Source: Natronomonas marina
GTDB taxonomy: Archaea; Halobacteriota; Halobacteria; Halobacteriales; Haloarculaceae
NCBI RefSeq assembly: GCF_024298905.1
Contig: NZ_CP101154.1
Span: 558,001-622,000 of the forward strand
DNA: 64,000 bases
Direction of reading: 5' to 3'
The notes below the pieces were generated by a model. The model was not told where the DNA came from and searched no databases. It saw nothing but the letters and a program-made list of their open reading frames with translations. The first letter of the stretch is position 1; every line of letters starts with the position of its first letter. Positions 1 to 64,000 of this stretch are shown here, piece by piece. The position numbers were made by a program, and so were the translations under genes.

Positions 1-406
1 TTTCGTTGCGTTCGAGGACCGTCGACCACCGGGCCACTTCGGTCACGTTCGCCGGTTCGGCGGCAGTAACCTCGTCGCTGGGTAGGATGTACGGCCAGCC
101 ACCCCCACTCTCGTTCGTCGGGCGGGACAGGGTCCGTGTCGAACCGTTCTCGTACGTGACCGTGAACGACTCGATCCGACCGTCGACCGCGCCGAGCGTC
201 ACGACCATCTCGTCGAACCCCTCGTTGGTGATCGAGAGGTTCCGCGTCTCGTGGTTCGTCTGTGACGGGGCCTCGTCCGTTGCAGTCGGCGTCGGTTCGT
301 CGGGACCGGCCGGGGTCGCCGTGTCGGGACCGGCGAACCCCCCGGAGCACCCTGCGAGGACCGCCATCGTTGCTACGACCGCGATGGGTGGGATACGACC
401 CAGCAT
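1..406 (-). CDS. Lipoprotein, partial (3' end beyond the window)
   Basis: Open frame from an ATG at 404-406 that runs off the left edge without a stop. The first 20 residues form a hydrophobic signal ending in a lipobox LAGC, followed by a low-complexity Thr/Pro/Asp-rich linker typical of haloarchaeal lipoproteins. The following globular part contains N-glycosylation-type sequons (NLS, NGS, NES, NVT). It is likely membrane-anchored and faces the outside. I do not recognise the domain; the C-terminus is missing, so no function is proposed. Confidence 0.75.
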   Translation of the reverse strand, partial: MLGRIPPIAVVATMAVLAGCSGGFAGPDTATPAGPDEPTPTATDEAPSQTNHETRNLSITNEGFDEMVVTLGAVDGRIESFTVTYENGSTRTLSRPTNESGGGWPYILPSDEVTAAEPANVTEVARWSTVLERNE

Positions 407-596
407 GTCTTCAAGCGGTATTATTTCTCACTCACAGATATAAATCCACTAGATATAAAAAGAATAAATACGGGTTTCACTGTCGGTTCGAGAGCGGGGC
501 GGGAGGCACGGCAGCGTCCGACGAGCGGTTCGTAGAGCGGGAAGAAAGCGCGTTCACCGTCGACCGAACGGGAACCGTGGCGAGGCGAGACTCGCC
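407..596. promoter_or_regulatory. AT-rich intergenic region with the lipoprotein promoter
   Basis: About 190 bp between the lipoprotein start and the Hsp20 stop. Positions 415-475 are strikingly AT-rich for this genome and hold several TATA-like hexamers readable on the minus strand, consistent with the promoter of the lipoprotein gene. No other gene seen. Confidence 0.45.
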
Positions 597-1031
597 TCAC
601 TCGATGTCGATGACGGTTCCGCTGTCGTCGACGGACTCCTCGGTCGGGACGTGGACCTCGAGGACGCCGTTGGTGTAACTGGCGGTGATGTCGTCGACCA
701 GCACCGTCCCGGGGAGGCGGACCCGCTCGAACGTCCGGCGGTTGCGGGTGGTGGCGAGGCGGCCGATGCCGACATCCATCTCCTCTTCGGTCTCGTGTTC
801 GGCGTCGGTGACGAGCACGCCGTCGTCGAACCGGAGGTCGATTTCCTCGGTCTCGAAGCCCGGGAGGTCGGCCACGACGAGGTAGCCGTCGTCGCCGGCC
901 TCGACGCTGACGTGAGTGTCGTAGCGGGACCCCGAATCGCCGGCCGTCTCGGGTCCGTCTCCGAACATCGCGTGTCGCATCTCGTTCATCATTCGTTCCA
1001 TCTCCTCGAAGGGGGTTCGACGGATTGCCAT
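597..1031 (-). CDS. Hsp20/alpha-crystallin family small heat shock protein
   Basis: 144-residue ATP-independent holdase that keeps unfolding proteins soluble in the cytoplasm. An N-terminal arm rich in Met and Arg (EEMERMMNEMRHAM) precedes an alpha-crystallin domain at about residues 38-139, with the usual LPGF and RVRLPGTV strands. The C-terminus carries an I-x-I motif (IDI, 141-143) used for oligomer assembly. Length is normal for archaeal Hsp20. A TATA-like box near 1057-1062 lies about 28 nt before the ATG, suggesting a leaderless single-gene transcript. Confidence 0.92.
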   Translation of the reverse strand: MAIRRTPFEEMERMMNEMRHAMFGDGPETAGDSGSRYDTHVSVEAGDDGYLVVADLPGFETEEIDLRFDDGVLVTDAEHETEEEMDVGIGRLATTRNRRTFERVRLPGTVLVDDITASYTNGVLEVHVPTEESVDDSGTVIDIE

Positions 1032-1100
1032 GGGAGAAAGAAGGTTCCGGGCGGGGATAAGCCGAGCGTGAGCCGTGCAAGCAGCCGTTTCGCGGGGGCG

Positions 1101-1994
1101 TCAGACGCGGCGAGCGACCGCCTCGCCTGCCAGGGGCGCCGCGAGGACGCCCGCTAGCACCACGCCCATCGACAGGAAGGCGACGTGTGGGGCCGGTTCG
1201 AGGGCGTAGACGACGCCGAACAGGACGCCGAAGGCCGCCCCGACGCCGGCGGAAACGGCGCCGCCCCCTCGCGTGGTCGCCTCGCGGACGACGGCGTCGC
1301 CGACGACGCCCCAGGCGATGCGGGCGCCCAGCGCGGCGCCCAGCGCGGCCATCGTGTCGAAGTTGTACTCGCCGACGACCGGGCCCAGCAGGGCGGCAGC
1401 GACAGCCAGCATCAGAGCGCGACCGGGGTTCGAACCGCGGCCACAGAGCCGGTAGACGACCGCCAGGAAGGCCGCGCCGACGGCGGCGCCGACGACCACG
1501 TCGACGAGGTAGTGGACCCCGAGGACGACCCGCGTGAGCGCGACGACGACGGTGACGGCGGCCGCGGTGACGTAGGCGCGGCGGGTCCCGACGACGAGCG
1601 CTAGCCCCCCGTAGACGGCCGCCGTCCCGAGGGCGTGGCCGCTCGGGAAGCCGAAGCCCGTGCCGGTGGCCGCGGCGACGTACAGCGAGTCCACGGCCTC
1701 CGGCACCGCGGCGGGAGCGGTCGCGGTGCCGGCACCCGGCGGACGCGGACGGGCCAGCCACTCCTTCAGCGTGGTCACGAGCGCGTTCGCGCCGAGACCG
1801 AGCGCGACGACGAAGGCGGCCCGGCGGCGGCCGAGCGCCACGGGTGCGGGAAGCGCCCCGCCGAACCAGTACAGCAGCCCGACGAGGCCGAAGAGGAACC
1901 AGACGTCGCCGAGTTGGGTCAGGAGGGCGGCCGCGACGACGACGGCCTCGGGCAGCGCCTCGACGGCGGCGAGTTCGCCGACGCCGCGGCTCAT
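1101..1994 (-). CDS. PAP2-superfamily membrane phosphatase
   Basis: 297-residue multi-pass membrane protein of the type 2 phosphatidic acid phosphatase family, which removes phosphate from lipid or isoprenoid pyrophosphates. The three signature pieces are visible: K77 with R82-P83 (KEWLARP), PSGH at 117-120 and R155-x5-H161-x3-D165. The start is set by a 4-base ATGA overlap with the stop of the upstream BrkB-type gene, so the two are probably translationally coupled. The natural substrate cannot be told from sequence. Confidence 0.88.
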   Translation of the reverse strand: MSRGVGELAAVEALPEAVVVAAALLTQLGDVWFLFGLVGLLYWFGGALPAPVALGRRRAAFVVALGLGANALVTTLKEWLARPRPPGAGTATAPAAVPEAVDSLYVAAATGTGFGFPSGHALGTAAVYGGLALVVGTRRAYVTAAAVTVVVALTRVVLGVHYLVDVVVGAAVGAAFLAVVYRLCGRGSNPGRALMLAVAAALLGPVVGEYNFDTMAALGAALGARIAWGVVGDAVVREATTRGGGAVSAGVGAAFGVLFGVVYALEPAPHVAFLSMGVVLAGVLAAPLAGEAVARRV

Positions 1995-3244
1995 CGGCTC
2001 TCGAAGCGGTCCTTCAGCCGGCCGGGGACGCCCGCGATGGTGGCCGTCGTCCCGACGAGCAGCATCAGGACGTACAGCCCGAGCGTCGACAGCCAGACGA
2101 CCAGCATGGCGAGGATGGCCCACCCGCCCGACAGGTAGAAGAAGGCCCCGAGCGTCATCGCGGTCCCGTACAGCAACACGAGGTACGGTCCCCAGCCGCG
2201 GGCCTTCCCGCGGCGGACCTGCCGGCGGACGTACTGTCTGAGGTCGCTCTCGATTTCCTCGCGGTGGACGGTCCGGTCGTCGATGCGCTCCTCGAAGCGG
2301 TCGAGTTCGTCGTACAGCCGTTCGAGTTCCTCGCGTAGCTGTTCGTCGGACAGGTCGTCAGGGTGATCCCGTGTCATGATTCCCTCGAGTACGGCGGTCG
2401 GTTCCGGGGCGGGCGTCTCGTCGTCCGCGAGACCGGTCCCCGCGTCGGCGCGGCCGGCGAGGACGGCGTTCAGCACGACGCCCAAGAGCAAGACCAGGGC
2501 GCCGAAGTAGAGGAACGTCACGAGCAGCAGCATCCCGCCGAGGACGCCGTAGGTCTCGTAGCTGCCGGCGCTGGCGGCGTAGATACGGAACCCGGTCTGC
2601 AGCAGCGTCCAGCCGACGGCGGCGAAGACGGCACCCGGCAGCGCCTCCCGGATTCCGACCACGTCCCCGGGCAGGAGGTAGTACAGCGGGAGGAAGGCGA
2701 CGGTGAGACCGGCCACCAGACCGACCGTCCCCAGGAGACCGAGCAGGTCGAACCCCTGGACGGACCGGTCGACGCCGAGACCGGCGACGAACGCACCGAC
2801 GACGACGGTTGCGGCGACGCCGATGCCGACGGCCCCGAGCGCGACCGCCCCGTCCCGGAGCTGTTCGAGAAGCGAGTCCGGCCCGGGGCGGCCGTACACC
2901 TCCGAGAAGGCGATGTCGAGCCCGCGGAACAGCTTCAGCCCCGACCACAGCAGGACGACGAGCCCGAAGAGGGTGACCCCGCCGCCGACGGCGCCGGTCA
3001 GCGCTTCGCGGACGAGCGCGCCGGCCTGTTCGCCGAGCGCTCCGGTCACCTCGTCGACGAGCGTCTCGACCGTCCCCGGGTCGCCGAAGGCCGATGCCGC
3101 CGCCAGCGCCAGAAGTAACAGCGGCAGCAACGAGATGAGCGCGTAGTAGGCGAGGCTCCCGGCGATGAACGTGATGCGGTCCGACTGGGCGCCGTTGACG
3201 ACGCCGCGGGTGACGGTCACCGCCCGGTCGAGATAGCCGTTCAC
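1991..3244 (-). CDS. YihY/BrkB family integral membrane protein
   Basis: About 417 residues with roughly six membrane helices in the first 280 residues (AYYALISLLPLLLL near the N-terminus is the family hallmark). An acidic cytoplasmic stretch with a coiled-coil-like ELERLYDELDRFEERIDD segment follows, then two more helices at the C-terminus. The family was once annotated as ribonuclease BN; its real role, possibly transport, is unsettled. A TATA-like box at about 3269-3275 overlaps an in-frame ATG at 3271. The GTG at 3244, about 27 nt downstream, is therefore preferred as a leaderless start. It overlaps the PAP2 gene by 4 bases. Confidence 0.85.
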   Translation of the reverse strand: MNGYLDRAVTVTRGVVNGAQSDRITFIAGSLAYYALISLLPLLLLALAAASAFGDPGTVETLVDEVTGALGEQAGALVREALTGAVGGGVTLFGLVVLLWSGLKLFRGLDIAFSEVYGRPGPDSLLEQLRDGAVALGAVGIGVAATVVVGAFVAGLGVDRSVQGFDLLGLLGTVGLVAGLTVAFLPLYYLLPGDVVGIREALPGAVFAAVGWTLLQTGFRIYAASAGSYETYGVLGGMLLLVTFLYFGALVLLLGVVLNAVLAGRADAGTGLADDETPAPEPTAVLEGIMTRDHPDDLSDEQLREELERLYDELDRFEERIDDRTVHREEIESDLRQYVRRQVRRGKARGWGPYLVLLYGTAMTLGAFFYLSGGWAILAMLVVWLSTLGLYVLMLLVGTTATIAGVPGRLKDRFESR

Positions 3245-3311
3245 GGTCCCGGCTATGCGTGAGCCACACATAAATCGGGGGGAACCGACTCGCGCCCGCC
3301 CGACCGCGGGG

Positions 3312-4412
3312 TTACAGGACCGCCTCGCGGATGGCGGCCACGCCGGCGTCGGTCTTGAACGTCGTGCCGCCGTAGTGGGTTCGGGAGGCCTCGTGACCTG
3401 CCGCCCGCAGCGCCGAGAGGAACTCCTCCATCCCGATTGCGGGTTCGGACCACCGCTTGTAGAGTTTGTGCTGGTCGTAGTGGGTCGGGCGGTGGAGTTC
3501 GCCCGCGACGGTGTCCAGCAACTCGCGGCTCTTCTCGGCGGTGCCGAACGTGTCGGGAATCGACGCCCGGACCCGGTCGACGAAGTCGGCGTCGTGGGCG
3601 GGTCCGAGCCAGATGGGGCCGGCGGTCCACGTCGACTGCCCGCAGTTGGGACACTCCGTCACCGGGTCGGCGACGAGCGTCGCCTCGTGGCGCCGCCAGA
3701 GACACTGCTGGCAGTGGTCGACGTAGCCGAGGTCCTCGATCTGGCGGTCGGCCGCTCGCGCGCCCGATTCCAGGCGCAGGTAGGTCCGGACGTAGTGGCT
3801 GGAGACGTGGCTCAGGACGGGCCGGGCGGCGAGGTCGTAGCGGGCGGCGGTCCGCACCAGCGCCGACAGCAGCACCCGCAGGCCCATCTCGGCGTGGAAC
3901 TCCGTGTTCCGCGGGACGGCCCCGTAGCTGCGGACGCCGCTCTCGAAGTGGGCGCCACACAGCGGCGCGGTGTCGGTCGCCGTGACACAGAGGTACTCGC
4001 CGGCGCTCCGGAACGCCGCGTCCGCGAAGGGGATGGGGGTGCCGAACGGGTCGAGGTCGACGACGTCGTGGCGGTGTTCGTGCATGTGGGCGTTGACGTT
4101 CCGGTGGACGACCTCGCCGTCGAGGTCGTTCCGGGCGAGGTTGTGGCGGGCCAGCGCGACGGCGTCGTCGTCGACGTCGCAGGCGGTGACCGCGTAGCCG
4201 GCGTCGGCAGCCCGGACCGCCCGGATCCCGCTTGCGGTCATCGCGTCGAGGTACGTGTCGCACTCGTCGGCGACGGCCCGCAACACCCCGACGGTGACGT
4301 CGCGGTTCAGCTCCTGGACCGGGTTGTAGAAGACGCCGGCGCCGCTCCCCTCGCTCGCGCCGTGACGCTTTTCCGGCACCTCGACGGTGACACCGCCCTC
4401 GCTGACCTCCAT
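3312..4412 (-). CDS. trm1: tRNA (guanine(26)-N2)-dimethyltransferase
   Basis: 366-residue SAM-dependent enzyme that mono- and dimethylates G26 of tRNA. The Rossmann core is in the N-terminal half: motif I around [14 protein letters not shown], then the catalytic-type motif [10 protein letters not shown]-terminal zinc-binding region CQQC...CPNC is typical of archaeal Trm1. The start MEVSEGG is chosen because upstream in-frame sequence is Arg/Ser-rich and lacks family similarity. It is a single gene, with a PIN-like gene downstream of an intergenic gap on the same strand. Confidence 0.93.
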
Positions 4413-4539
4413 ACCCGGCGTTGGCCGGGGGTCCCGAAAAGCGATGCGCTTGAACACCGATTCCGTCGTTCGAGAGAGTCGCCTTCCCCGTGAGGACGAG
4501 AGATACCGGCGGCGTCTCTCGGTCACGTCGGGACTGCTC

Positions 4540-5019
4540 TCACCCCCGCGGGTCGCGGTCCGGGCCGGGGTACGCCTCGCCGAAGGCCAGTTCGTACACC
4601 GCTGCGGGGTCGAACACCGTCGCGAAGGCGTCGGGCGACCGGACGCTGACGTCCATGACGCCACGGAGGTTCGCGCCGGCCTCGGCGCTCTGGAGCCGTC
4701 CGTCCAGCGACAGCAGGTGGACTGCCCCGCCCCGGTAGGCCGCCGCCAGCGCCGGGTGGTCGCCGGACGGCTGGTCGACGACGACGGCCCACGCCTCGAC
4801 GGTCGCCCGCCAGTCGCTCGCCAGTTCGTCGTCGGCGAGGGCGGCCACGACCGCCTCGGCGTCCGCGAGCAGTTCCTCGGTCACGACCAGTTCCAGCCAG
4901 GAGTGCCGCCGGAGGTGGTCCAGCGCCGCCCGGGCGGCGCCGCCGACCAGCAGGTCCGCCGCGAGCACGTCCGCGTCGGCGACGACCCGCGTCGGGTCCG
5001 GCCCGCCGTCACCGGTCAT
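4540..5019 (-). CDS. PIN-like domain protein (DUF7384-type)
   Basis: 159 residues with a PIN-like layout: an N-terminal [13 protein letters not shown] strand with acidic residues, a middle helix bundle with TEELL, and a later strand [15 protein letters not shown] proteins are usually Mg-dependent ribonucleases or toxins, but the acidic triad is only partly recognisable here. The start overlaps the stop of a 31-codon reading frame by 11 bases, which suggests coupled expression. Haloarchaeal orthologues are, as far as I recall, uncharacterised. Confidence 0.65.
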
Positions 5020-5104
5020 CCCGGCGCTCCTCGAGGGCCGCGACGACGTCCTCGACGGTCACCTCGTGGTCGGCGCCCCGCTCGAACAGTTCGCGCCACG
5101 ACAT
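5009..5104 (-). CDS. 31-residue acidic mini-protein upstream of the PIN-like gene
   Basis: Short frame starting MSWRELFERG and ending in ALEERRDDR, encoded just upstream of and overlapping the PIN-like gene by 11 bases. Composition is acidic and amphipathic like the rest of the proteome, and the WRELFERG start is reminiscent of short conserved haloarchaeal peptides. It could be a real small protein, for example an antitoxin-like partner, or only a leader peptide. Support is positional and compositional only. Confidence 0.45.
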   Translation of the reverse strand: MSWRELFERGADHEVTVEDVVAALEERRDDR

Positions 5105-5125
5105 GGTCGACGATTGGGGGCCGAC

Positions 5126-6208
5126 TCATCTAAAGCCCCGCGTCCGGGCGAGCCACCAGGCGGCGCCGGCGACGAACGCGACGCCGACGTTCGTCAGGAC
5201 CGCGAGGACGCCGACGGCCACCACGAACCCCCGGCGGTCGGTCGCTTGGAGGGCGACCCGGGCCAGCGAGACGGCGACGACGACGAGAAGGACGCCCAGC
5301 AGTGCCATCGGGAAGGCCTCGAACACGCCGGAAACGACCGCGAGGCCGCCGTACAGACAGCCGGCGACGACGTTTGCGGTCGCCGTCCGGGCACCGAAGG
5401 CATGCTTGCCGGCTAGCCCGCCGGAGCCGTGACACATGGGCACGGCCCCGAGCGGGACCGCGAGGAGGTTCATCGCGCCCATGCTCTCGGCGAGGCGGTC
5501 CGGCGAGACGTCGGCCTCGTAGAGGTCCGACAGCAGGAGCGACGTGGCGACGGCGGCGTTGCCGACCGTCATCGCCAGTTGCGCGACGGCCCCCTCGACG
5601 ACCCCGAGCGACAGCGTCGGCCCGCCGGCCGGGAAGAGGCCGACCGCCGGCAGCGAGACCGGGGGCACGCCGGCGACGGCGACGGCCCACAGGAGGCCGA
5701 CCGAGAGGACGACGACGGCCACGGCCCGCGGCGAGACGACGGCCACAGCGGCGGCGAGGGCGACCCCTGCGACCGCGACCGTCGGCGACGCGACCACGAG
5801 GTCGGCGGCCGCGACGACGAGCAGGCAGGCGACGGCGAACTGGACGCCGCGGACGACGGGTTCGCCGACGACCGACGCGAGTCGCGACAGCAGGCCGAAC
5901 CGCCCCGCGGCCAGCAGGACGCCGCCCGCGAGCAGGCCGGCCGCAATCAGGTCGCCGTAGCCGATGGCGCCGGCGATGGCCAGCCCCGCCAACGCCTTCA
6001 TCGGTTCGACGGAGAGCGGCACGCCGTAGACGGCGCCCCAGACGACCTGAAAGACCGCGAAGCCGGCGAGGACCTGCGGCAGCGACGCCGGCGTCAGGAC
6101 TCCGAGGGCGGCCACGAGCGGCAGGACGGTAACGGAATCCCCTATCGCGCCGGTGAGTTCGCCGGCGCTCATCCCGAACCGGCGTCGCTCCGGAAGCGCC
6201 GTCGCCAT
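5126..6208 (-). CDS. SulP-like putative sulfate/molybdate permease
   Basis: 360 residues with about ten hydrophobic helices. The conserved segments PLVAALG, GVPLSVEPMKALA and PMCHGSGGLAGKHAFGARTA match the MFS-independent molybdate/sulfate transporter group (MOT1-like, SulP-related) that imports oxyanions. There is no STAS domain, as expected for this group. The start MATALPERRRFG is chosen because the upstream extension is basic and non-conserved. The substrate (molybdate or sulfate) is not decidable here; a molybdopterin-synthase gene lies 7 kb away and is not linked. Confidence 0.8.
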   Translation of the reverse strand: MATALPERRRFGMSAGELTGAIGDSVTVLPLVAALGVLTPASLPQVLAGFAVFQVVWGAVYGVPLSVEPMKALAGLAIAGAIGYGDLIAAGLLAGGVLLAAGRFGLLSRLASVVGEPVVRGVQFAVACLLVVAAADLVVASPTVAVAGVALAAAVAVVSPRAVAVVVLSVGLLWAVAVAGVPPVSLPAVGLFPAGGPTLSLGVVEGAVAQLAMTVGNAAVATSLLLSDLYEADVSPDRLAESMGAMNLLAVPLGAVPMCHGSGGLAGKHAFGARTATANVVAGCLYGGLAVVSGVFEAFPMALLGVLLVVVAVSLARVALQATDRRGFVVAVGVLAVLTNVGVAFVAGAAWWLARTRGFR

Positions 6209-6521
6209 ACCCCGGTCTTCCCGCCGGGAACGTATGTCGTTTGCCAGCAACTCCGCGCCGTTTCGAATCGGTGATTCGAACCCGGTTCCGGTTACGTCCG
6301 GTCGCCGGCGGGCCCCGGTCGAACCGGAGGCCGGAGCCGGGTATGCCCGCCCCACGACACGCCGCTCGTCGCGGGTCACACGCCCGTCTGACGCGGATTT
6401 ATGTGCCCGCCCGCCATGCGACCCGATGGGCGCGCATCGACGGCCTCAAACTTTCCCCATCCTCCCCATCGCGCGCCCGGACTTTTCGAACCCCTTCCGG
6501 TGGGAGCGTCGGACGCCGCCG

Positions 6522-7175
6522 CTACCCGCGAAGCATCTCCCGGACCGACTCCAGCGCCGGCGGTTCGGCGATGAGTGCGATCCGGTCGCCGCCCTCGATG
6601 GTCGTCCGCGGCATCGGGATTGTCATCGGTTCCTTGTCCCTCCCGTGGGCGTACAGCCGTGCGTCGTCGGGAAGGTCCAGTTCGACGACCCGCTTGCCGA
6701 TGACGGGCGACCCCTCCGGAATGGGGATGGTCGTCGCCGTCAGGTGTTCGGTCAGGTCCGCGAGCACGTTCAGATCGCCGCCGAGCAGCGCCGTCTTCGC
6801 GCCCGCTGCCCCGAGCCGTTCGGGATAGATGACCTCGTCGACGTCGGCGGCGTACTTCTCGTATATCTCCTGTCTGTAGTCCTCGTCGATGCGCAGCACC
6901 GTCCGACAGCCGTGGTCGTTGGCGACCATGCAGGCGGTGAAGTTGACGTTCAGGTCGGCGGTCAACGCGGCGAAAGCGTCGGTGTCGTCCAGTCCCGCCC
7001 GTTCGAGGACTCGCTCGTCCTCGCCGTCGCCTTCGATCGTCTCCAGGCCGTCGTCGCGGGCCCGCTGGGCCTTCTCGGGGTCCTGCTCGACGATGACGAC
7101 CTCGTGGCCCTCGCTCGTGAGGATGTTCGTGGTCCGCATCCCCACGCGACCGTAGCCGACGATGACGAACTTCAT
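6522..7175 (-). CDS. TrkA-type NAD-binding K+ regulatory protein
   Basis: 217-residue cytoplasmic protein. An RCK-N Rossmann fold begins at residue 1 with G7-x-G9-xx-G12 and an acidic end of strand 2 (VIVEQD); an RCK-C domain covers about residues 140-217. Such proteins gate Trk/Ktr potassium channels in response to NAD(H) or nucleotides, a central task for a salt-in organism. No transporter subunit is adjacent. The start at the ATG of MKFVIVGYG places the Rossmann fold at the extreme N-terminus, as usual. Confidence 0.9.
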   Translation of the reverse strand: MKFVIVGYGRVGMRTTNILTSEGHEVVIVEQDPEKAQRARDDGLETIEGDGEDERVLERAGLDDTDAFAALTADLNVNFTACMVANDHGCRTVLRIDEDYRQEIYEKYAADVDEVIYPERLGAAGAKTALLGGDLNVLADLTEHLTATTIPIPEGSPVIGKRVVELDLPDDARLYAHGRDKEPMTIPMPRTTIEGGDRIALIAEPPALESVREMLRG

Positions 7176-7232
7176 GGGCCGGGGTACAGCGCGGCAGGTC
7201 AAAAAGATGTGCGCCGACGCGCCGTGTTCGCG

Positions 7233-7826
7233 TCACTCGGCGTTCCGGCCGACCACCCGCGTCTGCTCGTGGTCGGGGAAGACCTCCTCGACGGCGTCGT
7301 CGCCCCACCGCGTCCGGAGTAGGCTCCGCAGTTCGGTCTCGTAGTCGCCCTTCGGGACCGCCTCGCTGGGACCGGACTCGACGCGGAGGTGCGTCTCGAC
7401 GAGTCGGTCGACGGCGTTGCGGCCGAACCCCGACAGCGGCGCGACGTAGTCGACGCCGTGGCGGTCCTCGAGGCTCTGGGCGACCGCCCGCGAGACCGTC
7501 GGCACCCGGTCGTCCCGGCGGGTCCCGTCGGCGACGACGTCGTACTCGGCGGCGACGGCCTCCAGGGCCGCCTCGTGGACCTGCTGGATTCCCCGGCGGG
7601 GATAGCCGTCCTCGCGCATCTGTTCGGCGGCCGACTCGGCGACGTCGTCGTCCATCTCGACGGCCTCGAACGGGAACCCCAGCGAGTCGGCCGCCTCCGC
7701 CGCGTGTTCCCAGTCGTCCGTGAGCCCGAAGTGCGCGGTCACGAGCGTCACGTCGTAGAAGCTATCGAGCAGCAGGGCCGCAAGTCCCGAGTCCTTCCCG
7801 CCGCTGAACAGCAGTCCACACTCCAT
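7233..7826 (-). CDS. PP-loop (adenine nucleotide alpha-hydrolase-like) ATPase, DUF7411-type
   Basis: 197 residues starting with a PP-loop SGGKDS at 8-13, the signature of N-type ATP pyrophosphatases that adenylate substrates (GMP synthetase, tRNA thiolases, diphthamide synthetase). A second conserved patch is DGTRRDDRVPTVSR. Its substrate is unknown. The start codon directly abuts the stop of the PDCD5 gene, so both likely form one operon with TrkA further downstream. Confidence 0.8.
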   Translation of the reverse strand: MECGLLFSGGKDSGLAALLLDSFYDVTLVTAHFGLTDDWEHAAEAADSLGFPFEAVEMDDDVAESAAEQMREDGYPRRGIQQVHEAALEAVAAEYDVVADGTRRDDRVPTVSRAVAQSLEDRHGVDYVAPLSGFGRNAVDRLVETHLRVESGPSEAVPKGDYETELRSLLRTRWGDDAVEEVFPDHEQTRVVGRNAE

Positions 7827-8177
7827 CTACCGGCGCTTGATGTCGAAGCTCTTGGAGTCCGGTTTCATCTCCGAGAGGATGTCCTTCATCTTCTCCTCGT
7901 CGATTTTTCCCTGGAGGCGGCCGCTCTGGGCCAGCGCGACCACCTGCTGTTCGACCTTCTCGCCGAACTGCGGCTTCGACATCTTCACCGTGTTGAGCCG
8001 CTTGCGGGCGCCGTCGGTCAGCGCCTGCTTGAGCATCGCCTCCTTCTGGGCCTCGGCCTGCTGGCGCTGGGCCTCCGCGGCCTCCTGCTGGGCCTCGCCG
8101 CCCTGCTGGTCCTTGAGCTGTTCCATCTTCTTCTGTCGGAGTTCCTCCAGTTCCTCGTCGGTGGGGTCGCCGCTCAT
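7827..8177 (-). CDS. DNA-binding protein of the PDCD5 family
   Basis: 116 residues with a long charged Gln/Glu/Lys-rich N-terminal helix (coiled-coil-like, about 5-55) followed by the compact PDCD5 three-helix core containing [11 protein letters not shown] and the C-terminal SFDIKRR tail. Archaeal members bind DNA and are usually coupled to rps19e; here S19e lies about 1 kb upstream. The ATG at 8177 sits about 28 nt from a TATA-like box near 8201-8210. A GTG two codons upstream is less well placed. Confidence 0.92.
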
Positions 8178-8284
8178 GTCCACCCATTACCGACGGACCT
8201 GAAAAACCGTTTCGGACCGGCGGGTCGTCGTCGGCACGGGAGAGCAGTCCCTCGCCAGTCGGCGGTCGCTGCCGGTCGTCGCGT

Positions 8285-8473
8285 TCAGACCCGGTCGAGC
8301 AGCAGCATCGCCGCGGCGCCGACGCCGAGTACCCCGACGACGAGTCCGACGCCGACCACCACTGCCGTCTCCAGCGGCCCAACGAGGAGCGGCAGGAAGA
8401 GCACCGGCGCGAGCGCCGCCACGAGGACGAGCCCCACCTCGACGTGGCCGGGCACGGTACCAGCGTCCGTCAC
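8285..8473 (-). CDS. Small two-helix membrane protein
   Basis: 62 residues: a short polar start, then two hydrophobic segments (about 12-32 and 36-58) ending in a charged LLLDRV tail. It lies alone between PDCD5 and a divergent small membrane gene. I do not recognise the family. Reality is supported by the clean hydrophobic pattern and the ATG, not by conservation. Confidence 0.55.
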   Translation of the reverse strand: MTDAGTVPGHVEVGLVLVAALAPVLFLPLLVGPLETAVVVGVGLVVGVLGVGAAAMLLLDRV

Positions 8474-8628
8474 GGTCGAACACCCATCGTTGTCGGCTCC
8501 TCACCCCGATGGTGTAAATAGATGTCGTCAGCGTCCGAGCCCCCGTCGTGGGACTCCTTTCGGGAGCCCGCGTCGGTTCGTCCACGGTCACCCGACAGAT
8601 TTTTTCACCCTATCTGTGAACGTCGAAT

Positions 8629-8835
8629 GTGCGAGGCCCCCTGAACGCGCTCTGGAACAGTCCGATCGTCGGAACGTACCTCCGGTTCCGCGTCGCGATG
8701 TTCCTCGCCGGCCTGCTTGCCGTCGTCGGGGCCGTGGTACTGCTCGGAATCGGGGGTATTCCGGGCCTGATAGCCCTCTTCGCGCTCGTGGTGGCCCTGT
8801 TCGTCGTTCTGGGCGGACTGCTGTTGTCCCGGTAG
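8629..8835 (+). CDS. Small membrane protein with GTG start
   Basis: 68 residues: a polar amphipathic N-terminus with NSPIVGTYLRFR, then two membrane helices (about 23-44 and 46-66). The GTG at 8629 is preferred because a TATA-like AT run at 8598-8607 lies about 26 nt upstream and an ATG overlapping it in another frame is quickly stopped. Probably leaderless. Function unknown. Confidence 0.6.
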   Translation: MRGPLNALWNSPIVGTYLRFRVAMFLAGLLAVVGAVVLLGIGGIPGLIALFALVVALFVVLGGLLLSR

Positions 8836-9160
8836 TCTCGAGTGCCCTGCGAACCAGATACCACCGGACGAAAATCCGGGGAGGACCGTTCCGGTCCTGC
8901 CCTGAAACCCGAACAGGGCAAGCATCCGCCGAGGGGGCGTCCGTCAGGTCGCCCTCGAGGCGGTTCCCGGCGACGAGTGAACGCAGTGAACGAGTCGCCG
9001 TAGCGAGAGCCGACTAACGCGCGGCGAAGCCGCGCGGCTGGAGGCTCTCGCGCATATTTTCCTCACGTTTTTGCCGCGGGTTGCGGGCGGAGCCCGCAAC
9101 CGGATGGCGCGGCGGCAGCGCCGCCGCGCGGCCGCCGGAGGCGCGTCGTGTAAAAAGTGG
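8836..9160. other. Gene-free region of nested GC-rich hairpins downstream of rps19e
   Basis: 325 bp without a convincing gene. Several perfect inverted repeats are packed together. Arms GGCGAC/GTCGCC enclose a GTGAACGCAGTGAACG-type repeat near 8970-9000. Nine-base arms GCGAGAGCC/GGCTCTCGC near 9003-9055 enclose an inner GCGCGGC-GAA-GCCGCGC hairpin. GTTGCGGGC-GGA-GCCCGCAAC lies near 9078-9100, and a GGCGGC/GCCGCC hairpin near 9110-9125. They follow the S19e stop, so they may act as a structured 3' region or terminator, but their number is unusual. Confidence 0.5.
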
Positions 9161-9616
9161 TTAGGCGTACCGCTCGAGTTCCGGCCGGTCGAGTTCCTCG
9201 ATGAGCTCTTCGGCGGTCTCGTCCAGGAGCGCACGACCCTCGCCGGTGACGGTGCGGCCGCGGCCCTCGTGGGTCTGGATGTAGCCGGCTTCCTCGAGCT
9301 GCTGGAGGGCGGTCCGGATGATGTTGCCGGAGCCCTCGGTCCGGTGTTCGGGGCGGACGCGGTAGCGGGTCGAGCCGTTCGTCGAGTCGCCGTAGGCGGT
9401 CCGGAGGCGCTGGACGCCGACCGGACCCTCGTCGGCGACCTTCCGGAGGAGGCTGGCGGCCCGGCGGGCCCAGAAGTCCTCCTGTTCGGGCGGGAGTTCT
9501 CGGCCGCTGCCGGTCTTGGCGTAGTCGACCCACTCGGGGGCGTCCAGTTCGTCCGCGATCTCCTCGGCGACCGCCTCGATGAGGTCCTCGGCGGGCACGT
9601 CGTAGAGCGTCGTCAT
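9161..9616 (-). CDS. rps19e: 30S ribosomal protein S19e
   Basis: 151-residue archaeal/eukaryotic-type small-subunit protein needed for 18S/16S rRNA maturation of the head region. Characteristic sequence includes EWVDYAKTG, FWARRAASLLRKV, GVQRLRTAYG and the HTH-like NIIRTALQQLEEAGYI. The start MTTLYDVPAE is chosen on the family N-terminus, with a TATA-like box at 9642-9648 about 28 nt upstream. In many archaea it heads an operon with PDCD5; here hairpins and a small gene intervene. Confidence 0.95.
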   Translation of the reverse strand: MTTLYDVPAEDLIEAVAEEIADELDAPEWVDYAKTGSGRELPPEQEDFWARRAASLLRKVADEGPVGVQRLRTAYGDSTNGSTRYRVRPEHRTEGSGNIIRTALQQLEEAGYIQTHEGRGRTVTGEGRALLDETAEELIEELDRPELERYA

Positions 9617-9697
9617 TACGTCCCGGTTCCCGTCGGTCGCGTTTAACGCTGTTGGTATCACCCGACTCGACGGCGAGAGCCGCTCACACGCGGCCGT

Positions 9698-10714
9698 TCA
9701 CACGCGGTCGACGCCGAGCGCCGAGACGACGCCGCCGCCGAGGAGGGTCGGCAGCCAGTAGATGGCACCGCGGTGGAGGACGACGGCGGCCGCCGCCGTG
9801 GCTGCACTGATGCCCGCCAGCGGGACCAGCAGCGCGATGAGAACCGCCTCGATACCGCCGAGACCGCCGGGGAGCGGCGTCACGCCCGCGATGGCCCCGA
9901 CCGGGACGGCCACGAGGACGGCCGCGACGGGCGCGACCACGCCGATGGCGTACAGCGCCAGCCACAGCGCGGTCGCCTGCGCCAGCCACCCCAGCGTCGA
10001 GAAGCCGACCGCGGCCAGCAGCGTCCGCCGGTCGGTGCCGACGACCTCGACGGCCTCGAAGAACCCCTCGACGCGATGTCTGACGGCCGACCGTGCCGGC
10101 GCCTCCAGCCGCGGGGCGTACCGACCGACGAGGCGGGCCGCCGGTGCCACGACGCCGACCAGCGCCGCCTCCAGGCGGTCGCGGGTCCGCCAGCCGATGT
10201 AGGCCACGACGGGGAGCGCGACTGCCAGCGCCACGACGGCGGCGGTGGCCACCTGGAGGCGGTCGCCGACGGCCACCGTCACCGAGAAGTAGGTCACGCC
10301 GACCAGCCCGATGGCCGTCGACGGGACGAAGTTCAGCGAGTCGGCGCTGGCGATGGCCGCCAGTGCGGTCTCGTACTCGGTGCTCGCGGCCTCCGAAATG
10401 AGCAGGGCGCTGACCGGTTCGCCGCCCGCCTGCCCGAACGGCGTGACGTTGTTGGCGAACAGCACGCCCGCGTACACCGCCGTCGCCCGCCACGGCGAGA
10501 TGGCCGCCCCGAGCGCCCCGAGGACGGTCCGGAGCGCGAGCGCCCACGCGACCATCCAGAGGGCCGCGACGACGAGGACGCCGGCGGCGACCGGCGTCCG
10601 GGCCATCGACAGCGCAAAGAGGAGGTCCTCGACGCCGACGAGGTAGGCCAGGACGCCGAGGGCGAGGGCGGCGCCGAGAAAGCCCGCGACGGTCGCCCGG
10701 CGGTCGAGAGGCAT
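9698..10714 (-). CDS. Flippase-like integral membrane protein (lysylphosphatidylglycerol-synthase TM type)
   Basis: 338 residues with about eight membrane helices. The motifs NNVTPFGQAGGEP and TPLPGGLGGIEAVL are the two glycine-rich signatures of the UPF0104/AglD-like flippase family. Members are implicated in moving lipid-linked sugars or lipids across the membrane. The start MPLDRRATVAG is chosen because upstream in-frame sequence is not hydrophobic and not conserved. The neighbouring thiL is divergent and unrelated. Confidence 0.85.
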   Translation of the reverse strand: MPLDRRATVAGFLGAALALGVLAYLVGVEDLLFALSMARTPVAAGVLVVAALWMVAWALALRTVLGALGAAISPWRATAVYAGVLFANNVTPFGQAGGEPVSALLISEAASTEYETALAAIASADSLNFVPSTAIGLVGVTYFSVTVAVGDRLQVATAAVVALAVALPVVAYIGWRTRDRLEAALVGVVAPAARLVGRYAPRLEAPARSAVRHRVEGFFEAVEVVGTDRRTLLAAVGFSTLGWLAQATALWLALYAIGVVAPVAAVLVAVPVGAIAGVTPLPGGLGGIEAVLIALLVPLAGISAATAAAAVVLHRGAIYWLPTLLGGGVVSALGVDRV

Positions 10715-10784
10715 ACCGGAGCATCGACCCTCCCGGATTTGAACGCACCGATGGCCATTTGTCGCCGGCGGGCCAGGGACCGAC

Positions 10785-11654
10785 ATGGACGAACGGGCGG
10801 CGCTTTCGCTGGTGGGCGAACACGTCGACGCCGCCGGCGACGACTGTGCGGTCGTCGACGGTCTCGTCGTGACCACGGACATGCTCCACGAGCGGACGGA
10901 CTTCCCCGACGGGACCACGCGGTACACGGCCGGGTGGCGGGCCGTCGGCGCGTCGCTGTCGGACGTCGCCGCCGCGGGCGCCGAGGCGACGGCGGCGGTG
11001 GCCGTCTACGGCGCCCCCGAGTTCCGCGAGGCGGAGCTATCGGCGTTTCTGGAGGGCTGTACGGACGTCTGCTCGGCCGTCGGCACGGAGTACGTCGGCG
11101 GCGACCTAGACGGCCACGAGGAGTTCACGGTCGCCACGACGGCCGTCGGACGGACGGACGACCCGGTCGGACGGGACGGCGCCTCCGCTGGCGAGGCCGT
11201 CTGCGTCACCGGCACGTTCGGCCGCAGCGGGGCCGCCGTCCGGCTGTTCGAGCGCGGCGACCACGAGCGGGCCAACGAGCTGTTCCGGTTCGAGCCGCGG
11301 GTCGTGGCCGGCCGTGCCGTCGCGCCGCGGGCGACGGCGATGATGGACTCCAGCGACGGACTGGCCCGGTCGCTGTACCAACTCGCGGCGGCGAGCGACT
11401 GCGGCTTCGCGGTCGATGGCGACGCCGTACCGGTCGATTCGTCGGTCGGGACCGTCGCCGCGGACGCCGAGGAACGCCGGGAGTTGGCCCTCCACTTCGG
11501 CGAGGATTTCGAACTCGTCTTCACGGTTCCCGAGGCGGACGTTCCGACGGTCCGGGCGGGAGCGCCGGTCGAGGTGACCCGAATCGGTCGAGTGACCGAC
11601 GGGGGCGTCCGACTGGACGGCGCTCCCCTCCCCGACCGGGGCTTTACCCACTGA
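10785..11654 (+). CDS. thiL: Thiamine-monophosphate kinase
   Basis: 289 residues. ThiL phosphorylates thiamine monophosphate to the cofactor thiamine diphosphate with ATP. Visible motifs are the N-terminal GDDCAVV metal/nucleotide loop, the ASLSDVAAAGA stretch and MMDSSDGLARSLYQLA in the second half, all diagnostic for the family. It overlaps the convergent site-2 protease gene tail to tail by 11 bases. Confidence 0.94.
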   Translation: MDERAALSLVGEHVDAAGDDCAVVDGLVVTTDMLHERTDFPDGTTRYTAGWRAVGASLSDVAAAGAEATAAVAVYGAPEFREAELSAFLEGCTDVCSAVGTEYVGGDLDGHEEFTVATTAVGRTDDPVGRDGASAGEAVCVTGTFGRSGAAVRLFERGDHERANELFRFEPRVVAGRAVAPRATAMMDSSDGLARSLYQLAAASDCGFAVDGDAVPVDSSVGTVAADAEERRELALHFGEDFELVFTVPEADVPTVRAGAPVEVTRIGRVTDGGVRLDGAPLPDRGFTH

Positions 11655-12816
11655 TTATCTCTATCGGGACGGGCGTGAAACAGAGCAGCCCCAGCAGGAA
11701 CGTGAGCGCGCCCAACGCCTTCCGCTTCGGGTCGAGCGGGTCGTCGAAGATGGGCGTCGTCGGGCCGACGTACGCCAGACCCAGCGCGACGAGGCCCCAG
11801 AAGGTCCACAGGACCGGCGCGTTGGCCGAGACGTCCCGGAAGACGTAGAGGTAGCCGGCCAGCGAGAACAGCACGGCGGGCACGAGCGCCGCGACGGTGC
11901 GGGCCCGCTCGCCGAACATCGCACGGACGATGTGGCCGCCGTCGAGTTGCCCGACGGGGATGAGGTTGAGGAACGTCACGAACAGGCCGACCCACGCGCC
12001 GAAGATGACGGGGCTGGCGGATATTCCGGGGTCGGCGTAGGTGAGCCGCTCGCCCGTCACCCACGCGAGGAACTGCAACAGCGGCGGGTAGCCGAACTCG
12101 ATTTCGACGGTGTTCTGTGCCCGGAGCAGCTCCGGGGGGACCGAGATGGGGTCCAGGTGGAGACCGACGACGGCGACGGCGACGGCTGCGACCAGCCCCG
12201 CCAGCGGTCCCGCGACGCCGATGTCGAACAGCGCCTTCCGGTTCGGAATCCGGCCCTTCATCTTGATGACCGCGCCGAAGGTCCCGATGTAGGTTGGCAC
12301 CGGGATGAAGTAGGGGAGACTGGCCTCGACGTCGTGGTAGCGGGACATCACGTAGTGGCCCAGCTCGTGGACGCCGAGGACGCCGAGGACGGCGGCGGCG
12401 AACGGCCAGCCGGCCAGCAGGTCCAGCGGGCCGTCGACGGGCTGGTAGTACCAGATGGTGCCGGCGTACAGCGTCGTCAGAAGCGTCGCCAGGAACATCC
12501 CGACGTTGGTCCAGGGTACCCCGTCGACGCCGACGCTGCGCGGTTCGGCGACGAGGGCCTGCCGGCTCCGGGTGACGGCGACGCCCGATATCGGGTCCTC
12601 CTCGCTGTCCTCGACGACGTCGAGGCGTACCTCGTAGCCGTACTCGCGGAACAGCGGCCACAGTTTCTGTTCGAGACGGCGGTACTCGGTCCGCGGCTGG
12701 CCGTAGTAGCGGAGCTGGCCGTCGTCGGTCTCTTCGATCTCCGTGACGCGGAACGCGGGCAGCAGTGCCTCCGGCGGCGGGCCGTCGTAGCCCGACGCCG
12801 GATCGGCGGTGCTCAT
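11644..12816 (-). CDS. Site-2 protease family membrane metalloprotease (M50)
   Basis: 390 residues. A cytosolic N-terminal domain of about 100 residues precedes several membrane helices. The zinc site is HELGH (150-154), with the third ligand in IPVGQLDGGH further on. The family performs intramembrane cleavage of regulators or membrane proteins; the target is unknown. The ATG at 12816 lies about 28 nt from a TATA-like box at 12841-12848, favouring it over an upstream GTG. Confidence 0.9.
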   Translation of the reverse strand: MSTADPASGYDGPPPEALLPAFRVTEIEETDDGQLRYYGQPRTEYRRLEQKLWPLFREYGYEVRLDVVEDSEEDPISGVAVTRSRQALVAEPRSVGVDGVPWTNVGMFLATLLTTLYAGTIWYYQPVDGPLDLLAGWPFAAAVLGVLGVHELGHYVMSRYHDVEASLPYFIPVPTYIGTFGAVIKMKGRIPNRKALFDIGVAGPLAGLVAAVAVAVVGLHLDPISVPPELLRAQNTVEIEFGYPPLLQFLAWVTGERLTYADPGISASPVIFGAWVGLFVTFLNLIPVGQLDGGHIVRAMFGERARTVAALVPAVLFSLAGYLYVFRDVSANAPVLWTFWGLVALGLAYVGPTTPIFDDPLDPKRKALGALTFLLGLLCFTPVPIEIISG

Positions 12817-12887
12817 CACCGAAGAGAAGGGGACTGTCGGGGATAAATCCCGTGACGGGGACAGCTGTTACGCCGAGGTGTCAGAAA

Positions 12888-13127
12888 TCAGGCCTGCGTT
12901 ACGCGCCACGTAGTCGCGGAGGTGTAGGACCACTTCTCGATGTCGAGGTCGGTCGCCGAATCCTTGAGTTTGACCATCAGCGCGCCGATCTCCTTCGACG
13001 AGAGACCGACGTCGTCGGCGATGAACTTGCTCTTGACGTAGACCTCGCCGTCCTCCGCCCGCTGGCGGAGGTACGTTCGGAGCCGGCTTTCCTTGCTTTC
13101 CGTGGAGGGTTCCGTTGTTGCGCTCAT
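12888..13127 (-). CDS. DUF7123-type small winged-helix-like protein (copy 1)
   Basis: 79 residues: a short Ser/Thr/Glu tail, then a compact domain with VYVKSKFIADDVGLSSKEIGALMVKL resembling a winged helix, and a C-terminal EKWSYTSATTWRV strand pair. It is a clear paralogue of the protein encoded at 18412-18666. TATA-like box at 13164-13172; the ATG at 13127 gives a short 5' UTR. Probably a small DNA-binding protein; this is inferred from the fold-like pattern, not shown. Confidence 0.8.
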   Translation of the reverse strand: MSATTEPSTESKESRLRTYLRQRAEDGEVYVKSKFIADDVGLSSKEIGALMVKLKDSATDLDIEKWSYTSATTWRVTQA

Positions 13128-13163
13128 GGCTGACACCGTGCCCTGTCGTATCCCCCGGACCAG

Positions 13164-13269
13164 TATATAAAGGGAGGAAGCTTCGGGTAGCTTCGGTCCG
13201 ATTCGCCGTGAATAGAATCAAAACGGACGTTTCACGAACTGCTGAGATACCTTTAGACGTTTTATAGAC
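13164..13269 (-). promoter_or_regulatory. Promoter and conserved upstream block of DUF7123 copy 1
   Basis: On the minus strand a TATA box (13164-13172) lies about 40 nt before the ATG. A further block at 13224-13269 (GTCTATAAAACGTCTAAAG ... TTCGTGAAACGTCCG on the minus strand) is closely matched upstream of the second paralogue's operon at 19017-19060, at a similar distance. Conservation outside the coding region suggests a shared regulatory site. Confidence 0.55.
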
Positions 13270-13386
13270 TTTTTTGAGACAGTTTCGGCAGCCGTATTCT
13301 CTGTGGTAATACACTCGCTGTTGGGGCGGTCGCCCGCCCCACAGCGGGCCGGTCGGGCCGGGTCCGGCGGTCGCGCGCGGCGCCGG

Positions 13387-14163
13387 TCAGTCCCGCTCGT
13401 GGACCCAGAACGTCTCCGAATCGGTGACCTCCTTCTTGAACAGCGGTACCTCGTCCTTGAGGCGGTCGATGCCGTCCTCGACGGCCCGGAAGGCCTCCCG
13501 GCGGTGTCCGGCCAGTACCACGACGAAGACGATGTCCTCGCCCGCGTCGACCCGGCCGGTCCGGTGGTGGAGTCGCACGTCGAGGACGCCCTCGCGGTCC
13601 TCGAGTTCCGTCTCGATGGTCCGCATCGTCCGTTCGGCGACCCCGTCGTACTTCTCGAACTCCAGGTAGCGAGTCCGGTCGTCGTCGGGACCGTCTTTCG
13701 CGCGCACGCGTCCGGTGAAGGTCGCGACGGCGCCCGCCCGGTCGGCCTCCGGTGCCCGCCGGACGGCCGCGACCAGCGACTCCAGCGTCTCGAACGGTTC
13801 GGTCCCGTGAATCGCCTCGACGGCGGCCTCGACGTCGAGGCGCTCGGCACCCTCGGCGTGGACGGCCGCCTCTTCGGTTTCGCCACCGACGACGATTCGC
13901 GGCGCGTCGACGTCGGGAACGCCGACGACCGCGGCGTATTCGTGGTCGGGCGCGAGTCGTTCCAGGGCGTCGGGAACCGAGAGGTCCGTTCCGCTGGCGC
14001 GCCACCCGTCGTCGAGGACGTACTCGGTGTCGGCCCGGGCGACGGCGGTCGTTCCGCCGTCGCCGGCGGCGGTCCGAACGACGCCGACCCGGCCGTCGAG
14101 CGCCGCGAGCAACCGCTCCAGGCCTGCCTCGGCGGCCTCGCCCAGAACCGCGAAGACGTACAT
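13387..14163 (-). CDS. moaE: Molybdopterin synthase large subunit with MobB-like N-terminal domain
   Basis: 258 residues. The C-terminal half (about 120-258) is MoaE, which transfers sulfur from MoaD thiocarboxylate to precursor Z: GAVATFTGRVR, RLHHRTGRVDAGEDIVFVVVLAGHR and VPLFKKE, with the catalytic-region lysines, are present. The N-terminal half resembles MobB but lacks an intact P-loop, so GTP binding there is doubtful. Such MobB-MoaE fusions are known in haloarchaea. No other moa gene is adjacent. Confidence 0.88.
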   Translation of the reverse strand: MYVFAVLGEAAEAGLERLLAALDGRVGVVRTAAGDGGTTAVARADTEYVLDDGWRASGTDLSVPDALERLAPDHEYAAVVGVPDVDAPRIVVGGETEEAAVHAEGAERLDVEAAVEAIHGTEPFETLESLVAAVRRAPEADRAGAVATFTGRVRAKDGPDDDRTRYLEFEKYDGVAERTMRTIETELEDREGVLDVRLHHRTGRVDAGEDIVFVVVLAGHRREAFRAVEDGIDRLKDEVPLFKKEVTDSETFWVHERD

Positions 14164-14245
14164 ATCCGATTCTTCGGCCGCGAGGGCTTGTAGGTGTCGG
14201 CGTGCTTGACAACCCTTAAGACCGAAACACGGCAACCTCGACGCA

Positions 14246-14929
14246 ATGAGAATCGTCGTTTCTATCGGCGGGAGCGTGCTCGCGCCGGACCTGGAGGCCG
14301 CCAGGGTCGAGGCGCACGCGGGGGTCATCGACGGACTCGTCGCCGAGGGCCACGAGGTCGCCGTCGTCGTCGGCGGCGGCGACGTCGCCCGCCGCTACAT
14401 CGAGACGGCTCGCACGCTGGGCGCGACGGAGTACGACCTCGACGCCGTGGGCATCGACGTCACCCGACTGAACGCCCGCCTCCTTCTGGCGGCCCTGGAC
14501 TCGCCGGCCGCCCCGGAGCCCGCCGACTCCCACGAGGCGGCACGGGCCTCCCTCCGGCGCGGCGAGACGGTCGTCATGGGCGGGACGGTCCCGGGCCACA
14601 CGACCGACGCGGTCTCGGCGCTTCTGGCCGAGACCGTCGAGGCCGACCTGCTCGTCTACGCGACGAGCGTCGCCGGGGTGTACTCCGCCGATCCCAACGA
14701 GGACGACACCGCAAAGCGGTACGACCGGCTGACGCCGGCCGACCTGGTCGACACCATCGCCTCCATCGAGACGGCCGCGGGCTCGAACGCGCCGGTCGAC
14801 CTGCTGGCGGCGAAGGTCATAGAGCGGTCGGGGCTGCGGGCGGTCGTCCTCGACGGGACCGACCCCGAACGCATCGCCGACGCCGTCGCCGGCGATTTCG
14901 ACGGCACCGAAGTGGTCCCCGATGAGTGA
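14246..14929 (+). CDS. pyrH: UMP kinase
   Basis: 227-residue archaeal-type uridylate kinase of the amino acid kinase fold, converting UMP to UDP. Motifs: N-terminal VVSIGGSVLAPDL phosphate loop, VVVGGGDVARRYI, and the later SVAGVYSADPNEDD and DLLAAKVIERSGL segments. TATA-like CTTAAG about 28 nt upstream. The stop overlaps the start of lysS by 8 bases, so the two genes are one operon. Confidence 0.93.
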   Translation: MRIVVSIGGSVLAPDLEAARVEAHAGVIDGLVAEGHEVAVVVGGGDVARRYIETARTLGATEYDLDAVGIDVTRLNARLLLAALDSPAAPEPADSHEAARASLRRGETVVMGGTVPGHTTDAVSALLAETVEADLLVYATSVAGVYSADPNEDDTAKRYDRLTPADLVDTIASIETAAGSNAPVDLLAAKVIERSGLRAVVLDGTDPERIADAVAGDFDGTEVVPDE

Positions 14930-16556
14930 CCTCTACGAGGTCGGCACCGGCCGGAAGCGCGCCTTCTGGGCCGACGCGGTCGCCGACGAGATACTCGAAC
15001 GCGACCCCGACGACCCCATCGTGATCAAGGGCGGCGTCTCGCCGTCGGGCGTCCCGCACCTGGGCCACTTCAACGAAATCATGCGGGGCTACTTCGTCGC
15101 CGAGGCCCTCCGGGACCGCGGCCGCGAGGTCCGGCAGGTGTTCACGACCGACGACCGAGACCGACTCCGGAAGCTCCCCCGAAAGCTCGCGGACCTGGAG
15201 TGGAACGTCGTCGGCCTCGGCGAGGTCGACGCCGGCGCCCTCGGGCGGAACCTCGGTCGGCCCTACACCGACGTGCCCGACCCCTTCGGCTGCTGTGACT
15301 CCTACGGCGACCACTTCACCGAACTGCTGGAGCGGGCCGCCGACGCCGTCGACGTCCCAATCGACGTCGTCTCGAACACCGACCTCTACGAGCGCGGCGC
15401 CTTCGACGGCACGATTCGGCACGTACTCGGGGACCTCGAGACGACCCGGGAGGTGCTCGCGGAGTTCCAGGACAAGGTCGACGACGAGTACGTCCCCTTC
15501 TTCGCGCGGTGTCACGAGTGCGGCAACCTCACCGAGACCATCGTCGACGTCGACCTCGATGCGGAAACCGTCGACTACGTCTGCGAGGACGTCGCGGCCG
15601 GCGACGACGTCATCGAGGGTTGCGGCCACGAGGGAACGGCGACGTTCCGGGAGGGAAAGCTCCCGTGGCGCCTCGAGTGGCCCGCCCAGTGGCGCGTGCT
15701 GGAGGTCGACTTCGAGCCGTTCGGCAAGGACCACGCCGAGGGGTCGTGGCCCTCCGGAGAGACCATCGCCCGCGATGTGTTCGGGTTCGAACCGCCCGTC
15801 CCGATGGTCTACGAGTGGTTCACGCTCAACGGCGAGGCGCTGTCGTCGTCGTCGGGCAACGTCATCACCGTCGACGAGGTGCTGACGGTGCTGGAGCCGG
15901 AGGTGCTCCGGTACTTCTTCACGAAGAACCCCAAGAAGCAGCGCGACTTCGACGTCGGGTCCATCGACCGCCTCGTCGACGAGTTCGACCGCTTCGAGGC
16001 CGTCTACTTCGGTGCCGACGCCGACGAGACCGAGCGCGAACGAGCCGAGCGGGCCTACCCGATGGTCGTCGAGTCGGTCCCCGACGAGCGACCCGTCCGC
16101 ATCCCCTACGCGTTCGCGGCGGTGCTGGGGATGACCGACAACCGGGAGTTGCGTGTCGAGATGGCCGAACGCTCGGGGCACGTCCCTGCCGAGGCGACCG
16201 AGGCGGAGATAGACGCGGCGCTGGAGCGCGTCGAGCGAGCGCGCGCGTGGGCCGAACGGACCGACAACGAGTTCAACTACCGGCTGGCCGAGGAACTGCC
16301 GGACGTCGAGTTCGATCCCGAGACGGTGGCCGCCCTCGAGGAGTTGGCCGACCTCATTGAGACCGACGACCCGGACGCCGAGACCCTGCAAGGCGAGATA
16401 TACGAGACGGCGAAGCGAAACGACGTGGCCGTCGGCGAGTTCTTCGAGGCCGGCTACCGGCTCTTCCTCGACGAGACGGAGGGACCGCGGCTGGGTCCGT
16501 TCCTGGCGCCGATGGACACCGAGTTCGTCGTCCGGCGGCTCCGGCGGGACGGCTGA
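14922..16556 (+). CDS. lysS: Lysine--tRNA ligase, class I
   Basis: 544 residues. Class I LysRS is the archaeal form, a Rossmann-type synthetase charging tRNA-Lys. HIGH-type HLGH at 46-49, KMSKS-type SSSSGN near residue 310, and zinc-like cysteines in CHECGN and EGCGHEG are visible. It starts inside the end of pyrH, which suggests translational coupling. Length is typical for haloarchaea. Confidence 0.95.
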   Translation: MSDLYEVGTGRKRAFWADAVADEILERDPDDPIVIKGGVSPSGVPHLGHFNEIMRGYFVAEALRDRGREVRQVFTTDDRDRLRKLPRKLADLEWNVVGLGEVDAGALGRNLGRPYTDVPDPFGCCDSYGDHFTELLERAADAVDVPIDVVSNTDLYERGAFDGTIRHVLGDLETTREVLAEFQDKVDDEYVPFFARCHECGNLTETIVDVDLDAETVDYVCEDVAAGDDVIEGCGHEGTATFREGKLPWRLEWPAQWRVLEVDFEPFGKDHAEGSWPSGETIARDVFGFEPPVPMVYEWFTLNGEALSSSSGNVITVDEVLTVLEPEVLRYFFTKNPKKQRDFDVGSIDRLVDEFDRFEAVYFGADADETERERAERAYPMVVESVPDERPVRIPYAFAAVLGMTDNRELRVEMAERSGHVPAEATEAEIDAALERVERARAWAERTDNEFNYRLAEELPDVEFDPETVAALEELADLIETDDPDAETLQGEIYETAKRNDVAVGEFFEAGYRLFLDETEGPRLGPFLAPMDTEFVVRRLRRDG

Positions 16557-16609
16557 CGGCCCGGCCGCGACGGAACGACTTTTGAGGCTCCCACTCCCTA
16601 CGTCAACCA

Positions 16610-18385
16610 ATGAGACCGCTGCTGTGGATACTCGTCGGTATCCTCCTCTATACCGCGATTGCGATGGCGCTGAAGGCCCGCGGCCTCGTGCCATCGTCGC
16701 TTCGTGTCTCCGGTCCGATTCTCACGATCCACACGAAACGGGGGCGTGACCTCCTCGAGTGGCTGGCCGCTCCCCGGCGTATCTGGCGGGCCTGGGGCAA
16801 CTTCGGCGTCGGCGTCGCCATCGTCATCATGGTCGGGTCGTTCTTCGGCGTCCTCTTTTCGGCGATGAGCGCCCTGACGGACCCCGCAGCGGTGGGCGGC
16901 ATCACGCGACCGCAGGACGCGCTCGTCATCCCCGGCGTCAACCAGTTCCTCCCCATCGCGGCCGCCGTCGACATCCTCGTCGGCCTGCTCGTCGGTCTCG
17001 TCGTCCACGAGGGCGGCCACGGCCTGCTCTGTCGCGTCGAAGACATCGAGATAGACTCGATGGGTGTCGCGCTTTTGGCGTTCATCCCGCTCGGGGCGTT
17101 CGTCCAGCCCGACGAGGCGAGCCAAAACCGGGCCGACCGGGGCGGCAAGACCCGGATGTTCGCCGCCGGCGTGACGAACAACTTCCTCGTCACCGCGGTG
17201 TCGTTCGGCCTGCTCTTTCTCGTCGTCGCAAGCCTCGTCACCGTCGTCCCCGGCGTCGCCGTCGGCGGCACGCTCCCCGGCTCGCCGGCCGAGAACGCCA
17301 GCATCGAGCGGGGCGACGTCATCACCTCGGTGAACGGCCAGCCGATAGCCAACGAGACGGAACTCGAGGCGGCGCTGGCCGATGCCGACCGCGAAGTGAC
17401 CGTCGGTCGGCAGAGCGGGGAGGCCGTGACCATAGAGCGGAGCCTCATCGTCACCCGGGCCGTCGTCGACGCGCCCATCGCCAAAGGGACGGAGATAACG
17501 GCGGTCGGCGGCGAGGCGGTCTACACCCAGTCCGGCTTCGACGCCGCACTGGACGGCGAGGAGATCGTCCAGCTTTCGACCGGCGACGGCGAGGCCGTCA
17601 CGTTCCCGGTCGGCGTTTTCGTCAGTAGCGTCCCGGCGGAGGACCCCCTCGGCGAGGCCGGCGCGCCCGACACCCCGATGCTGATTCACAGCATCGACGG
17701 CGAGCCGACACCGACGCCCCAGGCCCTCACCGAGGTACTCTCGCAGACGTCACCCAACGAGACCGTCGAGGTCGTCGCCTACCACGGCGACGGCAACGAC
17801 CCCTGGAGCGGCGAACGGCACACCTACGAGGTGACGCTCGAGGAGAACCCCCGAACCGACGGCGGGTTCGTCGGCGTCGCCGGGGTTCTGGAGGGGACCA
17901 GCGGCGTCGTCGTCGACGACTTCGGTATCGACCCCTATCCCGCCGAGCAGTACCACGCCTTCCTCGGCGGCACCGGATGGGGCGACGACCCCGTGTCCAC
18001 GTTCGTCACCCGGGCGTTCGCTCTGCTGGTGTTGCCCTTCGCAAGCGTCGCGTTGCCCACGATCGGTTACAACTTCGCGGGCTTCAACGGTGCGGTGGCG
18101 AACTTCTATACCGTGTCGGGACCGCTCGGCACCGGCGCCGTCTTCGGACTGGCGAACCTCCTGTTTTGGACCGGGTGGGTCAACGTCAACCTGGGCCTGT
18201 TCAACTGCATCCCGTCGTATCCGCTCGACGGCGGGCACATCCTCCGGGCCAGCGTCGAGGCGGTGCTGGCACGGCTGCCCGTCGAGGTCAGTCCCGTCGT
18301 CGCGGCGGCGGTGACGACCGCGATCAGCGCGACGATGATACTGAGCCTGCTCGGGTTGCTGTTCCTGCCGCAGTTGCTGACGTGA
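16610..18385 (+). CDS. Site-2 protease family membrane protease with PDZ domains
   Basis: 591 residues. An N-terminal membrane anchor, then HEGGH at 133-137 inside a membrane helix (zinc ligands and catalytic Glu). A long extracytoplasmic insert follows with PDZ-like sequence (GSPAENASIERGDVITSVNGQPI, and a second copy-like IDGEPTPTPQAL). The third-ligand motif NCIPSYPLDGGH lies near the C-terminus. It differs in domain order from the other M50 protease at 11.6-12.8 kb. A TATA-like box about 28 nt upstream supports the start. Substrate unknown. Confidence 0.9.
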   Translation: MRPLLWILVGILLYTAIAMALKARGLVPSSLRVSGPILTIHTKRGRDLLEWLAAPRRIWRAWGNFGVGVAIVIMVGSFFGVLFSAMSALTDPAAVGGITRPQDALVIPGVNQFLPIAAAVDILVGLLVGLVVHEGGHGLLCRVEDIEIDSMGVALLAFIPLGAFVQPDEASQNRADRGGKTRMFAAGVTNNFLVTAVSFGLLFLVVASLVTVVPGVAVGGTLPGSPAENASIERGDVITSVNGQPIANETELEAALADADREVTVGRQSGEAVTIERSLIVTRAVVDAPIAKGTEITAVGGEAVYTQSGFDAALDGEEIVQLSTGDGEAVTFPVGVFVSSVPAEDPLGEAGAPDTPMLIHSIDGEPTPTPQALTEVLSQTSPNETVEVVAYHGDGNDPWSGERHTYEVTLEENPRTDGGFVGVAGVLEGTSGVVVDDFGIDPYPAEQYHAFLGGTGWGDDPVSTFVTRAFALLVLPFASVALPTIGYNFAGFNGAVANFYTVSGPLGTGAVFGLANLLFWTGWVNVNLGLFNCIPSYPLDGGHILRASVEAVLARLPVEVSPVVAAAVTTAISATMILSLLGLLFLPQLLT

Positions 18386-18411
18386 AAAGGGAGCGCCCCA
18401 GGTCGGGCCGT

Positions 18412-18666
18412 TCAGGCCGCCGAAATCCGCCAGGTCGTCGCCGAGGTGTAGGACCACTTCTCGATGGTCAGCCCCGGCACCGAACCCTGTAGCTGGACGA
18501 GCAGTGCGCCGATCTCCTTTGGCGAGAGATCGACCTCGTCGGCGATGAACTTGCCCTTGACGTAGAGGTCGCCGTCGGTCCGCTCGGCCTCTGCCCGGAG
18601 ATAGCCGGCCAGCCGCTCGGCCTTCCGGGAGGGGTAGGCGGACTCGGTTGCGGTGTTCGTACTCAT
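18412..18666 (-). CDS. DUF7123-type small winged-helix-like protein (copy 2)
   Basis: 84 residues, paralogue of the 12888-13127 product: the same LYVKGKFIADEVDLSPKEIG core and EKWSYTSATTWRIS ending. The start ATG lies 2 bases after the stop of a small membrane protein gene, so these two are co-transcribed, unlike copy 1, which stands alone. Likely a small DNA-binding or adaptor protein; the role is unknown. Confidence 0.8.
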   Translation of the reverse strand: MSTNTATESAYPSRKAERLAGYLRAEAERTDGDLYVKGKFIADEVDLSPKEIGALLVQLQGSVPGLTIEKWSYTSATTWRISAA

Positions 18667-18668
18667 GG

Positions 18669-18908
18669 TCAGTTGGGGGAGTGGCCGTGACCGAGGACGG
18701 CACAGACGACGTTCACGGCGACGGCGCCGCCGAGGGCGCTCAGGTTCCCGCCGGCAACGCCCGTGAACAGCCCAGCGACGAGCACCAGCGGGAGCAAAGC
18801 GGCGGTCCAGAAGGCTATCGCTTGGACGCCGCTGACGGCGTGACCGACGACTCGTTCGAACGCGCGGGACAGACCGACCGTGGGGGGACTTCGGTTGGCA
18901 GTCGACAT
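18669..18908 (-). CDS. Small membrane protein upstream of DUF7123 copy 2
   Basis: 79 residues: a polar N-terminus with SPPTVGLSRAFERVV, then two hydrophobic segments (about 28-50 and 54-74) and a short HGHSPN tail. The ATG at 18908 is about 40 nt from a TATA box at 18946-18954. The gene is immediately followed by the DUF7123 gene. Family not recognised. Confidence 0.65.
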   Translation of the reverse strand: MSTANRSPPTVGLSRAFERVVGHAVSGVQAIAFWTAALLPLVLVAGLFTGVAGGNLSALGGAVAVNVVCAVLGHGHSPN

Positions 18909-18945
18909 GGGGGCTCTCCGTATCAACCCCATGAACCCCTACCCC

Positions 18946-19060
18946 CATATAAACGGCAGAGCCTTGCGGTGAATTCGGATCGGTTCGCGCTCTTTACGAC
19001 CGGAGGCGCGCTTTACCGGACGTTTAACGAACAGCTCAAATTTCTTTAGAGATTTTATAC
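18946..19060 (-). promoter_or_regulatory. Promoter and conserved upstream block of the DUF7123 copy 2 operon
   Basis: TATA box at 18946-18954 and a distal block at 19017-19060 (minus strand GTATAAAATCTCTAAAG ... TTCGTTAAACGTCCGG) that matches the block upstream of DUF7123 copy 1 at nearly every position of its two halves, with similar spacing to TATA and start. Confidence 0.55.
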
Positions 19061-19198
19061 CGTCTTCTAATGGTTTCGATACGGTGCAGAAGATCGGCTT
19101 GTCGGTTGGAGTCGAGAGCGTCGGTGTCGGGGGCGGGCAGACCGCTATCCGGCGCCGAACGCAAAAACGCCATTACCCGCGCGCCCGAACGGAGTCCC

Positions 19199-21457
19199 AT
19201 GGAACGACGCAGACCCCCGGGAACGGAGGAGGGGTGGTACGTCCTTCACGACCTGCGGCGCATCGACTGGGACGAGTGGCGCGACGCGCCCCAGCGGGAG
19301 CGCGAGCGGGCCGTCGAGGAGGGCGTCGAGTACCTCCGGGACCACGAGGCCCTGGCGGACGCCGAGGAGGGCGGGTCGGCGGTCTTCTCGGTCGTCGGCC
19401 ACGGCGCCGACCTCCTGATACTCCACCTCCGGCCGACGCTGGAGCACCTCGACCGCGCCGAGCGACGCTTCGAGGCGACCGCGCTGGCGGCGTTCACCGA
19501 GCGGGCCGACTCCTACGTCTCCGTGACCGAGGTATCGGGCTACATGCACGAGGACCTCACCGACGGCCTCGACGACATCGACGACGAGGGGATGCGCAAC
19601 TACATGAAACAGCGCATCTATCCCGAGATTCCCGACGCCGGACACGTCTGCTTCTACCCGATGGACAAGCGCCGCGGCCCCGAGGACAACTGGTACGACC
19701 TCCCCTTCGAGGAGCGGGCCGAACACATGTCCGCCCACGGCGACGTCGGCCGGGAGTACGCCGGCCGGGTGACCCAGATCATCACCGGCAGCGTCGGCCT
19801 CGACGACCACGAGTGGGGCGTGACGCTGTTCGCCGACGACCCGACCGACATCAAGGAACTGCTCTACGAGATGCGGTTCGACCCCTCCTCCTCGCGGTTC
19901 GCCGAGTTCGGGAGCTTCTACGTCGGCCGCCGATTCCCGCCGGCGGACCTCGGCGCGCTTTTGGGCGGCGAGGCCGTCCCCACCGACGAACCGCTCGAGG
20001 GCGACACGCTCGATTCGACGGACCCGCCCCGCGCCGACGCGGCCGCTGCGCACGCCGACGACCACGGAGACGGTACCGGCGGCGACCCCGGAGACGACGA
20101 CGGCGGCGATGGCGGCGGACGACCGTCGAGCGACCCCGCTCACCGGGAGATAGACGCCGAGTCGTTCCGCCAGCGTGTCGACGACTACGGCGTCGATGTC
20201 GACGAGGCAGCGGGCTACGGCCTGCTGTTCGGGTCCGACGCCGACGCCGAGGCGGTCGCAGAGGAGGTCGACGGACTGCGAGCGAACTTCGACCACTACG
20301 ACACCCACGTTGGGACCGTCGTCCGGTCCGACGACGCCGGGACGGCCGTCGTCTCGCTGTGGGCCAACGAGCGCGCCGCCAGCACCGCCTCCGGCTTCCT
20401 CGCGGACCTGCCGGGCGTCGGCGGCGGCGTCGGCGCCGACCTTGCCGACAACGAAGCGCAGGAGGGCGAATCCGACGGCTCGGCCGGCGGCCGCCCGCAG
20501 CCGGGGCAGGCCCCCCACGAGGGCATCGAACCCGACGATTTCCGCCGACTCGTCCACCGGTTCGGGATCGACCCCCACGACCACCCCGAGGCCGGCTACG
20601 CGCTACTGTTCCGGTCGGACACCGACGCCGAGGACCTCGTCGAGGAGGTCGACGACCTCCGGGAGAGCTTCGAGGGGTACGACAGCCACGTCCTGACGAC
20701 GGTCCGGGCCGACTCGGGCGACACCGCGGTCATCTCGCTTTGGACCGACGAGTCCGCGGCCGACACCGCCTCCGGCTTCCTCGCCGATCTCTCGGGTGCG
20801 GGCCCCGGTGTCGGCGCCGGCTACGGTGACGGTGAGTCGGACGAGGCCGACGACGGCGCCGAGGAGTCCGACGACATCCGCGGAGAACTGGCCGATCTCG
20901 GGGTCTACGCCGGCCAGCCCCACGGCGAGGACGTTTACGCCTTGGTGCTGTACTCCGAGGCCGATCCCGAGGAGCTTCACGGGGAACTGGCGGACCTCCG
21001 GGAGCGGTTCGAGCACTACGACAGCCACGTCAAGTCGGCGGTCTACGGCGACGAGGCCGACGGCGACCGGTCGGCCGTCGTCTCCATCTGGGAGTCACAG
21101 GAGGCCGCCGACAAGGCCGCCGACTTCCTGTCGGAACTTCCCGGCGTCGTCGGACGCGCCGGCGAGACCGAGAGCGGCTTCGGGACGATGGGTATGTTCT
21201 ACACGGTAAAGCCCGACTACCGCGAGGAGTTCGTCGAGACCTTCGGCGAGGTCGGGGCGGCGCTCGAGGAGATGGAGGGCCACCTCGACACCCGTCTCCT
21301 CGTCAACGAAGAGGACGAAAACGACATGTTCATCGCCAGCCAGTGGCGCAGGAAGGACGACGCCATGGACTTCTTCCGCTCCGAGGCGTTCCGCGACACC
21401 GTCGAGTGGGGACGGGAGGTCCTCGACGACCGCCCCCGACACGTCTTCTTGGCCTGA
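19199..21457 (+). CDS. HemQ/chlorite-dismutase family haem protein fused to repeats and an ABM domain (PitA-like)
   Basis: 752 residues, unusually long. Residues 1-250 are a chlorite dismutase/coproheme decarboxylase domain with CFYPMDKRR (Y153, catalytic-Tyr position) and H180 in MSAHGDVGREYAGR as the expected proximal haem ligand. After an acidic Gly/Asp linker come three related units of about 85-100 residues (about 322-415, 440-535 and 560-655), each with a YALLF-like strand, an LRE.FE.YD.HV core and an SGFLADLPG-like end. A C-terminal antibiotic-monooxygenase-like domain (GMFYTVKPDYREEF onward) follows. Haloferax PitA has the Cld-ABM fusion; the triplicated middle is the oddity. Probable role: coproheme oxidation in haem synthesis. 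Confidence 0.88.
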   Translation: MERRRPPGTEEGWYVLHDLRRIDWDEWRDAPQRERERAVEEGVEYLRDHEALADAEEGGSAVFSVVGHGADLLILHLRPTLEHLDRAERRFEATALAAFTERADSYVSVTEVSGYMHEDLTDGLDDIDDEGMRNYMKQRIYPEIPDAGHVCFYPMDKRRGPEDNWYDLPFEERAEHMSAHGDVGREYAGRVTQIITGSVGLDDHEWGVTLFADDPTDIKELLYEMRFDPSSSRFAEFGSFYVGRRFPPADLGALLGGEAVPTDEPLEGDTLDSTDPPRADAAAAHADDHGDGTGGDPGDDDGGDGGGRPSSDPAHREIDAESFRQRVDDYGVDVDEAAGYGLLFGSDADAEAVAEEVDGLRANFDHYDTHVGTVVRSDDAGTAVVSLWANERAASTASGFLADLPGVGGGVGADLADNEAQEGESDGSAGGRPQPGQAPHEGIEPDDFRRLVHRFGIDPHDHPEAGYALLFRSDTDAEDLVEEVDDLRESFEGYDSHVLTTVRADSGDTAVISLWTDESAADTASGFLADLSGAGPGVGAGYGDGESDEADDGAEESDDIRGELADLGVYAGQPHGEDVYALVLYSEADPEELHGELADLRERFEHYDSHVKSAVYGDEADGDRSAVVSIWESQEAADKAADFLSELPGVVGRAGETESGFGTMGMFYTVKPDYREEFVETFGEVGAALEEMEGHLDTRLLVNEEDENDMFIASQWRRKDDAMDFFRSEAFRDTVEWGREVLDDRPRHVFLA

Positions 21458-21544
21458 CGCTGGGGTCGGTCGTTCGCCGTTTCGTGCGCCGGGGCGCAGG
21501 CTACCCGGGATGCCGTCCGACAGAAACGCACGAAGCGGTCGCCG

Positions 21545-22762
21545 TCAGTAGAAGGCGATCGGCTTGCCTGGGGCCTCGTCGGTCGAGACCTTCTTGTGGG
21601 CGTCCTCGAAGTCGACGCCGCGAATCTCGGTGCGGCCGTCCCGGATGGCGAACATGCCGGCCTCGGTCGCGAGACTCTCCAGTTCCGCGCCGGAGAAGCC
21701 CTCCGTCTCGTCGGCTATCGCCTCGAGGTCGACGTCGTCGGCGAGGTTCATCTCGGCGGTGTGGATGGCGAGAATCTGCTCGCGGCCGGCCCCGTCCGGT
21801 TCGGGCACCTCGATGAGGCGGTCGAAGCGGCCGGGCCGGAGGATGGCCCGGTCGAGCATGTCGAAGCGGTTGGTCGCGGCGATGATGGAGATGTCGCCCC
21901 GCTGGTCGAAGCCGTCCATCTCCGAGAGCAACTGCATCATCGTCCGCTGGACCTCGGCGTCGCCGGAGGTCTTCGACTCGGTGCGCTTCGAGGCGATGGC
22001 GTCTATCTCGTCGATGAAGATGATCGCCGGTTCGCGCTCGGCGGCGAGTTCGAAGAGGTCCCGGACCAGGCGTGCGCCCTCCCCGATGAACTTCTGGACG
22101 AGTTCGGAGCCGGCCATCTTGATGAACGTGGCGTCGGTCTGGTTGGCGACGGCTTTCGCCAGCATCGTCTTGCCGGTGCCCGGCGGGCCGTGCAACAGCA
22201 CGCCCGTCGGCGGCTCGATGCCCACCGTCTCGAACTTGCCGGGGTTCGTCAGCGGGTCCTCGACGGCCTCCCGGACCTCCCGAACCTGGCTCTCGAGGCC
22301 GCCGATGTCCTCGTAACTGACCTCGGGCTTCTCGGAGATCTCCATCGCCTGCGCGCGGGCGTCGGTCTCGGCGTCCAGCACCGTCTGGATGGCAAAGGAG
22401 TCGTTGATAGCCACCCGGTCGCCGGCCTCGAGTCGGTCGTGGAGCCGCGGGGAGACGTCCGTCAGCACCTCCTGGTTGTTGCCGTGCTGTTTGAGCAGTA
22501 CCTGATCGTCGGTCAGCTCCTCGACGGTGGCGAGGTACAGCGACGACGTCTTCAGCGCCTCGTTTTCCTCCTGCAGGTCGTCGACCTCCTCGCGGAGCTC
22601 TGACTGCCGGTCGCGGGCCGTCTCGAGCTGGTCGGTCAGTTCGTCGTGGACCTGCGACACCTCGAGGTAGTGCTCGCGGAGCGCGGCCAGCCGTTCGGAC
22701 TCGGACATCTCCGGGTCCAGCTCCAGCGTGGGACGGTCGGGCAGAGAGGGGCTATGCGACAT
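21545..22762 (-). CDS. pan: Proteasome-activating nucleotidase (PAN)
   Basis: 405-residue AAA+ ATPase that unfolds substrates for the archaeal 20S proteasome. N-terminal coiled coil at about 20-75, OB domain at about 75-135, Walker A GPPGTGKT at 192-199, Walker B FIDEIDA, and second region of homology RFDMLDRAILRPGRFD. The C-terminus ends in IAFY, so the Tyr is last rather than in the penultimate position of the HbYX gate-opening motif. Single gene. Confidence 0.95.
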   Translation of the reverse strand: MSHSPSLPDRPTLELDPEMSESERLAALREHYLEVSQVHDELTDQLETARDRQSELREEVDDLQEENEALKTSSLYLATVEELTDDQVLLKQHGNNQEVLTDVSPRLHDRLEAGDRVAINDSFAIQTVLDAETDARAQAMEISEKPEVSYEDIGGLESQVREVREAVEDPLTNPGKFETVGIEPPTGVLLHGPPGTGKTMLAKAVANQTDATFIKMAGSELVQKFIGEGARLVRDLFELAAEREPAIIFIDEIDAIASKRTESKTSGDAEVQRTMMQLLSEMDGFDQRGDISIIAATNRFDMLDRAILRPGRFDRLIEVPEPDGAGREQILAIHTAEMNLADDVDLEAIADETEGFSGAELESLATEAGMFAIRDGRTEIRGVDFEDAHKKVSTDEAPGKPIAFY

Positions 22763-22907
22763 AGATTGACGGGTAGTAGGCGTTGGAGATTAAAAGTGGC
22801 TTTGGGTGCGGGAGACGTTTGCGGGACCGACTAACACACCGACGGGAGTCGAATACTGTCCTCTCAGCCGAGTCGGAATCGGTCACTGTTCGTCGCTACC
22901 GACGACG

Positions 22908-23003
22908 CTACCGCAGCGACTCCCCTCGTCGCTCCGTCACGGCTTCCCTACCGCAGCGACTCCCCTCGTCGCTCCGTCACGGCTTCCCTACCGCAGCGAC
23001 TCG
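22908..23003. repeat. 40-bp tandem duplication at the 3' end of the PepF gene
   Basis: Two complete 40-bp units (22908-22947 and 22948-22987) and the first 15 bases of a third (from 22988). The third is the natural end of the PepF gene, including its stop codon and the codons for ESLR. The first two copies lie downstream of the stop. This is a tandem duplication of the gene tail plus 25 bp of flank, not a CRISPR (no spacers). Confidence 0.85.
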
Positions 23004-24775
23004 TACTCCCCCACCATCTCGTCGTACGTCCCGATGGCGGCTTCGACCGGCTCCGGCGAGGACATGTCGATACCGGCCGTCTCCAGTAGTTCGAGGGGGT
23101 AGGCCCGCGACCCCGAGCGGAGGAACTCCCGGTAGTCGGCGGCCGCGGGTTCACCCTCTTCGAGGATGCGGTCGACGATGGCGTTGGCCGCGCTGATCCC
23201 CGTCGCGTACTGGTAGACGTAGTACGCGCGGTAGAAGTGCGGGATGCGCATCCACTCGCGGGCGATGCGGTCGTCGACGACCGCCGGCTCGTAGTACTCC
23301 GACTTGAGGCCCCGGTAGAGGTCGTCCAGCCGGTCCGGCGTCAGCGCCTCCCCGGCCGCCGATAGCTCGTGGGCCTCGTGCTCGAAGGAGGCGAACATGG
23401 TCTGACGGAACAGCGTCGAGCGGAACCGCTCGAGGTACTCGTCGAGGACGGCCCGCCGGAACGCCTCGTCGTCGACCGTCTCCAGCAGGTGCTCGGTCAG
23501 GAGCGCCTCGTTGACCGTCGAGGCCACCTCCGCGACGAATATCTCGTACGCCGAATAGACGTAGGGTTGCTCGTCGCTCGTCAGTTCCGAGTGCATCGAG
23601 TGGCCGAGTTCGTGCGCCAGCGTGTACATCGAGGCGATGTCGTCCTGGTAGTTCATCAGGATGTACGGCTGGCTGTCGTAGGTGCCGCTGCTGTAGGCGC
23701 CGGACTGCTTGTTGGCCGTCTCGTAGACGTCGACCCACCGCGATTCGAGCCCCTCGGCCATCCGGCTCTGGTAGGCGTCGCCGAGCGGCGCGACCGCCTC
23801 GACGACGTACTCGGTCGCGCGCTCGTAGTCGACGTCGGGCGTCTCCTCGCCGGTCAGCGGCGCGTACAGGTCCCACATCCGGAGGTCGTCGACGCCGAGA
23901 CAGTCCCGCTTCAGTTCGGCGTGGCGGTGCAGTACGTCCAGGTTCGCCTCCACCGTATCGACCAGGGTGTCGTAGACGTCGGCCGGGACGTTCGGCCCGT
24001 CCAGCGCCGCCTCGCGTGCCGTCTCGTAGTGCCGCGCCCTCGCCAGTTTCGAGTCGGCCTTCACGCTGTTCTCGTAGGCCGTCCCGACCGTGTTGCGGTA
24101 CTCCGCCCACTCGTCGTAGAAGGCCTCGTAGACCCGCCGACGGACGCCCCGGTCCGGGTGTTTCTGGAGCTTCGTGAAGTTCGACAGCGTGATGCGGCGC
24201 GGCTCGCCGTCGACCTCGACGCTCGGGAACTCCACGTCCGCGTTCGTCAGCATGTTGTAGACGTCGCCGGCGGCGCCCGTCACCTCGCTGAGATCGGCGA
24301 GCAGTTCCTCGATCTCCGGCGAACGGGTGTGGGGCTTCATCCGGAGGACGTCGTCGAAGTAGTGGTCGTAGACCGCCAGTTCGGGGTTGGCCTCGACGAA
24401 CTCGTCGATTCGCTCGCGGTCGACCCGCTGGAGTTCCGGCTCGATGAAGCTCGCCGCACTCGAGGCGTCGGCCGACAGCGACTGTGCCCGCGCCGCGAAC
24501 GCCTGGTAGGTCTGGTCGGTCGTGTCCTCGTCGCTCCGCATCCGGGCGTACGCCGCGACGTTCGCCACCTCGCGCATGATGGAGTCCCGGAGCTCCAGGA
24601 CCGCCTGGAGCGTCTCGGCGTCCTCCGTCACGCGACCCTCGTAGACTTCCAGTTCCTCCAGTCGTTCCTCGACGCGTTCGAAGGCTTCCTCCCACTCCTC
24701 GTCGTCGGAAAAGAGGTCCGCGAGGTCCCAGGTGTACTCCTCGGCGACGTCGCTCCGCTCGGGCACCGAACTCAT
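22988..24775 (-). CDS. pepF: Oligoendopeptidase F (M3 family)
   Basis: 595-residue cytosolic zinc oligopeptidase that trims short peptides, for example those released by the proteasome encoded in part next door. HELGH at 388-392 supplies the zinc site, and YEIFVAEVAST about 25 residues later supplies the third Glu ligand. Start MSSVPERSDVAEEY matches the family; upstream sequence is non-conserved. The last codons are duplicated downstream as a 40-bp tandem repeat. Confidence 0.93.
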   Translation of the reverse strand: MSSVPERSDVAEEYTWDLADLFSDDEEWEEAFERVEERLEELEVYEGRVTEDAETLQAVLELRDSIMREVANVAAYARMRSDEDTTDQTYQAFAARAQSLSADASSAASFIEPELQRVDRERIDEFVEANPELAVYDHYFDDVLRMKPHTRSPEIEELLADLSEVTGAAGDVYNMLTNADVEFPSVEVDGEPRRITLSNFTKLQKHPDRGVRRRVYEAFYDEWAEYRNTVGTAYENSVKADSKLARARHYETAREAALDGPNVPADVYDTLVDTVEANLDVLHRHAELKRDCLGVDDLRMWDLYAPLTGEETPDVDYERATEYVVEAVAPLGDAYQSRMAEGLESRWVDVYETANKQSGAYSSGTYDSQPYILMNYQDDIASMYTLAHELGHSMHSELTSDEQPYVYSAYEIFVAEVASTVNEALLTEHLLETVDDEAFRRAVLDEYLERFRSTLFRQTMFASFEHEAHELSAAGEALTPDRLDDLYRGLKSEYYEPAVVDDRIAREWMRIPHFYRAYYVYQYATGISAANAIVDRILEEGEPAAADYREFLRSGSRAYPLELLETAGIDMSSPEPVEAAIGTYDEMVGEYESLR

Positions 24776-24812
24776 GGCCCCCGCTACGACCGCCGCCGCC
24801 CTAAACCCGTCG

Positions 24813-25610
24813 TCACCCGTCGGTCGCCAGGCTTCCGGCGACCCTCGCGGCGGCCAGTCGGCTCCGGCGCCGTTCCTCGAAGACCTCGCGGGCACGCTCG
24901 GCGGCCGCGGCGTCGACCTCGAACTCGACCGACGGATAGACGACCGACCGCAACACGAGCGGCTCCGGCGCGGCGGGAGCGATGCCGTCCGGTCCCGACA
25001 GCGACTCCCCGTCGAGCGCCCGCTCGAGGAACGCGACCGTCCGGCGGCCCTCGGCCACCGCCTCGATGACCGACACCAGCCGCCGGACCATCTGCCGGGC
25101 GAACCCGCCGGCCCGACAGTCGACGACGAGGAACCGTCCGTCCCGCTCGACGTCGACGGTCACCTCTCTGACGGTGCCCCTCGACTCGGGCGTGAAGTTC
25201 CGGAAGTCGTGCCGCCCCGAGAGCTGCTCGCAGGCCGCCGCCGCGCGCCCGTCGTCGGCCGCCGGCGCGAACAGGAAGTAGCGGTAGGCCCGCGCGTCGG
25301 CGTCGTGGGTGGCGTGGAACCCCTCCTCGACGTCGGCGGACGCCCAGGCTCGCACGGCCGGCGGTAGCTCACCGTTGAGCGCCCGCGCCCGGAGCCACTC
25401 GGGGGTCTCGAAGGCGACCGTCTGTGCCCGAGCCGAGACGCCCGCGTCCGTCCGGCCCGCCGCCGCGTAGCTGGGCGGCGTGCCGTCCTCGAACTCTACG
25501 CCGAGGCGGTCGAGCGCCTCGAACAGTTCGTCCTCGACGGTCTCGCCGTGTGGCTGGCGCTGGAAGCCGCGGTAGCCGGTGCCGTCGTAGGCCAGCCGGA
25601 ACGCGCGCAT
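24813..25610 (-). CDS. truA: tRNA pseudouridine(38-40) synthase
   Basis: 265 residues. TruA isomerises uridines 38-40 in the tRNA anticodon stem. Diagnostic pieces are the N-terminal LAYDGTGYRGFQRQP, the catalytic Asp in AAGRTDAGVSA, and ARAYRYFLF and GGFARQMVRRLV later on. The ATG at 25610 matches the family N-terminus. Transcribed in the direction of pepF, 37 bp downstream. Confidence 0.94.
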   Translation of the reverse strand: MRAFRLAYDGTGYRGFQRQPHGETVEDELFEALDRLGVEFEDGTPPSYAAAGRTDAGVSARAQTVAFETPEWLRARALNGELPPAVRAWASADVEEGFHATHDADARAYRYFLFAPAADDGRAAAACEQLSGRHDFRNFTPESRGTVREVTVDVERDGRFLVVDCRAGGFARQMVRRLVSVIEAVAEGRRTVAFLERALDGESLSGPDGIAPAAPEPLVLRSVVYPSVEFEVDAAAAERAREVFEERRRSRLAAARVAGSLATDG

Positions 25611-25656
25611 ACCGACCGTTCGGCCGACGACGGCTTACCCGTAACGGAACCGCCGC

Positions 25657-25902
25657 TCAGAGGTCCCGCGCGACCCGGAGCTCCGAGTCGGTCACCGTCT
25701 CGACGGCCTCGGCGGGCACCTCGATGTCGTCGCCGTCGCTGTCGCCGAACCCCAGCCCCTGGACCACCGCCTCCGCAACCCCCGGCTCGGGGTCGACGTA
25801 GGCGACCTGCTCGTCCGGGTCCACCTCGGTGACGAGTCCGATCTGTTCGGCCTCGGCGTCCATCAGGAACTTCCCCTCGTCCTCGGGAGACAGAACGGTC
25901 AT
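25657..25902 (-). CDS. Small PRC-barrel-like protein
   Basis: 81 acidic residues, with GKFLMDAEAEQIGLVTEVDPD and VAYVDPEPG resembling a PRC-barrel beta domain, a fold used in RNA-processing and photosynthetic H-subunit proteins. The start MTVLSPEDEG is chosen because the in-frame upstream part lacks similarity to the fold. It may be expressed with truA and hisS, which read in the same direction. Assignment rests on pattern only. Confidence 0.6.
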   Translation of the reverse strand: MTVLSPEDEGKFLMDAEAEQIGLVTEVDPDEQVAYVDPEPGVAEAVVQGLGFGDSDGDDIEVPAEAVETVTDSELRVARDL

Positions 25903-26075
25903 GTCATTCCGTACGAAGTACAACTGCGGATAAATATCCTGTGGCTCGTCTCCGTTGACGGGGTCGGTCGTCGGATCCACACATGTGGCCGCGTCGGAAC
26001 GTCCCCCTGCCGCGGCGACGCCGCCGAACGTACGCTACCGAACTGGTTATTCCCCTGGGGGCGAAAAACGAGCCA

Positions 26076-26261
26076 ATGAGCCGGTCGCGCTCGTCTCGAT
26101 TCCTCGCAGTCGAGGGGCTACTGATCGTGCTCGGGTTCACGATTGCGGCCCAGGTGTCGCCACCGGACCCCTACTCGCAGATACTCGGGACGCTCGTGAT
26201 CCTCCTGGTGACGCTGCCGCTGTCGTACTGGCTCGTCTACGAGCGGGACGTACTGTCCTGA
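26076..26261 (+). CDS. Small two-helix membrane protein
   Basis: 61 residues: a basic Ser/Arg N-terminus, one helix around 12-28 and another around 36-54, ending in YERDVLS. A TATA-like GGTTATT about 28 nt before the ATG supports a leaderless start at 26076. It is convergent with hisS, with 11 bases between them. Family unknown. Confidence 0.6.
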   Translation: MSRSRSSRFLAVEGLLIVLGFTIAAQVSPPDPYSQILGTLVILLVTLPLSYWLVYERDVLS

Positions 26262-26272
26262 CCCGGAGGCCG

Positions 26273-27571
26273 TTACTCGTAGTCCTCGTAGGTCGGCCGG
26301 CCCTCCTCGGGCGGGAACTCCTCGAGGGGTACCTGCGTCTGGTCGCCCGACGCCATGTCCTTGATCGTAACCGCGTCCTCGGCGAGGTCCTGCTCGCCGA
26401 CCACGACGACCGTCTCGGCGTTGATGCCGTCGGCGTAGGATAGCTGGTCGCCGAACCCCCGCGTCGTCAGGTCCGTCTCGACGACGTGGCCCAACTCGCG
26501 GAGCTGTCGGGCGATGTCGGCCGCGACCGCCCGCGTGTCCCCGACCGTCAGCACGTAGTAGTCCGTCGACGGCGCCTCCTCGGGCCAGACGCCGGCGCGC
26601 TGACAGAGCAGCGACAGCGGCGCCAGCCCCGGCGCGACCCCGACCGCGGGCGTCGGCTGGCCGCCGAAGGACTCGATGAGGTCGTCGTAGCGGCCGCCGC
26701 CGAACACCGACCGCGACACCTCGCCCGTCGAGTCGAAACACTCGAAGACGACGCCGGTGTAGTAGTCCAGCCCCCGGGCGGTCGACAGCGACACCTCACA
26801 GTACTCGCGGGCGCCGAAGTCCGCCGCCGCCTCGAGGACGGCCCGGAGGTTCTCGACGGCGGACTCGACCCGCTCGGTCCCCGCGAAGGCCACGAGGTCC
26901 TCGAGGTCGTCCGTCGCCAGCACCTCGTCGAAGTCCTCCGCCTCCGCGTAGTCCAACCCCGCCTCGACCAGCAGGTCGTGGTACGCCTCGTCGTCTATCT
27001 TCTCGCTCTTGTCGACCGCGCGGATGGCCGCGGCCGTGTCGATGTCGCTGTCGAGCGACTCCAGCAGCCCACCGAGGATGTCGCGGTGGGAGACCCGGAA
27101 CTCGAAGTCCTCGCCGGTCAGCCCCAGCGACGTCAGGGCGTCGGCCGCGAAGGCCAGCACCTCGGCGTCGGCCTCCGGCTCCTCGGTCCCGAAGATGTCG
27201 ACGTTCGTCTGGTAGAACTCCCGGAAGCGACCCTGCTGGACCTGCTCGTACCGCCAGAACGGCCGCGTCGAGAACCACTTGATGGGCTCGGCCAGCGCGC
27301 CCTGGCGGGCGACGACCATCCGGGCGACCGTCGGCGTCAACTCCGGCGTCATCGCCACCTCCCGGCCACCCCTGTCCTCGAAGGCGTACAGTTCCTCGAC
27401 GATTTCCTCGCCGGACTTGTCGACGTACATCTCCGTCCGCTCGAGGGCGGGCGTCCCGATCTCGCGGAAGCCGTACCGCCGGGCCGTCTCCTCCAGCGTG
27501 TCGATGACCTCCCGCCGGGCCGACATCTCGCCGGGGTAGAAATCTCGGAACCCCTTCAGACCGTCGTACAT
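26273..27571 (-). CDS. hisS: Histidine--tRNA ligase
   Basis: 432-residue class II synthetase. Motif 1 region near TPALERTE, motif 2 FWRYEQVQQGRFREF, histidine-specific LDYYTGVVFE, and motif 3 GGGRYDDLIESFGG are visible; the C-terminal anticodon domain includes GDTRAVAADIARQLRELG. The start MYDGLKGFRDFYP is the family N-terminus; upstream in-frame codons come from a hairpin-rich spacer. Confidence 0.95.
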   Translation of the reverse strand: MYDGLKGFRDFYPGEMSARREVIDTLEETARRYGFREIGTPALERTEMYVDKSGEEIVEELYAFEDRGGREVAMTPELTPTVARMVVARQGALAEPIKWFSTRPFWRYEQVQQGRFREFYQTNVDIFGTEEPEADAEVLAFAADALTSLGLTGEDFEFRVSHRDILGGLLESLDSDIDTAAAIRAVDKSEKIDDEAYHDLLVEAGLDYAEAEDFDEVLATDDLEDLVAFAGTERVESAVENLRAVLEAAADFGAREYCEVSLSTARGLDYYTGVVFECFDSTGEVSRSVFGGGRYDDLIESFGGQPTPAVGVAPGLAPLSLLCQRAGVWPEEAPSTDYYVLTVGDTRAVAADIARQLRELGHVVETDLTTRGFGDQLSYADGINAETVVVVGEQDLAEDAVTIKDMASGDQTQVPLEEFPPEEGRPTYEDYE

Positions 27572-27627
27572 GCGCGGTGCTTCGGGACCGGCCGCACTAA
27601 AAGGTCCGATACCGCCCCGGCCGCTCG

Positions 27628-27726
27628 GCCCCGGGGATTCCTCGCTTCGCTCGGAATCTCGCCGCTCGCGGCTCACTTCGTTCACCGCTCGCAGTTCCGG
27701 GACGTCTCGCTTCGCTTGACGTCCCG
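27628..27726. terminator. Pair of hairpins with TCGCTTCGCT loops
   Basis: Between the DUF5808 stop and the hisS start. GATTCC/GGAATC arms enclose TCGCTTCGCTC (about 27636-27659), and GGGACGTC/GACGTCCC arms enclose TCGCTTCGCTT (about 27698-27724), directly after the DUF5808 stop. Similar symmetric GCTTCGC-type sequences recur elsewhere in the window. They may be 3'-end structures of the DUF5808 transcript. Confidence 0.45.
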
Positions 27727-28002
27727 CTAGTCGTCCACGACGACCTCGACCGGATCGTCGGCCGCCTCGTCGTCGAACTCCTCGCCGGACTGCTGTTGCT
27801 GGTAGAAGAGCGCGCCGGCGACGGCCAGGACGACCCACGAGCGCCAGTTCGCCAGGTTGAGCGTGTAGCCGACGCCGAACGGCTTCTCGACCAGCATTCC
27901 CTCGTCCGGTTGCCAGTAGGCGGACATCATCCGCCCGAGCGACGGCTTCTCGAAGTTGTACGGAACACCGAACAGTTCGCCGGACTTCGGTTTGTCGGGC
28001 AT
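27727..28002 (-). CDS. DUF5808 domain protein
   Basis: 91 residues: PKSGELFGVPYNFEKPSLGR and GVGYTLNLANWRSW are the haloarchaeal DUF5808 signature, followed by one membrane helix and an acidic tail. The start MPDKPKSG is about 28 nt from a TATA-like CTTATAG near 28027-28033. Function unknown; probably a membrane-attached protein. Confidence 0.85.
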   Translation of the reverse strand: MPDKPKSGELFGVPYNFEKPSLGRMMSAYWQPDEGMLVEKPFGVGYTLNLANWRSWVVLAVAGALFYQQQQSGEEFDDEAADDPVEVVVDD

Positions 28003-28051
28003 ACTCGGCCGTACGGCACGCCGGGACTTATAGACACGGCCCACGCCGCAA

Positions 28052-29671
28052 TCACTGGTACCGGCCGCGGCCCTCTATCTCGCGCAACTGCTCGACGACG
28101 CGCTCGTCGCCGACCGTCGCGTAAGCGTCCTCGAACGCCGACAGCAACTCGGCCGCGTCGTCGGCCGTCCCGCCGACGGCGCCCTCGAAGACGTGGAGGT
28201 CCATCGCGTAGTCCTCGACGTCGTCGGTGTAGTAGCCGAGACCGAAGTCGATGAGGTAGACCCGTCCCTCGGCAGCGGCGTCGCCCGGACGACCGACCCG
28301 GACGTTCCGCGGCGTCGGGTCGCCGTGGACGAAGCCAGCCTCGTGACACCGCGCGAGGTGCCGCCCGACCGCCCGGATCCGCGATTCAGTCAGCGCGTCC
28401 CGGAGGTCGGCGCCGCCGACGTACTCCAGTCGGAGCCGTCCCTCCGGCGGGTCGACGTCGTAGACGACGGGCGTCGGGACGCCGAGACGCCGGGCCTCGC
28501 TCGTCAGGCGGGCCTCCGTGCGGGTCCGCCGGCGACGGAGCCTGTCGTCCAACTCGGCGTGCCGGTAGGACTTCGGGAGCCGGCGCTTGTCGACCTGCTC
28601 GGGGGGGTCGAACTCGACGACGGCCTCGGCGCCCTGGACGCGCTCGTCGTCCGGGGCGGGGGCGGCGACGCCCGCGCCGTCCCGCCAGGTGACCGGCACC
28701 TGGTCGGGCCGGAAGTCCGGCCGCACGCGGGACTCGTCGACCGCGACCGTGTCGCCGGCCTCGTACATCTTCGCGCCCAGCACCGCTATCATGCCGGCGT
28801 TGTCCCGGAGGAATCGCGCCTCGGGCGCGTAGAAGTCGGCGCCGCGCTCCTCGCACATCGTCGAGAGCATCCCGCGGAGGCGGGCGTTCTGCCCGACGCC
28901 GCCGCCGAGGACGAGTTCGTCGGTCCCCGTAAGCGACAGCGCCCGTTCGCTGACCTCCGTCAGCATCGCAAAGACCGTCTCCTCGAGGCCGCGACAGACG
29001 TCGTCGACGGGGACGCCGTCGTCGACCGCCTGCTTGGCCGCCGAGGTGATGCCCGCGAACGAGAAGTCCATCCCCTTGACGACGTAGGGCAACTCGACGT
29101 ACTCGCCGTCGCGGGCGTGTGCTTCGACCTTCGGGCCGCCGGGGTGGCTCCAGCCGACGTGACGCGTGAACTTGTCGATGGCGTTGCCGACGCCGGTGTC
29201 CATCGTCTCGCCCAGCACCCGGTAGCGGCCGTCGCGGTAGCCGAGGACGTGGGCGTTCGCGCCGGAGGCGTTCAGACAGACCGGCGAGTCGAACCCCGAG
29301 CGGTGGCGGCCGATCTCGAGGTGGGCGACCATGTGGTTGACGCCGACGAGCGGCACGTCCAGCGACCCCGCCAGCGCCCGCGCGGCGGTCCCGACGATGC
29401 GGAGACACGGGCCGAGACCGGGACCACGCGAGAAGGCGACGGCGTCCAGCGCCTCGGCCGGGGGCCCGTACTCCTCACGGACCGTCTCCAGCACGTCCTC
29501 GACGACCGACGGCACCGCCTCGCGCATGTGCTCGGCCGCCTCGCGCGGGTGAATGCCGCCGCTGGCGGGGGCGTAGGCGTCGGACTCGATGAGAACGTCG
29601 TCGGTCTCGACGTCGAAGACGGCCGCACTGGCACACCAGGCGGTTCCCTCGACGCCGAGCACCCGGGTCAC
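28052..29671 (-). CDS. Kae1-Bud32 fusion: tRNA t6A synthase and its kinase
   Basis: 539 residues. Residues 1 to about 325 are Kae1, the threonylcarbamoyl transferase that makes t6A37 in tRNA, with the metal site H113-x3-H117 (NHMVAH) and GGGVGQNARLR. Residues about 340-539 are Bud32, an atypical small kinase/ATPase of the KEOPS complex, with HGDPTPRNVRV and DFGLGYY motifs. The fusion is common in archaea. GTG start at 29671. It follows S24e and S27ae on the same strand, the usual archaeal order, with 3 bp after the S27ae stop. Confidence 0.95.
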   Translation of the reverse strand: MTRVLGVEGTAWCASAAVFDVETDDVLIESDAYAPASGGIHPREAAEHMREAVPSVVEDVLETVREEYGPPAEALDAVAFSRGPGLGPCLRIVGTAARALAGSLDVPLVGVNHMVAHLEIGRHRSGFDSPVCLNASGANAHVLGYRDGRYRVLGETMDTGVGNAIDKFTRHVGWSHPGGPKVEAHARDGEYVELPYVVKGMDFSFAGITSAAKQAVDDGVPVDDVCRGLEETVFAMLTEVSERALSLTGTDELVLGGGVGQNARLRGMLSTMCEERGADFYAPEARFLRDNAGMIAVLGAKMYEAGDTVAVDESRVRPDFRPDQVPVTWRDGAGVAAPAPDDERVQGAEAVVEFDPPEQVDKRRLPKSYRHAELDDRLRRRRTRTEARLTSEARRLGVPTPVVYDVDPPEGRLRLEYVGGADLRDALTESRIRAVGRHLARCHEAGFVHGDPTPRNVRVGRPGDAAAEGRVYLIDFGLGYYTDDVEDYAMDLHVFEGAVGGTADDAAELLSAFEDAYATVGDERVVEQLREIEGRGRYQ

Positions 29672-29674
29672 GGC

Positions 29675-29809
29675 CTACTCGAACTCGGTGTAGCCGCACT
29701 TCCCGCAGTGCTGGCGGTCGCCGTAGTCGCCCAGGAAGGTGTCGCCACACCGGGGGCACTGCTCGCGGTCCGTGGTGCCGTCCTCGTTGTAGAACTCGTA
29801 GCGGGCCAT
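29675..29809 (-). CDS. rps27ae: 30S ribosomal protein S27ae
   Basis: 44-residue zinc-ribbon ribosomal protein. It begins [11 protein letters not shown] and has two CxxC knuckles (C18/C21 and C35/C38, CPRC and CGKC) separated by [13 protein letters not shown]. Lies between S24e (abutting: the stop of S24e is at 29810) and Kae1. Length is normal for the haloarchaeal protein. Confidence 0.95.
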
Positions 29810-30127
29810 CTACGCCTCCTCCGCCTCGCCCTCGGCCTCTTCCTCGTCGGCGGTGATCTTGTTGCGCTCGAGCATGTGCTCCTGCTCGACGTCCTCGGCG
29901 GCCTCGGCGCTGTCGTAGACCTTCGCGTAGCCGACGGTCTTTCGCATGCCGTACTTGGTGTCGAGTTTGTGGACGACCACCTCGCCGGCGTCCTTGTTCA
30001 GTTTCGCGGCCAGCGAGTCACGAACGGAGAGCCGGGAGGGCGTCGCCTCGTCGTGGGTCAGCTGGAACCGGACGTCCGTCCGGTGCAACATCGGGTTCTC
30101 GTCTTCCTCGATTATTTCGACGTCCAT
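29810..30127 (-). CDS. rps24e: 30S ribosomal protein S24e
   Basis: 105 residues with LHRTDVRFQLTHDEATPSR and TKYGMRKTVGYAKVYDS, the hallmark of S24e, and an acidic C-terminal tail rich in Glu. It heads the S24e-S27ae-Kae1/Bud32 operon. The start matches the family (MDVEIIEEDENPMLHR). Confidence 0.95.
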   Translation of the reverse strand: MDVEIIEEDENPMLHRTDVRFQLTHDEATPSRLSVRDSLAAKLNKDAGEVVVHKLDTKYGMRKTVGYAKVYDSAEAAEDVEQEHMLERNKITADEEEAEGEAEEA

Positions 30128-30193
30128 GGTTACGTTGCCCCGAAATTCCCGCGAAGCACTGAAAAGGATTTCGAAGCCGCCGGTGTGGTCGCC

Positions 30194-32413
30194 TCAGGCC
30201 GAGGGACCGACGACGAAGGCCTCGCCGCCCGTCCCGCTCACGGACTTCCAGGCGCCGTCGACCCGTATCTCCGCCGGGCCGAACTGGTAGTAGTTCGTCT
30301 CGCCCGCGCCCGAGGGCGCCTCCAGCAGGTACTGGTAGGTCGTCGAGCCGCTGGCGGGGTCGGCGAACCGGACCCGCTTGACGCTGCCGTCCGTCTCGAC
30401 GCTCTCGACGGCCGGACTCTCCTCGGCGTAGACCGTCCACGACGCCGGCACGACGTCCTCGACGGGGGCCTCCGTCGGCGCCTCGACGGTGACCGTCTGG
30501 CGGCTGGTCTGCCCGCCGGTGTAGACGGAGGAACCGACCTCGCGGGTTCCGGTCGGGGTCCGGGGTCCCTCGGGGACCGGCAGGTCTGCGCCCCACGACC
30601 GGAGGTGCAGGGCGTTGTCGCCGCCCGTCTCGACGAACGTCGGCGTCGGCGTCGGCGACTGCACGCGGCCGGCCGCGGTCCCCTGGCTGAGGACGACCGC
30701 GAGTCGCTGGCCCGCCTCGACGGTGGCGTCCAGCGGCTCGATTGGGAGGCTGACGTCGAGTTCCTGCCCGGGGACGACGGTGCCCGCCTCCGGGCCGTCC
30801 TGGGCGTACCGGAGGTCGACCTGTCCCCAGCCGACCCGTTCGGTCGCGCCGCCCTCGTCGACCGCGTAGACGTGCGCCGTGAGGTGGCTGGCCGGGCCGG
30901 TCGGCGTCACGGTGACATCCACGGTCGGTTCGCCAGCGAAGCGGAGGTCTGACTCGACGGGGTCGGATTCGAAGGTGACGCAGGCCCGACAGCCGGGCTG
31001 GGGGTTGGACGATTGACTCGGGTCGACGTAGACCGTCCCCTGGCCGGTCTCCTCGCTCGGCTCGGTCCGCAGGTCGCCGTCGGTGCCCAGGTAGAACGCC
31101 GACGACTCGGCCTCGACGGGCGGCCACTCGTCGGCGCCGTACCACTCGCCGGCGGAACTCTGGGCGTGGACCCGCGCGTCGAAGGGGTCCGTCGGGGTCG
31201 AGGGGTCCGTCTCCGCCGGAATCACGTCGTCGATAGCCTCCGGGTCGCGGCCCTTCAGTTCGCTCTCGAACCACTTCAGCAGGAAGTCGGCCCAGTCGGG
31301 GTTGAACGCCGAGGTCATCTCGTCGTCGTTGTTCTTGATGCGGCCGTCGTCGGGGTAGCGGTGGGCGAACTGCCCGAAGTAGACGTGGGTCTTCACGCCG
31401 GCCTCCCGCAGCGCCTTCGTCCAGGGGTACACCTGCGAGGGGTCGACGTTCCAGTCCTGCAGGCCGTGGACCATCAGGACGCTGCCGTCGTAGTTGCGGG
31501 CCACGCCGGGCTTGAGCACCCGCGAGGTCCAGTAGCCGCTAGGGTCGTACTCGCCGGTCGCGCCGGCGTACAGCGCCCACAGCGTCCCGACGGCGTAGTT
31601 GTCCGGACACTGTGCCCGCGAGAGGTAGGTGCGGAGGCCCGTCCCCGAGAACGGCGTGTGTTCGGCCAGCGAGATGAGGTAGTACAGCCCCGTGAGAACG
31701 CCGTAACCCCGCTGTTCCGGTGCGCCCCGCTTGTACATCAGTTCGTGGACGTCGGGGACGCCGCTGAAGGGAACGACGGTCGACAGATACGGGTTGCCCT
31801 TCCGGGCGGCCATCCACGGCGTCGTGCCGTCGTACGAGCGGCCGATGATAGCGACGTTCTCGTTGGAGTCGTCGTGCTCGCCGAGCCAGGTCACCGCCTG
31901 GTCGATGTCGGCCTGCTCGTTCGGTCCCATCAGCTCCATACAGCCGCCGGAGCCGCCAGTGCCCCGGACGGCCACCGCCGCGACGGCGTAGCCCTGCTGG
32001 ACGTAGTTCTCCGCCAGCCGTCGGGTGCGGATGCAGTCCCGGACCGAACTGCCCCGCAGGTCGCTGATGTACGGCGTCGCCCGGAGGATGACCGGCGCCG
32101 TCTCGCCCTCGTCGAGGTCCGGCCAGAGGACGCCGATCTGTATCTTCTCGCCGTCCCGGCCGCTCTCGAGTTCGACCGTCTCCTCGGTGCCGAACTCGTG
32201 TGTCGGCTCCCGCGATACCTCGGTGTAGAACTCCTCGCGGCTCGGATCGCAGTCGAACCCCAGGAACGTCACCGTCGGTCCCGGTGCGGGTTCGTCCGGG
32301 ACGAACTCCTGGGCCTCCGCCGACCCGACCAGCGAGAGGCCCGCCGTCGAAGCCGCCGCCGAGCGCAGTACCGACCGTCGTGATACGCCACTGTCCCCGT
32401 CGGACTCGAACAT
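30194..32413 (-). CDS. Tat-exported CocE/NonD-type hydrolase (X-Pro dipeptidyl-peptidase-like)
   Basis: 739 residues. A twin-arginine signal SRRSVLRSAAAS at 11-22 indicates folded export. Then comes an alpha/beta-hydrolase domain with nucleophile S193 in IIGRSYDGT, acid in HGLQDWNVD (D320 or D324) and H351 in FAHRYPDD. The C-terminal X-Pro dipeptidyl-peptidase jelly-roll starts near 410. The family includes cocaine esterase and PepX-type peptidases; the substrate is unknown. It sits between two informational operons and shares no function with them. TATA-like TTTATTTAC lies about 58 nt before the ATG. Confidence 0.88.
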   Translation of the reverse strand: MFESDGDSGVSRRSVLRSAAASTAGLSLVGSAEAQEFVPDEPAPGPTVTFLGFDCDPSREEFYTEVSREPTHEFGTEETVELESGRDGEKIQIGVLWPDLDEGETAPVILRATPYISDLRGSSVRDCIRTRRLAENYVQQGYAVAAVAVRGTGGSGGCMELMGPNEQADIDQAVTWLGEHDDSNENVAIIGRSYDGTTPWMAARKGNPYLSTVVPFSGVPDVHELMYKRGAPEQRGYGVLTGLYYLISLAEHTPFSGTGLRTYLSRAQCPDNYAVGTLWALYAGATGEYDPSGYWTSRVLKPGVARNYDGSVLMVHGLQDWNVDPSQVYPWTKALREAGVKTHVYFGQFAHRYPDDGRIKNNDDEMTSAFNPDWADFLLKWFESELKGRDPEAIDDVIPAETDPSTPTDPFDARVHAQSSAGEWYGADEWPPVEAESSAFYLGTDGDLRTEPSEETGQGTVYVDPSQSSNPQPGCRACVTFESDPVESDLRFAGEPTVDVTVTPTGPASHLTAHVYAVDEGGATERVGWGQVDLRYAQDGPEAGTVVPGQELDVSLPIEPLDATVEAGQRLAVVLSQGTAAGRVQSPTPTPTFVETGGDNALHLRSWGADLPVPEGPRTPTGTREVGSSVYTGGQTSRQTVTVEAPTEAPVEDVVPASWTVYAEESPAVESVETDGSVKRVRFADPASGSTTYQYLLEAPSGAGETNYYQFGPAEIRVDGAWKSVSGTGGEAFVVGPSA

Positions 32414-32517
32414 GGTATGTGGTCACACCAGGAACCGACCTACAAAACTATTCCCACTGAAACCGGTGTAAATAAACCCGTGTCGAACCGGGATTTCCGG
32501 TCGATAGAAGTATCCGT

Positions 32518-33057
32518 TCAGGCGGCGAGGATGGCTGAAAGCCGGTCGTAGTCGCCGTCCATCGCCGCGAGCAGCTCTCGACACCGGACGCGGAGTTCCT
32601 CGTCGACGCTCGCAAGCACCATCCCCTCGTCGGGCTGCCCGTAGACGACCGAGGCGCCGTCGGGTGCGGCGACCACGGCCGGCAGCGCGGCGAGGTCCTC
32701 CTCGCCGCGGACGGTGATGACGACCGAGCCCTCGCGGCCGACGGCGTCGACCAGCGCCGAAAGCAACTCCTCGGTCAGCGTCGCGGGCGGGTTCTCGACC
32801 TCGATCCGGTGGTCGAAGCCGTCGATGGCGTCGAGTATCTCGCGTTCGACCCGCTCGCGTTTCGTCTTGCCGTCCACCAGCGCGACGTCGGGACGGTGGC
32901 CCGCCTCCAGCAGGTGGTAGGTGACGATGTCGCCGACGGCGACGATGGGGGCGGTCGCGTCCCCGTACAGGACCTCGGCGTCGGTGTAGACGGGGCCGAG
33001 CGGCTCCTTCAGTTCGCCGCGGAGCGAATCCGGGAGTTCGAGGACGACCTCGGCCAT
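32518..33057 (-). CDS. GTP-dependent dephospho-CoA kinase
   Basis: 179 residues, the archaeal (PF04019-type) enzyme for the last step of CoA synthesis. Typical blocks: GPVYTDAEVLYG, VAVGDIVTYHLLEAG, LVDGKTKRE, VENPPATLTEELL and VITVRGEEDLAALPAV. It is the last gene of the aIF2-gamma/PIN/Rpo7/Spt4 operon, separated from spt4 by one base. Confidence 0.92.
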   Translation of the reverse strand: MAEVVLELPDSLRGELKEPLGPVYTDAEVLYGDATAPIVAVGDIVTYHLLEAGHRPDVALVDGKTKRERVEREILDAIDGFDHRIEVENPPATLTEELLSALVDAVGREGSVVITVRGEEDLAALPAVVAAPDGASVVYGQPDEGMVLASVDEELRVRCRELLAAMDGDYDRLSAILAA

Positions 33058-33058
33058 C

Positions 33059-33256
33059 TTACCGGACCTTCAGCGCGTACCGGCCCGGCTCGGTGACCTC
33101 CATCTCCTTTGCGATCTCGCTCTTCTCGGGGTGGGCGATGACGACGTAGCCGGCCCAGTCCTCGGTCAGCGAGTTCGAGCCGCAGGCGGGACACTGCTCG
33201 CCGTCGTCGACCTCGAGCACGCGGTGGCAGTCCCGACACACCAGCCGGTCGGCCAT
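33059..33256 (-). CDS. spt4: Transcription elongation factor Spt4 (RNA polymerase subunit E'')
   Basis: 65-residue zinc-ribbon protein: CRDC...CPACGS supply four cysteines, followed by the SLTEDWAGYVVIAHPEKSEIA core. Spt4 pairs with Spt5 to make RNA polymerase processive. Adjacent to rpo7 with abutting genes, the classical archaeal pair. Confidence 0.95.
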   Translation of the reverse strand: MADRLVCRDCHRVLEVDDGEQCPACGSNSLTEDWAGYVVIAHPEKSEIAKEMEVTEPGRYALKVR

Positions 33257-33826
33257 CTAATCACCCGCCTGCGCCTCGCGGCGCTGTCGTTCCTCCTCGA
33301 GCCAGCCGTGCTTGCCGAGGCCGGGCTGTTTCGCGGTCAGCCCGATCTTCGAATCGCGGGGGTTCCGCTCGTCGATGCTCTTCGTGACGATGCGCGCCCG
33401 GACGGCGTCGCCGACGCTCAGCACGCGGTTGGAGTCCCGCGAGGCCAGCTGCTGGTTCTCCTCGTCGTAGGCGAGGTACTCGTCGGATATCTGCGAGACG
33501 TGGAGGAGTCCGTCCACGGGACCGATGCCGACGAAGGCGCCGAAGTTGACGACCTCGACGACCTCGCCGTCGACGACCTCCTGCATCTGTGGGTCGAACG
33601 TGACGGCGTCGAACTCCGCCTCGTAGTAGACGCCCGGCCGGTTCGGGAGTACGGCCCCGTCACCGATGTCGTGGACCTCCGTTACGGAGACGACGCTCCC
33701 GACCTCCTCGTCCATCCGTCCTTCGAGCTTGTCCTGCAGCAGCCGCTTGACAAGCCCCGGCGACACATCAGCGAGGTGTCTGGGCGGCACCTCGACCGTG
33801 TCCTTGAGTCGTACCCGTTTGTACAT
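33257..33826 (-). CDS. rpo7: DNA-directed RNA polymerase subunit Rpo7 (E')
   Basis: 189 residues. An N-terminal RNP-like domain (MYKRVRLKDTVEVPP...) is followed by an S1 RNA-binding domain (VVEVVNFGAFVGIGPVDGLLHVSQI). With Rpo4 it forms the RNAP stalk. Positioned between the PIN gene and spt4 in the conserved operon; the PIN gene ends one base before its start. Confidence 0.95.
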   Translation of the reverse strand: MYKRVRLKDTVEVPPRHLADVSPGLVKRLLQDKLEGRMDEEVGSVVSVTEVHDIGDGAVLPNRPGVYYEAEFDAVTFDPQMQEVVDGEVVEVVNFGAFVGIGPVDGLLHVSQISDEYLAYDEENQQLASRDSNRVLSVGDAVRARIVTKSIDERNPRDSKIGLTAKQPGLGKHGWLEEERQRREAQAGD

Positions 33827-33827
33827 G

Positions 33828-34202
33828 CTATGGTTCAGTGATCTCGAATTTGGTTCGGCCCCGTAAACTAATTACGGGAACGTTCGCTTCCAGGAGCCGC
33901 TCTCGGAGCGGCATGTCGCTCGTGACCGCATACGCCGCCTCGCGGCCGAGTTCCACGACCGCGTCGTCCGCGTAATCGGCGTCGTGCTCGACGACGTCGC
34001 ACTCCCGGCGGGCCAGGTCGGCCCCGACGCTCGCCGCCGTCGCCGCCTCGCCGGCGCCGTCGGCCAAGGCGTCCAGTTCCGACAGCACCGCCTCGGGGAC
34101 GACGGCCTCGTAGTCGCCGAGCAGCCGGTCGAGCTCCTCGAAGATCCGGACGTCGACCTCGACCGGCGCCATGAGTGCGTTCGTGTCGAGCACGACTCTC
34201 AT
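33828..34202 (-). CDS. PIN-domain protein (Fcf1/Nob1-like)
   Basis: 124 residues. Acidic residues of the PIN nuclease triad/tetrad appear as LDTNALM near the N-terminus, LSELDALA in the middle, and DDAVVELG and [10 protein letters not shown] later. Conserved in archaea between aIF2-gamma and rpo7, suggesting a role in rRNA processing, but this is inference. The start ATG overlaps the aIF2-gamma stop (ATGA). Confidence 0.88.
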
Positions 34203-35425
34203 CCCCGCAGCGTGCCGACGCCGATGAGCCGCCAGCGGGCGCCGACCCGGCGATTGATTGCTATCTTCGCGTCGGGCTCCGCACAGACGGGCCGCTTGAG
34301 GTTGACCTCGCACTCGCCCTCGCGGGCGCTGGTGACGGCGCCGACCGTCGTGGCGGTGCCGACCGTCAACATCAGCGGCTCGCCGGTCGATATCTCCTCG
34401 ACGTCGCCCTCGCCGACGATGCGGTCGAACAGTTCGACGTCCATCGTGAACCCGTCGTGCGTCGGCGGGAGGCTACCCGGCGGACCCGCGACCTGTCCTG
34501 CCAGGGCGTCGCCCTTCGTCAGCGAGGGGTCCAGCCCGGTCCCGACCCCGAGCAGGCCGCCGGGACCGACCTCGTCGACGAACTCGCCGCCGGCCTGCAG
34601 CGACCGGACGGTCGTCTCGACGGGGTGGTACTCCGCTTCGCCGCCCTCCTCGATTTCGCGGCCGGGCTTGATCTCCAGTTCGTCGTCTTCGTGGAGCCGC
34701 CCCTGCGACAGCGAGCCGCCCAGGACGCCACCCGTGAGGTCCTCCCAGGTCGTCCCCGGGCGGTTGATGTCGAACGAGCGGGCGACCTGCAGGCGGGCGT
34801 CGGCGTCGGGGTCCCGGTCCGGCGTCGGAATCTCCTCCTGAACCGTCTGGATGAGGAGGTCCATGTTGACCTCCTGCTGGGCGGAGGTGGGAACGATGGG
34901 CGCCCCCTCGGCGACGGTGCCCTCGACGAACTCCTGTATCTGCTCGTAGTTGCGCATCGCCTGCTCGCGGTCGACGAGGTCGACCTTGTTCTGGGCGATG
35001 ACGATGTTGTCGATGCCGATGATGTCCAGCGCCATCAGGTGCTCTTCGGTCTGGGCCTGCGGCACCGGCTCGTTGGCGCCGATCACGAGCACCGCACCGT
35101 CCATGATGGCCGCGCCGGACAGCATCGTCGCCATCAGCGTCTCGTGGCCCGGCGCGTCCACGAACGAGACCGTCCGAAGATGCTCGCTCTCGGAGCCGTC
35201 CGGACACTCCTCGTCGACGGTGTAGCGCTCGGGCTCGTCGAGGTCCGGACACTCCCGGAACGTCGCGTCGGCGTACCCGAGGCGGATGGAGATGCCGCGC
35301 TTCATCTCCTCGGAGTGCTGGTCGGTCCACTCGCCGGACAGTGCCTGCACGAGCGTCGTCTTCCCGTGGTCGACGTGGCCAACCAGTCCGATGTTCACCT
35401 CCGGTTGTCGGTGATTTCCCGTCAT
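34199..35425 (-). CDS. Translation initiation factor aIF2 subunit gamma
   Basis: 408-residue GTPase that delivers Met-tRNAi to the 30S subunit. G1 is GHVDHGKT (16-23), DAPGHE is the G3 motif, NKVDLV the G4 motif, followed by the two beta-barrels. In the zinc-knuckle insert only two cysteines remain ([10 protein letters not shown] and DEECPDG) instead of the usual four. It heads the operon PIN-rpo7-spt4-dephospho-CoA kinase. A perfect 6-bp inverted repeat GTCATT-TAGT-AATGAC (35421-35436) covers its start codon. Confidence 0.95.
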
Positions 35426-35563
35426 TTAGTAATGACGTGTAAATCCTCCCGTGCGAGTGATAACGCTTCCGCTTTATCCGTGCCGGTGGGGTCGTCGCGG
35501 CAGCCGGAGGGCGGGACGCACACCCGTCCCGACCGATAAAAGGCCGGCGAACCTACGTCGAAC

Positions 35564-36238
35564 GTGGCTCCAGTAGAAACCGTCACCTTCGACTCCTACA
35601 GCACGCTCGTCGACGTCACCGCCGTCGAGTCGGCACTGGCCGACGCCGTCGACGACCCCGAACCGGTCTCGAACCACTGGCGGTCGCGGTCGCTGCTCTA
35701 CACCACCGTCGCCAACGAGGTGGACGCCTACGACACCTTCTACGCGCTGAACCGCGCGGCGCTGGAGCACGCCCTGGAGAGTCACGGCGTCGACCTCCCA
35801 CCGGACGAGCAGGAGGCGATACTGGAGACCTACCACGAACTCGCCGTCTTCGACGACGTTCGCGGGGGGCTGCAGGAACTGGACGAGGCCGGCGTCGACG
35901 TCTACGTCCTCTCGAACGGGAATCCCGAGATGCTCGCCTCGATGGTCGACCACGCCGGCATCGGCGAGTTCCTCGAGGACATCATAAGCGCCGACGAGGT
36001 GGAGACGTTCAAGCCCAGCGCCGAACTGTACCGCCACGCGGCCGCCCGGACCGGAACGCCAATCGACCGCGTCGCCCACGTCAGCGCGCTGTTCTACGAC
36101 GTGCTCGGGGCGAGCCACGCCGGCATGACCGGCGTCTGGCTGGACCGGGGGACGACCCCCTGGGACGACGTTGCCGGTGCCCCCGACGCCGTCGTTTCGG
36201 CCATCCGCGAGGTCGGCCCGACGCTCGACCTGACGTAA
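35564..36238 (+). CDS. HAD-type hydrolase (haloacid dehalogenase type II-like)
   Basis: 224 residues. Nucleophile Asp in TFDSYSTLVD near the N-terminus, motif II Ser in YVLSNGNPEM, motif III Lys in ETFKPSAELY, and HVSALFYDVLGASHAGMTGVWLDRG near the C-terminus match type II haloacid dehalogenases. The second acidic residue of typical phosphatases is replaced, as in dehalogenases, but the true substrate is unknown. The GTG start at 35564 is supported by a TATA-like GATAAAAG about 26 nt upstream. Confidence 0.85.
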   Translation: MAPVETVTFDSYSTLVDVTAVESALADAVDDPEPVSNHWRSRSLLYTTVANEVDAYDTFYALNRAALEHALESHGVDLPPDEQEAILETYHELAVFDDVRGGLQELDEAGVDVYVLSNGNPEMLASMVDHAGIGEFLEDIISADEVETFKPSAELYRHAAARTGTPIDRVAHVSALFYDVLGASHAGMTGVWLDRGTTPWDDVAGAPDAVVSAIREVGPTLDLT

Positions 36239-36296
36239 TTCCTACAAAAACGCCGTTCAGCCAACCTATTAGCCCCTGGCGTCCATCCCCCCGAGC

Positions 36297-37199
36297 ATGA
36301 GCGACGCAGAACACGCCTCGTTGCTCGACTGCGAGGAGTGCCTCCAGCCGGCGGAGGCCTTCTCGGTCATCGGCAACGAGACGCGACTCGCCATCCTCGA
36401 GGCGCTGTGGGAGGCCCCCGAGCGGCCCGTGACGTTCTCGGAACTGCGCGGCCGGGTCGGGATGGCCGACAGCGCCCAGTTCAACTACCACCTCCAGAAG
36501 CTGACCGGCCAGTTCGTCCAGAAGTCCGACGACGGCTACGACTTCCGGAGTCCGGGGCGGGCGGTCATCCAGGCAGTACTGTCCGGGTCGCTGAACCGCG
36601 ACCCGGAACTCGGGCCCTTCGAGGTCGCCGGCGACTGCATCGACTGCGACGCCGGCCTCGAGGCGTTCTACGAGGACGAGCGGCTCCGGGTGGTCTGCCC
36701 GGACTGCGGCCGCGGCCACGCCGACTGGCCGTTCCCGCCCGGTGGTCTCGAGGACCGCACCCCCGAGGAGGTGGCCGCGGCGTTCAACCAGCGCGTCCGG
36801 CACCTGCTGTGTCTCTCCGCCGATGGGGTCTGCCCCGACTGCAACGGCCGGATGGAGACGACCGTCGACTACGCCGACTCCGAGTCCGACAGCACCGTCG
36901 ACGTGACCCACTGGTGTCGGCGCTGCGAGAACGAGTCGAGCACCACCGTCGGCATCTCGCTGCTGGACGACGCCGAGGTTGTCTCCTTCTACCGCGACCA
37001 CGGCGTCGACCTCAACGCCGTCCCGTTCTGGACGCTCCCGTGGTGTGTCGCCGACGACGACACCACCGTCCTGGACGACGACCCCTGGCGGCTCCGCGTC
37101 GACGTCGAACTCGACGACGAACGGCTCGAGGTCGTCCTTGACGGCGAACTGACCGTCGTCGACTCCGAGCGCGTGCCAGCCAAGGCCGCCGACGACTGA
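36297..37199 (+). CDS. ArsR-type winged-helix regulator with C-terminal zinc-ribbon domains (DUF7351-like)
   Basis: 300 residues. An N-terminal winged helix (SVIGNETRLAILEALWE, FNYHLQKLTGQFV) is followed by a sensor-like part with several CxxC pairs: CIDC, CPDC, CPDC and CRRC. Likely a DNA-binding transcription regulator that also binds zinc. TATA-like TATTAG about 28 nt before the ATG. Ligand and targets unknown. Confidence 0.82.
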   Translation: MSDAEHASLLDCEECLQPAEAFSVIGNETRLAILEALWEAPERPVTFSELRGRVGMADSAQFNYHLQKLTGQFVQKSDDGYDFRSPGRAVIQAVLSGSLNRDPELGPFEVAGDCIDCDAGLEAFYEDERLRVVCPDCGRGHADWPFPPGGLEDRTPEEVAAAFNQRVRHLLCLSADGVCPDCNGRMETTVDYADSESDSTVDVTHWCRRCENESSTTVGISLLDDAEVVSFYRDHGVDLNAVPFWTLPWCVADDDTTVLDDDPWRLRVDVELDDERLEVVLDGELTVVDSERVPAKAADD

Positions 37200-37252
37200 C
37201 GCCCCCGGACGGCGGCCCGCAGTTTTTCACCCGGGACCCCCTCTCTGGACCC

Positions 37253-38236
37253 GTGCGGGAGTACGCCTTCGAACTGTCGATGTGCGCCGCCCTGGAGGCC
37301 GACAGCGACGGCATCCTGGCCCGCCAGCTCGGCTCGCACTCCCGCGTGGTCGACGTCGTCGAGGTCCGCCCCGGCCCGGCCTTCGACGAGCGGGTCGCCA
37401 TCACGCCCGAGCGGATTCCGCCCCCGGCCATAGAGAGCGACGTCGGCGTCGGGCGGGCCCGCTACTGGAAGGACGCCTTCGAGTTGCCGCCCGACCGCGC
37501 GCGCGGCGTCGTCGACCGCGCCGTCGAGGTCGGTTTCTTCGAGGCCGAGCGCCGCAACGGCCGCCGGTACGTCCGACAGACGGCGCGGTATCCCGACTGG
37601 TTCGACGGCCTGCGCGCCTTCGAAAACAAGCCGGACCTCGACCGGCCCGGCGACCTCTCACTGCAGTTGCGGAAGGACGTCTCCCTTTCGCTGTTCGACG
37701 AGGTGGTGCTCGTCACCGAATCCTACGTCACGGGCGCCCACCTCAATCGGCTTCCCGAGGCGGTCGGCGTCTGGCGGTTCAACCCCGAAACCGGCGACCT
37801 GGAGGTGGTCCGGGAGGCGACGCCGCTGCCGACCGACGAGGCCGGCCTCGCGGTGCTGGACGAGCACCCTGCCCGCGTCGACGTCGAACCGGTCGACGCC
37901 GCCGAGAAGGCTCGCCGGCGCCGCCGGATCGCGGAACGCGCCTACGGCAAGGGGTGGCGCCCGGGGGCGCTGCCCGCCTGCGAGCGCGCCGACGCCCGGG
38001 GGCCGCCGTTCCGGTCGGACGACGCCCTGCCGTACTGCACCTGGAAGGGCCGGTTCGTCGACCCGGCGCGGGAGTGCGGCCCCGACTGCGACGGCCACGA
38101 CCCGGCCGACCCGCCGGCGTGCGACCCCGAGGCGGTCCGCGCCGAGCGGTCGCCGTGGGAGCCCGACCCCGCCGGGACGGACCGCCGGCAGGCGGGGCTG
38201 GACCGGTTCGTCGGCGACGCCGGAGAGCCGGACTGA
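37253..38236 (+). CDS. DUF5787 family protein
   Basis: 327 residues; recognised from the N-terminal EYAFELSMCAALE and the late CTWKGRFVDPARECGPDC block. The family is haloarchaeal and uncharacterised; clustered C-terminal cysteines suggest a metal site. GTG start at 37253, with a TATA-like GTTTTTCA at 37221-37228 at leaderless distance. Convergent with the MBL hydrolase gene. Confidence 0.82.
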   Translation: MREYAFELSMCAALEADSDGILARQLGSHSRVVDVVEVRPGPAFDERVAITPERIPPPAIESDVGVGRARYWKDAFELPPDRARGVVDRAVEVGFFEAERRNGRRYVRQTARYPDWFDGLRAFENKPDLDRPGDLSLQLRKDVSLSLFDEVVLVTESYVTGAHLNRLPEAVGVWRFNPETGDLEVVREATPLPTDEAGLAVLDEHPARVDVEPVDAAEKARRRRRIAERAYGKGWRPGALPACERADARGPPFRSDDALPYCTWKGRFVDPARECGPDCDGHDPADPPACDPEAVRAERSPWEPDPAGTDRRQAGLDRFVGDAGEPD

Positions 38237-38271
38237 CCCGCAGCGAGGTCGGTAGTCCCGGCGGGGGCGCC

Positions 38272-39096
38272 CTACAGCACGAACCGCTCGCCGTCGACGG
38301 CCATGTCGTCGTCGAAGGCCTCCTCGGCGGGGATGTAGTGCGAGAGGTGGACCAGCCGGTAGTCGTCCGGCGAGAGGTCGGCAGCGAGCGCGCGGGCGCC
38401 CTCGATGGTCATGTGCTTGGTGCCGAAGGTCCGGAACGTCCCCTCGTCGTCGGGGTGGGCGCCGCCGAGCGGGTGGTACTCGCAGTACTTCGCGGGGACG
38501 ATGCCGTCGACGAAAAGCAGGTCGGCGTCCCGGAGGACGTCCCGGGAACGGTCCGGCACCGCGTAGCTGGTGTCCCCCGACAGCGACAGGGTCGCGCCCG
38601 TCTCGGGGTCCTCGATGCGGAGGCCGTAACAGACAAGCGGCGGGTGTTCGACCGGGACGAGCGTCACCTCGAAGCCGCAGGCCTCGAAGGGCTCGAACGG
38701 CGACTCGGGCGAGACGGTCACGGCGTCGAGGTAGTCGTACCGCCGGGAGACGGTTTCGGCGACGCTCTCGCCCGTCTCGGGGTCCGTCTCGTCGGGCGCG
38801 AACACCGGCACGTCCTCCAGCAGGCGGTAGGCGTTGCCCAGTCCGTCCAGGTGGTCGAAGTGGATGTGGGTGATACAGATCGCGTCCGGCAGGGCGGCGT
38901 CGCTGTCGAGGAACTGCTGGCGGAAGTCGGGGCTGGCATCGACGAGCAGCGACTCGCCTGTCCGCTCATTGCGGACGTGGACCGAGAAGCGCGAGCGCTC
39001 GACGCCGCGCTCCTCGGCCTCGCGGCAGGTGTCACAGGCGCAGTTCGGCGTCGGCGTCCCCGTCGTGTCGCCGGTCCCCAGCAGCGTGACCTCCAT
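38272..39096 (-). CDS. MBL-fold metallo-hydrolase (PhnP-like)
   Basis: 274 residues with an MBL core: THIHFDHLDG supplies the HxHxDH zinc site, later ligands are in SLSGDTSYA and VHLSHYIPA. The opening LGTGDTTGTPTPNCACDTC, with paired cysteines, resembles PhnP cyclic phosphodiesterases and tRNase Z relatives. The start MEVTLLGTG is the family N-terminus. Substrate unknown. Confidence 0.85.
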   Translation of the reverse strand: MEVTLLGTGDTTGTPTPNCACDTCREAEERGVERSRFSVHVRNERTGESLLVDASPDFRQQFLDSDAALPDAICITHIHFDHLDGLGNAYRLLEDVPVFAPDETDPETGESVAETVSRRYDYLDAVTVSPESPFEPFEACGFEVTLVPVEHPPLVCYGLRIEDPETGATLSLSGDTSYAVPDRSRDVLRDADLLFVDGIVPAKYCEYHPLGGAHPDDEGTFRTFGTKHMTIEGARALAADLSPDDYRLVHLSHYIPAEEAFDDDMAVDGERFVL

Positions 39097-39159
39097 CGTC
39101 GGTAGCGAGGGGCGTCGGGCGCCTAAACCTCCCGGTCGCCGGGTGCCGGCGCCCACCCG

Positions 39160-40503
39160 TCAGTCGTGGTCGTGGGCGTGGTCGTGGTCGTGGCCGCCGT
39201 CGGAGGCCGCCTCGCCGCCGCCCGCGACCAGCGCGTCGGCGTCGCCCTCGATCATGTCCATGTTCTTGAGGTTGTCCCGCTCCTCGAAGTCCTCGATGGC
39301 GTCGACGAGGTCGGACTGGGTGAGCGTCGTCCTGTTTTCGGTGAGCGCGTCGAGGACGGCCTCCCGGAGGACGAGTCGGAGGTCGCTGCCGGTCAGGCCC
39401 TCGGTGGCCTCGGCGAGTTCCTCGGGGTCGAAGTCCTCGACGTCCATCCGCCGGGTGACGATCCGGAGGATGTCGGCGCGCATCCCCCGATCCGGCTTCG
39501 GGAAGTTGACGATCTCGTCGAAGCGGCGCCAGGCGGCGGCGTCCAGCTGGTCGGGGTGGTTCGTCGCGCCGATGAGCAGCACGTCGTCCTGGATGAGCGA
39601 GATCTCGTCGATGCTCTTCAACAGCGTGTTGACCGCGCGCTTGATGGCGGCGTGCTCGTCCGACGAGCGCGTCTTGGCCACGAAGTCGAACTCGTCCATG
39701 AAGAGGATACACGGCGAGAGCCGCTTTGCGACCTCGAAGGTCTTGTCGACGTTCTTGGCCGTCTCGCCGAGGTACTGGCTCGTTATCATCGAGAGTTTCA
39801 CCTCGACGAAGGGGAGATCGAGGTCCTGCGCCAGCGCGCGGGCGACGCTCGTCTTCCCGGTGCCCGGCGGCCCGACGAACAGCAACTTCCCGATCTCCCG
39901 GAGCCCGATCTCGGCGAGGTAGTCGCGGTGCTCGATGGCCTTGACGATCTTGTGGATCTCGTTTTCCTGGTCGGTGGTGAGCACGAGGTCGTCCAGCGTC
40001 ATCTCGATCTCCTCGGGCGCCCGGATCTCCACGAGGTCGAGCATCTCCTCTTCGTCCTCGTCGAACATCTCCTCAAGCAGCGAGTCGATCCAGACCCGGT
40101 CGGCGTGGATGGGACGGTTCTGCTCGCGGGCCTCCTCGTAGACGACCCCCTCGAACTCCTCGGCGAACGCCGAGGCGAGCGTCGGGTTGCTGGTGACGGC
40201 GTCGGCGGTGATGCGGTCCAGGAGCCACGACTCGGCCATCTCGCGGTCGGTGAACTCGATCTTGCCGGAGAACTCGTCGCGGTCGGTGAACATCAGCCCG
40301 GAGATGGCCTCCCAGGGGCGTTCGACGCCGGTCGCGGCGGCGGCCGTCGAGGTCGTGGTCGTCAGCGGCCGCTCGACCTCGCCGTCCTCCCAGAAGACGC
40401 GGCGGTACCGCGGCGGCAGGTCGCGTTCGTCCAGTTCGCGGTTCTCGGTGTAGATGGCCGCAGTCAGCAGAAACTCAACGACGTCGAGTTCGGGGCTGCT
40501 CAT
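39160..40503 (-). CDS. AAA+ ATPase with His/Asp-rich tail
   Basis: 447 residues. An N-terminal helical region of about 170 residues contains a mixed acidic stretch (FDEDEEEMLDL). A classical AAA module follows: Walker A GPPGTGKT at 211-218, Walker B ILFMDEFDF, GATNHPDQLD and an arginine-finger-like AAWRRFDE. The extreme C-terminus is GGHDHDHAHDHD, a likely metal-binding or flexible tail. Resembles the 26S-proteasome/spastin AAA group but the role is unknown. Single gene, reading away from the thiolase gene. Confidence 0.85.
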   Translation of the reverse strand: MSSPELDVVEFLLTAAIYTENRELDERDLPPRYRRVFWEDGEVERPLTTTTSTAAAATGVERPWEAISGLMFTDRDEFSGKIEFTDREMAESWLLDRITADAVTSNPTLASAFAEEFEGVVYEEAREQNRPIHADRVWIDSLLEEMFDEDEEEMLDLVEIRAPEEIEMTLDDLVLTTDQENEIHKIVKAIEHRDYLAEIGLREIGKLLFVGPPGTGKTSVARALAQDLDLPFVEVKLSMITSQYLGETAKNVDKTFEVAKRLSPCILFMDEFDFVAKTRSSDEHAAIKRAVNTLLKSIDEISLIQDDVLLIGATNHPDQLDAAAWRRFDEIVNFPKPDRGMRADILRIVTRRMDVEDFDPEELAEATEGLTGSDLRLVLREAVLDALTENRTTLTQSDLVDAIEDFEERDNLKNMDMIEGDADALVAGGGEAASDGGHDHDHAHDHD

Positions 40504-40751
40504 TCCCCAAAACGTTCCCGCGGAACCCGTATAAGCCCGTCGAAACGCGCGCTTCTCCCGGTCTCGTGGCTGCCGGCGCCGCCCTCGACCCCGGTTTTCA
40601 CCGCCGGTCGAGTCGCCCTCGGCCCCGCGCCCGATAATAAAAACCCTGCCCAGACAGGTTTACAGTTTAAGCCGATAGCCGTTCTGTGTCTTACGTGGAA
40701 AACCGGCACGATTAGCAGGTTTAACGTGTCGGGAATACAATGTCGAAACGT

Positions 40752-41906
40752 ATGAGCGACAACACGCCAGTCGTGGTGAAGGCCTACCGGACACCGTTCG
40801 GGAAGGAGGACGGCGTCTTCTCGGAGGTTCGCTCCGAGGACCTCTCCATCCCGCTCATCGACGAGATCCTCGACGAGACCGGTCTCACCGGCGAGGACGT
40901 CGACGACCTCAAGTGGGGCTGTGCCCAGCAGCGCGAGGAGCAGGGCAACAACATGGCTCGCGTCATCGCGCTGATGTCCGAACTGGGCGAGGAGACGCCC
41001 GCGACGACCATCAACCGCTGGTGTGCCTCCTCCGCCGAGGCCGTCATCAGCGCCGCCGACGCCATCCGCGCCGGCCAGCGCGACTGCATCATCGCCGGCG
41101 GCGTCGAGTCGATGTCGCGGGTGAAGATGGGCCAGAACAACCAGATCCACCCCGGCCTCAACGACGAGCACAACATCGCCGCCCTCCAGATGGGCATCAC
41201 CGCCGAGGAGGTTGCCGAACGGTACGACGTCAGCCGGGAACAGCAGGACGCCTACGCTGCCCGCTCCCAGCAGCGCGCGGTCGCCGCCACCGAGGAGGGC
41301 CGCTTCGACGACGAGATCGTCCCCATCCAGGGCCACGACGACGACGGCGAGGAGATCGTCGTCGAGGAGGACGAGGGTCTCCGCCCCGGCACCACCGCCG
41401 AGAAACTCGCCGAGTTGCCGACCGTCTTCAAGGCCGACGGCACCGTCACGCCCGGCAACGCCTCCCAGACGACCGACGGCGCTGCGGCGCTGCTGGTCAC
41501 CTCCCGCGCGTTCGCCGAGGAGCACGGCTTCGAGGAACTGGCCGAGATCGGCAACAACGCCATCGCCGGCGTCGAACCCGAGGTCATGGGCATCGGTCCC
41601 ATCCCGGCCTGTGAGAACCTCTTCGACCGCTCCGGCACCACCGCCGACGACTACGACCTCGTCGAACTCAACGAGGCCTTCGCCTCGCAGTGTTACTACT
41701 GCCAGCAGGAACTCGGCTTCGACGACGACATCTACAACGTCAACGGCGGCGCCATCGCCATCGGCCACCCGCTGGGCGCCTCCGGCGCGCGCCTGCCCGT
41801 GACGCTCATCCACGAGATGAACAAGCGCGACGACGCCGAGCGCGGCATCGCCACCGAGTGCGTCGGCTTCGGCCAGGGCGCCGCAATCGAGTTCTTCGTC
41901 GAGTAG
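40752..41906 (+). CDS. Thiolase (acetyl-CoA C-acyltransferase)
   Basis: 384 residues. Acyl-accepting Cys91 in NRWCASSAEA, the His motif NVNGGAIAIGHPLGASGAR, and the second catalytic Cys in CVGFGQGAA are all present. It condenses or cleaves acyl-CoA in fatty acid or ketone metabolism. Two in-frame ATGs exist (40740 and 40752). A TATA-like TTTAAC at 40720-40724 is about 28 nt from the second, which also matches the family N-terminus. No other beta-oxidation gene is adjacent. Confidence 0.92.
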   Translation: MSDNTPVVVKAYRTPFGKEDGVFSEVRSEDLSIPLIDEILDETGLTGEDVDDLKWGCAQQREEQGNNMARVIALMSELGEETPATTINRWCASSAEAVISAADAIRAGQRDCIIAGGVESMSRVKMGQNNQIHPGLNDEHNIAALQMGITAEEVAERYDVSREQQDAYAARSQQRAVAATEEGRFDDEIVPIQGHDDDGEEIVVEEDEGLRPGTTAEKLAELPTVFKADGTVTPGNASQTTDGAAALLVTSRAFAEEHGFEELAEIGNNAIAGVEPEVMGIGPIPACENLFDRSGTTADDYDLVELNEAFASQCYYCQQELGFDDDIYNVNGGAIAIGHPLGASGARLPVTLIHEMNKRDDAERGIATECVGFGQGAAIEFFVE

Positions 41907-41978
41907 GACGGCCGCGGTCGTCGTTCCGCCGGACCGGGTTCGGCATCGTTTTCAGTGGGTCGCTCGTCCGTCGCGTGT

Positions 41979-42200
41979 ATGGAGACACCGGACAGCGACC
42001 TCGGCGTCTACGCCCTCTCGGGCGCCTTCGCCGTGCTCGTCTACCTGGTCGCGCTCGCCACGCTCGCGCTGGCGACCGACGTCGACCTGACGGTCGGCAC
42101 CACCGCCACGCTGACCGGCGGGTTCCTGCTGTTTCTGGGCTCGTACGTCGCCGCGATGGTCGTCTACCGGAACGTCCAGCGCCGTGAGGATGTGGACTGA
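41979..42200 (+). CDS. Small two-helix membrane protein
   Basis: 73 residues: an acidic start METPDSDLG, helices at about 12-34 and 40-62, and a charged C-terminus. A TATA-like GTTTTCAG about 27 nt upstream makes the ATG at 41979 a good leaderless start. Unknown family. Confidence 0.6.
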   Translation: METPDSDLGVYALSGAFAVLVYLVALATLALATDVDLTVGTTATLTGGFLLFLGSYVAAMVVYRNVQRREDVD

Positions 42201-42352
42201 CTCACCACGCGACCGCCCCGGTGGGGTGAGGTCGGTCACGGACCCGCCGGCGACGGGGGAGAGGGCGGACGAGCATCGGACCGGGCCGAACCGAGAGTAA
42301 GTGAGACGGTAGGGAACAGGATTTTAGTCGACGCGTTTCGAACTGGAATCAA

Positions 42353-42577
42353 ATGGTAAACTTGCCGTTCTTCACCGTCGGACTCCTGATGACGGTCCTC
42401 GGAGTCGTCGTCGCCCTGAACGCACGAGCGGATGTCGAAGTCGGCATGCGGATGCGGGGCATCCGTCCCGCCGAGGTAACCGAGACCGGCAAGGAGCGGG
42501 CGACGCGGCGGACCCGCATCGCGTCCGTCCTCGGTGCGCTCTTCGGTGTGGGAATGCTGCTTCTTGCGGTCCTGTAA
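42353..42577 (+). CDS. Small two-helix membrane protein
   Basis: 74 residues: an N-terminal helix (about 6-24), a conserved-looking polar middle with GMRMRGIRPAEVTETGKERA, and a C-terminal helix (about 55-74). TATA-like GATTTTAG about 28 nt before the ATG. I do not recognise the family with certainty. Confidence 0.6.
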   Translation: MVNLPFFTVGLLMTVLGVVVALNARADVEVGMRMRGIRPAEVTETGKERATRRTRIASVLGALFGVGMLLLAVL

Positions 42578-42603
42578 CTCCCGGCGGGCAGGCCCGTACG
42601 GCG

Positions 42604-43191
42604 TTACAGTTCGCCCTTCGTACTCGGCGTGTCGCTGCGCCGCTCGTCGAGGCGGGTCGCGTCGTCCAGCGACCGCGCCAGCGCCTTGAACAGCGCCTCG
42701 ATTTCGTGGTGGGCGTTCTCGCCGTCGACGGCGGCGTGCAGCGTCAATCCGGCGTTCAGCGCCAGCGATTCGGCGAAGTGTCGCGCCATGTCGCTGGTGA
42801 ACTCGCCGACCGCTGGCTGGGAGAACTCGCCGTCGAAGTAGAAGCGGGGTCGCCCGGAGACGTCGACGACGACGTCGGCGACGGCCTCGTCCAGCGGCAC
42901 CCGGCGGTCGGCGTAGCGGACGATGTCGCGCTTGTCGCCCAGCGCCTCCGCCAGCGCCTCGCCGATGGCGATGCCGACGTCCTCGACGGTGTGGTGGTCG
43001 TCGATTTCGAGGTCGCCGTCGCACCGCACGGTCAGATCGAAGAGGCCGTGCCTGGCGAGGGACTCGAGCATGTGGTCGAAGAAGCCGACGCCGGTGTCGA
43101 CGGTGCTGTCGCCGTCGCCGTCAAGCGAAAGCGTCACCTCGACGTCCGTCTCGGCCGTCTCCCGGGTGACGGCGGCCGTCCGGTCGCTCAT
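42604..43191 (-). CDS. hisB: Imidazoleglycerol-phosphate dehydratase
   Basis: 195 residues, monofunctional HisB for the sixth step of histidine synthesis. The paired manganese motifs are visible: [14 protein letters not shown] and [17 protein letters not shown] in the first half, and [10 protein letters not shown] and [16 protein letters not shown] in the second. Start [16 protein letters not shown]-like CTTATG about 25 nt upstream. hisA is 0.5 kb away and hisI 11 kb away, so the pathway genes are scattered. Confidence 0.94.
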
Positions 43192-43308
43192 ACGTTCCCC
43201 TTCTCGCGCACCCATAAGGTGATTGCGGCGACGGCCGCGGCCTGTCCCCGGTGTTCGACAGCATCTATCAGTCGTCCAACTTTTGTACCTCGGCGACGAA
43301 GGGCCAGT

Positions 43309-43482
43309 ATGCTCGAACTCGTCGGTCTGGCCTGGTCGGCCTGGAAACTGAGCGTCAAGCGCGTCGGACCCTACGGTGCGACCGTCGTCGCTGTCGCCGT
43401 GGTCGTCGCGTTCGTCTTCCTGCGGAACTACCTCGAGGAGGAGTACCCGCAGGCGGCCGAAACACTCGAGAAGGCCGTGTAG
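43309..43482 (+). CDS. 57-residue single-helix membrane protein
   Basis: [18 protein letters not shown], then a membrane helix at about 22-39 and a charged amphipathic end with [21 protein letters not shown]-like CTTTTGTA about 26 nt before the ATG. Reality rests on the promoter spacing and a clean helix pattern; function unknown. Confidence 0.55.
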
Positions 43483-43547
43483 TCTGACGGCCGTCGGACG
43501 CCCGTTCCACTGAAAGATTTAAGCCCGCGCGTGGAACGGCCGGGAGC

Positions 43548-43688
43548 ATGAGCGCGCGGAACCTGCTCCCGGCGGCGGCGGCGCTGGCCGAACCCGTCGC
43601 GCCGGCCGTCTCACCGACCACCCGGGCGGGCCTGTTCGCGCGGGCCGCCGTCGTCTACGGGTGGGTCCGGGGACTGTCCGGTCGCTAA
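43548..43688 (+). CDS. 46-residue small protein
   Basis: Begins MSARNLLPAAAALAEP and ends in VYGWVRGLSGR; moderately hydrophobic and Ala-rich. A TATA-like ATTTAAG at 43517-43523 precedes the ATG by about 27 nt, the usual leaderless spacing here. Its stop overlaps the convergent hisA stop by 4 bases. Could be a real small protein; no family recognised. Confidence 0.42.
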   Translation: MSARNLLPAAAALAEPVAPAVSPTTRAGLFARAAVVYGWVRGLSGR

Positions 43689-44401
43689 ACTGCGTTCGCC
43701 TCCGCGAGGGTGAACTGCCCCTCGTAGAGCGCCGTCCCGACCACGACGGCCGCCGCGCCGGTCTCCTTTAGCGTGCGAACGTCCTCGAGCGTGGAGACGC
43801 CGCCGCTCGCAACGACGGGAATCTCGACCGCCTCGACGACGCGTGCGACCTCCTCCTGGCGGACGCCCGCCATCCGGCCCTCGACGTCGATGTCGGTAAA
43901 GAGGATGGCCGCCGCGCCCTCGTCCTCGTAGCGGGCGGCGGCCTCGGCGGGGTCGAGACCGGTTCCCTCGGTCCACCCGGAGACGACGACCTCCCCGCCC
44001 TTCGCGTCGAGACTCACCATCACGCTGTCGGGGAAGTCCTCGTCGATAGCGCCGACGATGGCCGGGTTCTCGACGGCCGCGGTGCCGAGGATGACCCGGT
44101 CGACGCCGGCCTCCAAGAGCGTGCAGGCGTCGTGAGCGGTGCGGATGCCGCCGCCGAACTGGACGTCGACGTCGACGGCCTCCAGCACCGCCTCCAGGGC
44201 CGCCGCGTTCTCGCGGTGGCCCTCGAAGGCGCCGTCGAGGTCGACGAGGTGCAGCGTCCCGGCGCCGGCCTCGACCCACCCCTCGGCGGCCTCGACGGGG
44301 TCGCCGTAGGTCTTGCCGGTGCCACGCTCGCCACCGACGAGCTGGACGACCTCGCCGTCCTGCATGTCGACCGCCGGAACGACCTCGAAACTGGGGAACA
44401 T
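43685..44401 (-). CDS. hisA: ProFAR isomerase (HisA)
   Basis: 238-residue TIM barrel for the fourth step of histidine synthesis. The duplicated phosphate-binding halves are seen: N-terminal VVPAVDMQDGEVVQLVGG, QFGGGIRTAHDA, LFTDIDVEGRMAG and VVASGGVSTLEDV. The start MFPSFEVVPAVD is the family N-terminus; upstream codons are not similar. Confidence 0.94.
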   Translation of the reverse strand: MFPSFEVVPAVDMQDGEVVQLVGGERGTGKTYGDPVEAAEGWVEAGAGTLHLVDLDGAFEGHRENAAALEAVLEAVDVDVQFGGGIRTAHDACTLLEAGVDRVILGTAAVENPAIVGAIDEDFPDSVMVSLDAKGGEVVVSGWTEGTGLDPAEAAARYEDEGAAAILFTDIDVEGRMAGVRQEEVARVVEAVEIPVVASGGVSTLEDVRTLKETGAAAVVVGTALYEGQFTLAEANAV

Positions 44402-44511
44402 GCTCGACTCCGGGAGCCCTCGGGCCAAAAGCGTACCCGTTGTGCGGAAGAGAAATTCCGGTCGGACGGGCAAGCAGGGCCCTTATTTGCCGTCCCCCTC
44501 TGTGTATCGAT

Positions 44512-45663
44512 ATGGATCTGTTGCTCGTGGTGGGGCTCGCGGTCGCGGTGTTCGTCGGCTACAATATCGGCGGCGCCAACACCGCCCCGGCGTTCGGCCC
44601 GGCGGTCGGTGCCGGCGTCCTGGGGAAACTGCTCGCCGCGGCGCTCATGACCGTCTTCTTTTTCGTCGGCGGCTGGACGCTCGGCCGGGAGGTCGTCGGC
44701 ACGCTCGGCGGCGACATCGTCCCCAGCGCACTGTTCACCCTGGAGGCGAGCATCGTCGTCCTCTTCTTCATCGGGTTCGCGCTGTTCGTCTCGAACTTCT
44801 TCGGCGTCCCCGCCTCGACCTCGATGACCGCGGTCGGCTCAATCGCGGGGCTGGGGCTTGCGGCCGGGTCGCTCAACTGGGAGACGATGGGCCGCATCGT
44901 CTCGTGGTGGATCGTCGCCCCCATCGTCGCCTTCTGGGTCAGCGGCGTCATCGGACGGTACTTCTACCCGACGATCAACGCCTGGGTCGCCATCCCGGAA
45001 TCGGACGGCAGTCCCTTCGGCGAGGACGCCACCCGGCGGGAACTCGTCGGCGCCGTCGTCGTCATCGGCATCGGCTGTCTGATGGCCTTCTCCAGCGGCG
45101 CCTCCAACGCCGCAAACGCCATCGCGCCGCTGGTCGGCAGCGGCGAGTTGTCGATAGACGCCGGCATCATCCTGGCGACGGTCGCGGTCGGTCTCGGCGC
45201 GTTCACCATCGCGCGCAAGACGCTGGACACGATGGGCAACGACCTGACCGAACTCCCGCTGACGGCGGCCATCGTCGTCGCGGTCGTCTCGGCGACGGCG
45301 ACGGCGGCGCTGGCGGCCATTGGCATCCCCGCCAGTTTCGTCATCATCGCCACCATGTCCATCGTCGGACTCGGATGGGGCCGGGCGACCCGGACGGCGA
45401 CCGCCCGGGATGCCGTCCGCGGGGAGGGTCCCAGCGTCTCCGTCGGCGCGCTCGCGGCCGACGAGGCCGCGACCGTCGGCGACGCCGCCCACGGCGGCGG
45501 GCAGTCCCCGCCCATCGGCGAGGAGGAGGCCGACGACATCCCCGCAGCGTCGGATCTCTTCGACCCCGAGACGACCGGTCGCGTCATCCTGATGCAGAAC
45601 GTCGTGCCGGCCATTGCGACCCTCGGGGCGTTCCTCGTCTTCCGACTGTTACCCATCGCGTAG
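44512..45663 (+). CDS. Inorganic phosphate transporter (PiT family)
   Basis: 383 residues with about ten membrane helices. The two PiT signature repeats are GYNIGGANTAPAFGPAVGAG near the N-terminus and FSSGASNAANAIAPLVG in the second half. A long acidic cytoplasmic loop (about 305-360) precedes the last helix. Symporter of phosphate with a cation. TATA-like CTTATTT about 27 nt before the ATG at 44512. No phoU-like gene is adjacent. Confidence 0.92.
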   Translation: MDLLLVVGLAVAVFVGYNIGGANTAPAFGPAVGAGVLGKLLAAALMTVFFFVGGWTLGREVVGTLGGDIVPSALFTLEASIVVLFFIGFALFVSNFFGVPASTSMTAVGSIAGLGLAAGSLNWETMGRIVSWWIVAPIVAFWVSGVIGRYFYPTINAWVAIPESDGSPFGEDATRRELVGAVVVIGIGCLMAFSSGASNAANAIAPLVGSGELSIDAGIILATVAVGLGAFTIARKTLDTMGNDLTELPLTAAIVVAVVSATATAALAAIGIPASFVIIATMSIVGLGWGRATRTATARDAVRGEGPSVSVGALAADEAATVGDAAHGGGQSPPIGEEEADDIPAASDLFDPETTGRVILMQNVVPAIATLGAFLVFRLLPIA

Positions 45664-45753
45664 TTGGCGGGGTCGACCGCGACGCCCTGTCCCCGCCACA
45701 CCGCCGGTTCCAACAGCAACCTTAAACATACAGGCGCGAGAACTCGACAGTTG

Positions 45754-46143
45754 ATGCCCACGGTAGAATACCTCAACTACGAAGTGCTGGACGACCACGG
45801 CTGGTCGATGGACGACGACGGCCTCTTCGAGGAAGCTGCCGACGCCGACCTCGGCGACGAGGACTACGGGACGCTGGACGTCGCCGAGGGCGAGTACATC
45901 CTCGAGGCCGCCGAGGCACAGGGCTACGACTGGCCCTTCTCGTGTCGGGCCGGCGCCTGTGCGAACTGCGCCGCCATCGTCAAGGAGGGCGACATCGACA
46001 TGGACATGCAGCAGATCCTCTCCGACGAGGAGGTCGAGGACAAGAACGTCCGCCTGACCTGCATCGGCAGTCCCGCCGCCGACACGGTCAGGATCGTCTA
46101 CAACGCAAAGCACCTCGACTACCTGCAGAACCGCGTCATCTAA
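45754..46143 (+). CDS. Halophilic-type [2Fe-2S] ferredoxin
   Basis: 129 residues. Plant-type 2Fe-2S site C64-x4-C69-x2-C72 ... C103 ([15 protein letters not shown]). The acidic N-terminal insertion of about 30 residues ([21 protein letters not shown]) is the hyperacidic domain typical of halobacterial ferredoxins that serve 2-oxoacid oxidoreductases. TATA-like CTTAAACATA about 27 nt before the ATG. Confidence 0.95.
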
Positions 46144-46179
46144 TTTCGCGGGCGTCTCGTTTCGCGGTCGCCGAGCAGC

Positions 46180-46520
46180 GTGAAGTGCTTCGGGGTCAAG
46201 TGGTTCGAGAATCGAAGATTCTCGTCATCACGAGAGAGCTCCGCTCTCTCGAACGACCCCGAGGCTTCTTGTTTCCACGACGCACTTTGCAGATTCCACG
46301 GCGGAATCCACAGGGAGCGCAGTCTCCGCAGGCGTGGATTCGGCCTCTCCCAGACCTACTTGGTGGCGACGGCGGCGCGTCCGACCGTCCGTGTTTTTGG
46401 ACTTGAAGCCGGAGGCACGTTGTGCCGTCACACTCCATCATTCAGCATCTTGCAACTTAATGGCTTGTGCCATTACGTGTCGGCTTCATCCACGGGGTCA
46501 AGCCCCGTGGCATTCGCCTT
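46180..46520 (-). pseudogene. Remnant of an IS1341-type tnpB element, minus strand
   Basis: No intact gene. Reading the minus strand, about 46431-46228 encodes a tail with STPAETALPVDSAVESAKCVVETRSLG, closely resembling the C-terminal tail of many haloarchaeal TnpB proteins as I remember them. Downstream are hairpins GAGAGCGGAGCTCTC and GAGAATCTTCGATTCTC, as in a transposon right end. Upstream is a perfect hairpin CCACGGGG-TCAAG-CCCCGTGG (46490-46510) followed on the minus strand by GAAGCCGACAC, a motif found in the other two elements of this window. An internal deletion derivative is the simplest reading. Confidence 0.55.
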
Positions 46521-46573
46521 GCAATTCTGTAAACCTGCCCGCGAAGTCTTCCGAACAGAACGGAGAAGCCTTA

Positions 46574-46650
46574 CTACTCGGTGTAGAAGACGAACACCTG
46601 TCCCACTTCTTCACGCTGAATCTCTCCTTTCGAACGGCGCGTTCAGCAGC
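46574..46650 (-). pseudogene. 3' part of a relic restriction-modification gene (winged-helix C-terminus)
   Basis: On the minus strand this reads EIQREEVGQVFVFYTE and a stop (46574-46576), matching NEIKREKVGRAFVFYIE at the end of the intact winged-helix gene at 50618. Similarity continues, with a small frameshift, to about 46647 (LLNAPF against RLDTLF). The tnpB element then interrupts it; the 5' part resumes at 48202. It is the far side of the insertion. Confidence 0.75.
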
Positions 46651-46866
46651 TTCGAGGCGGAGCCTCCGGCCTCAAGGAGCGAGGGCTTCCGACTGGTCGG
46701 AAGCACGAAGCGAGTGGGCCGGGGAGGACAGCGAGGCGCGGAGCGCCTCGGGCCGTGCGAGCGGGCAGAGCCCGCGCGCAGAAGCCGACACTCGGTGACG
46801 CAAATGACGGGACTGTAGCTGTCCGACTCCCGGATTATTAAGTATCGCCGAAACAAGATCTGAAAT

Positions 46867-48121
46867 ATGGAGGTCAGACGAACCGCGCCGGTCAAACTCG
46901 TTGTTCCCGACGAGTACCACGAGGACCTCCACGAAACCGCCGAGCAATTCCTATACTGCGTGAAAGAAGCCAGTGACTACTGCTGGGACAATACAGATTA
47001 CGAAGACTGTATCACCTCGAACGTGACAGCCAGGGATGCGCTGTACGACCGACTCCGCGAGGAAACTGACCTGACAGCGAATCTCGTCCAAGAAGCCATC
47101 CGGCGTGCCGTCCACGCGGTTGATAGTGGCGTTGACCGCTGGAAGAAAGGCAAACGGACGAACAAACCAGCGTTCACCTCTTGGAGTGTGGTCTACGACA
47201 AGCGCAGTGCGACGTTCTACCGCAACAAAATCTCACTTTCGACGGTGAACGGACGCATCCAGTGTGAGTTTGAACTCCCAGCAGATGGTCCAACACCATA
47301 CGAGGAGTACGTCCTTTCGGACAACTACGAGTTTCGCACGAGCACACTCCAGTACGACCAAGCAACCGACGAGTTCTACTTCCATGTCAAAACACGGAAG
47401 ACAGACGACGAAGGCGAGGCCCTCGAAGTTGAGATTCGGACGATACCGGGCACCAAACAGTCCTCGGGATCGACCTCGGCGTGAACAGTCTCGCCGTTAC
47501 GTCAACAGGCACGTTCTGGAGCGGTGACGAATACGACCACTGGATACAGGAGTTCGAGAAGCGCCGGGCCGAGATGCAACAGCGTGGGACGCAAGCCGCT
47601 CATAACGCCTTGCTGCGGCTTGGAAAGCGCGAAACAGCATGGCGGAAACAGTATATCATACAGTCGCCAACGAGATCGTTGCTGAAGCGGTTGACCACGA
47701 CTGCGACGTGATTGTGTTCGAGGACCTGACCGACATTCGAGAGCGGCTGCCCCACGCCGACTGGCATCACATCTGGGCATTTCGCCGTCTTGTTGAGTAC
47801 GTCGAGTACAAAGCTCCAGAACGCGGTGTCGCGGTTGAACAGGTCGACCCCGACCACACCAGCCAGCGGTGTTCGCACACCGACTGTGGGTTTACTCACG
47901 AAGACAACCGCGACGGCGAGCAGTTCCGGTGTTCGAAATGCGGGTACGAAATCAACGCAGATTATAACGGCGCGAAAAACGTCGGACTGCGATATATGCG
48001 GAAGCGACAACACAGACTGCGTTCCTCGCCCACGTCGGGGAGCGCAGACGCACCAGTAGACGTGCGTGTAAATGGTGGGATGTTGAACGGCGACGGCTAT
48101 CGGCCACCCGCCGACAGCTGA
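46867..48121 (+). pseudogene. tnpB: tnpB, RNA-guided nuclease of IS1341-type element, disrupted by two frameshifts
   Basis: The N-terminal part (46867-47450) is in frame 1 (MEVRRTAPVKLVVPDEY...). The frame must change near 47440-47455 to continue into TVLGIDLGVNSLAV, and again near 47657 (one base missing before HTVANEIV) to reach the C-terminal part ending in [15 protein letters not shown] at 48121. All RuvC acidic positions ([21 protein letters not shown]) and the zinc ribbon (CSHTDC, CSKCG) survive, so decay is recent. TATA-like ATTATTAAG about 27 nt before the ATG. The length if repaired is normal for TnpB. Confidence 0.85.
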
Positions 48122-48201
48122 TCGCCGGGCGTCCACATCAAAGCCCCTCCCTCAAGAACCGAGGCGCGTATGCGCCGAGGGAGTAGGGAGGGGTAGTTTA
48201 C
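48040..48201 (+). ncRNA. Probable omega/sotRNA region at the tnpB 3' end
   Basis: In IS200/IS605 and IS1341 elements the RNA guide scaffold is made from the end of tnpB and the right end; overlapping sense RNAs at this place are known in Halobacterium. Here the tnpB end and the right-end hairpin (48144-48193) are intact and the same two pieces are retained in the tnpB-less copy at 62150-62340. The guide would be the flank to the right of about 48201. No transcript evidence. Confidence 0.4.
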
Positions 48202-48336
48202 TCGTCCGTATGCGAGGTCGCAGGAACAGCCCACCCTCTCCGCGACGTTCGAGTTCTGGTCTATAATCCGGTTGAACTCCTCGAGGTCCGGTTTCCACCC
48301 GCTCCAGTAGTCCGGCGGGTCTCCGACACGGCCCAC
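48202..48336 (-). pseudogene. 5' part of a relic chimeric restriction gene (endonuclease N-terminus fused to winged-helix middle)
   Basis: Minus-strand reading gives PPDYWSGWKPDLEEFNRIIDQNSN, matching PPDYWNDWRLDPEEFNRIIDDNSN of the intact endonuclease at 51766. It continues in frame as VAERVGCSCDLAYGR, matching VAEYVGCSYDLAYRR of the intact winged-helix gene at 50618. The switch falls at a CGTTCGA heptamer present in both parents. DNA similarity to the endonuclease upstream region extends to about 48394 (CGTTTACAGCCC...ATTGAAAGGAAC). So this is a deletion scar of a second copy of the system, later split by the tnpB element. Confidence 0.78.
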
Positions 48337-48500
48337 GATACGGTGCTGCTGTTGTGTACGACGTTTACAGCCCGGATTGAAAGGAACATACAGGAACGAA
48401 CGTCACGCCGACTGCATCAGTGACACCTCCTGCACCGGGGCTGTGATCCTAACCCGAGCACGGCGACGTCGCCAAGACAGGGAAGCAGAGCGGTCGACAG

Positions 48501-48530
48501 ACTTATTTGAACAGCTGCTAAATCGTTCAA
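48501..48530 (+). promoter_or_regulatory. arsR promoter with inverted-repeat operator
   Basis: TATA-like ACTTATTT (48501-48508) lies about 28 nt before the ATG at 48533. Between them TTGAAC (48507-48512) and GTTCAA (48525-48530) form a perfect inverted repeat with a 12-nt spacer, overlapping the TATA edge and reaching the start codon. This is the place and form expected for ArsR/SmtB autoregulation. Confidence 0.6.
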
Positions 48531-48532
48531 CC

Positions 48533-48931
48533 ATGTCGCAGGAGACCGAACGCCTCCGCCGGTACATGACACAGCAGGTCGGGGACTGCTGTGAGGCGGA
48601 CGTCGAGACCCGCATCGAGACTCTCCGGGGATACCGGTCGGACGCCGGGTCGGCGCCCGACGAGGACCGAACCGCGCTGAAGACGCTCGGCGACGAGACG
48701 CGTCACCGCATCGTCCGACTGCTCGTCGCGGCCGGGGAGGAACTGTGTGTCTGTGAGATAACGCCCGCCGTCGACGTGAGCGACAGCGCCATCAGTCACG
48801 CGCTCTCGGACCTCTACGACGCCGGCCTCGTCGCCCGTCGCAAGGAGGGACGGTGGCGCCACTACGAGGCGACCCCCCGCGCCGAGGCACTGCTGGGGGC
48901 GCTCGACGCGACCCGGGGGGACCGCCAGTGA
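48533..48931 (+). CDS. arsR: ArsR/SmtB family arsenic- or metal-responsive repressor
   Basis: 132 residues. Winged helix with TLGDETRHRIVRLLVAAGEELCVCEI; the C72-x-C74 pair in the recognition-helix region is the classical arsenite/antimonite site, and an extra CC pair lies at 19-20. SDSAISHALSDLYDAGLV is the DNA-reading helix. It overlaps the next gene by 4 bases, indicating one operon with the arsenate-reductase-like phosphatase. The start is fixed by the TATA spacing. Confidence 0.88.
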   Translation: MSQETERLRRYMTQQVGDCCEADVETRIETLRGYRSDAGSAPDEDRTALKTLGDETRHRIVRLLVAAGEELCVCEITPAVDVSDSAISHALSDLYDAGLVARRKEGRWRHYEATPRAEALLGALDATRGDRQ

Positions 48932-49377
48932 GCGACGACGGCGGTCCAGTCCGGGTCGCGTTCGTTTGCGTCCGGAACGCCGGCCGCTCGCAGATGGCGA
49001 CCGCCTTCGCCGAGGTCGAGCGCGAACGCCGCGGTCTCGCCGACGCCGTCGAGGTACTGACCGGCGGAACGCGTCCCGCAGAACGCGTCCACGAGGAGGT
49101 CGTGACCGTGATGGAGGAAGCGGGGGTCGACCTCTCGGGCACTGTTCCGCGGGCCATCACGACCGGGGAACTCGAGTCCTGCGAGTACGTCGCAACCATG
49201 GGCTGTTCGACGCTGGAACTCGACGCGGACGCGTCCGGCGTCGACGTCCGCGAGTGGGCGCTGACCGACCCCGACGGTCGGCCGCTCGAGGACGTGCGCG
49301 AGATCCGCGAGGAGGTCCGGGCACGCGTCGGCGACCTCTTCGACGAGATCGAGCGGGAGGCGACGACGAGTGTCTGA
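48928..49377 (+). CDS. arsC: Low-molecular-weight protein tyrosine phosphatase/arsenate reductase
   Basis: 149 residues. The P-loop CVRNAGRS (C14-x5-R20) begins directly after the first strand, as in thioredoxin-type ArsC and LMW-PTP. The GTG start overlaps the arsR stop. With an ArsR partner an arsenate reductase role is most likely, though the sequence alone cannot exclude a phosphatase. No arsenite efflux gene (arsB/acr3) is recognised next to it. Confidence 0.85.
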   Translation: MSDDGGPVRVAFVCVRNAGRSQMATAFAEVERERRGLADAVEVLTGGTRPAERVHEEVVTVMEEAGVDLSGTVPRAITTGELESCEYVATMGCSTLELDADASGVDVREWALTDPDGRPLEDVREIREEVRARVGDLFDEIEREATTSV

Positions 49378-49453
49378 TCCCGACCCGGGCGACCACCCGG
49401 GGACCAACTCGGGCGACGACGGCTGGCGACTCGTCCGAGAGCGGGACGGGTAG
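49370..49453 (+). CDS. 27-residue reading frame between arsC and the membrane protein gene
   Basis: A GTG inside the arsC tail opens VSDPDPGDHPGTNSGDDG and ends WRLVRERDG two bases before the next gene. The composition is acidic as in real proteins here, and the tight spacing bridges two genes, but it is very short and may be only a coupling peptide or chance. Confidence 0.22.
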   Translation: MSDPDPGDHPGTNSGDDGWRLVRERDG

Positions 49454-49455
49454 CC

Positions 49456-50508
49456 GTGGCGGTTTCGGACCTCTGGGCGGTCGGGATGGTGCTGGCCGCC
49501 TTCGCCGGCGGCGCCTTCGGCGCGAGCGTCGGGGCGCTACCGTCGTTTTCGCTTGCGGGGCTGATGGTGGTCGTCGGCGAACTCTACGAACTCGTCGGCC
49601 GGGCGTCGGGCGCGGAGACGCTCCCGGTCGATATCACGGGGTCGATCGCGTTCGGCGTCGTGCTGGGTCCCCACGTCGCGTTCGGGGGCGGCGCCGCCGC
49701 GCTGGCCTACGCGACGAGGCGGGGTTACCTCGACACCGACTTCGACTACCACCAGGCAAAGGAAGTGACACGCGGACTCGGGAACAGACCGGACGTGCTC
49801 GCTGTCGGCGGGCTGTTCGGCGTCGTCGGCTACTGGATCGCCACGCTGTCGGCAAGCCTCTCGGTCCCGGTCGACCCCGTCGCGCTGGGCGTGGTCGGGT
49901 CGGCGGTCGCACACCGGCTGGCGTTCGGCTACAGCCTCGTCGGTGCGCGACCGGCCCGGTGGTTCGACATGGAACCGTTCGAGCAGGGGGTCTCGGGGGA
50001 CGAGGGGAGACTCGCCGACGGCGGCTCGCGGACCGTCGAGCCGTGGCTCCCCTACCAGTACCGGTGGGGCGACGTCGCGGCACTCGGAGCGGTCGTCGGG
50101 ATTCTCGGCGGCTACGTCGCCTGGCTGACGGCGAGTCCGTTCCTCGCGTTCGGTATCAGCGTCGTCGCGCTGGTCTTCCTCAACGCGGGCGTGGCCGAGG
50201 TGCCGGTGACCCACCACGCCTCGCTGCCCGCCAGCACCGCGGTGCTGGCGCTGGTCGACGCCCCGGCCGGCGCGTTGACGCCGGCGCTCGTGGCGGGTGC
50301 GGTGCCGCTGGAGACGGCGCTCCTCGTCGGTGGTGCGTTCGGCGTTCTCGGGTCCCTGTTCGGTGAAGTCGCCCAGCGCGTCCTCTACGCCCACGCCGAG
50401 ACGCACCTCGACCCACCGGCGGCGAGCATCGTCGTCACCTCGCTGTGTATCGGCCTGCTGGCGATGGCGGGCGTCCTGCCGTCGTCGGTGTGGATCCCGC
50501 TCCCGTGA
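49456..50508 (+). CDS. Integral membrane protein downstream of arsR-arsC
   Basis: 350 residues with about nine hydrophobic helices, a soluble loop with FDYHQAKEVTRGLGNRPDV, and a second with ARWFDMEPFEQG. GTG start at 49456. It follows the ars genes in the same direction with about 80 bp and a tiny frame in between, so it may be co-transcribed. It does not show ArsB or Acr3 motifs that I can recognise, so an arsenic role is speculation from context. Confidence 0.7.
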   Translation: MAVSDLWAVGMVLAAFAGGAFGASVGALPSFSLAGLMVVVGELYELVGRASGAETLPVDITGSIAFGVVLGPHVAFGGGAAALAYATRRGYLDTDFDYHQAKEVTRGLGNRPDVLAVGGLFGVVGYWIATLSASLSVPVDPVALGVVGSAVAHRLAFGYSLVGARPARWFDMEPFEQGVSGDEGRLADGGSRTVEPWLPYQYRWGDVAALGAVVGILGGYVAWLTASPFLAFGISVVALVFLNAGVAEVPVTHHASLPASTAVLALVDAPAGALTPALVAGAVPLETALLVGGAFGVLGSLFGEVAQRVLYAHAETHLDPPAASIVVTSLCIGLLAMAGVLPSSVWIPLP

Positions 50509-50617
50509 ACGGACCGGCTCCCGCGTGCGGACGTCGGTCCGAATCGAAGCCCCAGTTCGTTCTCTCGCGGTCGAGTCGCCCCGTCGACGCGCACTGTATC
50601 GACCAGGACTGCCACAG

Positions 50618-50842
50618 TCACTCGATATAAAATACGAACGCCCGTCCGACCTTCTCCCGCTTGATTTCGTTGTCGCCGAACAGCGTGTCGAGGCGGCGGT
50701 ACGCCAGGTCGTACGAGCACCCGACGTACTCCGCGACGTTCGACGTGGACGCGACGTGGAGTGACTCGACCGCTTCGACGAACGCGTCGTCGGGGTAGTC
50801 CTCCTCGAACCGCCCCGCATCGTCTCGCTTCTCCTCGTCCAT
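50618..50842 (-). CDS. Winged-helix protein of the restriction-modification locus
   Basis: 74 residues: acidic start, then VESLHVASTSNVAEYVGCSYDLAYRRLDTLF (helix-turn-helix) and a wing NEIKREKVGRAFVFYIE. The ATG at 50842 lies about 27 nt after a TATA-like CTTTATCA (50868-50875), favoured over an upstream TTG. Divergent from the methyltransferase gene. Position and fold suggest the controller of the system. A relic of this gene is fused to an endonuclease fragment at 46574-48336. Confidence 0.75.
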   Translation of the reverse strand: MDEEKRDDAGRFEEDYPDDAFVEAVESLHVASTSNVAEYVGCSYDLAYRRLDTLFGDNEIKREKVGRAFVFYIE

Positions 50843-50867
50843 ACCTGTCGACTCGTAACACCAACTG

Positions 50868-50921
50868 ATAAAGCGACACACATCCTCACCGTTCAATTCA
50901 AACTTGAACGGGTAGCTTTAA
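50868..50921. promoter_or_regulatory. Divergent promoter region of the restriction-modification system with palindrome
   Basis: Two TATA-like boxes point outward: 50868-50875 for the winged-helix gene and 50914-50920 (CTTTAAC) for the methyltransferase gene. Between them GTTCAA (50891-50896) and TTGAAC (50904-50909) form a perfect inverted repeat, with a second nested TTCAA-AC-TTGAA. This is a good candidate operator controlling both directions. Confidence 0.6.
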
Positions 50922-50950
50922 CCTATCGCGCCAACACTGATTACAACGGG

Positions 50951-51769
50951 ATGAGTGAAACCGAAGGTCACGCCGACGAATCACGGCTCGTCACCGACTT
51001 CAGCGGTGACGTATCTCTCGACGAGTTCCGTCTCGACGGGACCGTACAGACGACACTAACGAAGGGCGAAGAGGAGGAACTCGTCCTGTCTGCCTATCGG
51101 GAACGGAACGACGAGGTGTTCCCGCGAGTCCTCGACCTGCACGTCGAGGAGGGGGCAACCATCGCGGACGTGACCTACGGCAAAGGTGTCTTCTGGAAGA
51201 ACGTCGACTTCGGGCAGTACGACGTGTACGCGTCCGACTTGTCCGCCGAGAAGTCCCCGTCGGGGTATCCGGTTGATTGTCGCAACCTCCCCTACGAAGA
51301 CGACTTCCTCGATGTAGTCGTCTTAGATCCACCGTACGCGGAAGGATTCTTCCGCAAGAACGAAGATATGCTCGCTGGCGGGGACAGTTCTCACTCTCAG
51401 TTCCGCGAGAATTACAGCAACGGGGAGGTTCTGGATACGCGCGGGTCGAAGTACCACCAAGCAGTATTCGACCTGTACGCCGAAGCCGGGATCGAGGCAC
51501 AGCGCGTGCTGAAGAACGACGGAACACTCATCGTCAAAACGCAGGACGAAGTGAGCGCGAACACCCAGGAGCTCACCCACGTCCAGATTACGAACTTCTA
51601 CGAATCGAAACTGGGGATGTATACGAAGGACCTGTTCGTCGTCGTGCGGTCGAACAGACCCGCGGTTTCGGGGATGAACCGACAGGTTCACGCCCGCAAG
51701 AACCACTCCTACTTCCTCGTGTACGAACTGGACGGAACTCCCACAAACACGCTGGAATCGAACATCTAA
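50951..51769 (+). CDS. DNA methyltransferase (N6-adenine/N4-cytosine type) of a restriction-modification system
   Basis: 272 residues. SAM-binding motif I is near residues 70-80 (ATIADVTYGKGVFW), the catalytic motif IV is DPPY at 126-129, and VLKNDGTLIVKTQDEV is a later core strand. Motif I precedes IV, so it is of the alpha/gamma order, but no separate target-recognition domain is obvious in this short protein. Tail-to-tail with the endonuclease gene (4-base overlap). Less GC-rich than its neighbours, suggesting transfer. Confidence 0.85.
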   Translation: MSETEGHADESRLVTDFSGDVSLDEFRLDGTVQTTLTKGEEEELVLSAYRERNDEVFPRVLDLHVEEGATIADVTYGKGVFWKNVDFGQYDVYASDLSAEKSPSGYPVDCRNLPYEDDFLDVVVLDPPYAEGFFRKNEDMLAGGDSSHSQFRENYSNGEVLDTRGSKYHQAVFDLYAEAGIEAQRVLKNDGTLIVKTQDEVSANTQELTHVQITNFYESKLGMYTKDLFVVVRSNRPAVSGMNRQVHARKNHSYFLVYELDGTPTNTLESNI

Positions 51770-52434
51770 TTTCGCTCTTGGAGCACTTCGTCCATCAGGG
51801 CCGACAGGTCATCGGTGTAGGGGTCCTCGACCGGAATCTCGAATTTCGGCTGTGATTTCGAGAGTTTCTGCCTCAGTCCCTCGGGATAGTTCCCTTTCGA
51901 CCGCGGAAGGTCGGTGACTCTGACGAACGCGAAATCCCACTCGTCTTTGACTTCGTACAGGTTCACGGCTATAATGTCAATATCGCTGTTTTCGACGTCC
52001 ATCAGTACCGTGCTGTACGTTTCTCCGTCGTGTTCGATGTCGCGCGGATCACTGGAGCCCTTGAGATGGAACCCGACTTCGATTTTCCTGTCCCCCTCGG
52101 TGAGTGTCGTCTGGTTTTCATCCACGTCGGGAACGGTTCGGCTCTGGAGGCTCTTCACCTCGATTTTCATCGGCTCACCCTTGTACGTGAATGCCCAGTC
52201 GCCCTTGTCGCTCTCGTCTTGGTCGTCGGGCGTGCGGATGTCTTCGATGGCGGGATCGTCTTCGAGATACATCTCGCGCATCCGTTCTTCGGCCACGTAG
52301 CCGAAGATTGCGCTGAGGGCGTTCGAGTTGTCGTCGATTATCCGGTTGAACTCCTCGGGGTCCAGCCGCCAGTCGTTCCAGTAGTCCGGAGGGTTCTCGT
52401 CAGGCACGTCACGGGATTGCTGTGCAGTTTTCAA
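51766..52434 (-). CDS. PD-(D/E)XK restriction endonuclease
   Basis: 222 residues. The nuclease core is D79 in KGDWAFTY and E92-x-K94 in MKIEVKSL, the canonical D...ExK pattern; further strands follow in DIDIIAVNLYEV and WDFAFVRV. The N-terminal PPDYWNDWRLDPEEFNRIIDD is repeated in the relic at 48.3 kb. Paired tail to tail with a DNA methyltransferase, so restriction is the most likely role. The recognition site is unknown. Confidence 0.78.
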   Translation of the reverse strand: MKTAQQSRDVPDENPPDYWNDWRLDPEEFNRIIDDNSNALSAIFGYVAEERMREMYLEDDPAIEDIRTPDDQDESDKGDWAFTYKGEPMKIEVKSLQSRTVPDVDENQTTLTEGDRKIEVGFHLKGSSDPRDIEHDGETYSTVLMDVENSDIDIIAVNLYEVKDEWDFAFVRVTDLPRSKGNYPEGLRQKLSKSQPKFEIPVEDPYTDDLSALMDEVLQERN

Positions 52435-52578
52435 GAATGGCGCTTACATCCGAAATTGAACCGAAATATCGCAGGGAGCCACACCACGTAGTCGTGCGTG
52501 GTCGATCCTCGGTGAGAAAGACGGGGGATGCGGCACGAGTGTAGTGCGATCCCCGCCGCCCGACGGCACCGCAGCGTT

Positions 52579-53166
52579 TCACGCCTCGTTCTCCAGGGCC
52601 GCAAGCACCGTCGCCGTCTCGACGATGGTGGCGAACTCGCCCGATAGCTGTGCCAGCGCGAGCCGGTGGTTCTGTTCGGCGACGTACCGCGTCCCGCCGA
52701 GTTCCCGGTCGAACGTCACCGTAGCGTCGGCGACGACGTAGGGCTCGAAGCCGAGGTTCTCGGCCATCCGGACCGTCGTCGAGACGCAGTGATCGGTCGT
52801 GAAGCCGACGAAGACGGGCCGCTCGACGCCGGCATCACGGAGTTTCGCCTCGAAGTCCGTCCCGATGAAGGCGCTGTTGACCCGTTTCGTGACGACCGGT
52901 TCCCCGTCGGTCGGCTCCGCCTCCGGCTTGAACGCGTTGCCCGGCCGGTCCGGACGAAGCGGTGACCCCGGCTCCGTCGAGTCGTGTTTGACGTGGAACA
53001 CGGGGCGTCCGGCACGCCGGTACGCAGCGAGCAGTTCCGCGACGTGTCGCTCTGCGTCGGGGTTGTTGCGGTCGCCCCACCGCTCGTCGTCGAACCCCCG
53101 CTGGACGTCGACGAGGACGAGCGCCGACGCCCCGAGTTCGAGCGTCTCGTGGTCCCTGTACGGCAT
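52579..53166 (-). CDS. Isochorismatase-like cysteine hydrolase
   Basis: 195 residues. Catalytic triad D20 (LVLVDVQRGF), K94 (VVTKRVNSAF) and C127 (FTTDHCVSTT) is complete. The family includes nicotinamidases and N-carbamoyl hydrolases; this member is of unassigned substrate. Single gene at the edge of the accessory island, with normal GC. Confidence 0.88.
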   Translation of the reverse strand: MPYRDHETLELGASALVLVDVQRGFDDERWGDRNNPDAERHVAELLAAYRRAGRPVFHVKHDSTEPGSPLRPDRPGNAFKPEAEPTDGEPVVTKRVNSAFIGTDFEAKLRDAGVERPVFVGFTTDHCVSTTVRMAENLGFEPYVVADATVTFDRELGGTRYVAEQNHRLALAQLSGEFATIVETATVLAALENEA

Positions 53167-53339
53167 CCCGTTCGACTACGGATAGCGAACCCACCCGGAT
53201 ATACGTTCCCACTATGGCAGCTCTTTCGGCCACGCTGAACGGTCGTCCGATTTTGAAGGCGAATAATTTCCGGTACTGAACCTGACCGGGAGCGAGACGA
53301 GTGCACGAGTTTATAATGGAGGTGGACGCAAGGACGGCC

Positions 53340-54410
53340 GTGTCGCTGGTCTTCGGAATCGCGAGCGGCCCCGACCTGCTGCGACTGGTGGCGGTGCCGG
53401 TGCTCGGGTGGGCGGCCCTCAGGGACGTCCGGACTCGCCGGGTCCCCAACCGGGCGTGGCTCCCGCTTGTCGTCGTCGGCGTCGTCGCGCTGGCGTGGGA
53501 CGCGCTGCTGGTCGCCGGCACCCGTCGACAGACGCTGTTCGTGATCCGGGTACTGCTGTCGCTCGGACTCGTCGCGCCGCTGGGCTACGTCTTCTGGCGA
53601 CTCGGCGGCTTCGGGGGCGCCGACGCCAAGGCCGTCATGACGCTCGCCGTCGTGTTCCCCGCCAATCCGGCGTACTACCTGCCCGCCTCGGTCGTGACGG
53701 CGCTCGGCGGGGCGGTCCCGGCCGCCTATCCGACACAGACGGCCGCACTCGGCGTCTTTTCTCTGACCATCCTCTCGAACACGGTGCTGCTCGGGCTGGC
53801 GTACCCCCTGCTCCTGGCGTTGCGGAACCTGCCCCGCGGCGAGATTACGCCCGCGATGTTCGTCGGCCGGCCGGTCGCCGTCGACGAGATTCCCGGCGAG
53901 TACGGTCGGCTGCTGGAGACGCCGGCGGGGTTCACCCGCCGGGGGCTGGACGTCGACGCCCTGCGGATGTACCTGCGGTGGCGCGGCGTCGACCTCGCGG
54001 CGGTCCGGTCCGAGCCCGACCGGTACCGCCACCCGCTGCCGACCGAGCGGAACGACCCCGGCGACGGCTCCATCGTCGACGACGAGCGGGCGCTGACCGA
54101 CGGCGGTGAGACGGTGGTCGACACCGTCGACGCTCCCGGGCCGGCGACCGACGCCCGGGACGCCCAGGAGTCGGCCGTCCGCCCGCTCGATACGTGGGGC
54201 GCAGCGCGGTTCCTCGAGGAGCACCGCGCCTACGGCACCACGCCGGCGGAACTCCGGGAGGGGCTGGAGGTGCTCGTCGAGTCCGACCGCGAGACCGTCT
54301 GGCTGACCCCCGGCATCCCGTTCATCCTGCCGATGTTCGCCGGTCTGGTGGTGGCGCTGGGCTACGGCGACCTGCTGTTTGCGCTGCTGTCGGCGCTCGG
54401 GCTGGCCTGA
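53340..54410 (+). CDS. Prepilin peptidase (A24 family, FlaK/PibD-like)
   Basis: About 356 residues of membrane aspartic protease that removes signal peptides from archaellins and pilins. The first catalytic Asp is in [11 protein letters not shown], the second in [11 protein letters not shown] (GxGD-type). A long acidic cytosolic insert (about 190-310) separates it from the C-terminal helices. TATA-like TTTATAAT at 53309-53316 lies about 27 nt before the in-frame GTG at 53340, favoured here over ATG 53316 or GTG 53301. Confidence 0.85.
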
Positions 54411-54465
54411 CCCTTTCGAGGGACCAACGAAAAGGCATATCCCCGCGAGCGACCCACGTCCGGCC

Positions 54466-54831
54466 ATGTCCGTCGACCTCGCCTTCGACGACGAGGGGCT
54501 GCTCCCCGCCGTCGCACAGGACGCCGACTCCGGCGACGTCCTCATGCTCGCGTACGTCTCCCGGGAGGCCCTCGAGCGGACCCGCGAGACCGGCTACGCA
54601 CACTACTACTCCCGGAGCCGAGAGGAACTCTGGAAGAAGGGCGCCACGAGCGGCCACACCCAGCGCGTCGAGGAGGTCCGCGTCGACTGCGACGGCGACG
54701 CCCTCCTGTACGTCGTCGAGCAGGACGGCGGCGCCTGTCACACCGGCCACGAGAGCTGTTTCCACCGGACCGTCGACGGCGACGTCGTCGGACAGCAGGT
54801 CTTCGACCCCGAGGATGTCTACGCCGAGTGA
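54466..54831 (+). CDS. hisI: Phosphoribosyl-AMP cyclohydrolase
   Basis: 121 residues, third step of histidine synthesis. [27 protein letters not shown] carries the metal-binding residues, and [13 protein letters not shown] the second zinc motif. Its end overlaps the next gene by 17 bases, so the two are coupled. Confidence 0.95.
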
Positions 54832-55948
54832 CGACCCGGCCGCGGAACTGGCGGCCGCCGCCGACCGCCTCGAGCGCCTGGAGTCCGACCCGCCGGTCGA
54901 CCCCGAGGACGTCGACACGGTCGCCGACGCCTACGAGTCCGTCGCCCGCGTGCTGGACCGCTGGGAGGAACGGGCGACCGACTGGGACGACTTCGAGGGG
55001 TACGTCGAGTTCCGGGACGACCTCTCGGAGACGATGTCGTCGATTCCGGAGGACATCCCCGAGAGCGAGGCGTTCCTCGAGGCCGACGGTCACGTCAAGA
55101 CGGGCGGCGTCTCGAAGTCGCTGACGACCGACGACTTCGACGCCGCCCGCGAGGCGCTGGCGCCGGCCCGCGAGTACGCCGACTACCGCGACGACCTCGA
55201 AGACGCCCGGAGCCGCTACCGGACGGCCTACCGGCAGGCCGAGCGCCGCCGCCGCGAACTCGACGAGCGCATCGAGGAGTTACAGCGGGTCCGGCGACTC
55301 GGCGAGGCCGACCTCGACGCACCAGTCGAGCGGCTCCGGGAACCCATCGAGCGCTACGACGAGGCAGTGCGGGCGGCCTTCGCCGAGTTCCGCAAGGAGG
55401 CGCCCGCCCGCGAGTTCCTCGGGTTCGTCCGGACGGCGGCCGGCTACCCGCTGGTCGATTTCCGGGCGCCGCCGACGGAACTGTTCGAGTACGTCGACAG
55501 GGAGCCGGCCGGCGACCACACCGTGCCGGAACTGCTGGAGTACGCCGACTACTCGAAGTCGAAACTGGAGCACTACGTCGAGGACGCGAGCCTGCTGAAG
55601 CGCCGGGTGGCGACCAACCGGACGTACCTCGAGGACCTCTCGGCGGACCCGCTGTGTATCGGCTGGCCGCCGCCGGAGGTCGGGCGACTCCGGTTCCGGA
55701 CCGAGGAACTGCTCTCGGTCGTCGACCGGTTCGCCGGCGAGGAGACGACGCGGGCGCTCCGGGCGGTCTGCTCGCTGGCGCGGGACGACGAGTACGAACG
55801 GCTGCGGGAGAGCGCCGTCGCCCGCGCGGAACTGACACCCGAGGAGCGCGAACGGCTCCGATCCGGCGCGGTCGCGGAGGAACTCGAAAGCGCCCGCGAC
55901 CGGCGCGAGCGACTGGACGAGGCCCTCGAGGAGCACGACCCGCCCTGA
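54815..55948 (+). CDS. DUF7118-type coiled-coil protein
   Basis: 377 acidic residues with heptad-like helices at about 120-175 ([22 protein letters not shown]) and again near the C-terminus (ERRELAL-like repeats, [14 protein letters not shown]). No enzymatic motif seen. The start [12 protein letters not shown] lies inside the end of hisI. A haloarchaea-specific, uncharacterised family as far as I know. Confidence 0.82.
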
Positions 55949-55967
55949 GGGCCTGCCCCGAGTTCGG

Positions 55968-57344
55968 TCAGGCCGCCTCGCGGCCCGACTCCAGGGCCTC
56001 ACACATCCCCTCGAGGAGCGCCTCGGTCCGTGCCCGGTCGGGACCCTCGGCGTAGACGCGGACGAGCGGCTCGGTCCCGCTGGGGCGGGCGAGCACCCAC
56101 GCGTCGCCGTAGTCGAGGCGGTAGCCGTCGAGCGTCGTCACCTCGGCGTCGGCCTCGCGGGCGTAGGTCTCGGCCGCGCCCAACATGGCCTCTCGCTGGC
56201 CCGCGCCGTCGTACTCGAGGTTCGCCCGGGCGTTGACGTAGCCGCCGTGGGCGGCGGCGATCTCGCTCGCCGGCTGGTCGGCCACGAGCGCGAGAAAGCG
56301 GGCGGCGGTGTAGGCGCCGTCGCGGGCGATCCGGTAGCCCGGAAAGAGGATTCCGCCGTTGCCCTCGCCGGCGACGGGCACGTCGGCGCCCTCCGCGCGC
56401 AGTTCCCGTATCCGGGAGATGATGTAGGTGCTCCCGATGGGCGTCAACTCGAGGGTCGCACTGGCGGCGTCGACGGCGTCGACGAGCCGCTGGGAGACGT
56501 TGACCGCCGAGACGGCGACGTCGCCGTCGTCGAGTTCGTCGGCCGCGAGCGCGGCGAGGGCGGCGTCACCCTCGACGTGGCTGCCCGCCTCGTCGACGAA
56601 GATGGCCCGGTCGGCGTCGCCGTCGTGGGCGACCCCCAGGTCGGCGTCCGTCGAGCGGACGAGTCGCCGGAGGTCCGCGAGGTTCTCGGCGACGGGTTCG
56701 GGGTCCCGACCCGGGAAGTGGCCGTCGGGGGTCGCGTTGACCGTGTGGACGCGGCAGCCGAGTTCCCGGAAGAACCGCGGGCTGGTGAGACAGCCCGCGC
56801 CGTGGCCGGGGTCCAGAGCAATCGTCGGGTCGGCTGCCGCGATTCGCTCGCGGACGCCCTCGGCGGCCAGCCGTTCGAGCAACGCCTCGACGTAGGCGTC
56901 GCCGACGCCGTCGGCCGTGCGGTGGCCGCCGACGGCCTCGTAGTCCCGGAGCCGGAAGTCCTCCGCCAGCAGGCGCTCCTCGATTCGTTCGAGCGTCTCC
57001 TGGGACAGTTCGACGCCGTCCGCACCGACGAGTTTCACGCCGTTGTACTCGGGCGGGTTGTGACTCGCCGTGATGACGACGACGGGGACTCCCTCGCGTT
57101 CGGCGTACGCCTGTGCGCCGGGCGTCGGAACGACGCCGAGGCGGTGGACATCGCAGCCGACGCTACCGAGCGCGCTGGCGGCGGCGTCGGCGAACAGCCG
57201 GCCCGTCGTGCGGGTGTCGCGGGCAAGTCCGACGGCCTCGGCGTCCAGCACGGTGCCGGCCGAGGCGGCGATCCGCCCGACGAACGGCGGCGTCAGCTCC
57301 GTGCCGGCCACGCCACGGACGCCGCTGGACCCGAACACTTGCAT
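55968..57344 (-). CDS. glmM: Phosphoglucosamine mutase/phosphomannomutase family enzyme
   Basis: 458 residues. Phosphoserine loop ITASHNPPEYNG with S94, metal loop DGDADRAIF, sugar-binding GEGNGGILFPG and the C-terminal phosphate loop RPSGTEPLVRVYAE. Archaeal members interconvert hexose(amine)-1- and -6-phosphates for nucleotide-sugar synthesis; exact specificity is uncertain. Start MQVFGSSGVRG is the family N-terminus. Confidence 0.9.
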   Translation of the reverse strand: MQVFGSSGVRGVAGTELTPPFVGRIAASAGTVLDAEAVGLARDTRTTGRLFADAAASALGSVGCDVHRLGVVPTPGAQAYAEREGVPVVVITASHNPPEYNGVKLVGADGVELSQETLERIEERLLAEDFRLRDYEAVGGHRTADGVGDAYVEALLERLAAEGVRERIAAADPTIALDPGHGAGCLTSPRFFRELGCRVHTVNATPDGHFPGRDPEPVAENLADLRRLVRSTDADLGVAHDGDADRAIFVDEAGSHVEGDAALAALAADELDDGDVAVSAVNVSQRLVDAVDAASATLELTPIGSTYIISRIRELRAEGADVPVAGEGNGGILFPGYRIARDGAYTAARFLALVADQPASEIAAAHGGYVNARANLEYDGAGQREAMLGAAETYAREADAEVTTLDGYRLDYGDAWVLARPSGTEPLVRVYAEGPDRARTEALLEGMCEALESGREAA

Positions 57345-57492
57345 GCGCGGCCCTTCGTGGGCCGCCGGCAAAGGGATACCGACACGGGGCGACCAGGTCG
57401 GCTGGAGGGAGGCGTCAGCGGGGTGCAGTTCCCTCTGGTTCCGGAGTCACCTTCAGATTACGTCCCCGGACGTGTTTCGACCTCTCGGACAG

Positions 57493-57528
57493 GTTTCGCC
57501 CCTCGAAACACCGATCGGGGGGTAATTT
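57493..57528 (+). promoter_or_regulatory. Promoter with palindrome upstream of the FilR1-like regulator
   Basis: GTTTCG (57493-57498) and CGAAAC (57504-57509) form an inverted repeat around CCCCT, about 12 nt before a TATA-like TAATTTAA (57523-57530). The TATA is itself flanked symmetrically by GGGGG and CCCCC. The ATG at 57556 is at leaderless distance. A plausible autoregulatory site. Confidence 0.5.
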
Positions 57529-57555
57529 AACCCCCGCGACCGATAGGGCGAAGCG

Positions 57556-58320
57556 ATGACCGGAGCCCACGGGGAGGCCCCGCCGTTCTACGACGTCCTC
57601 AGGAAGCGCGCGCCGGTGCTCGAGGCGCTCGCCGACGGGCCGCTGACACAGCGGGCTCTCCGGGACGCGCTGGGGGTCTCCCGCTCGACGGTCTACAAGG
57701 CGCTGCAGGACCTGGAGGCGGCCGGACTGGTCGCGCCCTGCGAGGCGGGCTACCGGTTGACGGGACTGGGCCGGCTGGCGTGGCGGCGCCACGACGCCTA
57801 CCTCTCGCGGCTGGACCGCCTGGCGGCCGCCGGCCGGCTCCTCGAGACGGTCCCGCCCGACCACCACCTGCCGCTTCGGCTGTTCGAACACGGACGCGTC
57901 CACGTTCCGGGCCGACACGCCCCCGAGCGGCCGCTCGACCGGCTCGAGGAGCGCGCCAAGGGCGCCGAGCGTCTCCGCTGTCTCTCGCCGTCCGGGATGC
58001 CGCGGTACTTCGAGAAGATCCACGAACGGGTCCTCGATGGCCAACAGACCGCGACGCTCGTTCTGGAACCGCCCGCCACGGACCGACTCGAGAGCGATTA
58101 CGACGACTACGAGACTGCGAGCCGGGAGCCGAACATGGAGATACGGGCCGTCGACGGCGAAATACCCTTCGCGCTAGTGCTGTTCGACGACGACGAACTC
58201 GGCTTCTTCGGCTACGAGGAGGGCGTCCTCGTCGGCGCGGTCTTCGCCGACGACGCGTCGGTCCTCCGGTGGGGACGGCGGGTCTTCGAGCGGTACCGCG
58301 ACCGGTCGGAACCGACATAA
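57556..58320 (+). CDS. Winged-helix regulator with FilR1-like domain
   Basis: 254 residues. An N-terminal helix-turn-helix (LTQRALRDALGVSRSTVYKALQDLEAAGLV) is followed by a C-terminal domain ending in IPFALVLFDDDELGFFGYEEG, typical of methanogen FilR1-related regulators spread among haloarchaea. Ligand unknown. A palindrome upstream may be its own operator. Confidence 0.85.
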   Translation: MTGAHGEAPPFYDVLRKRAPVLEALADGPLTQRALRDALGVSRSTVYKALQDLEAAGLVAPCEAGYRLTGLGRLAWRRHDAYLSRLDRLAAAGRLLETVPPDHHLPLRLFEHGRVHVPGRHAPERPLDRLEERAKGAERLRCLSPSGMPRYFEKIHERVLDGQQTATLVLEPPATDRLESDYDDYETASREPNMEIRAVDGEIPFALVLFDDDELGFFGYEEGVLVGAVFADDASVLRWGRRVFERYRDRSEPT

Positions 58321-58352
58321 ACGCTTTCGAGGCTCCGCCGCCGAGCGAAGGT

Positions 58353-59132
58353 ATGAGCGACGAGGACATCAGCCTCGACGAGAAGCGCGTCTACGCCGAC
58401 CGCGAGGGCGCCACCACGGCGTTCCTCGCCACCGGTGCCGGCGTCGCGCGCGTCGAGGTCTCGGCGGACATCGTCGGCGAGTTCGCCCTCCGAGAGCGGT
58501 GTACCGCACGCGACGTCGTCGCCGACGACGGCCGCCTCGCCGTCGCCACGACCGAGGACGTCCTCGTCGGGACGGGCGAGGGCTTCGAGGCGACCGGCTT
58601 CGGTCCCGCCGACGCCGTCGGCTACCACAATGGGCTGCTCGCGGCCGGCGAGGGGCGACTCGCCCGCTACGAGGACGGCTGGGAGACGCTGGCCCACGTC
58701 GGCGACGTCCGGGCCATCGACGGCGACATGGTCGCGGCCGCCGACGGGATCTACCGTCTGGACGGCACCCACGTCGGGCTCGACGCGGTCGACGACGTGA
58801 CGACGGCGGGCGGCCCGCTCGCTGCCACCGCCACCGGGCTCTACTACCTCGCCAACGGCTGGATGACCGCCCTCGAAGGGGCGTTCCGCGTCGTCGACAG
58901 CGACGGGGGTCGGGCCCACGCTGCAACCGCCGACGCGCTGTACGAGCGCGAGGCTGTCGACGGCGAGTGGGCCGAAATCGAGTTGCCGGTCGAGGAGGCC
59001 GTCGCGGGCGTCGCCTACGCCGACGCGACCTACGTCGTCACCGAATCGGGGACGTTCCTGGCGAACGCGGGCGACGGCTGGCGGCACCGCTCGCTCGGGC
59101 TGCCGGCGGTCGCGGGCGTCGCCGTTCCCTAG
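58353..59132 (+). CDS. HVO_0234-type beta-propeller protein
   Basis: 259 acidic residues with repeated short blades (VADDGRLAVATTEDVLVGTGE; GLLAAGEGRLARYEDGWETL; GPLAATATGLYYLANGW; ATYVVTESGTFLANAGDGW), reading as a seven-bladed-like propeller. The N-terminal DEKRVYADREGATTAF matches the haloarchaeal family. Probably an interaction scaffold; role unknown. Convergent with the DUF373 gene, overlapping by 4 bases. Confidence 0.8.
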   Translation: MSDEDISLDEKRVYADREGATTAFLATGAGVARVEVSADIVGEFALRERCTARDVVADDGRLAVATTEDVLVGTGEGFEATGFGPADAVGYHNGLLAAGEGRLARYEDGWETLAHVGDVRAIDGDMVAAADGIYRLDGTHVGLDAVDDVTTAGGPLAATATGLYYLANGWMTALEGAFRVVDSDGGRAHAATADALYEREAVDGEWAEIELPVEEAVAGVAYADATYVVTESGTFLANAGDGWRHRSLGLPAVAGVAVP

Positions 59133-60208
59133 CCGACGATTTCGGAGTCCCGCCCGGGCGGGTATCGCTCCTCGACCACGGCGAAGGCGAGCGTGCTGGC
59201 CAGCCCCAGGAGCGTCCCGGCCGTCAGCATCACGGCGAGATACGACAGGTCCACGATCCCCAGGAAGAAGGCCGTGAGTCCGTGGAGAACCACGGCGATG
59301 GCGACGACGTAGAACGGCGCGTTGAGGTAGCGCCACCGGAAGCCGCCCTCGAGGTACTCGTCGGTGATGCGGCCCAGGGCGACGACGACGCCGGCGGCGG
59401 CGACCCACTGGACGGCGCCGTAGACGAACGCGACCGTCGCGCCGAGCGGGGCCGGATCGGGGTCGGCGCCGACGGCTTCGAGGCCGCCGACGCCGCCGAC
59501 GGCGACCAGCGCGGCGCCGACGACGGAGGTGATGAGCTGGACCCGGCCGGTGAACAGGCCGACGCGGACCCGCTCCAGCAGGTCGTCGATGGCTTCCTCG
59601 AGTCCGAGACCGCGAAAGAGGATGTAGAGGCCGAGCAGCGCCGAGATGACGCCGAGCGTCGACCCCGGCAACCCCAGTTCGTCGGCGACGATGGCGACCG
59701 GATAGATGAGAAGCAGGATACCGAGCGGAATGAGGATGGTGCCACGGGTCTCCGGGTCGGCGAGCACCTGCTTGAACGTGTAGTACATCGATTCGAGGTC
59801 CTGTGCCTGCCGGACGACGACGCGGCGGACGCCGTCGATGGGCACCCGCGAGCGGATGACCGGCAGCACCGACTCGTCCTGTGCGCCGTCGGTGACGACC
59901 AGGGCGCGGACGTCCTCGCCGGTCGACAGCGACGCCAGCACGGTGTCGACCTCGTCGCCGACCTTCCGGTTGGCCGAGACGTCGGCCGTGGCGGTCCCGG
60001 TCACGACCGCGACCTCGACGGTCTCGTCGTCGATCCGGTCGGCGAGGTGGACGCCCTGGAAGCAGACGTTCACGTCGGAGTCCTCGGGGTCGGCGTTCGC
60101 CAGCGCGACGGCGGCGGCCTCGACGGCGTCGCGGCCGACGACGGGCGTCTCGAACTCCGTCTTGCGGCCGAGGTCGTCGTCGAGGTCGACACAGAGGACC
60201 AGGAGCAT
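59129..60208 (-). CDS. DUF373 family membrane protein
   Basis: 359 residues. The soluble N-terminal half opens with LLVLCVDLDDDLGRKT and contains ALVVTDGAQDESVLP and VRRVVVRQAQDLESMYY, which define DUF373; the C-terminal half has about six membrane helices. Widespread in archaea, function unknown. TATA-like box upstream of 60208 not obvious. Confidence 0.88.
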   Translation of the reverse strand: MLLVLCVDLDDDLGRKTEFETPVVGRDAVEAAAVALANADPEDSDVNVCFQGVHLADRIDDETVEVAVVTGTATADVSANRKVGDEVDTVLASLSTGEDVRALVVTDGAQDESVLPVIRSRVPIDGVRRVVVRQAQDLESMYYTFKQVLADPETRGTILIPLGILLLIYPVAIVADELGLPGSTLGVISALLGLYILFRGLGLEEAIDDLLERVRVGLFTGRVQLITSVVGAALVAVGGVGGLEAVGADPDPAPLGATVAFVYGAVQWVAAAGVVVALGRITDEYLEGGFRWRYLNAPFYVVAIAVVLHGLTAFFLGIVDLSYLAVMLTAGTLLGLASTLAFAVVEERYPPGRDSEIVG

Positions 60209-60258
60209 CGGTCGTCGTACGTGGATTGCTCGCGGCGGGTTAAGTCATTTCTCCCCGT

Positions 60259-60915
60259 TCAGGCGGGTTCGACGGCCCCCATCAGCCGCCGGACGGTCGA
60301 CTCCCGGCGGCCGAACGCCTGCGGGTGGACCGAAAGCGTGACCAGGAAGTCGCCGCCGACCTCGACCGCCCCGCTCACGTAGAGGTGGACGTCGACCGGC
60401 CGACCGACCGCGAGCAGTTGGGCCTCGGCGTCGAAGCGGGTCACCGTGGTCCCGCTGCCGGCGACCGTCCAGGCGTAGTTCTCCCGGGCACCCGCGACGT
60501 CGAACTCGTCGTAGCGCTCCTGGACCAGTTCGGCGAGTTCGGCCGTCGACATCCCCGCGACCGGGTTGTACTCCCGCCCGAGGAGTCGGACCTTCGGCGT
60601 GGCCAGTGCCGCGAAGACGGCCGCCTGGATGCGCCGGCCCAGCAGGTCCAACTCGACGGCGCGGTCGTACTCGGCGACGACGTTCGTCACGTCGACGGTC
60701 CGCCCGATGCCGTACCACTCGAATCGCTGCGAGACGGTCGAGTCGTCGGTCCGGTGGTGGGTGTAGCCGGTCTCGACCTGAACGCGCTCGGGCAGCGTGG
60801 CCCCGCTCGCGGCGAAGGCGGCCCCCTCGGCGGTCAGTCGGCCGGTACAGCCCGCGAGCGCCCCGGTCGCGGCCGTCCCGGCGGCGGCCAGGAACGAACG
60901 GCGCGTCGGTCGCAT
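60259..60915 (-). CDS. DUF6517-type Tat lipoprotein
   Basis: 218 residues. Twin-arginine signal TRRSFLAAAGTAATGALAGC with lipobox LAGC at 20-23, so a folded, lipid-anchored extracellular protein. The rest, including HHRTDDSTVSQRFEWYGI and NPVAGMSTAELAELVQERYDEF, resembles haloarchaeal DUF6517. Function unknown. Confidence 0.82.
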   Translation of the reverse strand: MRPTRRSFLAAAGTAATGALAGCTGRLTAEGAAFAASGATLPERVQVETGYTHHRTDDSTVSQRFEWYGIGRTVDVTNVVAEYDRAVELDLLGRRIQAAVFAALATPKVRLLGREYNPVAGMSTAELAELVQERYDEFDVAGARENYAWTVAGSGTTVTRFDAEAQLLAVGRPVDVHLYVSGAVEVGGDFLVTLSVHPQAFGRRESTVRRLMGAVEPA

Positions 60916-61071
60916 ACCGGGAGGCAGGCGGTCGTCGGGTTTGAGTCCGTCGGTGCCCCGAACGCCCGGCACCGTCGGGCGTCGGCCGCCGGCGCTCCCG
61001 GACGGCTTCGACCGGAGACGGCCACGGAACGCACGACTTTTCCTGCTGGGGCGGGAAACGTCTGTCAACGA

Positions 61072-62064
61072 ATGATTTCGAAGGGCTGTGAACAGTGCGC
61101 CGTCGGGGGGAAGATGGTGCTGTTCGTCTACGGCTACTGTGACCAGCGCGACTGCTTCTACTGTCCGCTCGGCGAGAACCGCAAGAACGTCGGGCAGGTG
61201 TACGCCAACGAGCGGCCCGTCGAGTCCGACGAAGACGTCATCGAGGAGGCGAAACGGATGGACGCGCTGGGGTCGTCCATCACCGGCGGCGAACCGCAGG
61301 AGGTGCTGGAGCGGACCTGTCACTACCTCGAACTCCTGAAAGACGAGTTCGGCGCCGACCACCACACCCACCTCTACACGGGCATCACGGGCGGCCGCGA
61401 GAACATGCGCCGACTGTCGGCGGCCGGTCTCGACGAGATACGGTTTCACCCGCCCTACGAGCAGTGGGGCGAGTTGCACGGCACCGAGTGGGAGGACATC
61501 CTCTATATCGCCCGCGAGGAGGGCCTGACGCCGGCCTTCGAGATACCGGGCATCCGCGCCGAAGAGGAGTTCCTCGACTTTCTCGACGAGGGCGCCGCCG
61601 ACTTCTGTAACATCAACGAGTTCGAGATGTCGGACGGCAACTACCGGCGGATGCAGGAGGCCGGCTTCGAGTTGAAGGACGACCACATGTCCGCCGTCGA
61701 GGGCAGCCACGACATCCTCGAGACGATGGGCGACCACGAGAAGGTCTACTTCTGTACGAGCGTCTTCAAGGACGCCGCCCAGCACCGCTCGCGGCTCAAG
61801 CGGATGGCCAGGAACATCCGCCGCGAGTTCGACGAGATAACCGACGACGGCACGCTCGTCTACGGCAAGACCTGGACGACCGAGCGCCGCCTCGAGGAAC
61901 TGGGCATCCCCGAGTCGTACTACACCGTCAAGTCCGACCACGTCGAGTTGGCGTGGTGGCTGTTAGAGGAGATGGTCGAGGACGGCGACGTCGACGAGGG
62001 CGAGATCGTCGAGCAGTACCCCACCTACGACGGGACGGTCGTCGAGCGGACGCCGCTGGCGTAG
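61072..62064 (+). CDS. Radical SAM protein with CX4CX2C cluster motif
   Basis: 330 residues. The iron-sulfur site is C23-DQRD-C28-FY-C31, that is CX4CX2C instead of the common CX3CX2C, with a second cysteine pair C6/C9 ahead. The GGEP loop (TGGEPQEV) binds SAM. Further conserved blocks are HLYTGITGGRENMRRL, EIRFHPP and FCNINEFEMSDGNY. Similar to pyruvate-formate-lyase-activating-like proteins of archaea; substrate unknown. Confidence 0.85.
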   Translation: MISKGCEQCAVGGKMVLFVYGYCDQRDCFYCPLGENRKNVGQVYANERPVESDEDVIEEAKRMDALGSSITGGEPQEVLERTCHYLELLKDEFGADHHTHLYTGITGGRENMRRLSAAGLDEIRFHPPYEQWGELHGTEWEDILYIAREEGLTPAFEIPGIRAEEEFLDFLDEGAADFCNINEFEMSDGNYRRMQEAGFELKDDHMSAVEGSHDILETMGDHEKVYFCTSVFKDAAQHRSRLKRMARNIRREFDEITDDGTLVYGKTWTTERRLEELGIPESYYTVKSDHVELAWWLLEEMVEDGDVDEGEIVEQYPTYDGTVVERTPLA

Positions 62065-62149
62065 CGGTCGGGCGCGGCCGTCTTTTTCGTCGACGTTCGG
62101 AAGGCGCCCGTGGCGTCTTCCCCAGCCCATCAGAAGTGCCGTGCGCTTG

Positions 62150-62525
62150 TAACCGACCCCTCCCTACTTCGCTCGGTCTTGCGACCTCGCTCGTTGAGGG
62201 AGGGGCTTTGATGTGGGACTCGCCGTCAATTGTCGCCGGGGAGGAAGGTCGTTCCTCACCCGTACCGAACGACCGTCGGGGTCAACATCCCCACCATTCG
62301 GGGGCCGGGCTACTGCGGCCCGTGATACCGGCGACGTGTGCGCAGCGGTATCACTAGGCACTGGTATGGTTGCCCCCGGAAAAAGTGTATCGGGTGGCGA
62401 GTCGAACAGCAGCAACAACGGTACCTGATTCCCAGCGTGTCGGCTTCCTCCCCGGCCTACTCGCGTCGTCCTTCCGACTGGCGTCGGAAGTCCTCGCTTC
62501 TTGAGGCCGGAGGCTCCGCCTCGAA
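62150..62525 (-). mobile_element. tnpB-less deletion derivative of the IS1341-type element
   Basis: The minus-strand left end (from 62525) shares TTCGAGGCGGAGCCTCC, a CTTCCGA/TCGGAAG hairpin, GCGAGTAGGCCGGGGAGGA and GAAGCCGACAC with the element at 46651. The right end shares CACATCAAAGCCCCTCCCT and the nine-base arms (62157-62165 with 62197-62205). Just before the right end, AATGGTGGGGATGTTGA matches the last codons of tnpB (47970-48121 region). Nearly all of tnpB is gone, leaving a MITE-like copy that still has the scaffold-RNA region. Confidence 0.7.
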
Positions 62526-62620
62526 ACCGCTGAGGACGTTCTCGCGCGGAGGTGTCGTCGCCGCGACCCCGAGGCGGAAAAATGTTGGATTGCACCGTGG
62601 TCGAACGGGCGCCCCCGAAG

Positions 62621-63403
62621 TCACTCCGCCGTGTTGAGGTCCCGCGCCGATTTCCGCGTGAGGCGGTTCGGCAGCACGTTCGACACCTTCGTCAGGAGCC
62701 TGTACTTCCAGCCGGTGACGACGACGGTGTCGCCGTCCTGCAGACCCTCGTAGCCGGCGCGTGCGACCGTCTCGACGTCCTGCATCTCGCCGCTGCCGAG
62801 CGGCGTGTCCTCGTTGTCGGCCCGCTCCTGGAACTCCGTGTCCACCGGCCCGGGACACAGCACCGTCACGTCGACGCCCTCCGGCCGGAGTTCCTCGGCG
62901 ATGCCCTCCGAGAAGTTCTTCATGTAGGCCTTCGAGGCGTAGTAGATGGCCATGAACGGCCCGGGGAACCAGGCGGCCGTCGAGGCGACGTTGAGGACGC
63001 CGCCGTGGCCCCGATCGGCCATGTCGCCGCCGTAGCGGTGGGTCAACTGGGTCGGCGTCACGACGTTCAACTGCATCTGGTCCAGTTCGCGGCCGAGGTC
63101 GTTCTCGACGAAGGCCCCCTGGGTACCGATGCCGACGTTGTTCACGAGGACGTCGACCTGGATGTCCCGCGCCTCGGTCGTCTCGTACAGTTCGTTCGGG
63201 GCGTCCACCGAGGCCAGGTCCATGTCGATGGCGTGGGCCCTGACCCCGTGGTCGTCCTCGAGTCGGTTGGCGAGTTCGAGCAACTCGGTTTCGCGGCGCG
63301 CCACGAGAGCGACGTCGTGGCCGTTGGCCGCGAACTCCGTCGCCAGTGCGCGGCCGATGCCTGCCGAGGCACCGGTTATCAGCGCCGTTCCGTCGACTGT
63401 CAT
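62621..63403 (-). CDS. Short-chain dehydrogenase/reductase
   Basis: 260 residues. NAD(P)-binding TGASAGIGRALA near the N-terminus, NNVGIG in the core, active-site Ser in VASTAAWF and YxxxK in YYASKAYMKNF. The basic C-terminus (NVLPNRLTRKSAR) resembles the DltE/YqjQ-like SDR group. Substrate unknown. The mobile-element remnant lies just downstream. Confidence 0.9.
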   Translation of the reverse strand: MTVDGTALITGASAGIGRALATEFAANGHDVALVARRETELLELANRLEDDHGVRAHAIDMDLASVDAPNELYETTEARDIQVDVLVNNVGIGTQGAFVENDLGRELDQMQLNVVTPTQLTHRYGGDMADRGHGGVLNVASTAAWFPGPFMAIYYASKAYMKNFSEGIAEELRPEGVDVTVLCPGPVDTEFQERADNEDTPLGSGEMQDVETVARAGYEGLQDGDTVVVTGWKYRLLTKVSNVLPNRLTRKSARDLNTAE

Positions 63404-63505
63404 ACTCGTGTAACGCCCCTGACCCGTTTATTCGTGTGGGATCTCGACCGGCTGTGGCGACCGCTCGTCACGCGTGGCGTCGGTCGACGGCGGCGGAGAC
63501 CCGGC

Positions 63506-64000
63506 TCAGCGACCCTGGAACCACTCCGCGAAGGCGCCCAGTGCCCGCCCGCGGTGGGAGACGGCGTTCTTCTCCTCGGGGCTCATCTCCGCGAACGTCC
63601 GGCCGTCGTGTTCGAAGATGGGGTCGTAGCCGAAGCCGCCCTCGCCCCGCGGTTCGACGATGCGGCCGGGGACGGCGCCGGTGAACAGCTTCACCGGGAG
63701 CGCGCCCTCAGCGACGGAGTCGTCGGTCGCGGCGGTGGCGCGCTCGTCGGCGGCCAGGTCCCGGCCCCGTCTGTCCGTGGTGTCGACCGGCTCCGGCGAG
63801 GCCTCGAACGGCTCGCCGTCGCAGTAGGCGACGACGCACCGGAACCGCGCGCGGGTGGCGTCCTCGCGGCGCGCGAGCCGACCCACCCGCTCGACGCCGA
63901 GGGTGTCCTCGACGTACGCCGAGTAGGGGCCGGGGAAGCCCTCGAAGTCCTCGAGGAACAGGCCGGCGTCGTCGACGATGACCGGCGCGTCGGCGTGGCG
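63506..64000 (-). CDS. XTP/dITP diphosphatase (RdgB/HAM1 family), partial
   Basis: The 5' end lies beyond the right edge. Visible: VIVDDAGLFLEDFEGFPGPYSAYVED (substrate/metal loop), GFGYDPIFEHDGRTFAEMSPEEKNAVSHRGRAL at the C-terminus. The enzyme removes non-canonical purine triphosphates from the nucleotide pool. An acidic insert of about 30 residues (near positions 63690-63800) between the CVVAY strand and the LPVKLFTG strand is longer than in the bacterial proteins. Confidence 0.9.
   Translation of the reverse strand, partial: RHADAPVIVDDAGLFLEDFEGFPGPYSAYVEDTLGVERVGRLARREDATRARFRCVVAYCDGEPFEASPEPVDTTDRRGRDLAADERATAATDDSVAEGALPVKLFTGAVPGRIVEPRGEGGFGYDPIFEHDGRTFAEMSPEEKNAVSHRGRALGAFAEWFQGR

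Follow-up and report, generated by a model that had tools for sequence, protein, structure and literature searches.

The 64,000-nucleotide stretch of Natronomonas marina DNA analysed here (the window) carries an intact three-gene restriction-modification (R-M) unit and, ~2 kb from it in the same orientation, what appears to be the scar of a second unit of the same kind. We consider it likely, with a probability of roughly 85%, that the scar derives from a second R-M-W unit through a ~1.6-kb deletion at a 7-bp match, followed by the entry of an insertion sequence (IS) and then by drift. In this unit R denotes the endonuclease, M the methyltransferase and W a small winged-helix protein. The genome comprises 3.99 Mb in two contigs. 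An assembly artefact was considered as the origin of the scar and thought unlikely, as the window lies inside a 3.85-Mb contig and the scar was recovered by a whole-genome search.

A variable insert holds both copies

The scar and the intact unit lie between a ferredoxin gene, left of the scar, and an isochorismatase gene, right of the intact unit. These flanking genes are adjacent in nine of 17 loci of the genus, and at one locus (L054) only 66 bp separate them; the adjacency argues that the segment from 46144 to ~52560 is an insert in this genome. Its components are a repeat, the scar including the IS element, a cassette and the intact unit. The cassette (48533-50508) stands between the two R-M copies, with genes for an ArsR regulator, for a low-molecular-weight phosphatase/arsenate-reductase-like product and for a protein of 350 residues that has no family.

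The gap between the ferredoxin and isochorismatase genes (46144-52560) is a variable spot in the genus, with differing contents of up to ~10 kb (L056, L062). Scans of nine hotspot loci and of the window for tRNA genes found none. The repeat of ~360 bp (46175-46545), which starts ~28 bp beyond the W stop codon of the scar, has three further copies in the genome at 98-99% and looks like a non-autonomous mobile element.

The intact R-M-W unit

The intact neighbour (50618-52434) is a predicted type II restriction-modification unit in which R and W lie on one strand and M lies between them on the opposite strand. R (51766-52434, minus strand) encodes a PD-(D/E)XK-type restriction endonuclease; the listed start is a TTG at 52434, and comparison with relatives makes a GTG at 52407 the more likely one. 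M (50951-51769, plus strand) encodes a DNA methyltransferase that matches PF01555 (N6_N4 methylase domain) above the family cut-off and carries a DPPY motif invariant in three units. W (50618-50842, minus strand) encodes a winged-helix protein of 74 residues. The identical layout is found in other haloarchaeal loci (L003/L071, L004/L070, L067 and L068/L073); L068 and L073 give the same matches, look like one genome and were counted as one unit. One genome of the same genus (G132) carries an R-M-W unit too. The possibility that the winged helix is a domain of the nuclease was rejected, as W forms a gene of its own in the window and at L003, L004, L067, L068, L070, L071 and L073.

Neither R nor W has a family in PADLOC, Pfam or NCBIfam. 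Sequence searches of the PDB with R and with M, and of a phage collection with R, returned nothing useful, and W gave weak PDB matches to winged-helix and related regulators (best E 0.068). The predicted structure of R (pLDDT 82.9) aligned to EcoRV with a VIA-align Z of 5.9 (rmsd 4.2, 132 aligned) and to the archaeal Hjc with a Z of about 8, and the best Foldseek E was only 1.5e-3. Residues E49, D79, E92 and K94 are invariant in 13 aligned archaeal and bacterial sequences. Judged by the model, R is a separate nuclease with a predicted restriction-enzyme fold. The best fold match of R was the homing endonuclease I-Ssp6803I (VIA-align Z 12.6, rmsd 4.3, 138 aligned).

With the genome itself included in both counts, R was found in three of 146 genomes of the family by a single-sequence search and in four of 392 genomes of the order by a profile search, in which the scar was the only partial match; M was found in 16 of the 392. 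A first contig scan with R returned no relative, and a scan of viral contigs with M returned 30 loci.

The scar retains both outer ends of a second unit

Read on the minus strand from 48420 to 46574, the scar runs from an R-type promoter through the R start to a switch at CGTTCGA and on into the rest of W. The remnant of the R 5' end (48246-48336, minus strand) amounts to about 30 codons and ends at residue ~38; nothing is left after that point, so the invariant E49, D79, E92 and K94 are all missing. Directly after the join, alignment to intact W identifies the middle of that gene, SNVAERVGCSCDLAYGR (48202-48252, minus strand), and to the left of the IS the 3' end of W, with GQVFVFYTE and a stop codon, occupies 46574-46642 on the minus strand, where a small indel breaks the frame. 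Right of the IS, the minus strand reads PPDYWSGWKPDLEEFNRIIDQNSN followed by VAERVGCSCDLAYGRV in a single frame, with R codons up to NSN and uninterrupted W from SNVAE onward.

The resemblance to the intact unit could be detected on either side of the join. Within the window, blastn aligned the scar to R over 75 bp (83%, E 9e-17) and to W over 45 bp (78%, E 8e-5). Blastn did not pick up the piece to the left of the IS (46560-46650); aligned locally to W, this piece scores 44, and 500 shuffles gave no more than 30. With the IS removed, the whole W remnant aligns through the W stop codon (46574) with two small gaps that break the frame and a score of 86, the best of 880 real pieces of the window reaching 56. 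Upstream of R the scar resembles the promoter region of intact R more weakly, with a score of 30 that was reached by four of 1,787 real pieces. Downstream of the W stop, no homology between scar and intact unit was found, as the score there was equalled or exceeded by 873 of 881 control pieces. A search of the whole 3.99-Mb genome with R gave two matches only, the intact gene and the scar. With both outer ends in the expected order and orientation and the inner part missing, the scar can be classed, from its sequence, as the remnant of an R-M-W unit.

These results bear out most of what the sequence-only reading had claimed. Its proposal that the scar is a second copy of the same system is upheld by the two-sided homology in order and orientation, and the alignment that it suggested gave significant identity on both sides of the junction. 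The resemblance that it saw in the upstream DNA is real, if weaker than that of the coding part, and the loss of the whole of M and most of R agrees with a scar that contains neither M nor any catalytic part of R. Its account of the joined frame needs amending: the N-terminus of R is indeed joined in frame to W sequence, and the winged helix and the C-terminus that it had assigned to the nuclease belong to the W gene. No R, M or W was found at the place of the scar in the loci of 17 relatives, where it had suggested looking for an undeleted copy, and no genome with an undeleted second copy was found among 392 genomes of the order.

On either side of the join, the intact neighbour gives the highest alignment score to the scar of all the units compared. 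The R part scores 99 against the neighbour (69 of 87 positions identical) and no more than 66 against five other loci; for the W part the score is 86 (84 of 124) and at other loci at most 62 (71 of 108), although the identities on the W side hardly differ, at 68% to the intact neighbour and 66% to L073. At five of 31 positions that do not vary among three intact units the scar has a different residue, N20S, D21G and L24P in R and Y45C and R50G in W. Differences between the scar and the intact unit fall at codon positions 1, 2 and 3 in numbers of 2, 2 and 9 in the W part and of 2, 5 and 5 in the R part, the latter not telling alone. The preponderance of third-position differences in the W part is what two working genes would show, and it suggests that selection once acted on the second unit at the protein level. 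On these small numbers, our reading is that the unit functioned for a long time before it was cut and then decayed.

The join coincides with a 7-bp match

The join lies at CGTTCGA (48246-48252), which is identical in intact R (52320-52326) and intact W (50737-50743). Both intact genes carry TCGAACG (CGTTCGA on the plus strand) exactly at the point where the scar switches from one to the other, the shared run being exactly 7 bp, and the two intact copies are 1583 bp apart, which corresponds to the missing part. A match of at least 7 bp is present at 190 of 132,912 possible pairs of R and W breakpoints (0.14%). The deletion at this heptamer that had been proposed from the sequence is thereby supported, with the qualification that the heptamer is known from the intact paralogue, ~20-30% diverged, which stands in for the true parent. 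TCGAACG was absent from the junction place in the other units compared.

The element that interrupts the W remnant (46643-48201, plus strand) has its ends set from other copies in the genome, the best of which is 87% identical over the IS length. Its TnpB open frame is broken in two (46867-47484 and 47639-48121) and matches PF07282 (E 1.6e-22), TIGR01766 and the Cas12f1-like TNB and guided_TnpB families, and no TnpA gene was found among the open reading frames listed for the window. By its RuvC/TNB domain it is assigned to the TnpB-only elements of the IS200/IS605 kind. Elsewhere in the genome the two ends of the element (46643-46728 and 48107-48201) also occur as short pairs that lack TnpB, at several of L118-L125, as small deleted derivatives.

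Taken together, the preferred account would run as follows. The locus would once have held two related R-M-W units in the same orientation, flanking the arsR/phosphatase/membrane-protein cassette. In the left unit a single ~1.6-kb deletion would have joined R codon ~38 to W codon ~35 via TCGAACG, taking with it the complete M gene and the catalytic parts of R in one step. That one event sufficed is our inference, and its route may have been microhomology end joining or replication slippage. The TnpB-only IS would have entered the W stub afterwards, an order that is likewise presumed, and the remainder would have drifted. The two units may go back to a tandem duplication or to two separate arrivals, 87 and 124 alignment columns being too few for a tree.

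Alternative origins and the cost of the unit

An origin in several steps, by decay of R and then loss of M or by a rearrangement helped by the IS, with the 7-bp match due to chance, seems improbable to us. It draws some support from the fact that the parent is represented by a paralogue alone and from the position of the IS, 44 bp from the join. R-like sequence nevertheless reaches the join and W-like sequence starts there at once, with 8 bp exact, the ends of the IS match its other copies and lie away from the join, and a match of this length at the breakpoint would be expected in so small a share of pairs. Still harder to sustain is the idea that the joined frame once encoded a functional R-W fusion until the IS disrupted it. 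R does run into W in one frame, and functional fusions of C protein and endonuclease have been described (PMC3850674), but an in-frame join arises by chance in one case of three, and the product would lack every invariant catalytic residue of R as well as the N-terminal ~34 residues of W. The order-wide search with R, which matched four of 392 genomes, gave no second example of such a fusion. We favour the single deletion within a second R-M-W unit over both of these origins.

Loss of M alone should be lethal. In the single deletion R and M would have gone together, and the neighbour could have methylated the same or overlapping sites, so that the cell would have survived without post-segregational killing. 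The loss would have been tolerated, on this view, since the methylase and the nuclease activity disappeared at once while a related unit remained. The sequence-only reading had gone further and presumed that the deletion released the cell from a costly or lethal unit. That the deletion was favoured for this reason is, in our view, rather unlikely. R and M did vanish together, and one study (PMC6471742) characterises R-M units as selfish addiction cassettes with frequent loss in haloarchaea. Yet the locus bears no sign of selection or of a cost, a neutral loss fits equally, and an intact unit of the same family is kept ~2 kb away, which argues that such units are tolerated; that neighbour could itself have made the loss harmless. 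Safe loss thanks to a related neighbour, as in R-M incompatibility, is a guess, if a better-grounded one than relief from a lethal unit, and it goes with the further guess that both units had the same target.

Operator-like sites before R and M

Three similar 17-bp sites are found at the two copies. The remnant R promoter of the scar contains TTCAATCCGGGCTGTAA (48365-48381, minus strand), the region between the divergent W and M genes contains TTCAATTCAAACTTGAA (50892-50908, plus strand) and the promoter of intact R contains TTCAATTTCGGATGTAA (52444-52460, minus strand). The palindrome between W and M has counterparts at L071, TTCAATCCGGGATTGAA, and L070, TTCAATCCAGAATTGAA, and the site before R has counterparts at L071, TTCAATTTCCGATTTAA, and L073, TTCAATTCCGGCTGTAA; the sites of L067 fit the motif poorly. 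The motif was first noticed by comparing the upstream sequences of the intact unit, L071, L070 and the scar. A weight matrix was then built from five sites of L070, L071 and L073, all from other genomes, with the intact and scar sites excluded and a doubtful R site of L070 dropped before training. Over all positions of the window on both strands, it ranked the intact R site (26.7), the scar site (23.1) and the intact M/W site (22.4) at the top, the next unrelated place scoring 13.9. An exact R-type pattern occurred in the whole genome only at the scar and at the intact R site, a pattern that was written after these two had been seen and was not blind.

A TATA-like stretch follows directly downstream of the site at M, and one overlaps the right arm of the site at R, TATA being our own reading. 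The 17-bp sites common to the promoters of R and M are candidate operators. Their similarity would suggest that the two units belonged to one regulatory group, and the operator-like site kept in the scar fits this. A scan of the W loci beside D12 methylases (L146 and L147) found no close site, which suggests that each subfamily of W would have its own.

W as a candidate controller

Judged from gene context and sequence, W probably controls the intact unit. If a repressor acted on R and spared or helped M, it would do the work of a C protein. Compared with the XRE/C-protein family, W had no Pfam or NCBIfam match, and its winged-helix matches in the PDB are weak. In the family, 57 of 146 genomes contain relatives of W at an E of 1e-8 or better. 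Outside R-M-W units, neighbours were sampled at 17 loci (L146-L162), with 20 open reading frames picked by acidity and length in the 15 loci L148-L162 and three taken from L146-L147. A D12 methylase stands beside W at L146, L147 and L148, the last also with a DpnII endonuclease; other neighbours are BrxL of BREX (L162), a DUF499 protein (L153), an AAA_5 ATPase (L156) and an HNH protein (L159). Three of the 17 loci have SWIM proteins and seven had no family in the tested frames, so that the 15 loci L148-L162 divide into seven without a family, three with SWIM proteins and five with defence-like or nuclease families. This supports, and does not show, the possibility that W relatives are a haloarchaeal family of small regulators that time defence genes.

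Seen in this light the locus could be a natural fossil of archaeal R-M incompatibility, with two units of one regulatory group of which one was lost safely under its neighbour's protection, and W could be one of a family of small haloarchaeal proteins that control defence genes and, built on a winged helix, do C-protein work with another fold; we hold this combined view tentatively and at less than even odds. The preserved join allows M and the active part of R to be seen going together beside a surviving relative, which opens incompatibility and safe loss to testing in an existing archaeal pair. For the question of how archaea might bring a methylase into action ahead of its nuclease, the W family and the operator-like site would be concrete starting points.

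Relation to known R-M systems

The decay of R-M units is known biology, and their loss is usually inferred from patchy distribution. Our finding adds a new and well-preserved case of a known process, with the possible W controller family as a more novel by-product; new here is the 17-bp operator-like site before R and M that is kept in the scar. In literature judged by titles and the openings of abstracts, we found no archaeal R-M join of this kind and no winged-helix R-M controller from haloarchaea, and the terms 'controller' and 'C protein' are absent from the main text of a survey of archaeal R-M systems (PMC10609329).

According to a review (PMC3874152), a cell that carries two R-M systems of shared target is not killed when it loses one of them, and the operators of C proteins also define incompatibility groups. 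The locus is alike in that two related units with similar operator-like sites stood in one genome and one was lost while the other was kept; it differs in being archaeal and inferred from a fossil, and in that the same target is presumed. A report on Haloferax volcanii (PMC7521656) describes deletions that arise by microhomology end joining under self-targeting or self-cutting. For Halobacteria, another study (PMC6471742) describes gain and loss of R-M systems as patchy and proposes stepwise deletion that begins with inactivation of the endonuclease. The sparse distribution of R (4 of 392 genomes) and the loss seen here agree with that pattern, but M and most of R apparently went in one step. 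Fusions of the CR.NsoJS138I type (PMC3850674) likewise have endonuclease and regulator sequence in one frame, whereas the join in the window is a dead stub without the catalytic part.

Among known systems, a close likeness is the type II unit on the Shigella boydii plasmid pSB13 (NC_019357), whose R and M are 31% (over 206 residues) and 58% identical to those of the window. As in the window unit, R and M converge and a small gene for a DNA-binding regulator adjoins. The pSB13 regulator is a helix-turn-helix protein that matches XRE proteins and C.BclI and lies upstream of R, whereas W is winged-helix-like and divergent from M.

Follow-up and report, generated by a model that had tools for sequence, protein, structure and literature searches.

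Our analysis of a three-gene locus of the haloarchaeon Natronomonas marina suggests that it very probably encodes a Type IIP restriction-modification (R-M) system of the NruI/Sbo13I family, most likely directed at TCGCGA and run by a winged-helix controller protein that acts through two operators. Moreover, the relatives of this controller make it likely that a dedicated haloarchaeal lineage of winged-helix restriction controllers exists, distinct from the HTH_3 C proteins of bacteria in origin and joined to three or more mutually unrelated Type II pairs (NruI-, DpnII- and BamHI-type), in each case via a two-operator circuit with a perfect palindrome at the controller and methyltransferase promoters and a degenerate copy at the endonuclease promoter (the latter at least for the NruI- and DpnII-type systems).

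The locus lies in a stretch of 64,000 nucleotides (contig NZ_CP101154.1, positions 558,001 to 622,000), hereafter referred to as the window. The three open reading frames that the original prediction had described, for a controller (C), a methyltransferase (M) and an endonuclease (R), are present as stated apart from the start of R (Table 1), and the lower GC content that it had remarked upon is likewise found (57.1% for the trio versus 68.9% for the window). C is divergent from M, while M and R are convergent and overlap tail to tail by 4 bp (51766-51769). The reading frame proposed for R is real, but its start was probably placed too far upstream: translation from GTG 52407 (213 residues) is more likely than from TTG 52434, since the orthologues begin at the position of the GTG and the operator at the R promoter then ends exactly 33 bp before the start, as it does in three related haloarchaeal loci (L010, L011 and L012).

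Table 1. Features of the R-M locus and of the island that contains it (positions in the window).
Feature	Position	Strand	Description and basis
Island	46144..52578	.	6.4 kb, between ferredoxin and isochorismatase genes; comparison with genus-mates
Relic of second copy	48200..48336	-	internal C fragment fused to R N-terminus, no intact M
R-promoter operator kept by relic	48362..48384	-	CCTTTCAATCCGGGCTGTAAACG
C	50618..50842	-	74-aa winged-helix controller; open reading frame with ATG start
Putative TATA box of C	50866..50873	-	minus-strand CTTTATC; inferred from sequence
Operator at divergent C/M promoters	50889..50911	.	CCGTTCAA-N7-TTGAACGG; perfect 8-bp arms, 23-bp palindrome; shared by 5 loci
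Putative TATA box of M	50916..50921	+	4-5 bp downstream of operator, TTTA invariant in 5 loci; inferred from sequence
M	50951..51769	+	DPPY amino-methyltransferase, M.NruI/M.Sbo13I subgroup, 272 aa, VVLDPPY; open reading frame and homology
R	51766..52407	-	PD-(D/E)XK restriction endonuclease, NruI/Sbo13I family, 213 aa; from GTG 52407
R, long reading	51766..52434	-	from TTG
Degenerate operator at R promoter	52441..52463	-	CGGTTCAATTTCGGATGTAAGCG; ends 33 bp before GTG 52407; leave-one-out p 0.0025

The trio forms part of an island that separates two genes which lie only 67 bp (G288) and about 106 bp (G099) apart in genus-mates. Besides the trio, the island contains a TnpB-like gene, a decayed second copy of the system (the relic), ArsR- and ArsC-like genes and a membrane protein (neighbours named from their open reading frames). 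The TnpB-like gene (IS200/IS605-type, 46867-48121), which is split across frames and adjoins the relic, may have helped to bring the island in. The relic itself lies 2.3 kb from the trio, to whose intact genes it is about 78-79% identical at the nucleotide level; the joint between its C and R portions is a 7-bp repeat, CGTTCGA, which is present in both genes.

The enzymes and their predicted target

By homology, R and M are previously undescribed archaeal representatives of an established family, forming an NruI/Sbo13I-type (TCG^CGA) Type II pair; NruI and Sbo13I were cloned and named in 2010 (PMC2890505). M shares 58% identity over 216 residues with M.Sbo13I (E 9e-85), covering the catalytic core with the DPPY motif common to both; it belongs to the DPPY gamma-like subgroup, in which the AdoMet motif precedes the catalytic motif, and matches phrog_24333 (E 2e-53) and PF01555 (E 4e-6), beyond which no close similarity to other curated methyltransferase families was found. 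R is 31% identical to Sbo13I (tblastn E 4e-16), and the homology of both proteins is nearly full-length. Protein-mode BLAST on plasmids located the same R/M pair on the Shigella plasmid pSB13, E. coli pYLPK5b and Leptospira pLiSL22, and a profile search of 84,980 genomes yielded 219 relatives of M, from which 80 cellular loci were retained; in most of these an R homologue adjoins M, usually in convergent orientation. It was by such protein-mode BLAST on plasmids and phages and by profile scans that relatives could be identified, where single-sequence pattern scans with R and M from the window returned nothing in genome or viral contigs. Searches of PDB sequences likewise gave no relatives of R or M, R has no match in Pfam or NCBIfam, and no typed system in PADLOC (2023) fits the locus, M obtaining only generic weak matches there (oMTase 8e-4, MTase_II 1e-3) and R and C none. 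The original prediction had seen in the enzymes no recognisable subtype and in the locus a candidate for an undescribed defence module; as far as the enzymes are concerned, neither view is supported, because R and M are homologous to NruI/Sbo13I over nearly their full length and the convergent R/M layout is that of pSB13.

Sbo13I, an isoschizomer of NruI that cuts TCG^CGA, is encoded on the 5.4-kb plasmid pSB13 of Shigella boydii C13, with convergent R and M genes and a controller gene before R; the methylated base is m6A for M.NruI and m4C for M.Sbo13I (PMC2890505). The locus described here resembles that of Sbo13I in its homologous enzymes (31% for R, 58% for M), in its convergent genes and in possessing a small regulator gene. 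However, sbo13IC is of the HTH_3/XRE type and located upstream of R in the same direction, whereas the controller in the window is a winged helix encoded divergently from M, and the promoters are archaeal. With NruI of Nocardia rubra (PMC2890505) the locus shares the enzyme family, the convergent layout and the PD-X21-EVK spacing, but NruI has no reported controller, and its R and M genes are separated by a gap of 326 bp instead of overlapping. Two further occurrences of the family may be recorded: Leptospira pLiSL22 carries a second copy (L007:4740-5241) with M intact and R in broken frames, the complete pair residing in L006, and the Mycobacterium phages Wheeler and Dallas carry a relative of M (L008:1408-2226 and L009:1399-2295, respectively) whose annotated neighbours include no R gene and which could protect the phage DNA against NruI-type restriction.

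The residues that had been singled out as the active site of R, D79, E92 and K94 (numbered from the TTG), occupy the positions originally given and are conserved in the family: among 72 members, D79 is Asp in 71, E92 is Glu in 63 (and Gln in 6), and K94 is Lys throughout. R fits the published PD-X21-EVK spacing of NruI exactly, but the upstream PD varies (PA in Natronomonas LN261, G049) while the acid in D79 (KGD, giving D-X12-E-V-K) is nearly invariant, so that D79 is the better candidate for the catalytic acid. The AlphaFold2 model of R, for which two plasmid-record rows of the alignment were left out, has a pLDDT of 90, and its best matches among solved structures (Foldseek) are I-Ssp6803I (E 8.7e-4) and then, with weaker scores, Hjc and R.SwaI, all of which are PD-(D/E)XK enzymes. 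That the R gene is nonetheless inactive, and that the locus persists as an orphan methyltransferase, would be in line with the decayed copy 2.3 kb away and with the existence of M genes lacking R (L013, L015), but is very improbable considering that the frame is open, the active site intact, the predicted fold confident and the promoter operator retained, and that the genome avoids TCGCGA.

An active TCGCGA enzyme would be expected to have cost its host many sites, and this expectation provides an indirect in silico test of specificity. The host genome (G000) contains 761 TCGCGA sites in 3.99 Mb, the lowest density among 20 Natronomonas genomes. In 400-kb genome samples evaluated against a maximal-order Markov expectation, the observed/expected ratio is 0.23, which makes TCGCGA the second lowest of the 64 six-base palindromes in the host, as compared with ratios of 0.78, 0.81 and 0.83 (rank 21-26 of 64) in three genus-mates. 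The trio itself is free of TCGCGA. Based on homology and site avoidance, TCGCGA is most likely the sequence recognised by R and M. The identity of R to Sbo13I is, however, only 31%, and members of the haloarchaeal R subclade (window, L010, L011, L012) are altered at PSLRG, DHDR and DASDRR, which are otherwise conserved in the family, so that the specificity could have drifted; furthermore, Natronomonas LN261 (G049) possesses the system and shows no depletion of TCGCGA (0.83), and hence the presence of the genes alone does not predict avoidance. It is thus conceivable that the enzymes, although relatives of NruI, now have a different target and that the depletion in the host has another cause. 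We consider this unlikely, since M, which is bound to share the specificity of R, is still 52-58% identical to M.Sbo13I as well as to its counterparts from phages and Leptospira, and since avoidance of TCGCGA ranks second in the host versus 21-26 in the three genus-mates. A recent arrival of the system in G049 would be a possible account of the missing depletion there. Other palindromes are scarce in the host as well (observed/expected 0.07 for CACGTG and 0.26 for AGCGCT); in the host samples (L203-L222), CACGTG is even more depleted than TCGCGA, which suggests that another active restriction system is present in this genome.

The proposed controller and its operators

The AlphaFold2 model of C is a winged helix (a1-a2-a3-wing; pLDDT 82), for which Foldseek returned many ArsR-, MarR- and PapI-like matches, none of them below E 0.001, and no HTH_3 match was obtained for C in Pfam, NCBIfam or PADLOC. 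Judged by its modelled fold, C is not a classical HTH_3/XRE C protein, as had been proposed from the sequence. C is divergent from M in all five complete haloarchaeal NruI-type loci, that is, in the window, L010 (Halorussus ruber), L011 (Natronomonas LN261), L012 and L014; it is absent from the bacterial NruI-type loci and from the vicinity of the two haloarchaeal M genes that lack an R partner (L013 and L015).

The C-M intergenic regions of these five loci have an element in common, CCrTTCAAT-N5-ATTGAAyGG, which is followed 4-5 bp on by TTTA. The element comprises 25.9 bits common to the five loci versus 17.5 +/- 0.5 in dinucleotide shuffles, and its arms are 81% identical between loci as compared with 28% for the left flanks, which argues against plain common inheritance of the entire region. 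A degenerate version precedes every R gene of the haloarchaeal NruI-type loci: scored with a model trained on the M-side sites alone, with the tested locus left out, the R-promoter sites yield p values of 0.0005-0.0025 each and, for six loci together, a Fisher value of 4e-12. The alternative description of the R-promoter element as a lone half-site was rejected in favour of a full-length degenerate operator. When the window and 400 kb of the host genome were scanned at the score of the R site in the window, only three places emerged (50889-50911, 52441-52463 and 48362-48384), all of them in the trio or its relic. A change in the operator also coincides with one in the controller: in L010, the arms are altered to TTAAA/TTTAA, and the recognition helix reads YNLAYQRL, as opposed to the otherwise near-invariant YDLAYRRL. 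When the whole class was searched for exact 23-bp operators (7-bp spacing), a design that misses the 22-bp version described below, nine sites emerged in 391 genomes, those in the host and in G049 being C-M intergenic; the other seven, with no C homologue nearby and mostly inside open reading frames, were treated as chance occurrences. Candidate operators for C are thus present at the promoters of the R-M genes that it accompanies, as would be expected of an R-M controller. They markedly strengthen the original claim of an R-M trio with its own winged-helix controller, and so does the occurrence of this controller family at two further restriction systems.

Related controllers at other restriction systems

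The closest relatives of C adjoin DpnII-type and BamHI-type systems, whose enzymes are unrelated. In L174-L180, C and a D12-class methyltransferase are encoded divergently, with a DpnII endonuclease (PF04556) present at six of the seven loci; in L181 and L188, C is located in front of a BamHI-family endonuclease (PF02923), and the divergently encoded methyltransferase belongs to PF01555. Every one of these loci has the same palindrome in its C-M intergenic region, and a degenerate operator is found 32-33 bp before R in the six DpnII-type loci (Fisher 1e-11). The operator is 23 bp long in the NruI-type and 22 bp in the DpnII- and BamHI-type systems, and the arm spacing agrees at the M and R promoters where both were examined (NruI- and DpnII-type). 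The DpnII-type (L174, L176-L180) and BamHI-type loci (L181, L188) share with the window the controller clade, the operator design and the divergence of C from M, but differ in the length of the operator and in their unrelated enzymes (PF02086 and PF04556 for the former, PF01555/HTH_3 and PF02923 for the latter). Of 382 genomes, two have a BamHI-family endonuclease, and C is present in both. The proposition that all haloarchaeal DpnII systems use C was rejected, as C is present in only 6 of the 10 genomes with the DpnII family; the coupling is therefore common rather than universal.

In a tree of the family, 14 restriction-linked C proteins fall on one side of a branch and 19 other family members on the other (support 89/83), and restriction linkage requires a single change versus 10.9 in shuffles. 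The controller apparently represents a new haloarchaeal lineage that is distinct from HTH_3. The wider winged-helix family is present in 295 of 391 Halobacteria genomes and, in the loci read, mostly away from restriction genes, so that C might in principle be an unrelated neighbour, one of many small haloarchaeal regulators, which has come to lie near M by chance. Such a coincidence is very improbable in view of (i) the identical divergent position in all five complete haloarchaeal loci, (ii) the linkage to three restriction families, (iii) the confinement of the restriction-linked members to one clade, and (iv) the operators at both the M and R promoters. Two proteins encoded near relatives of C deserve mention in their own right, namely an uncharacterised protein of ~216 residues without Pfam match (L174:3186-3836), which several haloarchaeal loci of the DpnII type encode between M and the endonuclease, and the product of a long open reading frame with an NPPY motif (L182:6957-10001), possibly a Type IIG enzyme, ~1.8 kb from a more distant relative of C.

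A proposed circuit and its significance

Restriction enzymes that appear before methylation can kill a new host, and bacteria often order the expression of R-M systems with HTH_3 controllers. In the circuit which we propose for the haloarchaeal locus, R would cut unmodified TCGCGA while M would protect the host's own sites. C, presumably a dimer, would bind to two sites: the perfect 23-bp palindrome, which separates the divergently oriented promoters of C and M and adjoins the BRE/TATA of M, and its weaker counterpart at the promoter of R. With the affinities that we infer for the two sites, the strong M/C site would be filled first and the weak R site only once C has accumulated, and this ordered occupancy would make methylation precede cutting whenever the system enters a new host. 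At high concentration, C would then activate R and feed back on C/M.

As for the sign of the regulation, each operator lies immediately upstream of BRE/TATA; from there, a bound protein may activate transcription or else repress it by excluding TFB. Our preferred reading, held with about even confidence, is that R is activated when C is abundant, because a pure repressor would leave R switched on at entry. A pure repressor would block BRE/TATA at both promoters and keep the system at a low level, with timing arising from enzyme kinetics rather than from C; bound protein could indeed exclude TFB at operators that abut TATA/BRE at both promoters, and the ArsR/MarR-like folds among the Foldseek matches belong mostly to repressors. 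We nevertheless regard repression as the somewhat less probable option, given that R would be expressed on entry, before C exists, and that several R promoters of NruI-type loci, inspected by eye, have no good TATA box and look activator-dependent.

The proposed circuit resembles those of the bacterial C proteins (e.g. Esp1396I, PvuII, Kpn2I) in that a small DNA-binding protein is combined with M and R operators of differing quality; the C protein of Esp1396I is reported to bind upstream of both the M and R genes (PMC3758141). However, the bacterial proteins belong to the helix-turn-helix C class, whereas the controller in the window has a winged-helix fold and an operator of its own, 22-23 bp long, that adjoins an archaeal TATA box. 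NruI, TCGCGA and controllers go unmentioned in the main text of two archaeal surveys (PMC10609329, PMC6471742), and winged-helix controllers are not mentioned in a review (PMC3874152). In the literature searched, we found neither an archaeal R-M controller circuit nor the present controller lineage, its operators or its use by three restriction families, although unnamed REBASE entries may exist.

The locus and its relatives provide archaeal candidate controllers with named operators at both promoters, and the question of timing thereby becomes testable in tractable haloarchaea. For annotation of the REBASE type, archaeal systems of the NruI, DpnII and BamHI types become recognisable, and a predicted blunt cutter is added that should work at high salt. 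Finally, a controller employed by unrelated restriction systems could show how archaea safely acquire dangerous enzymes.
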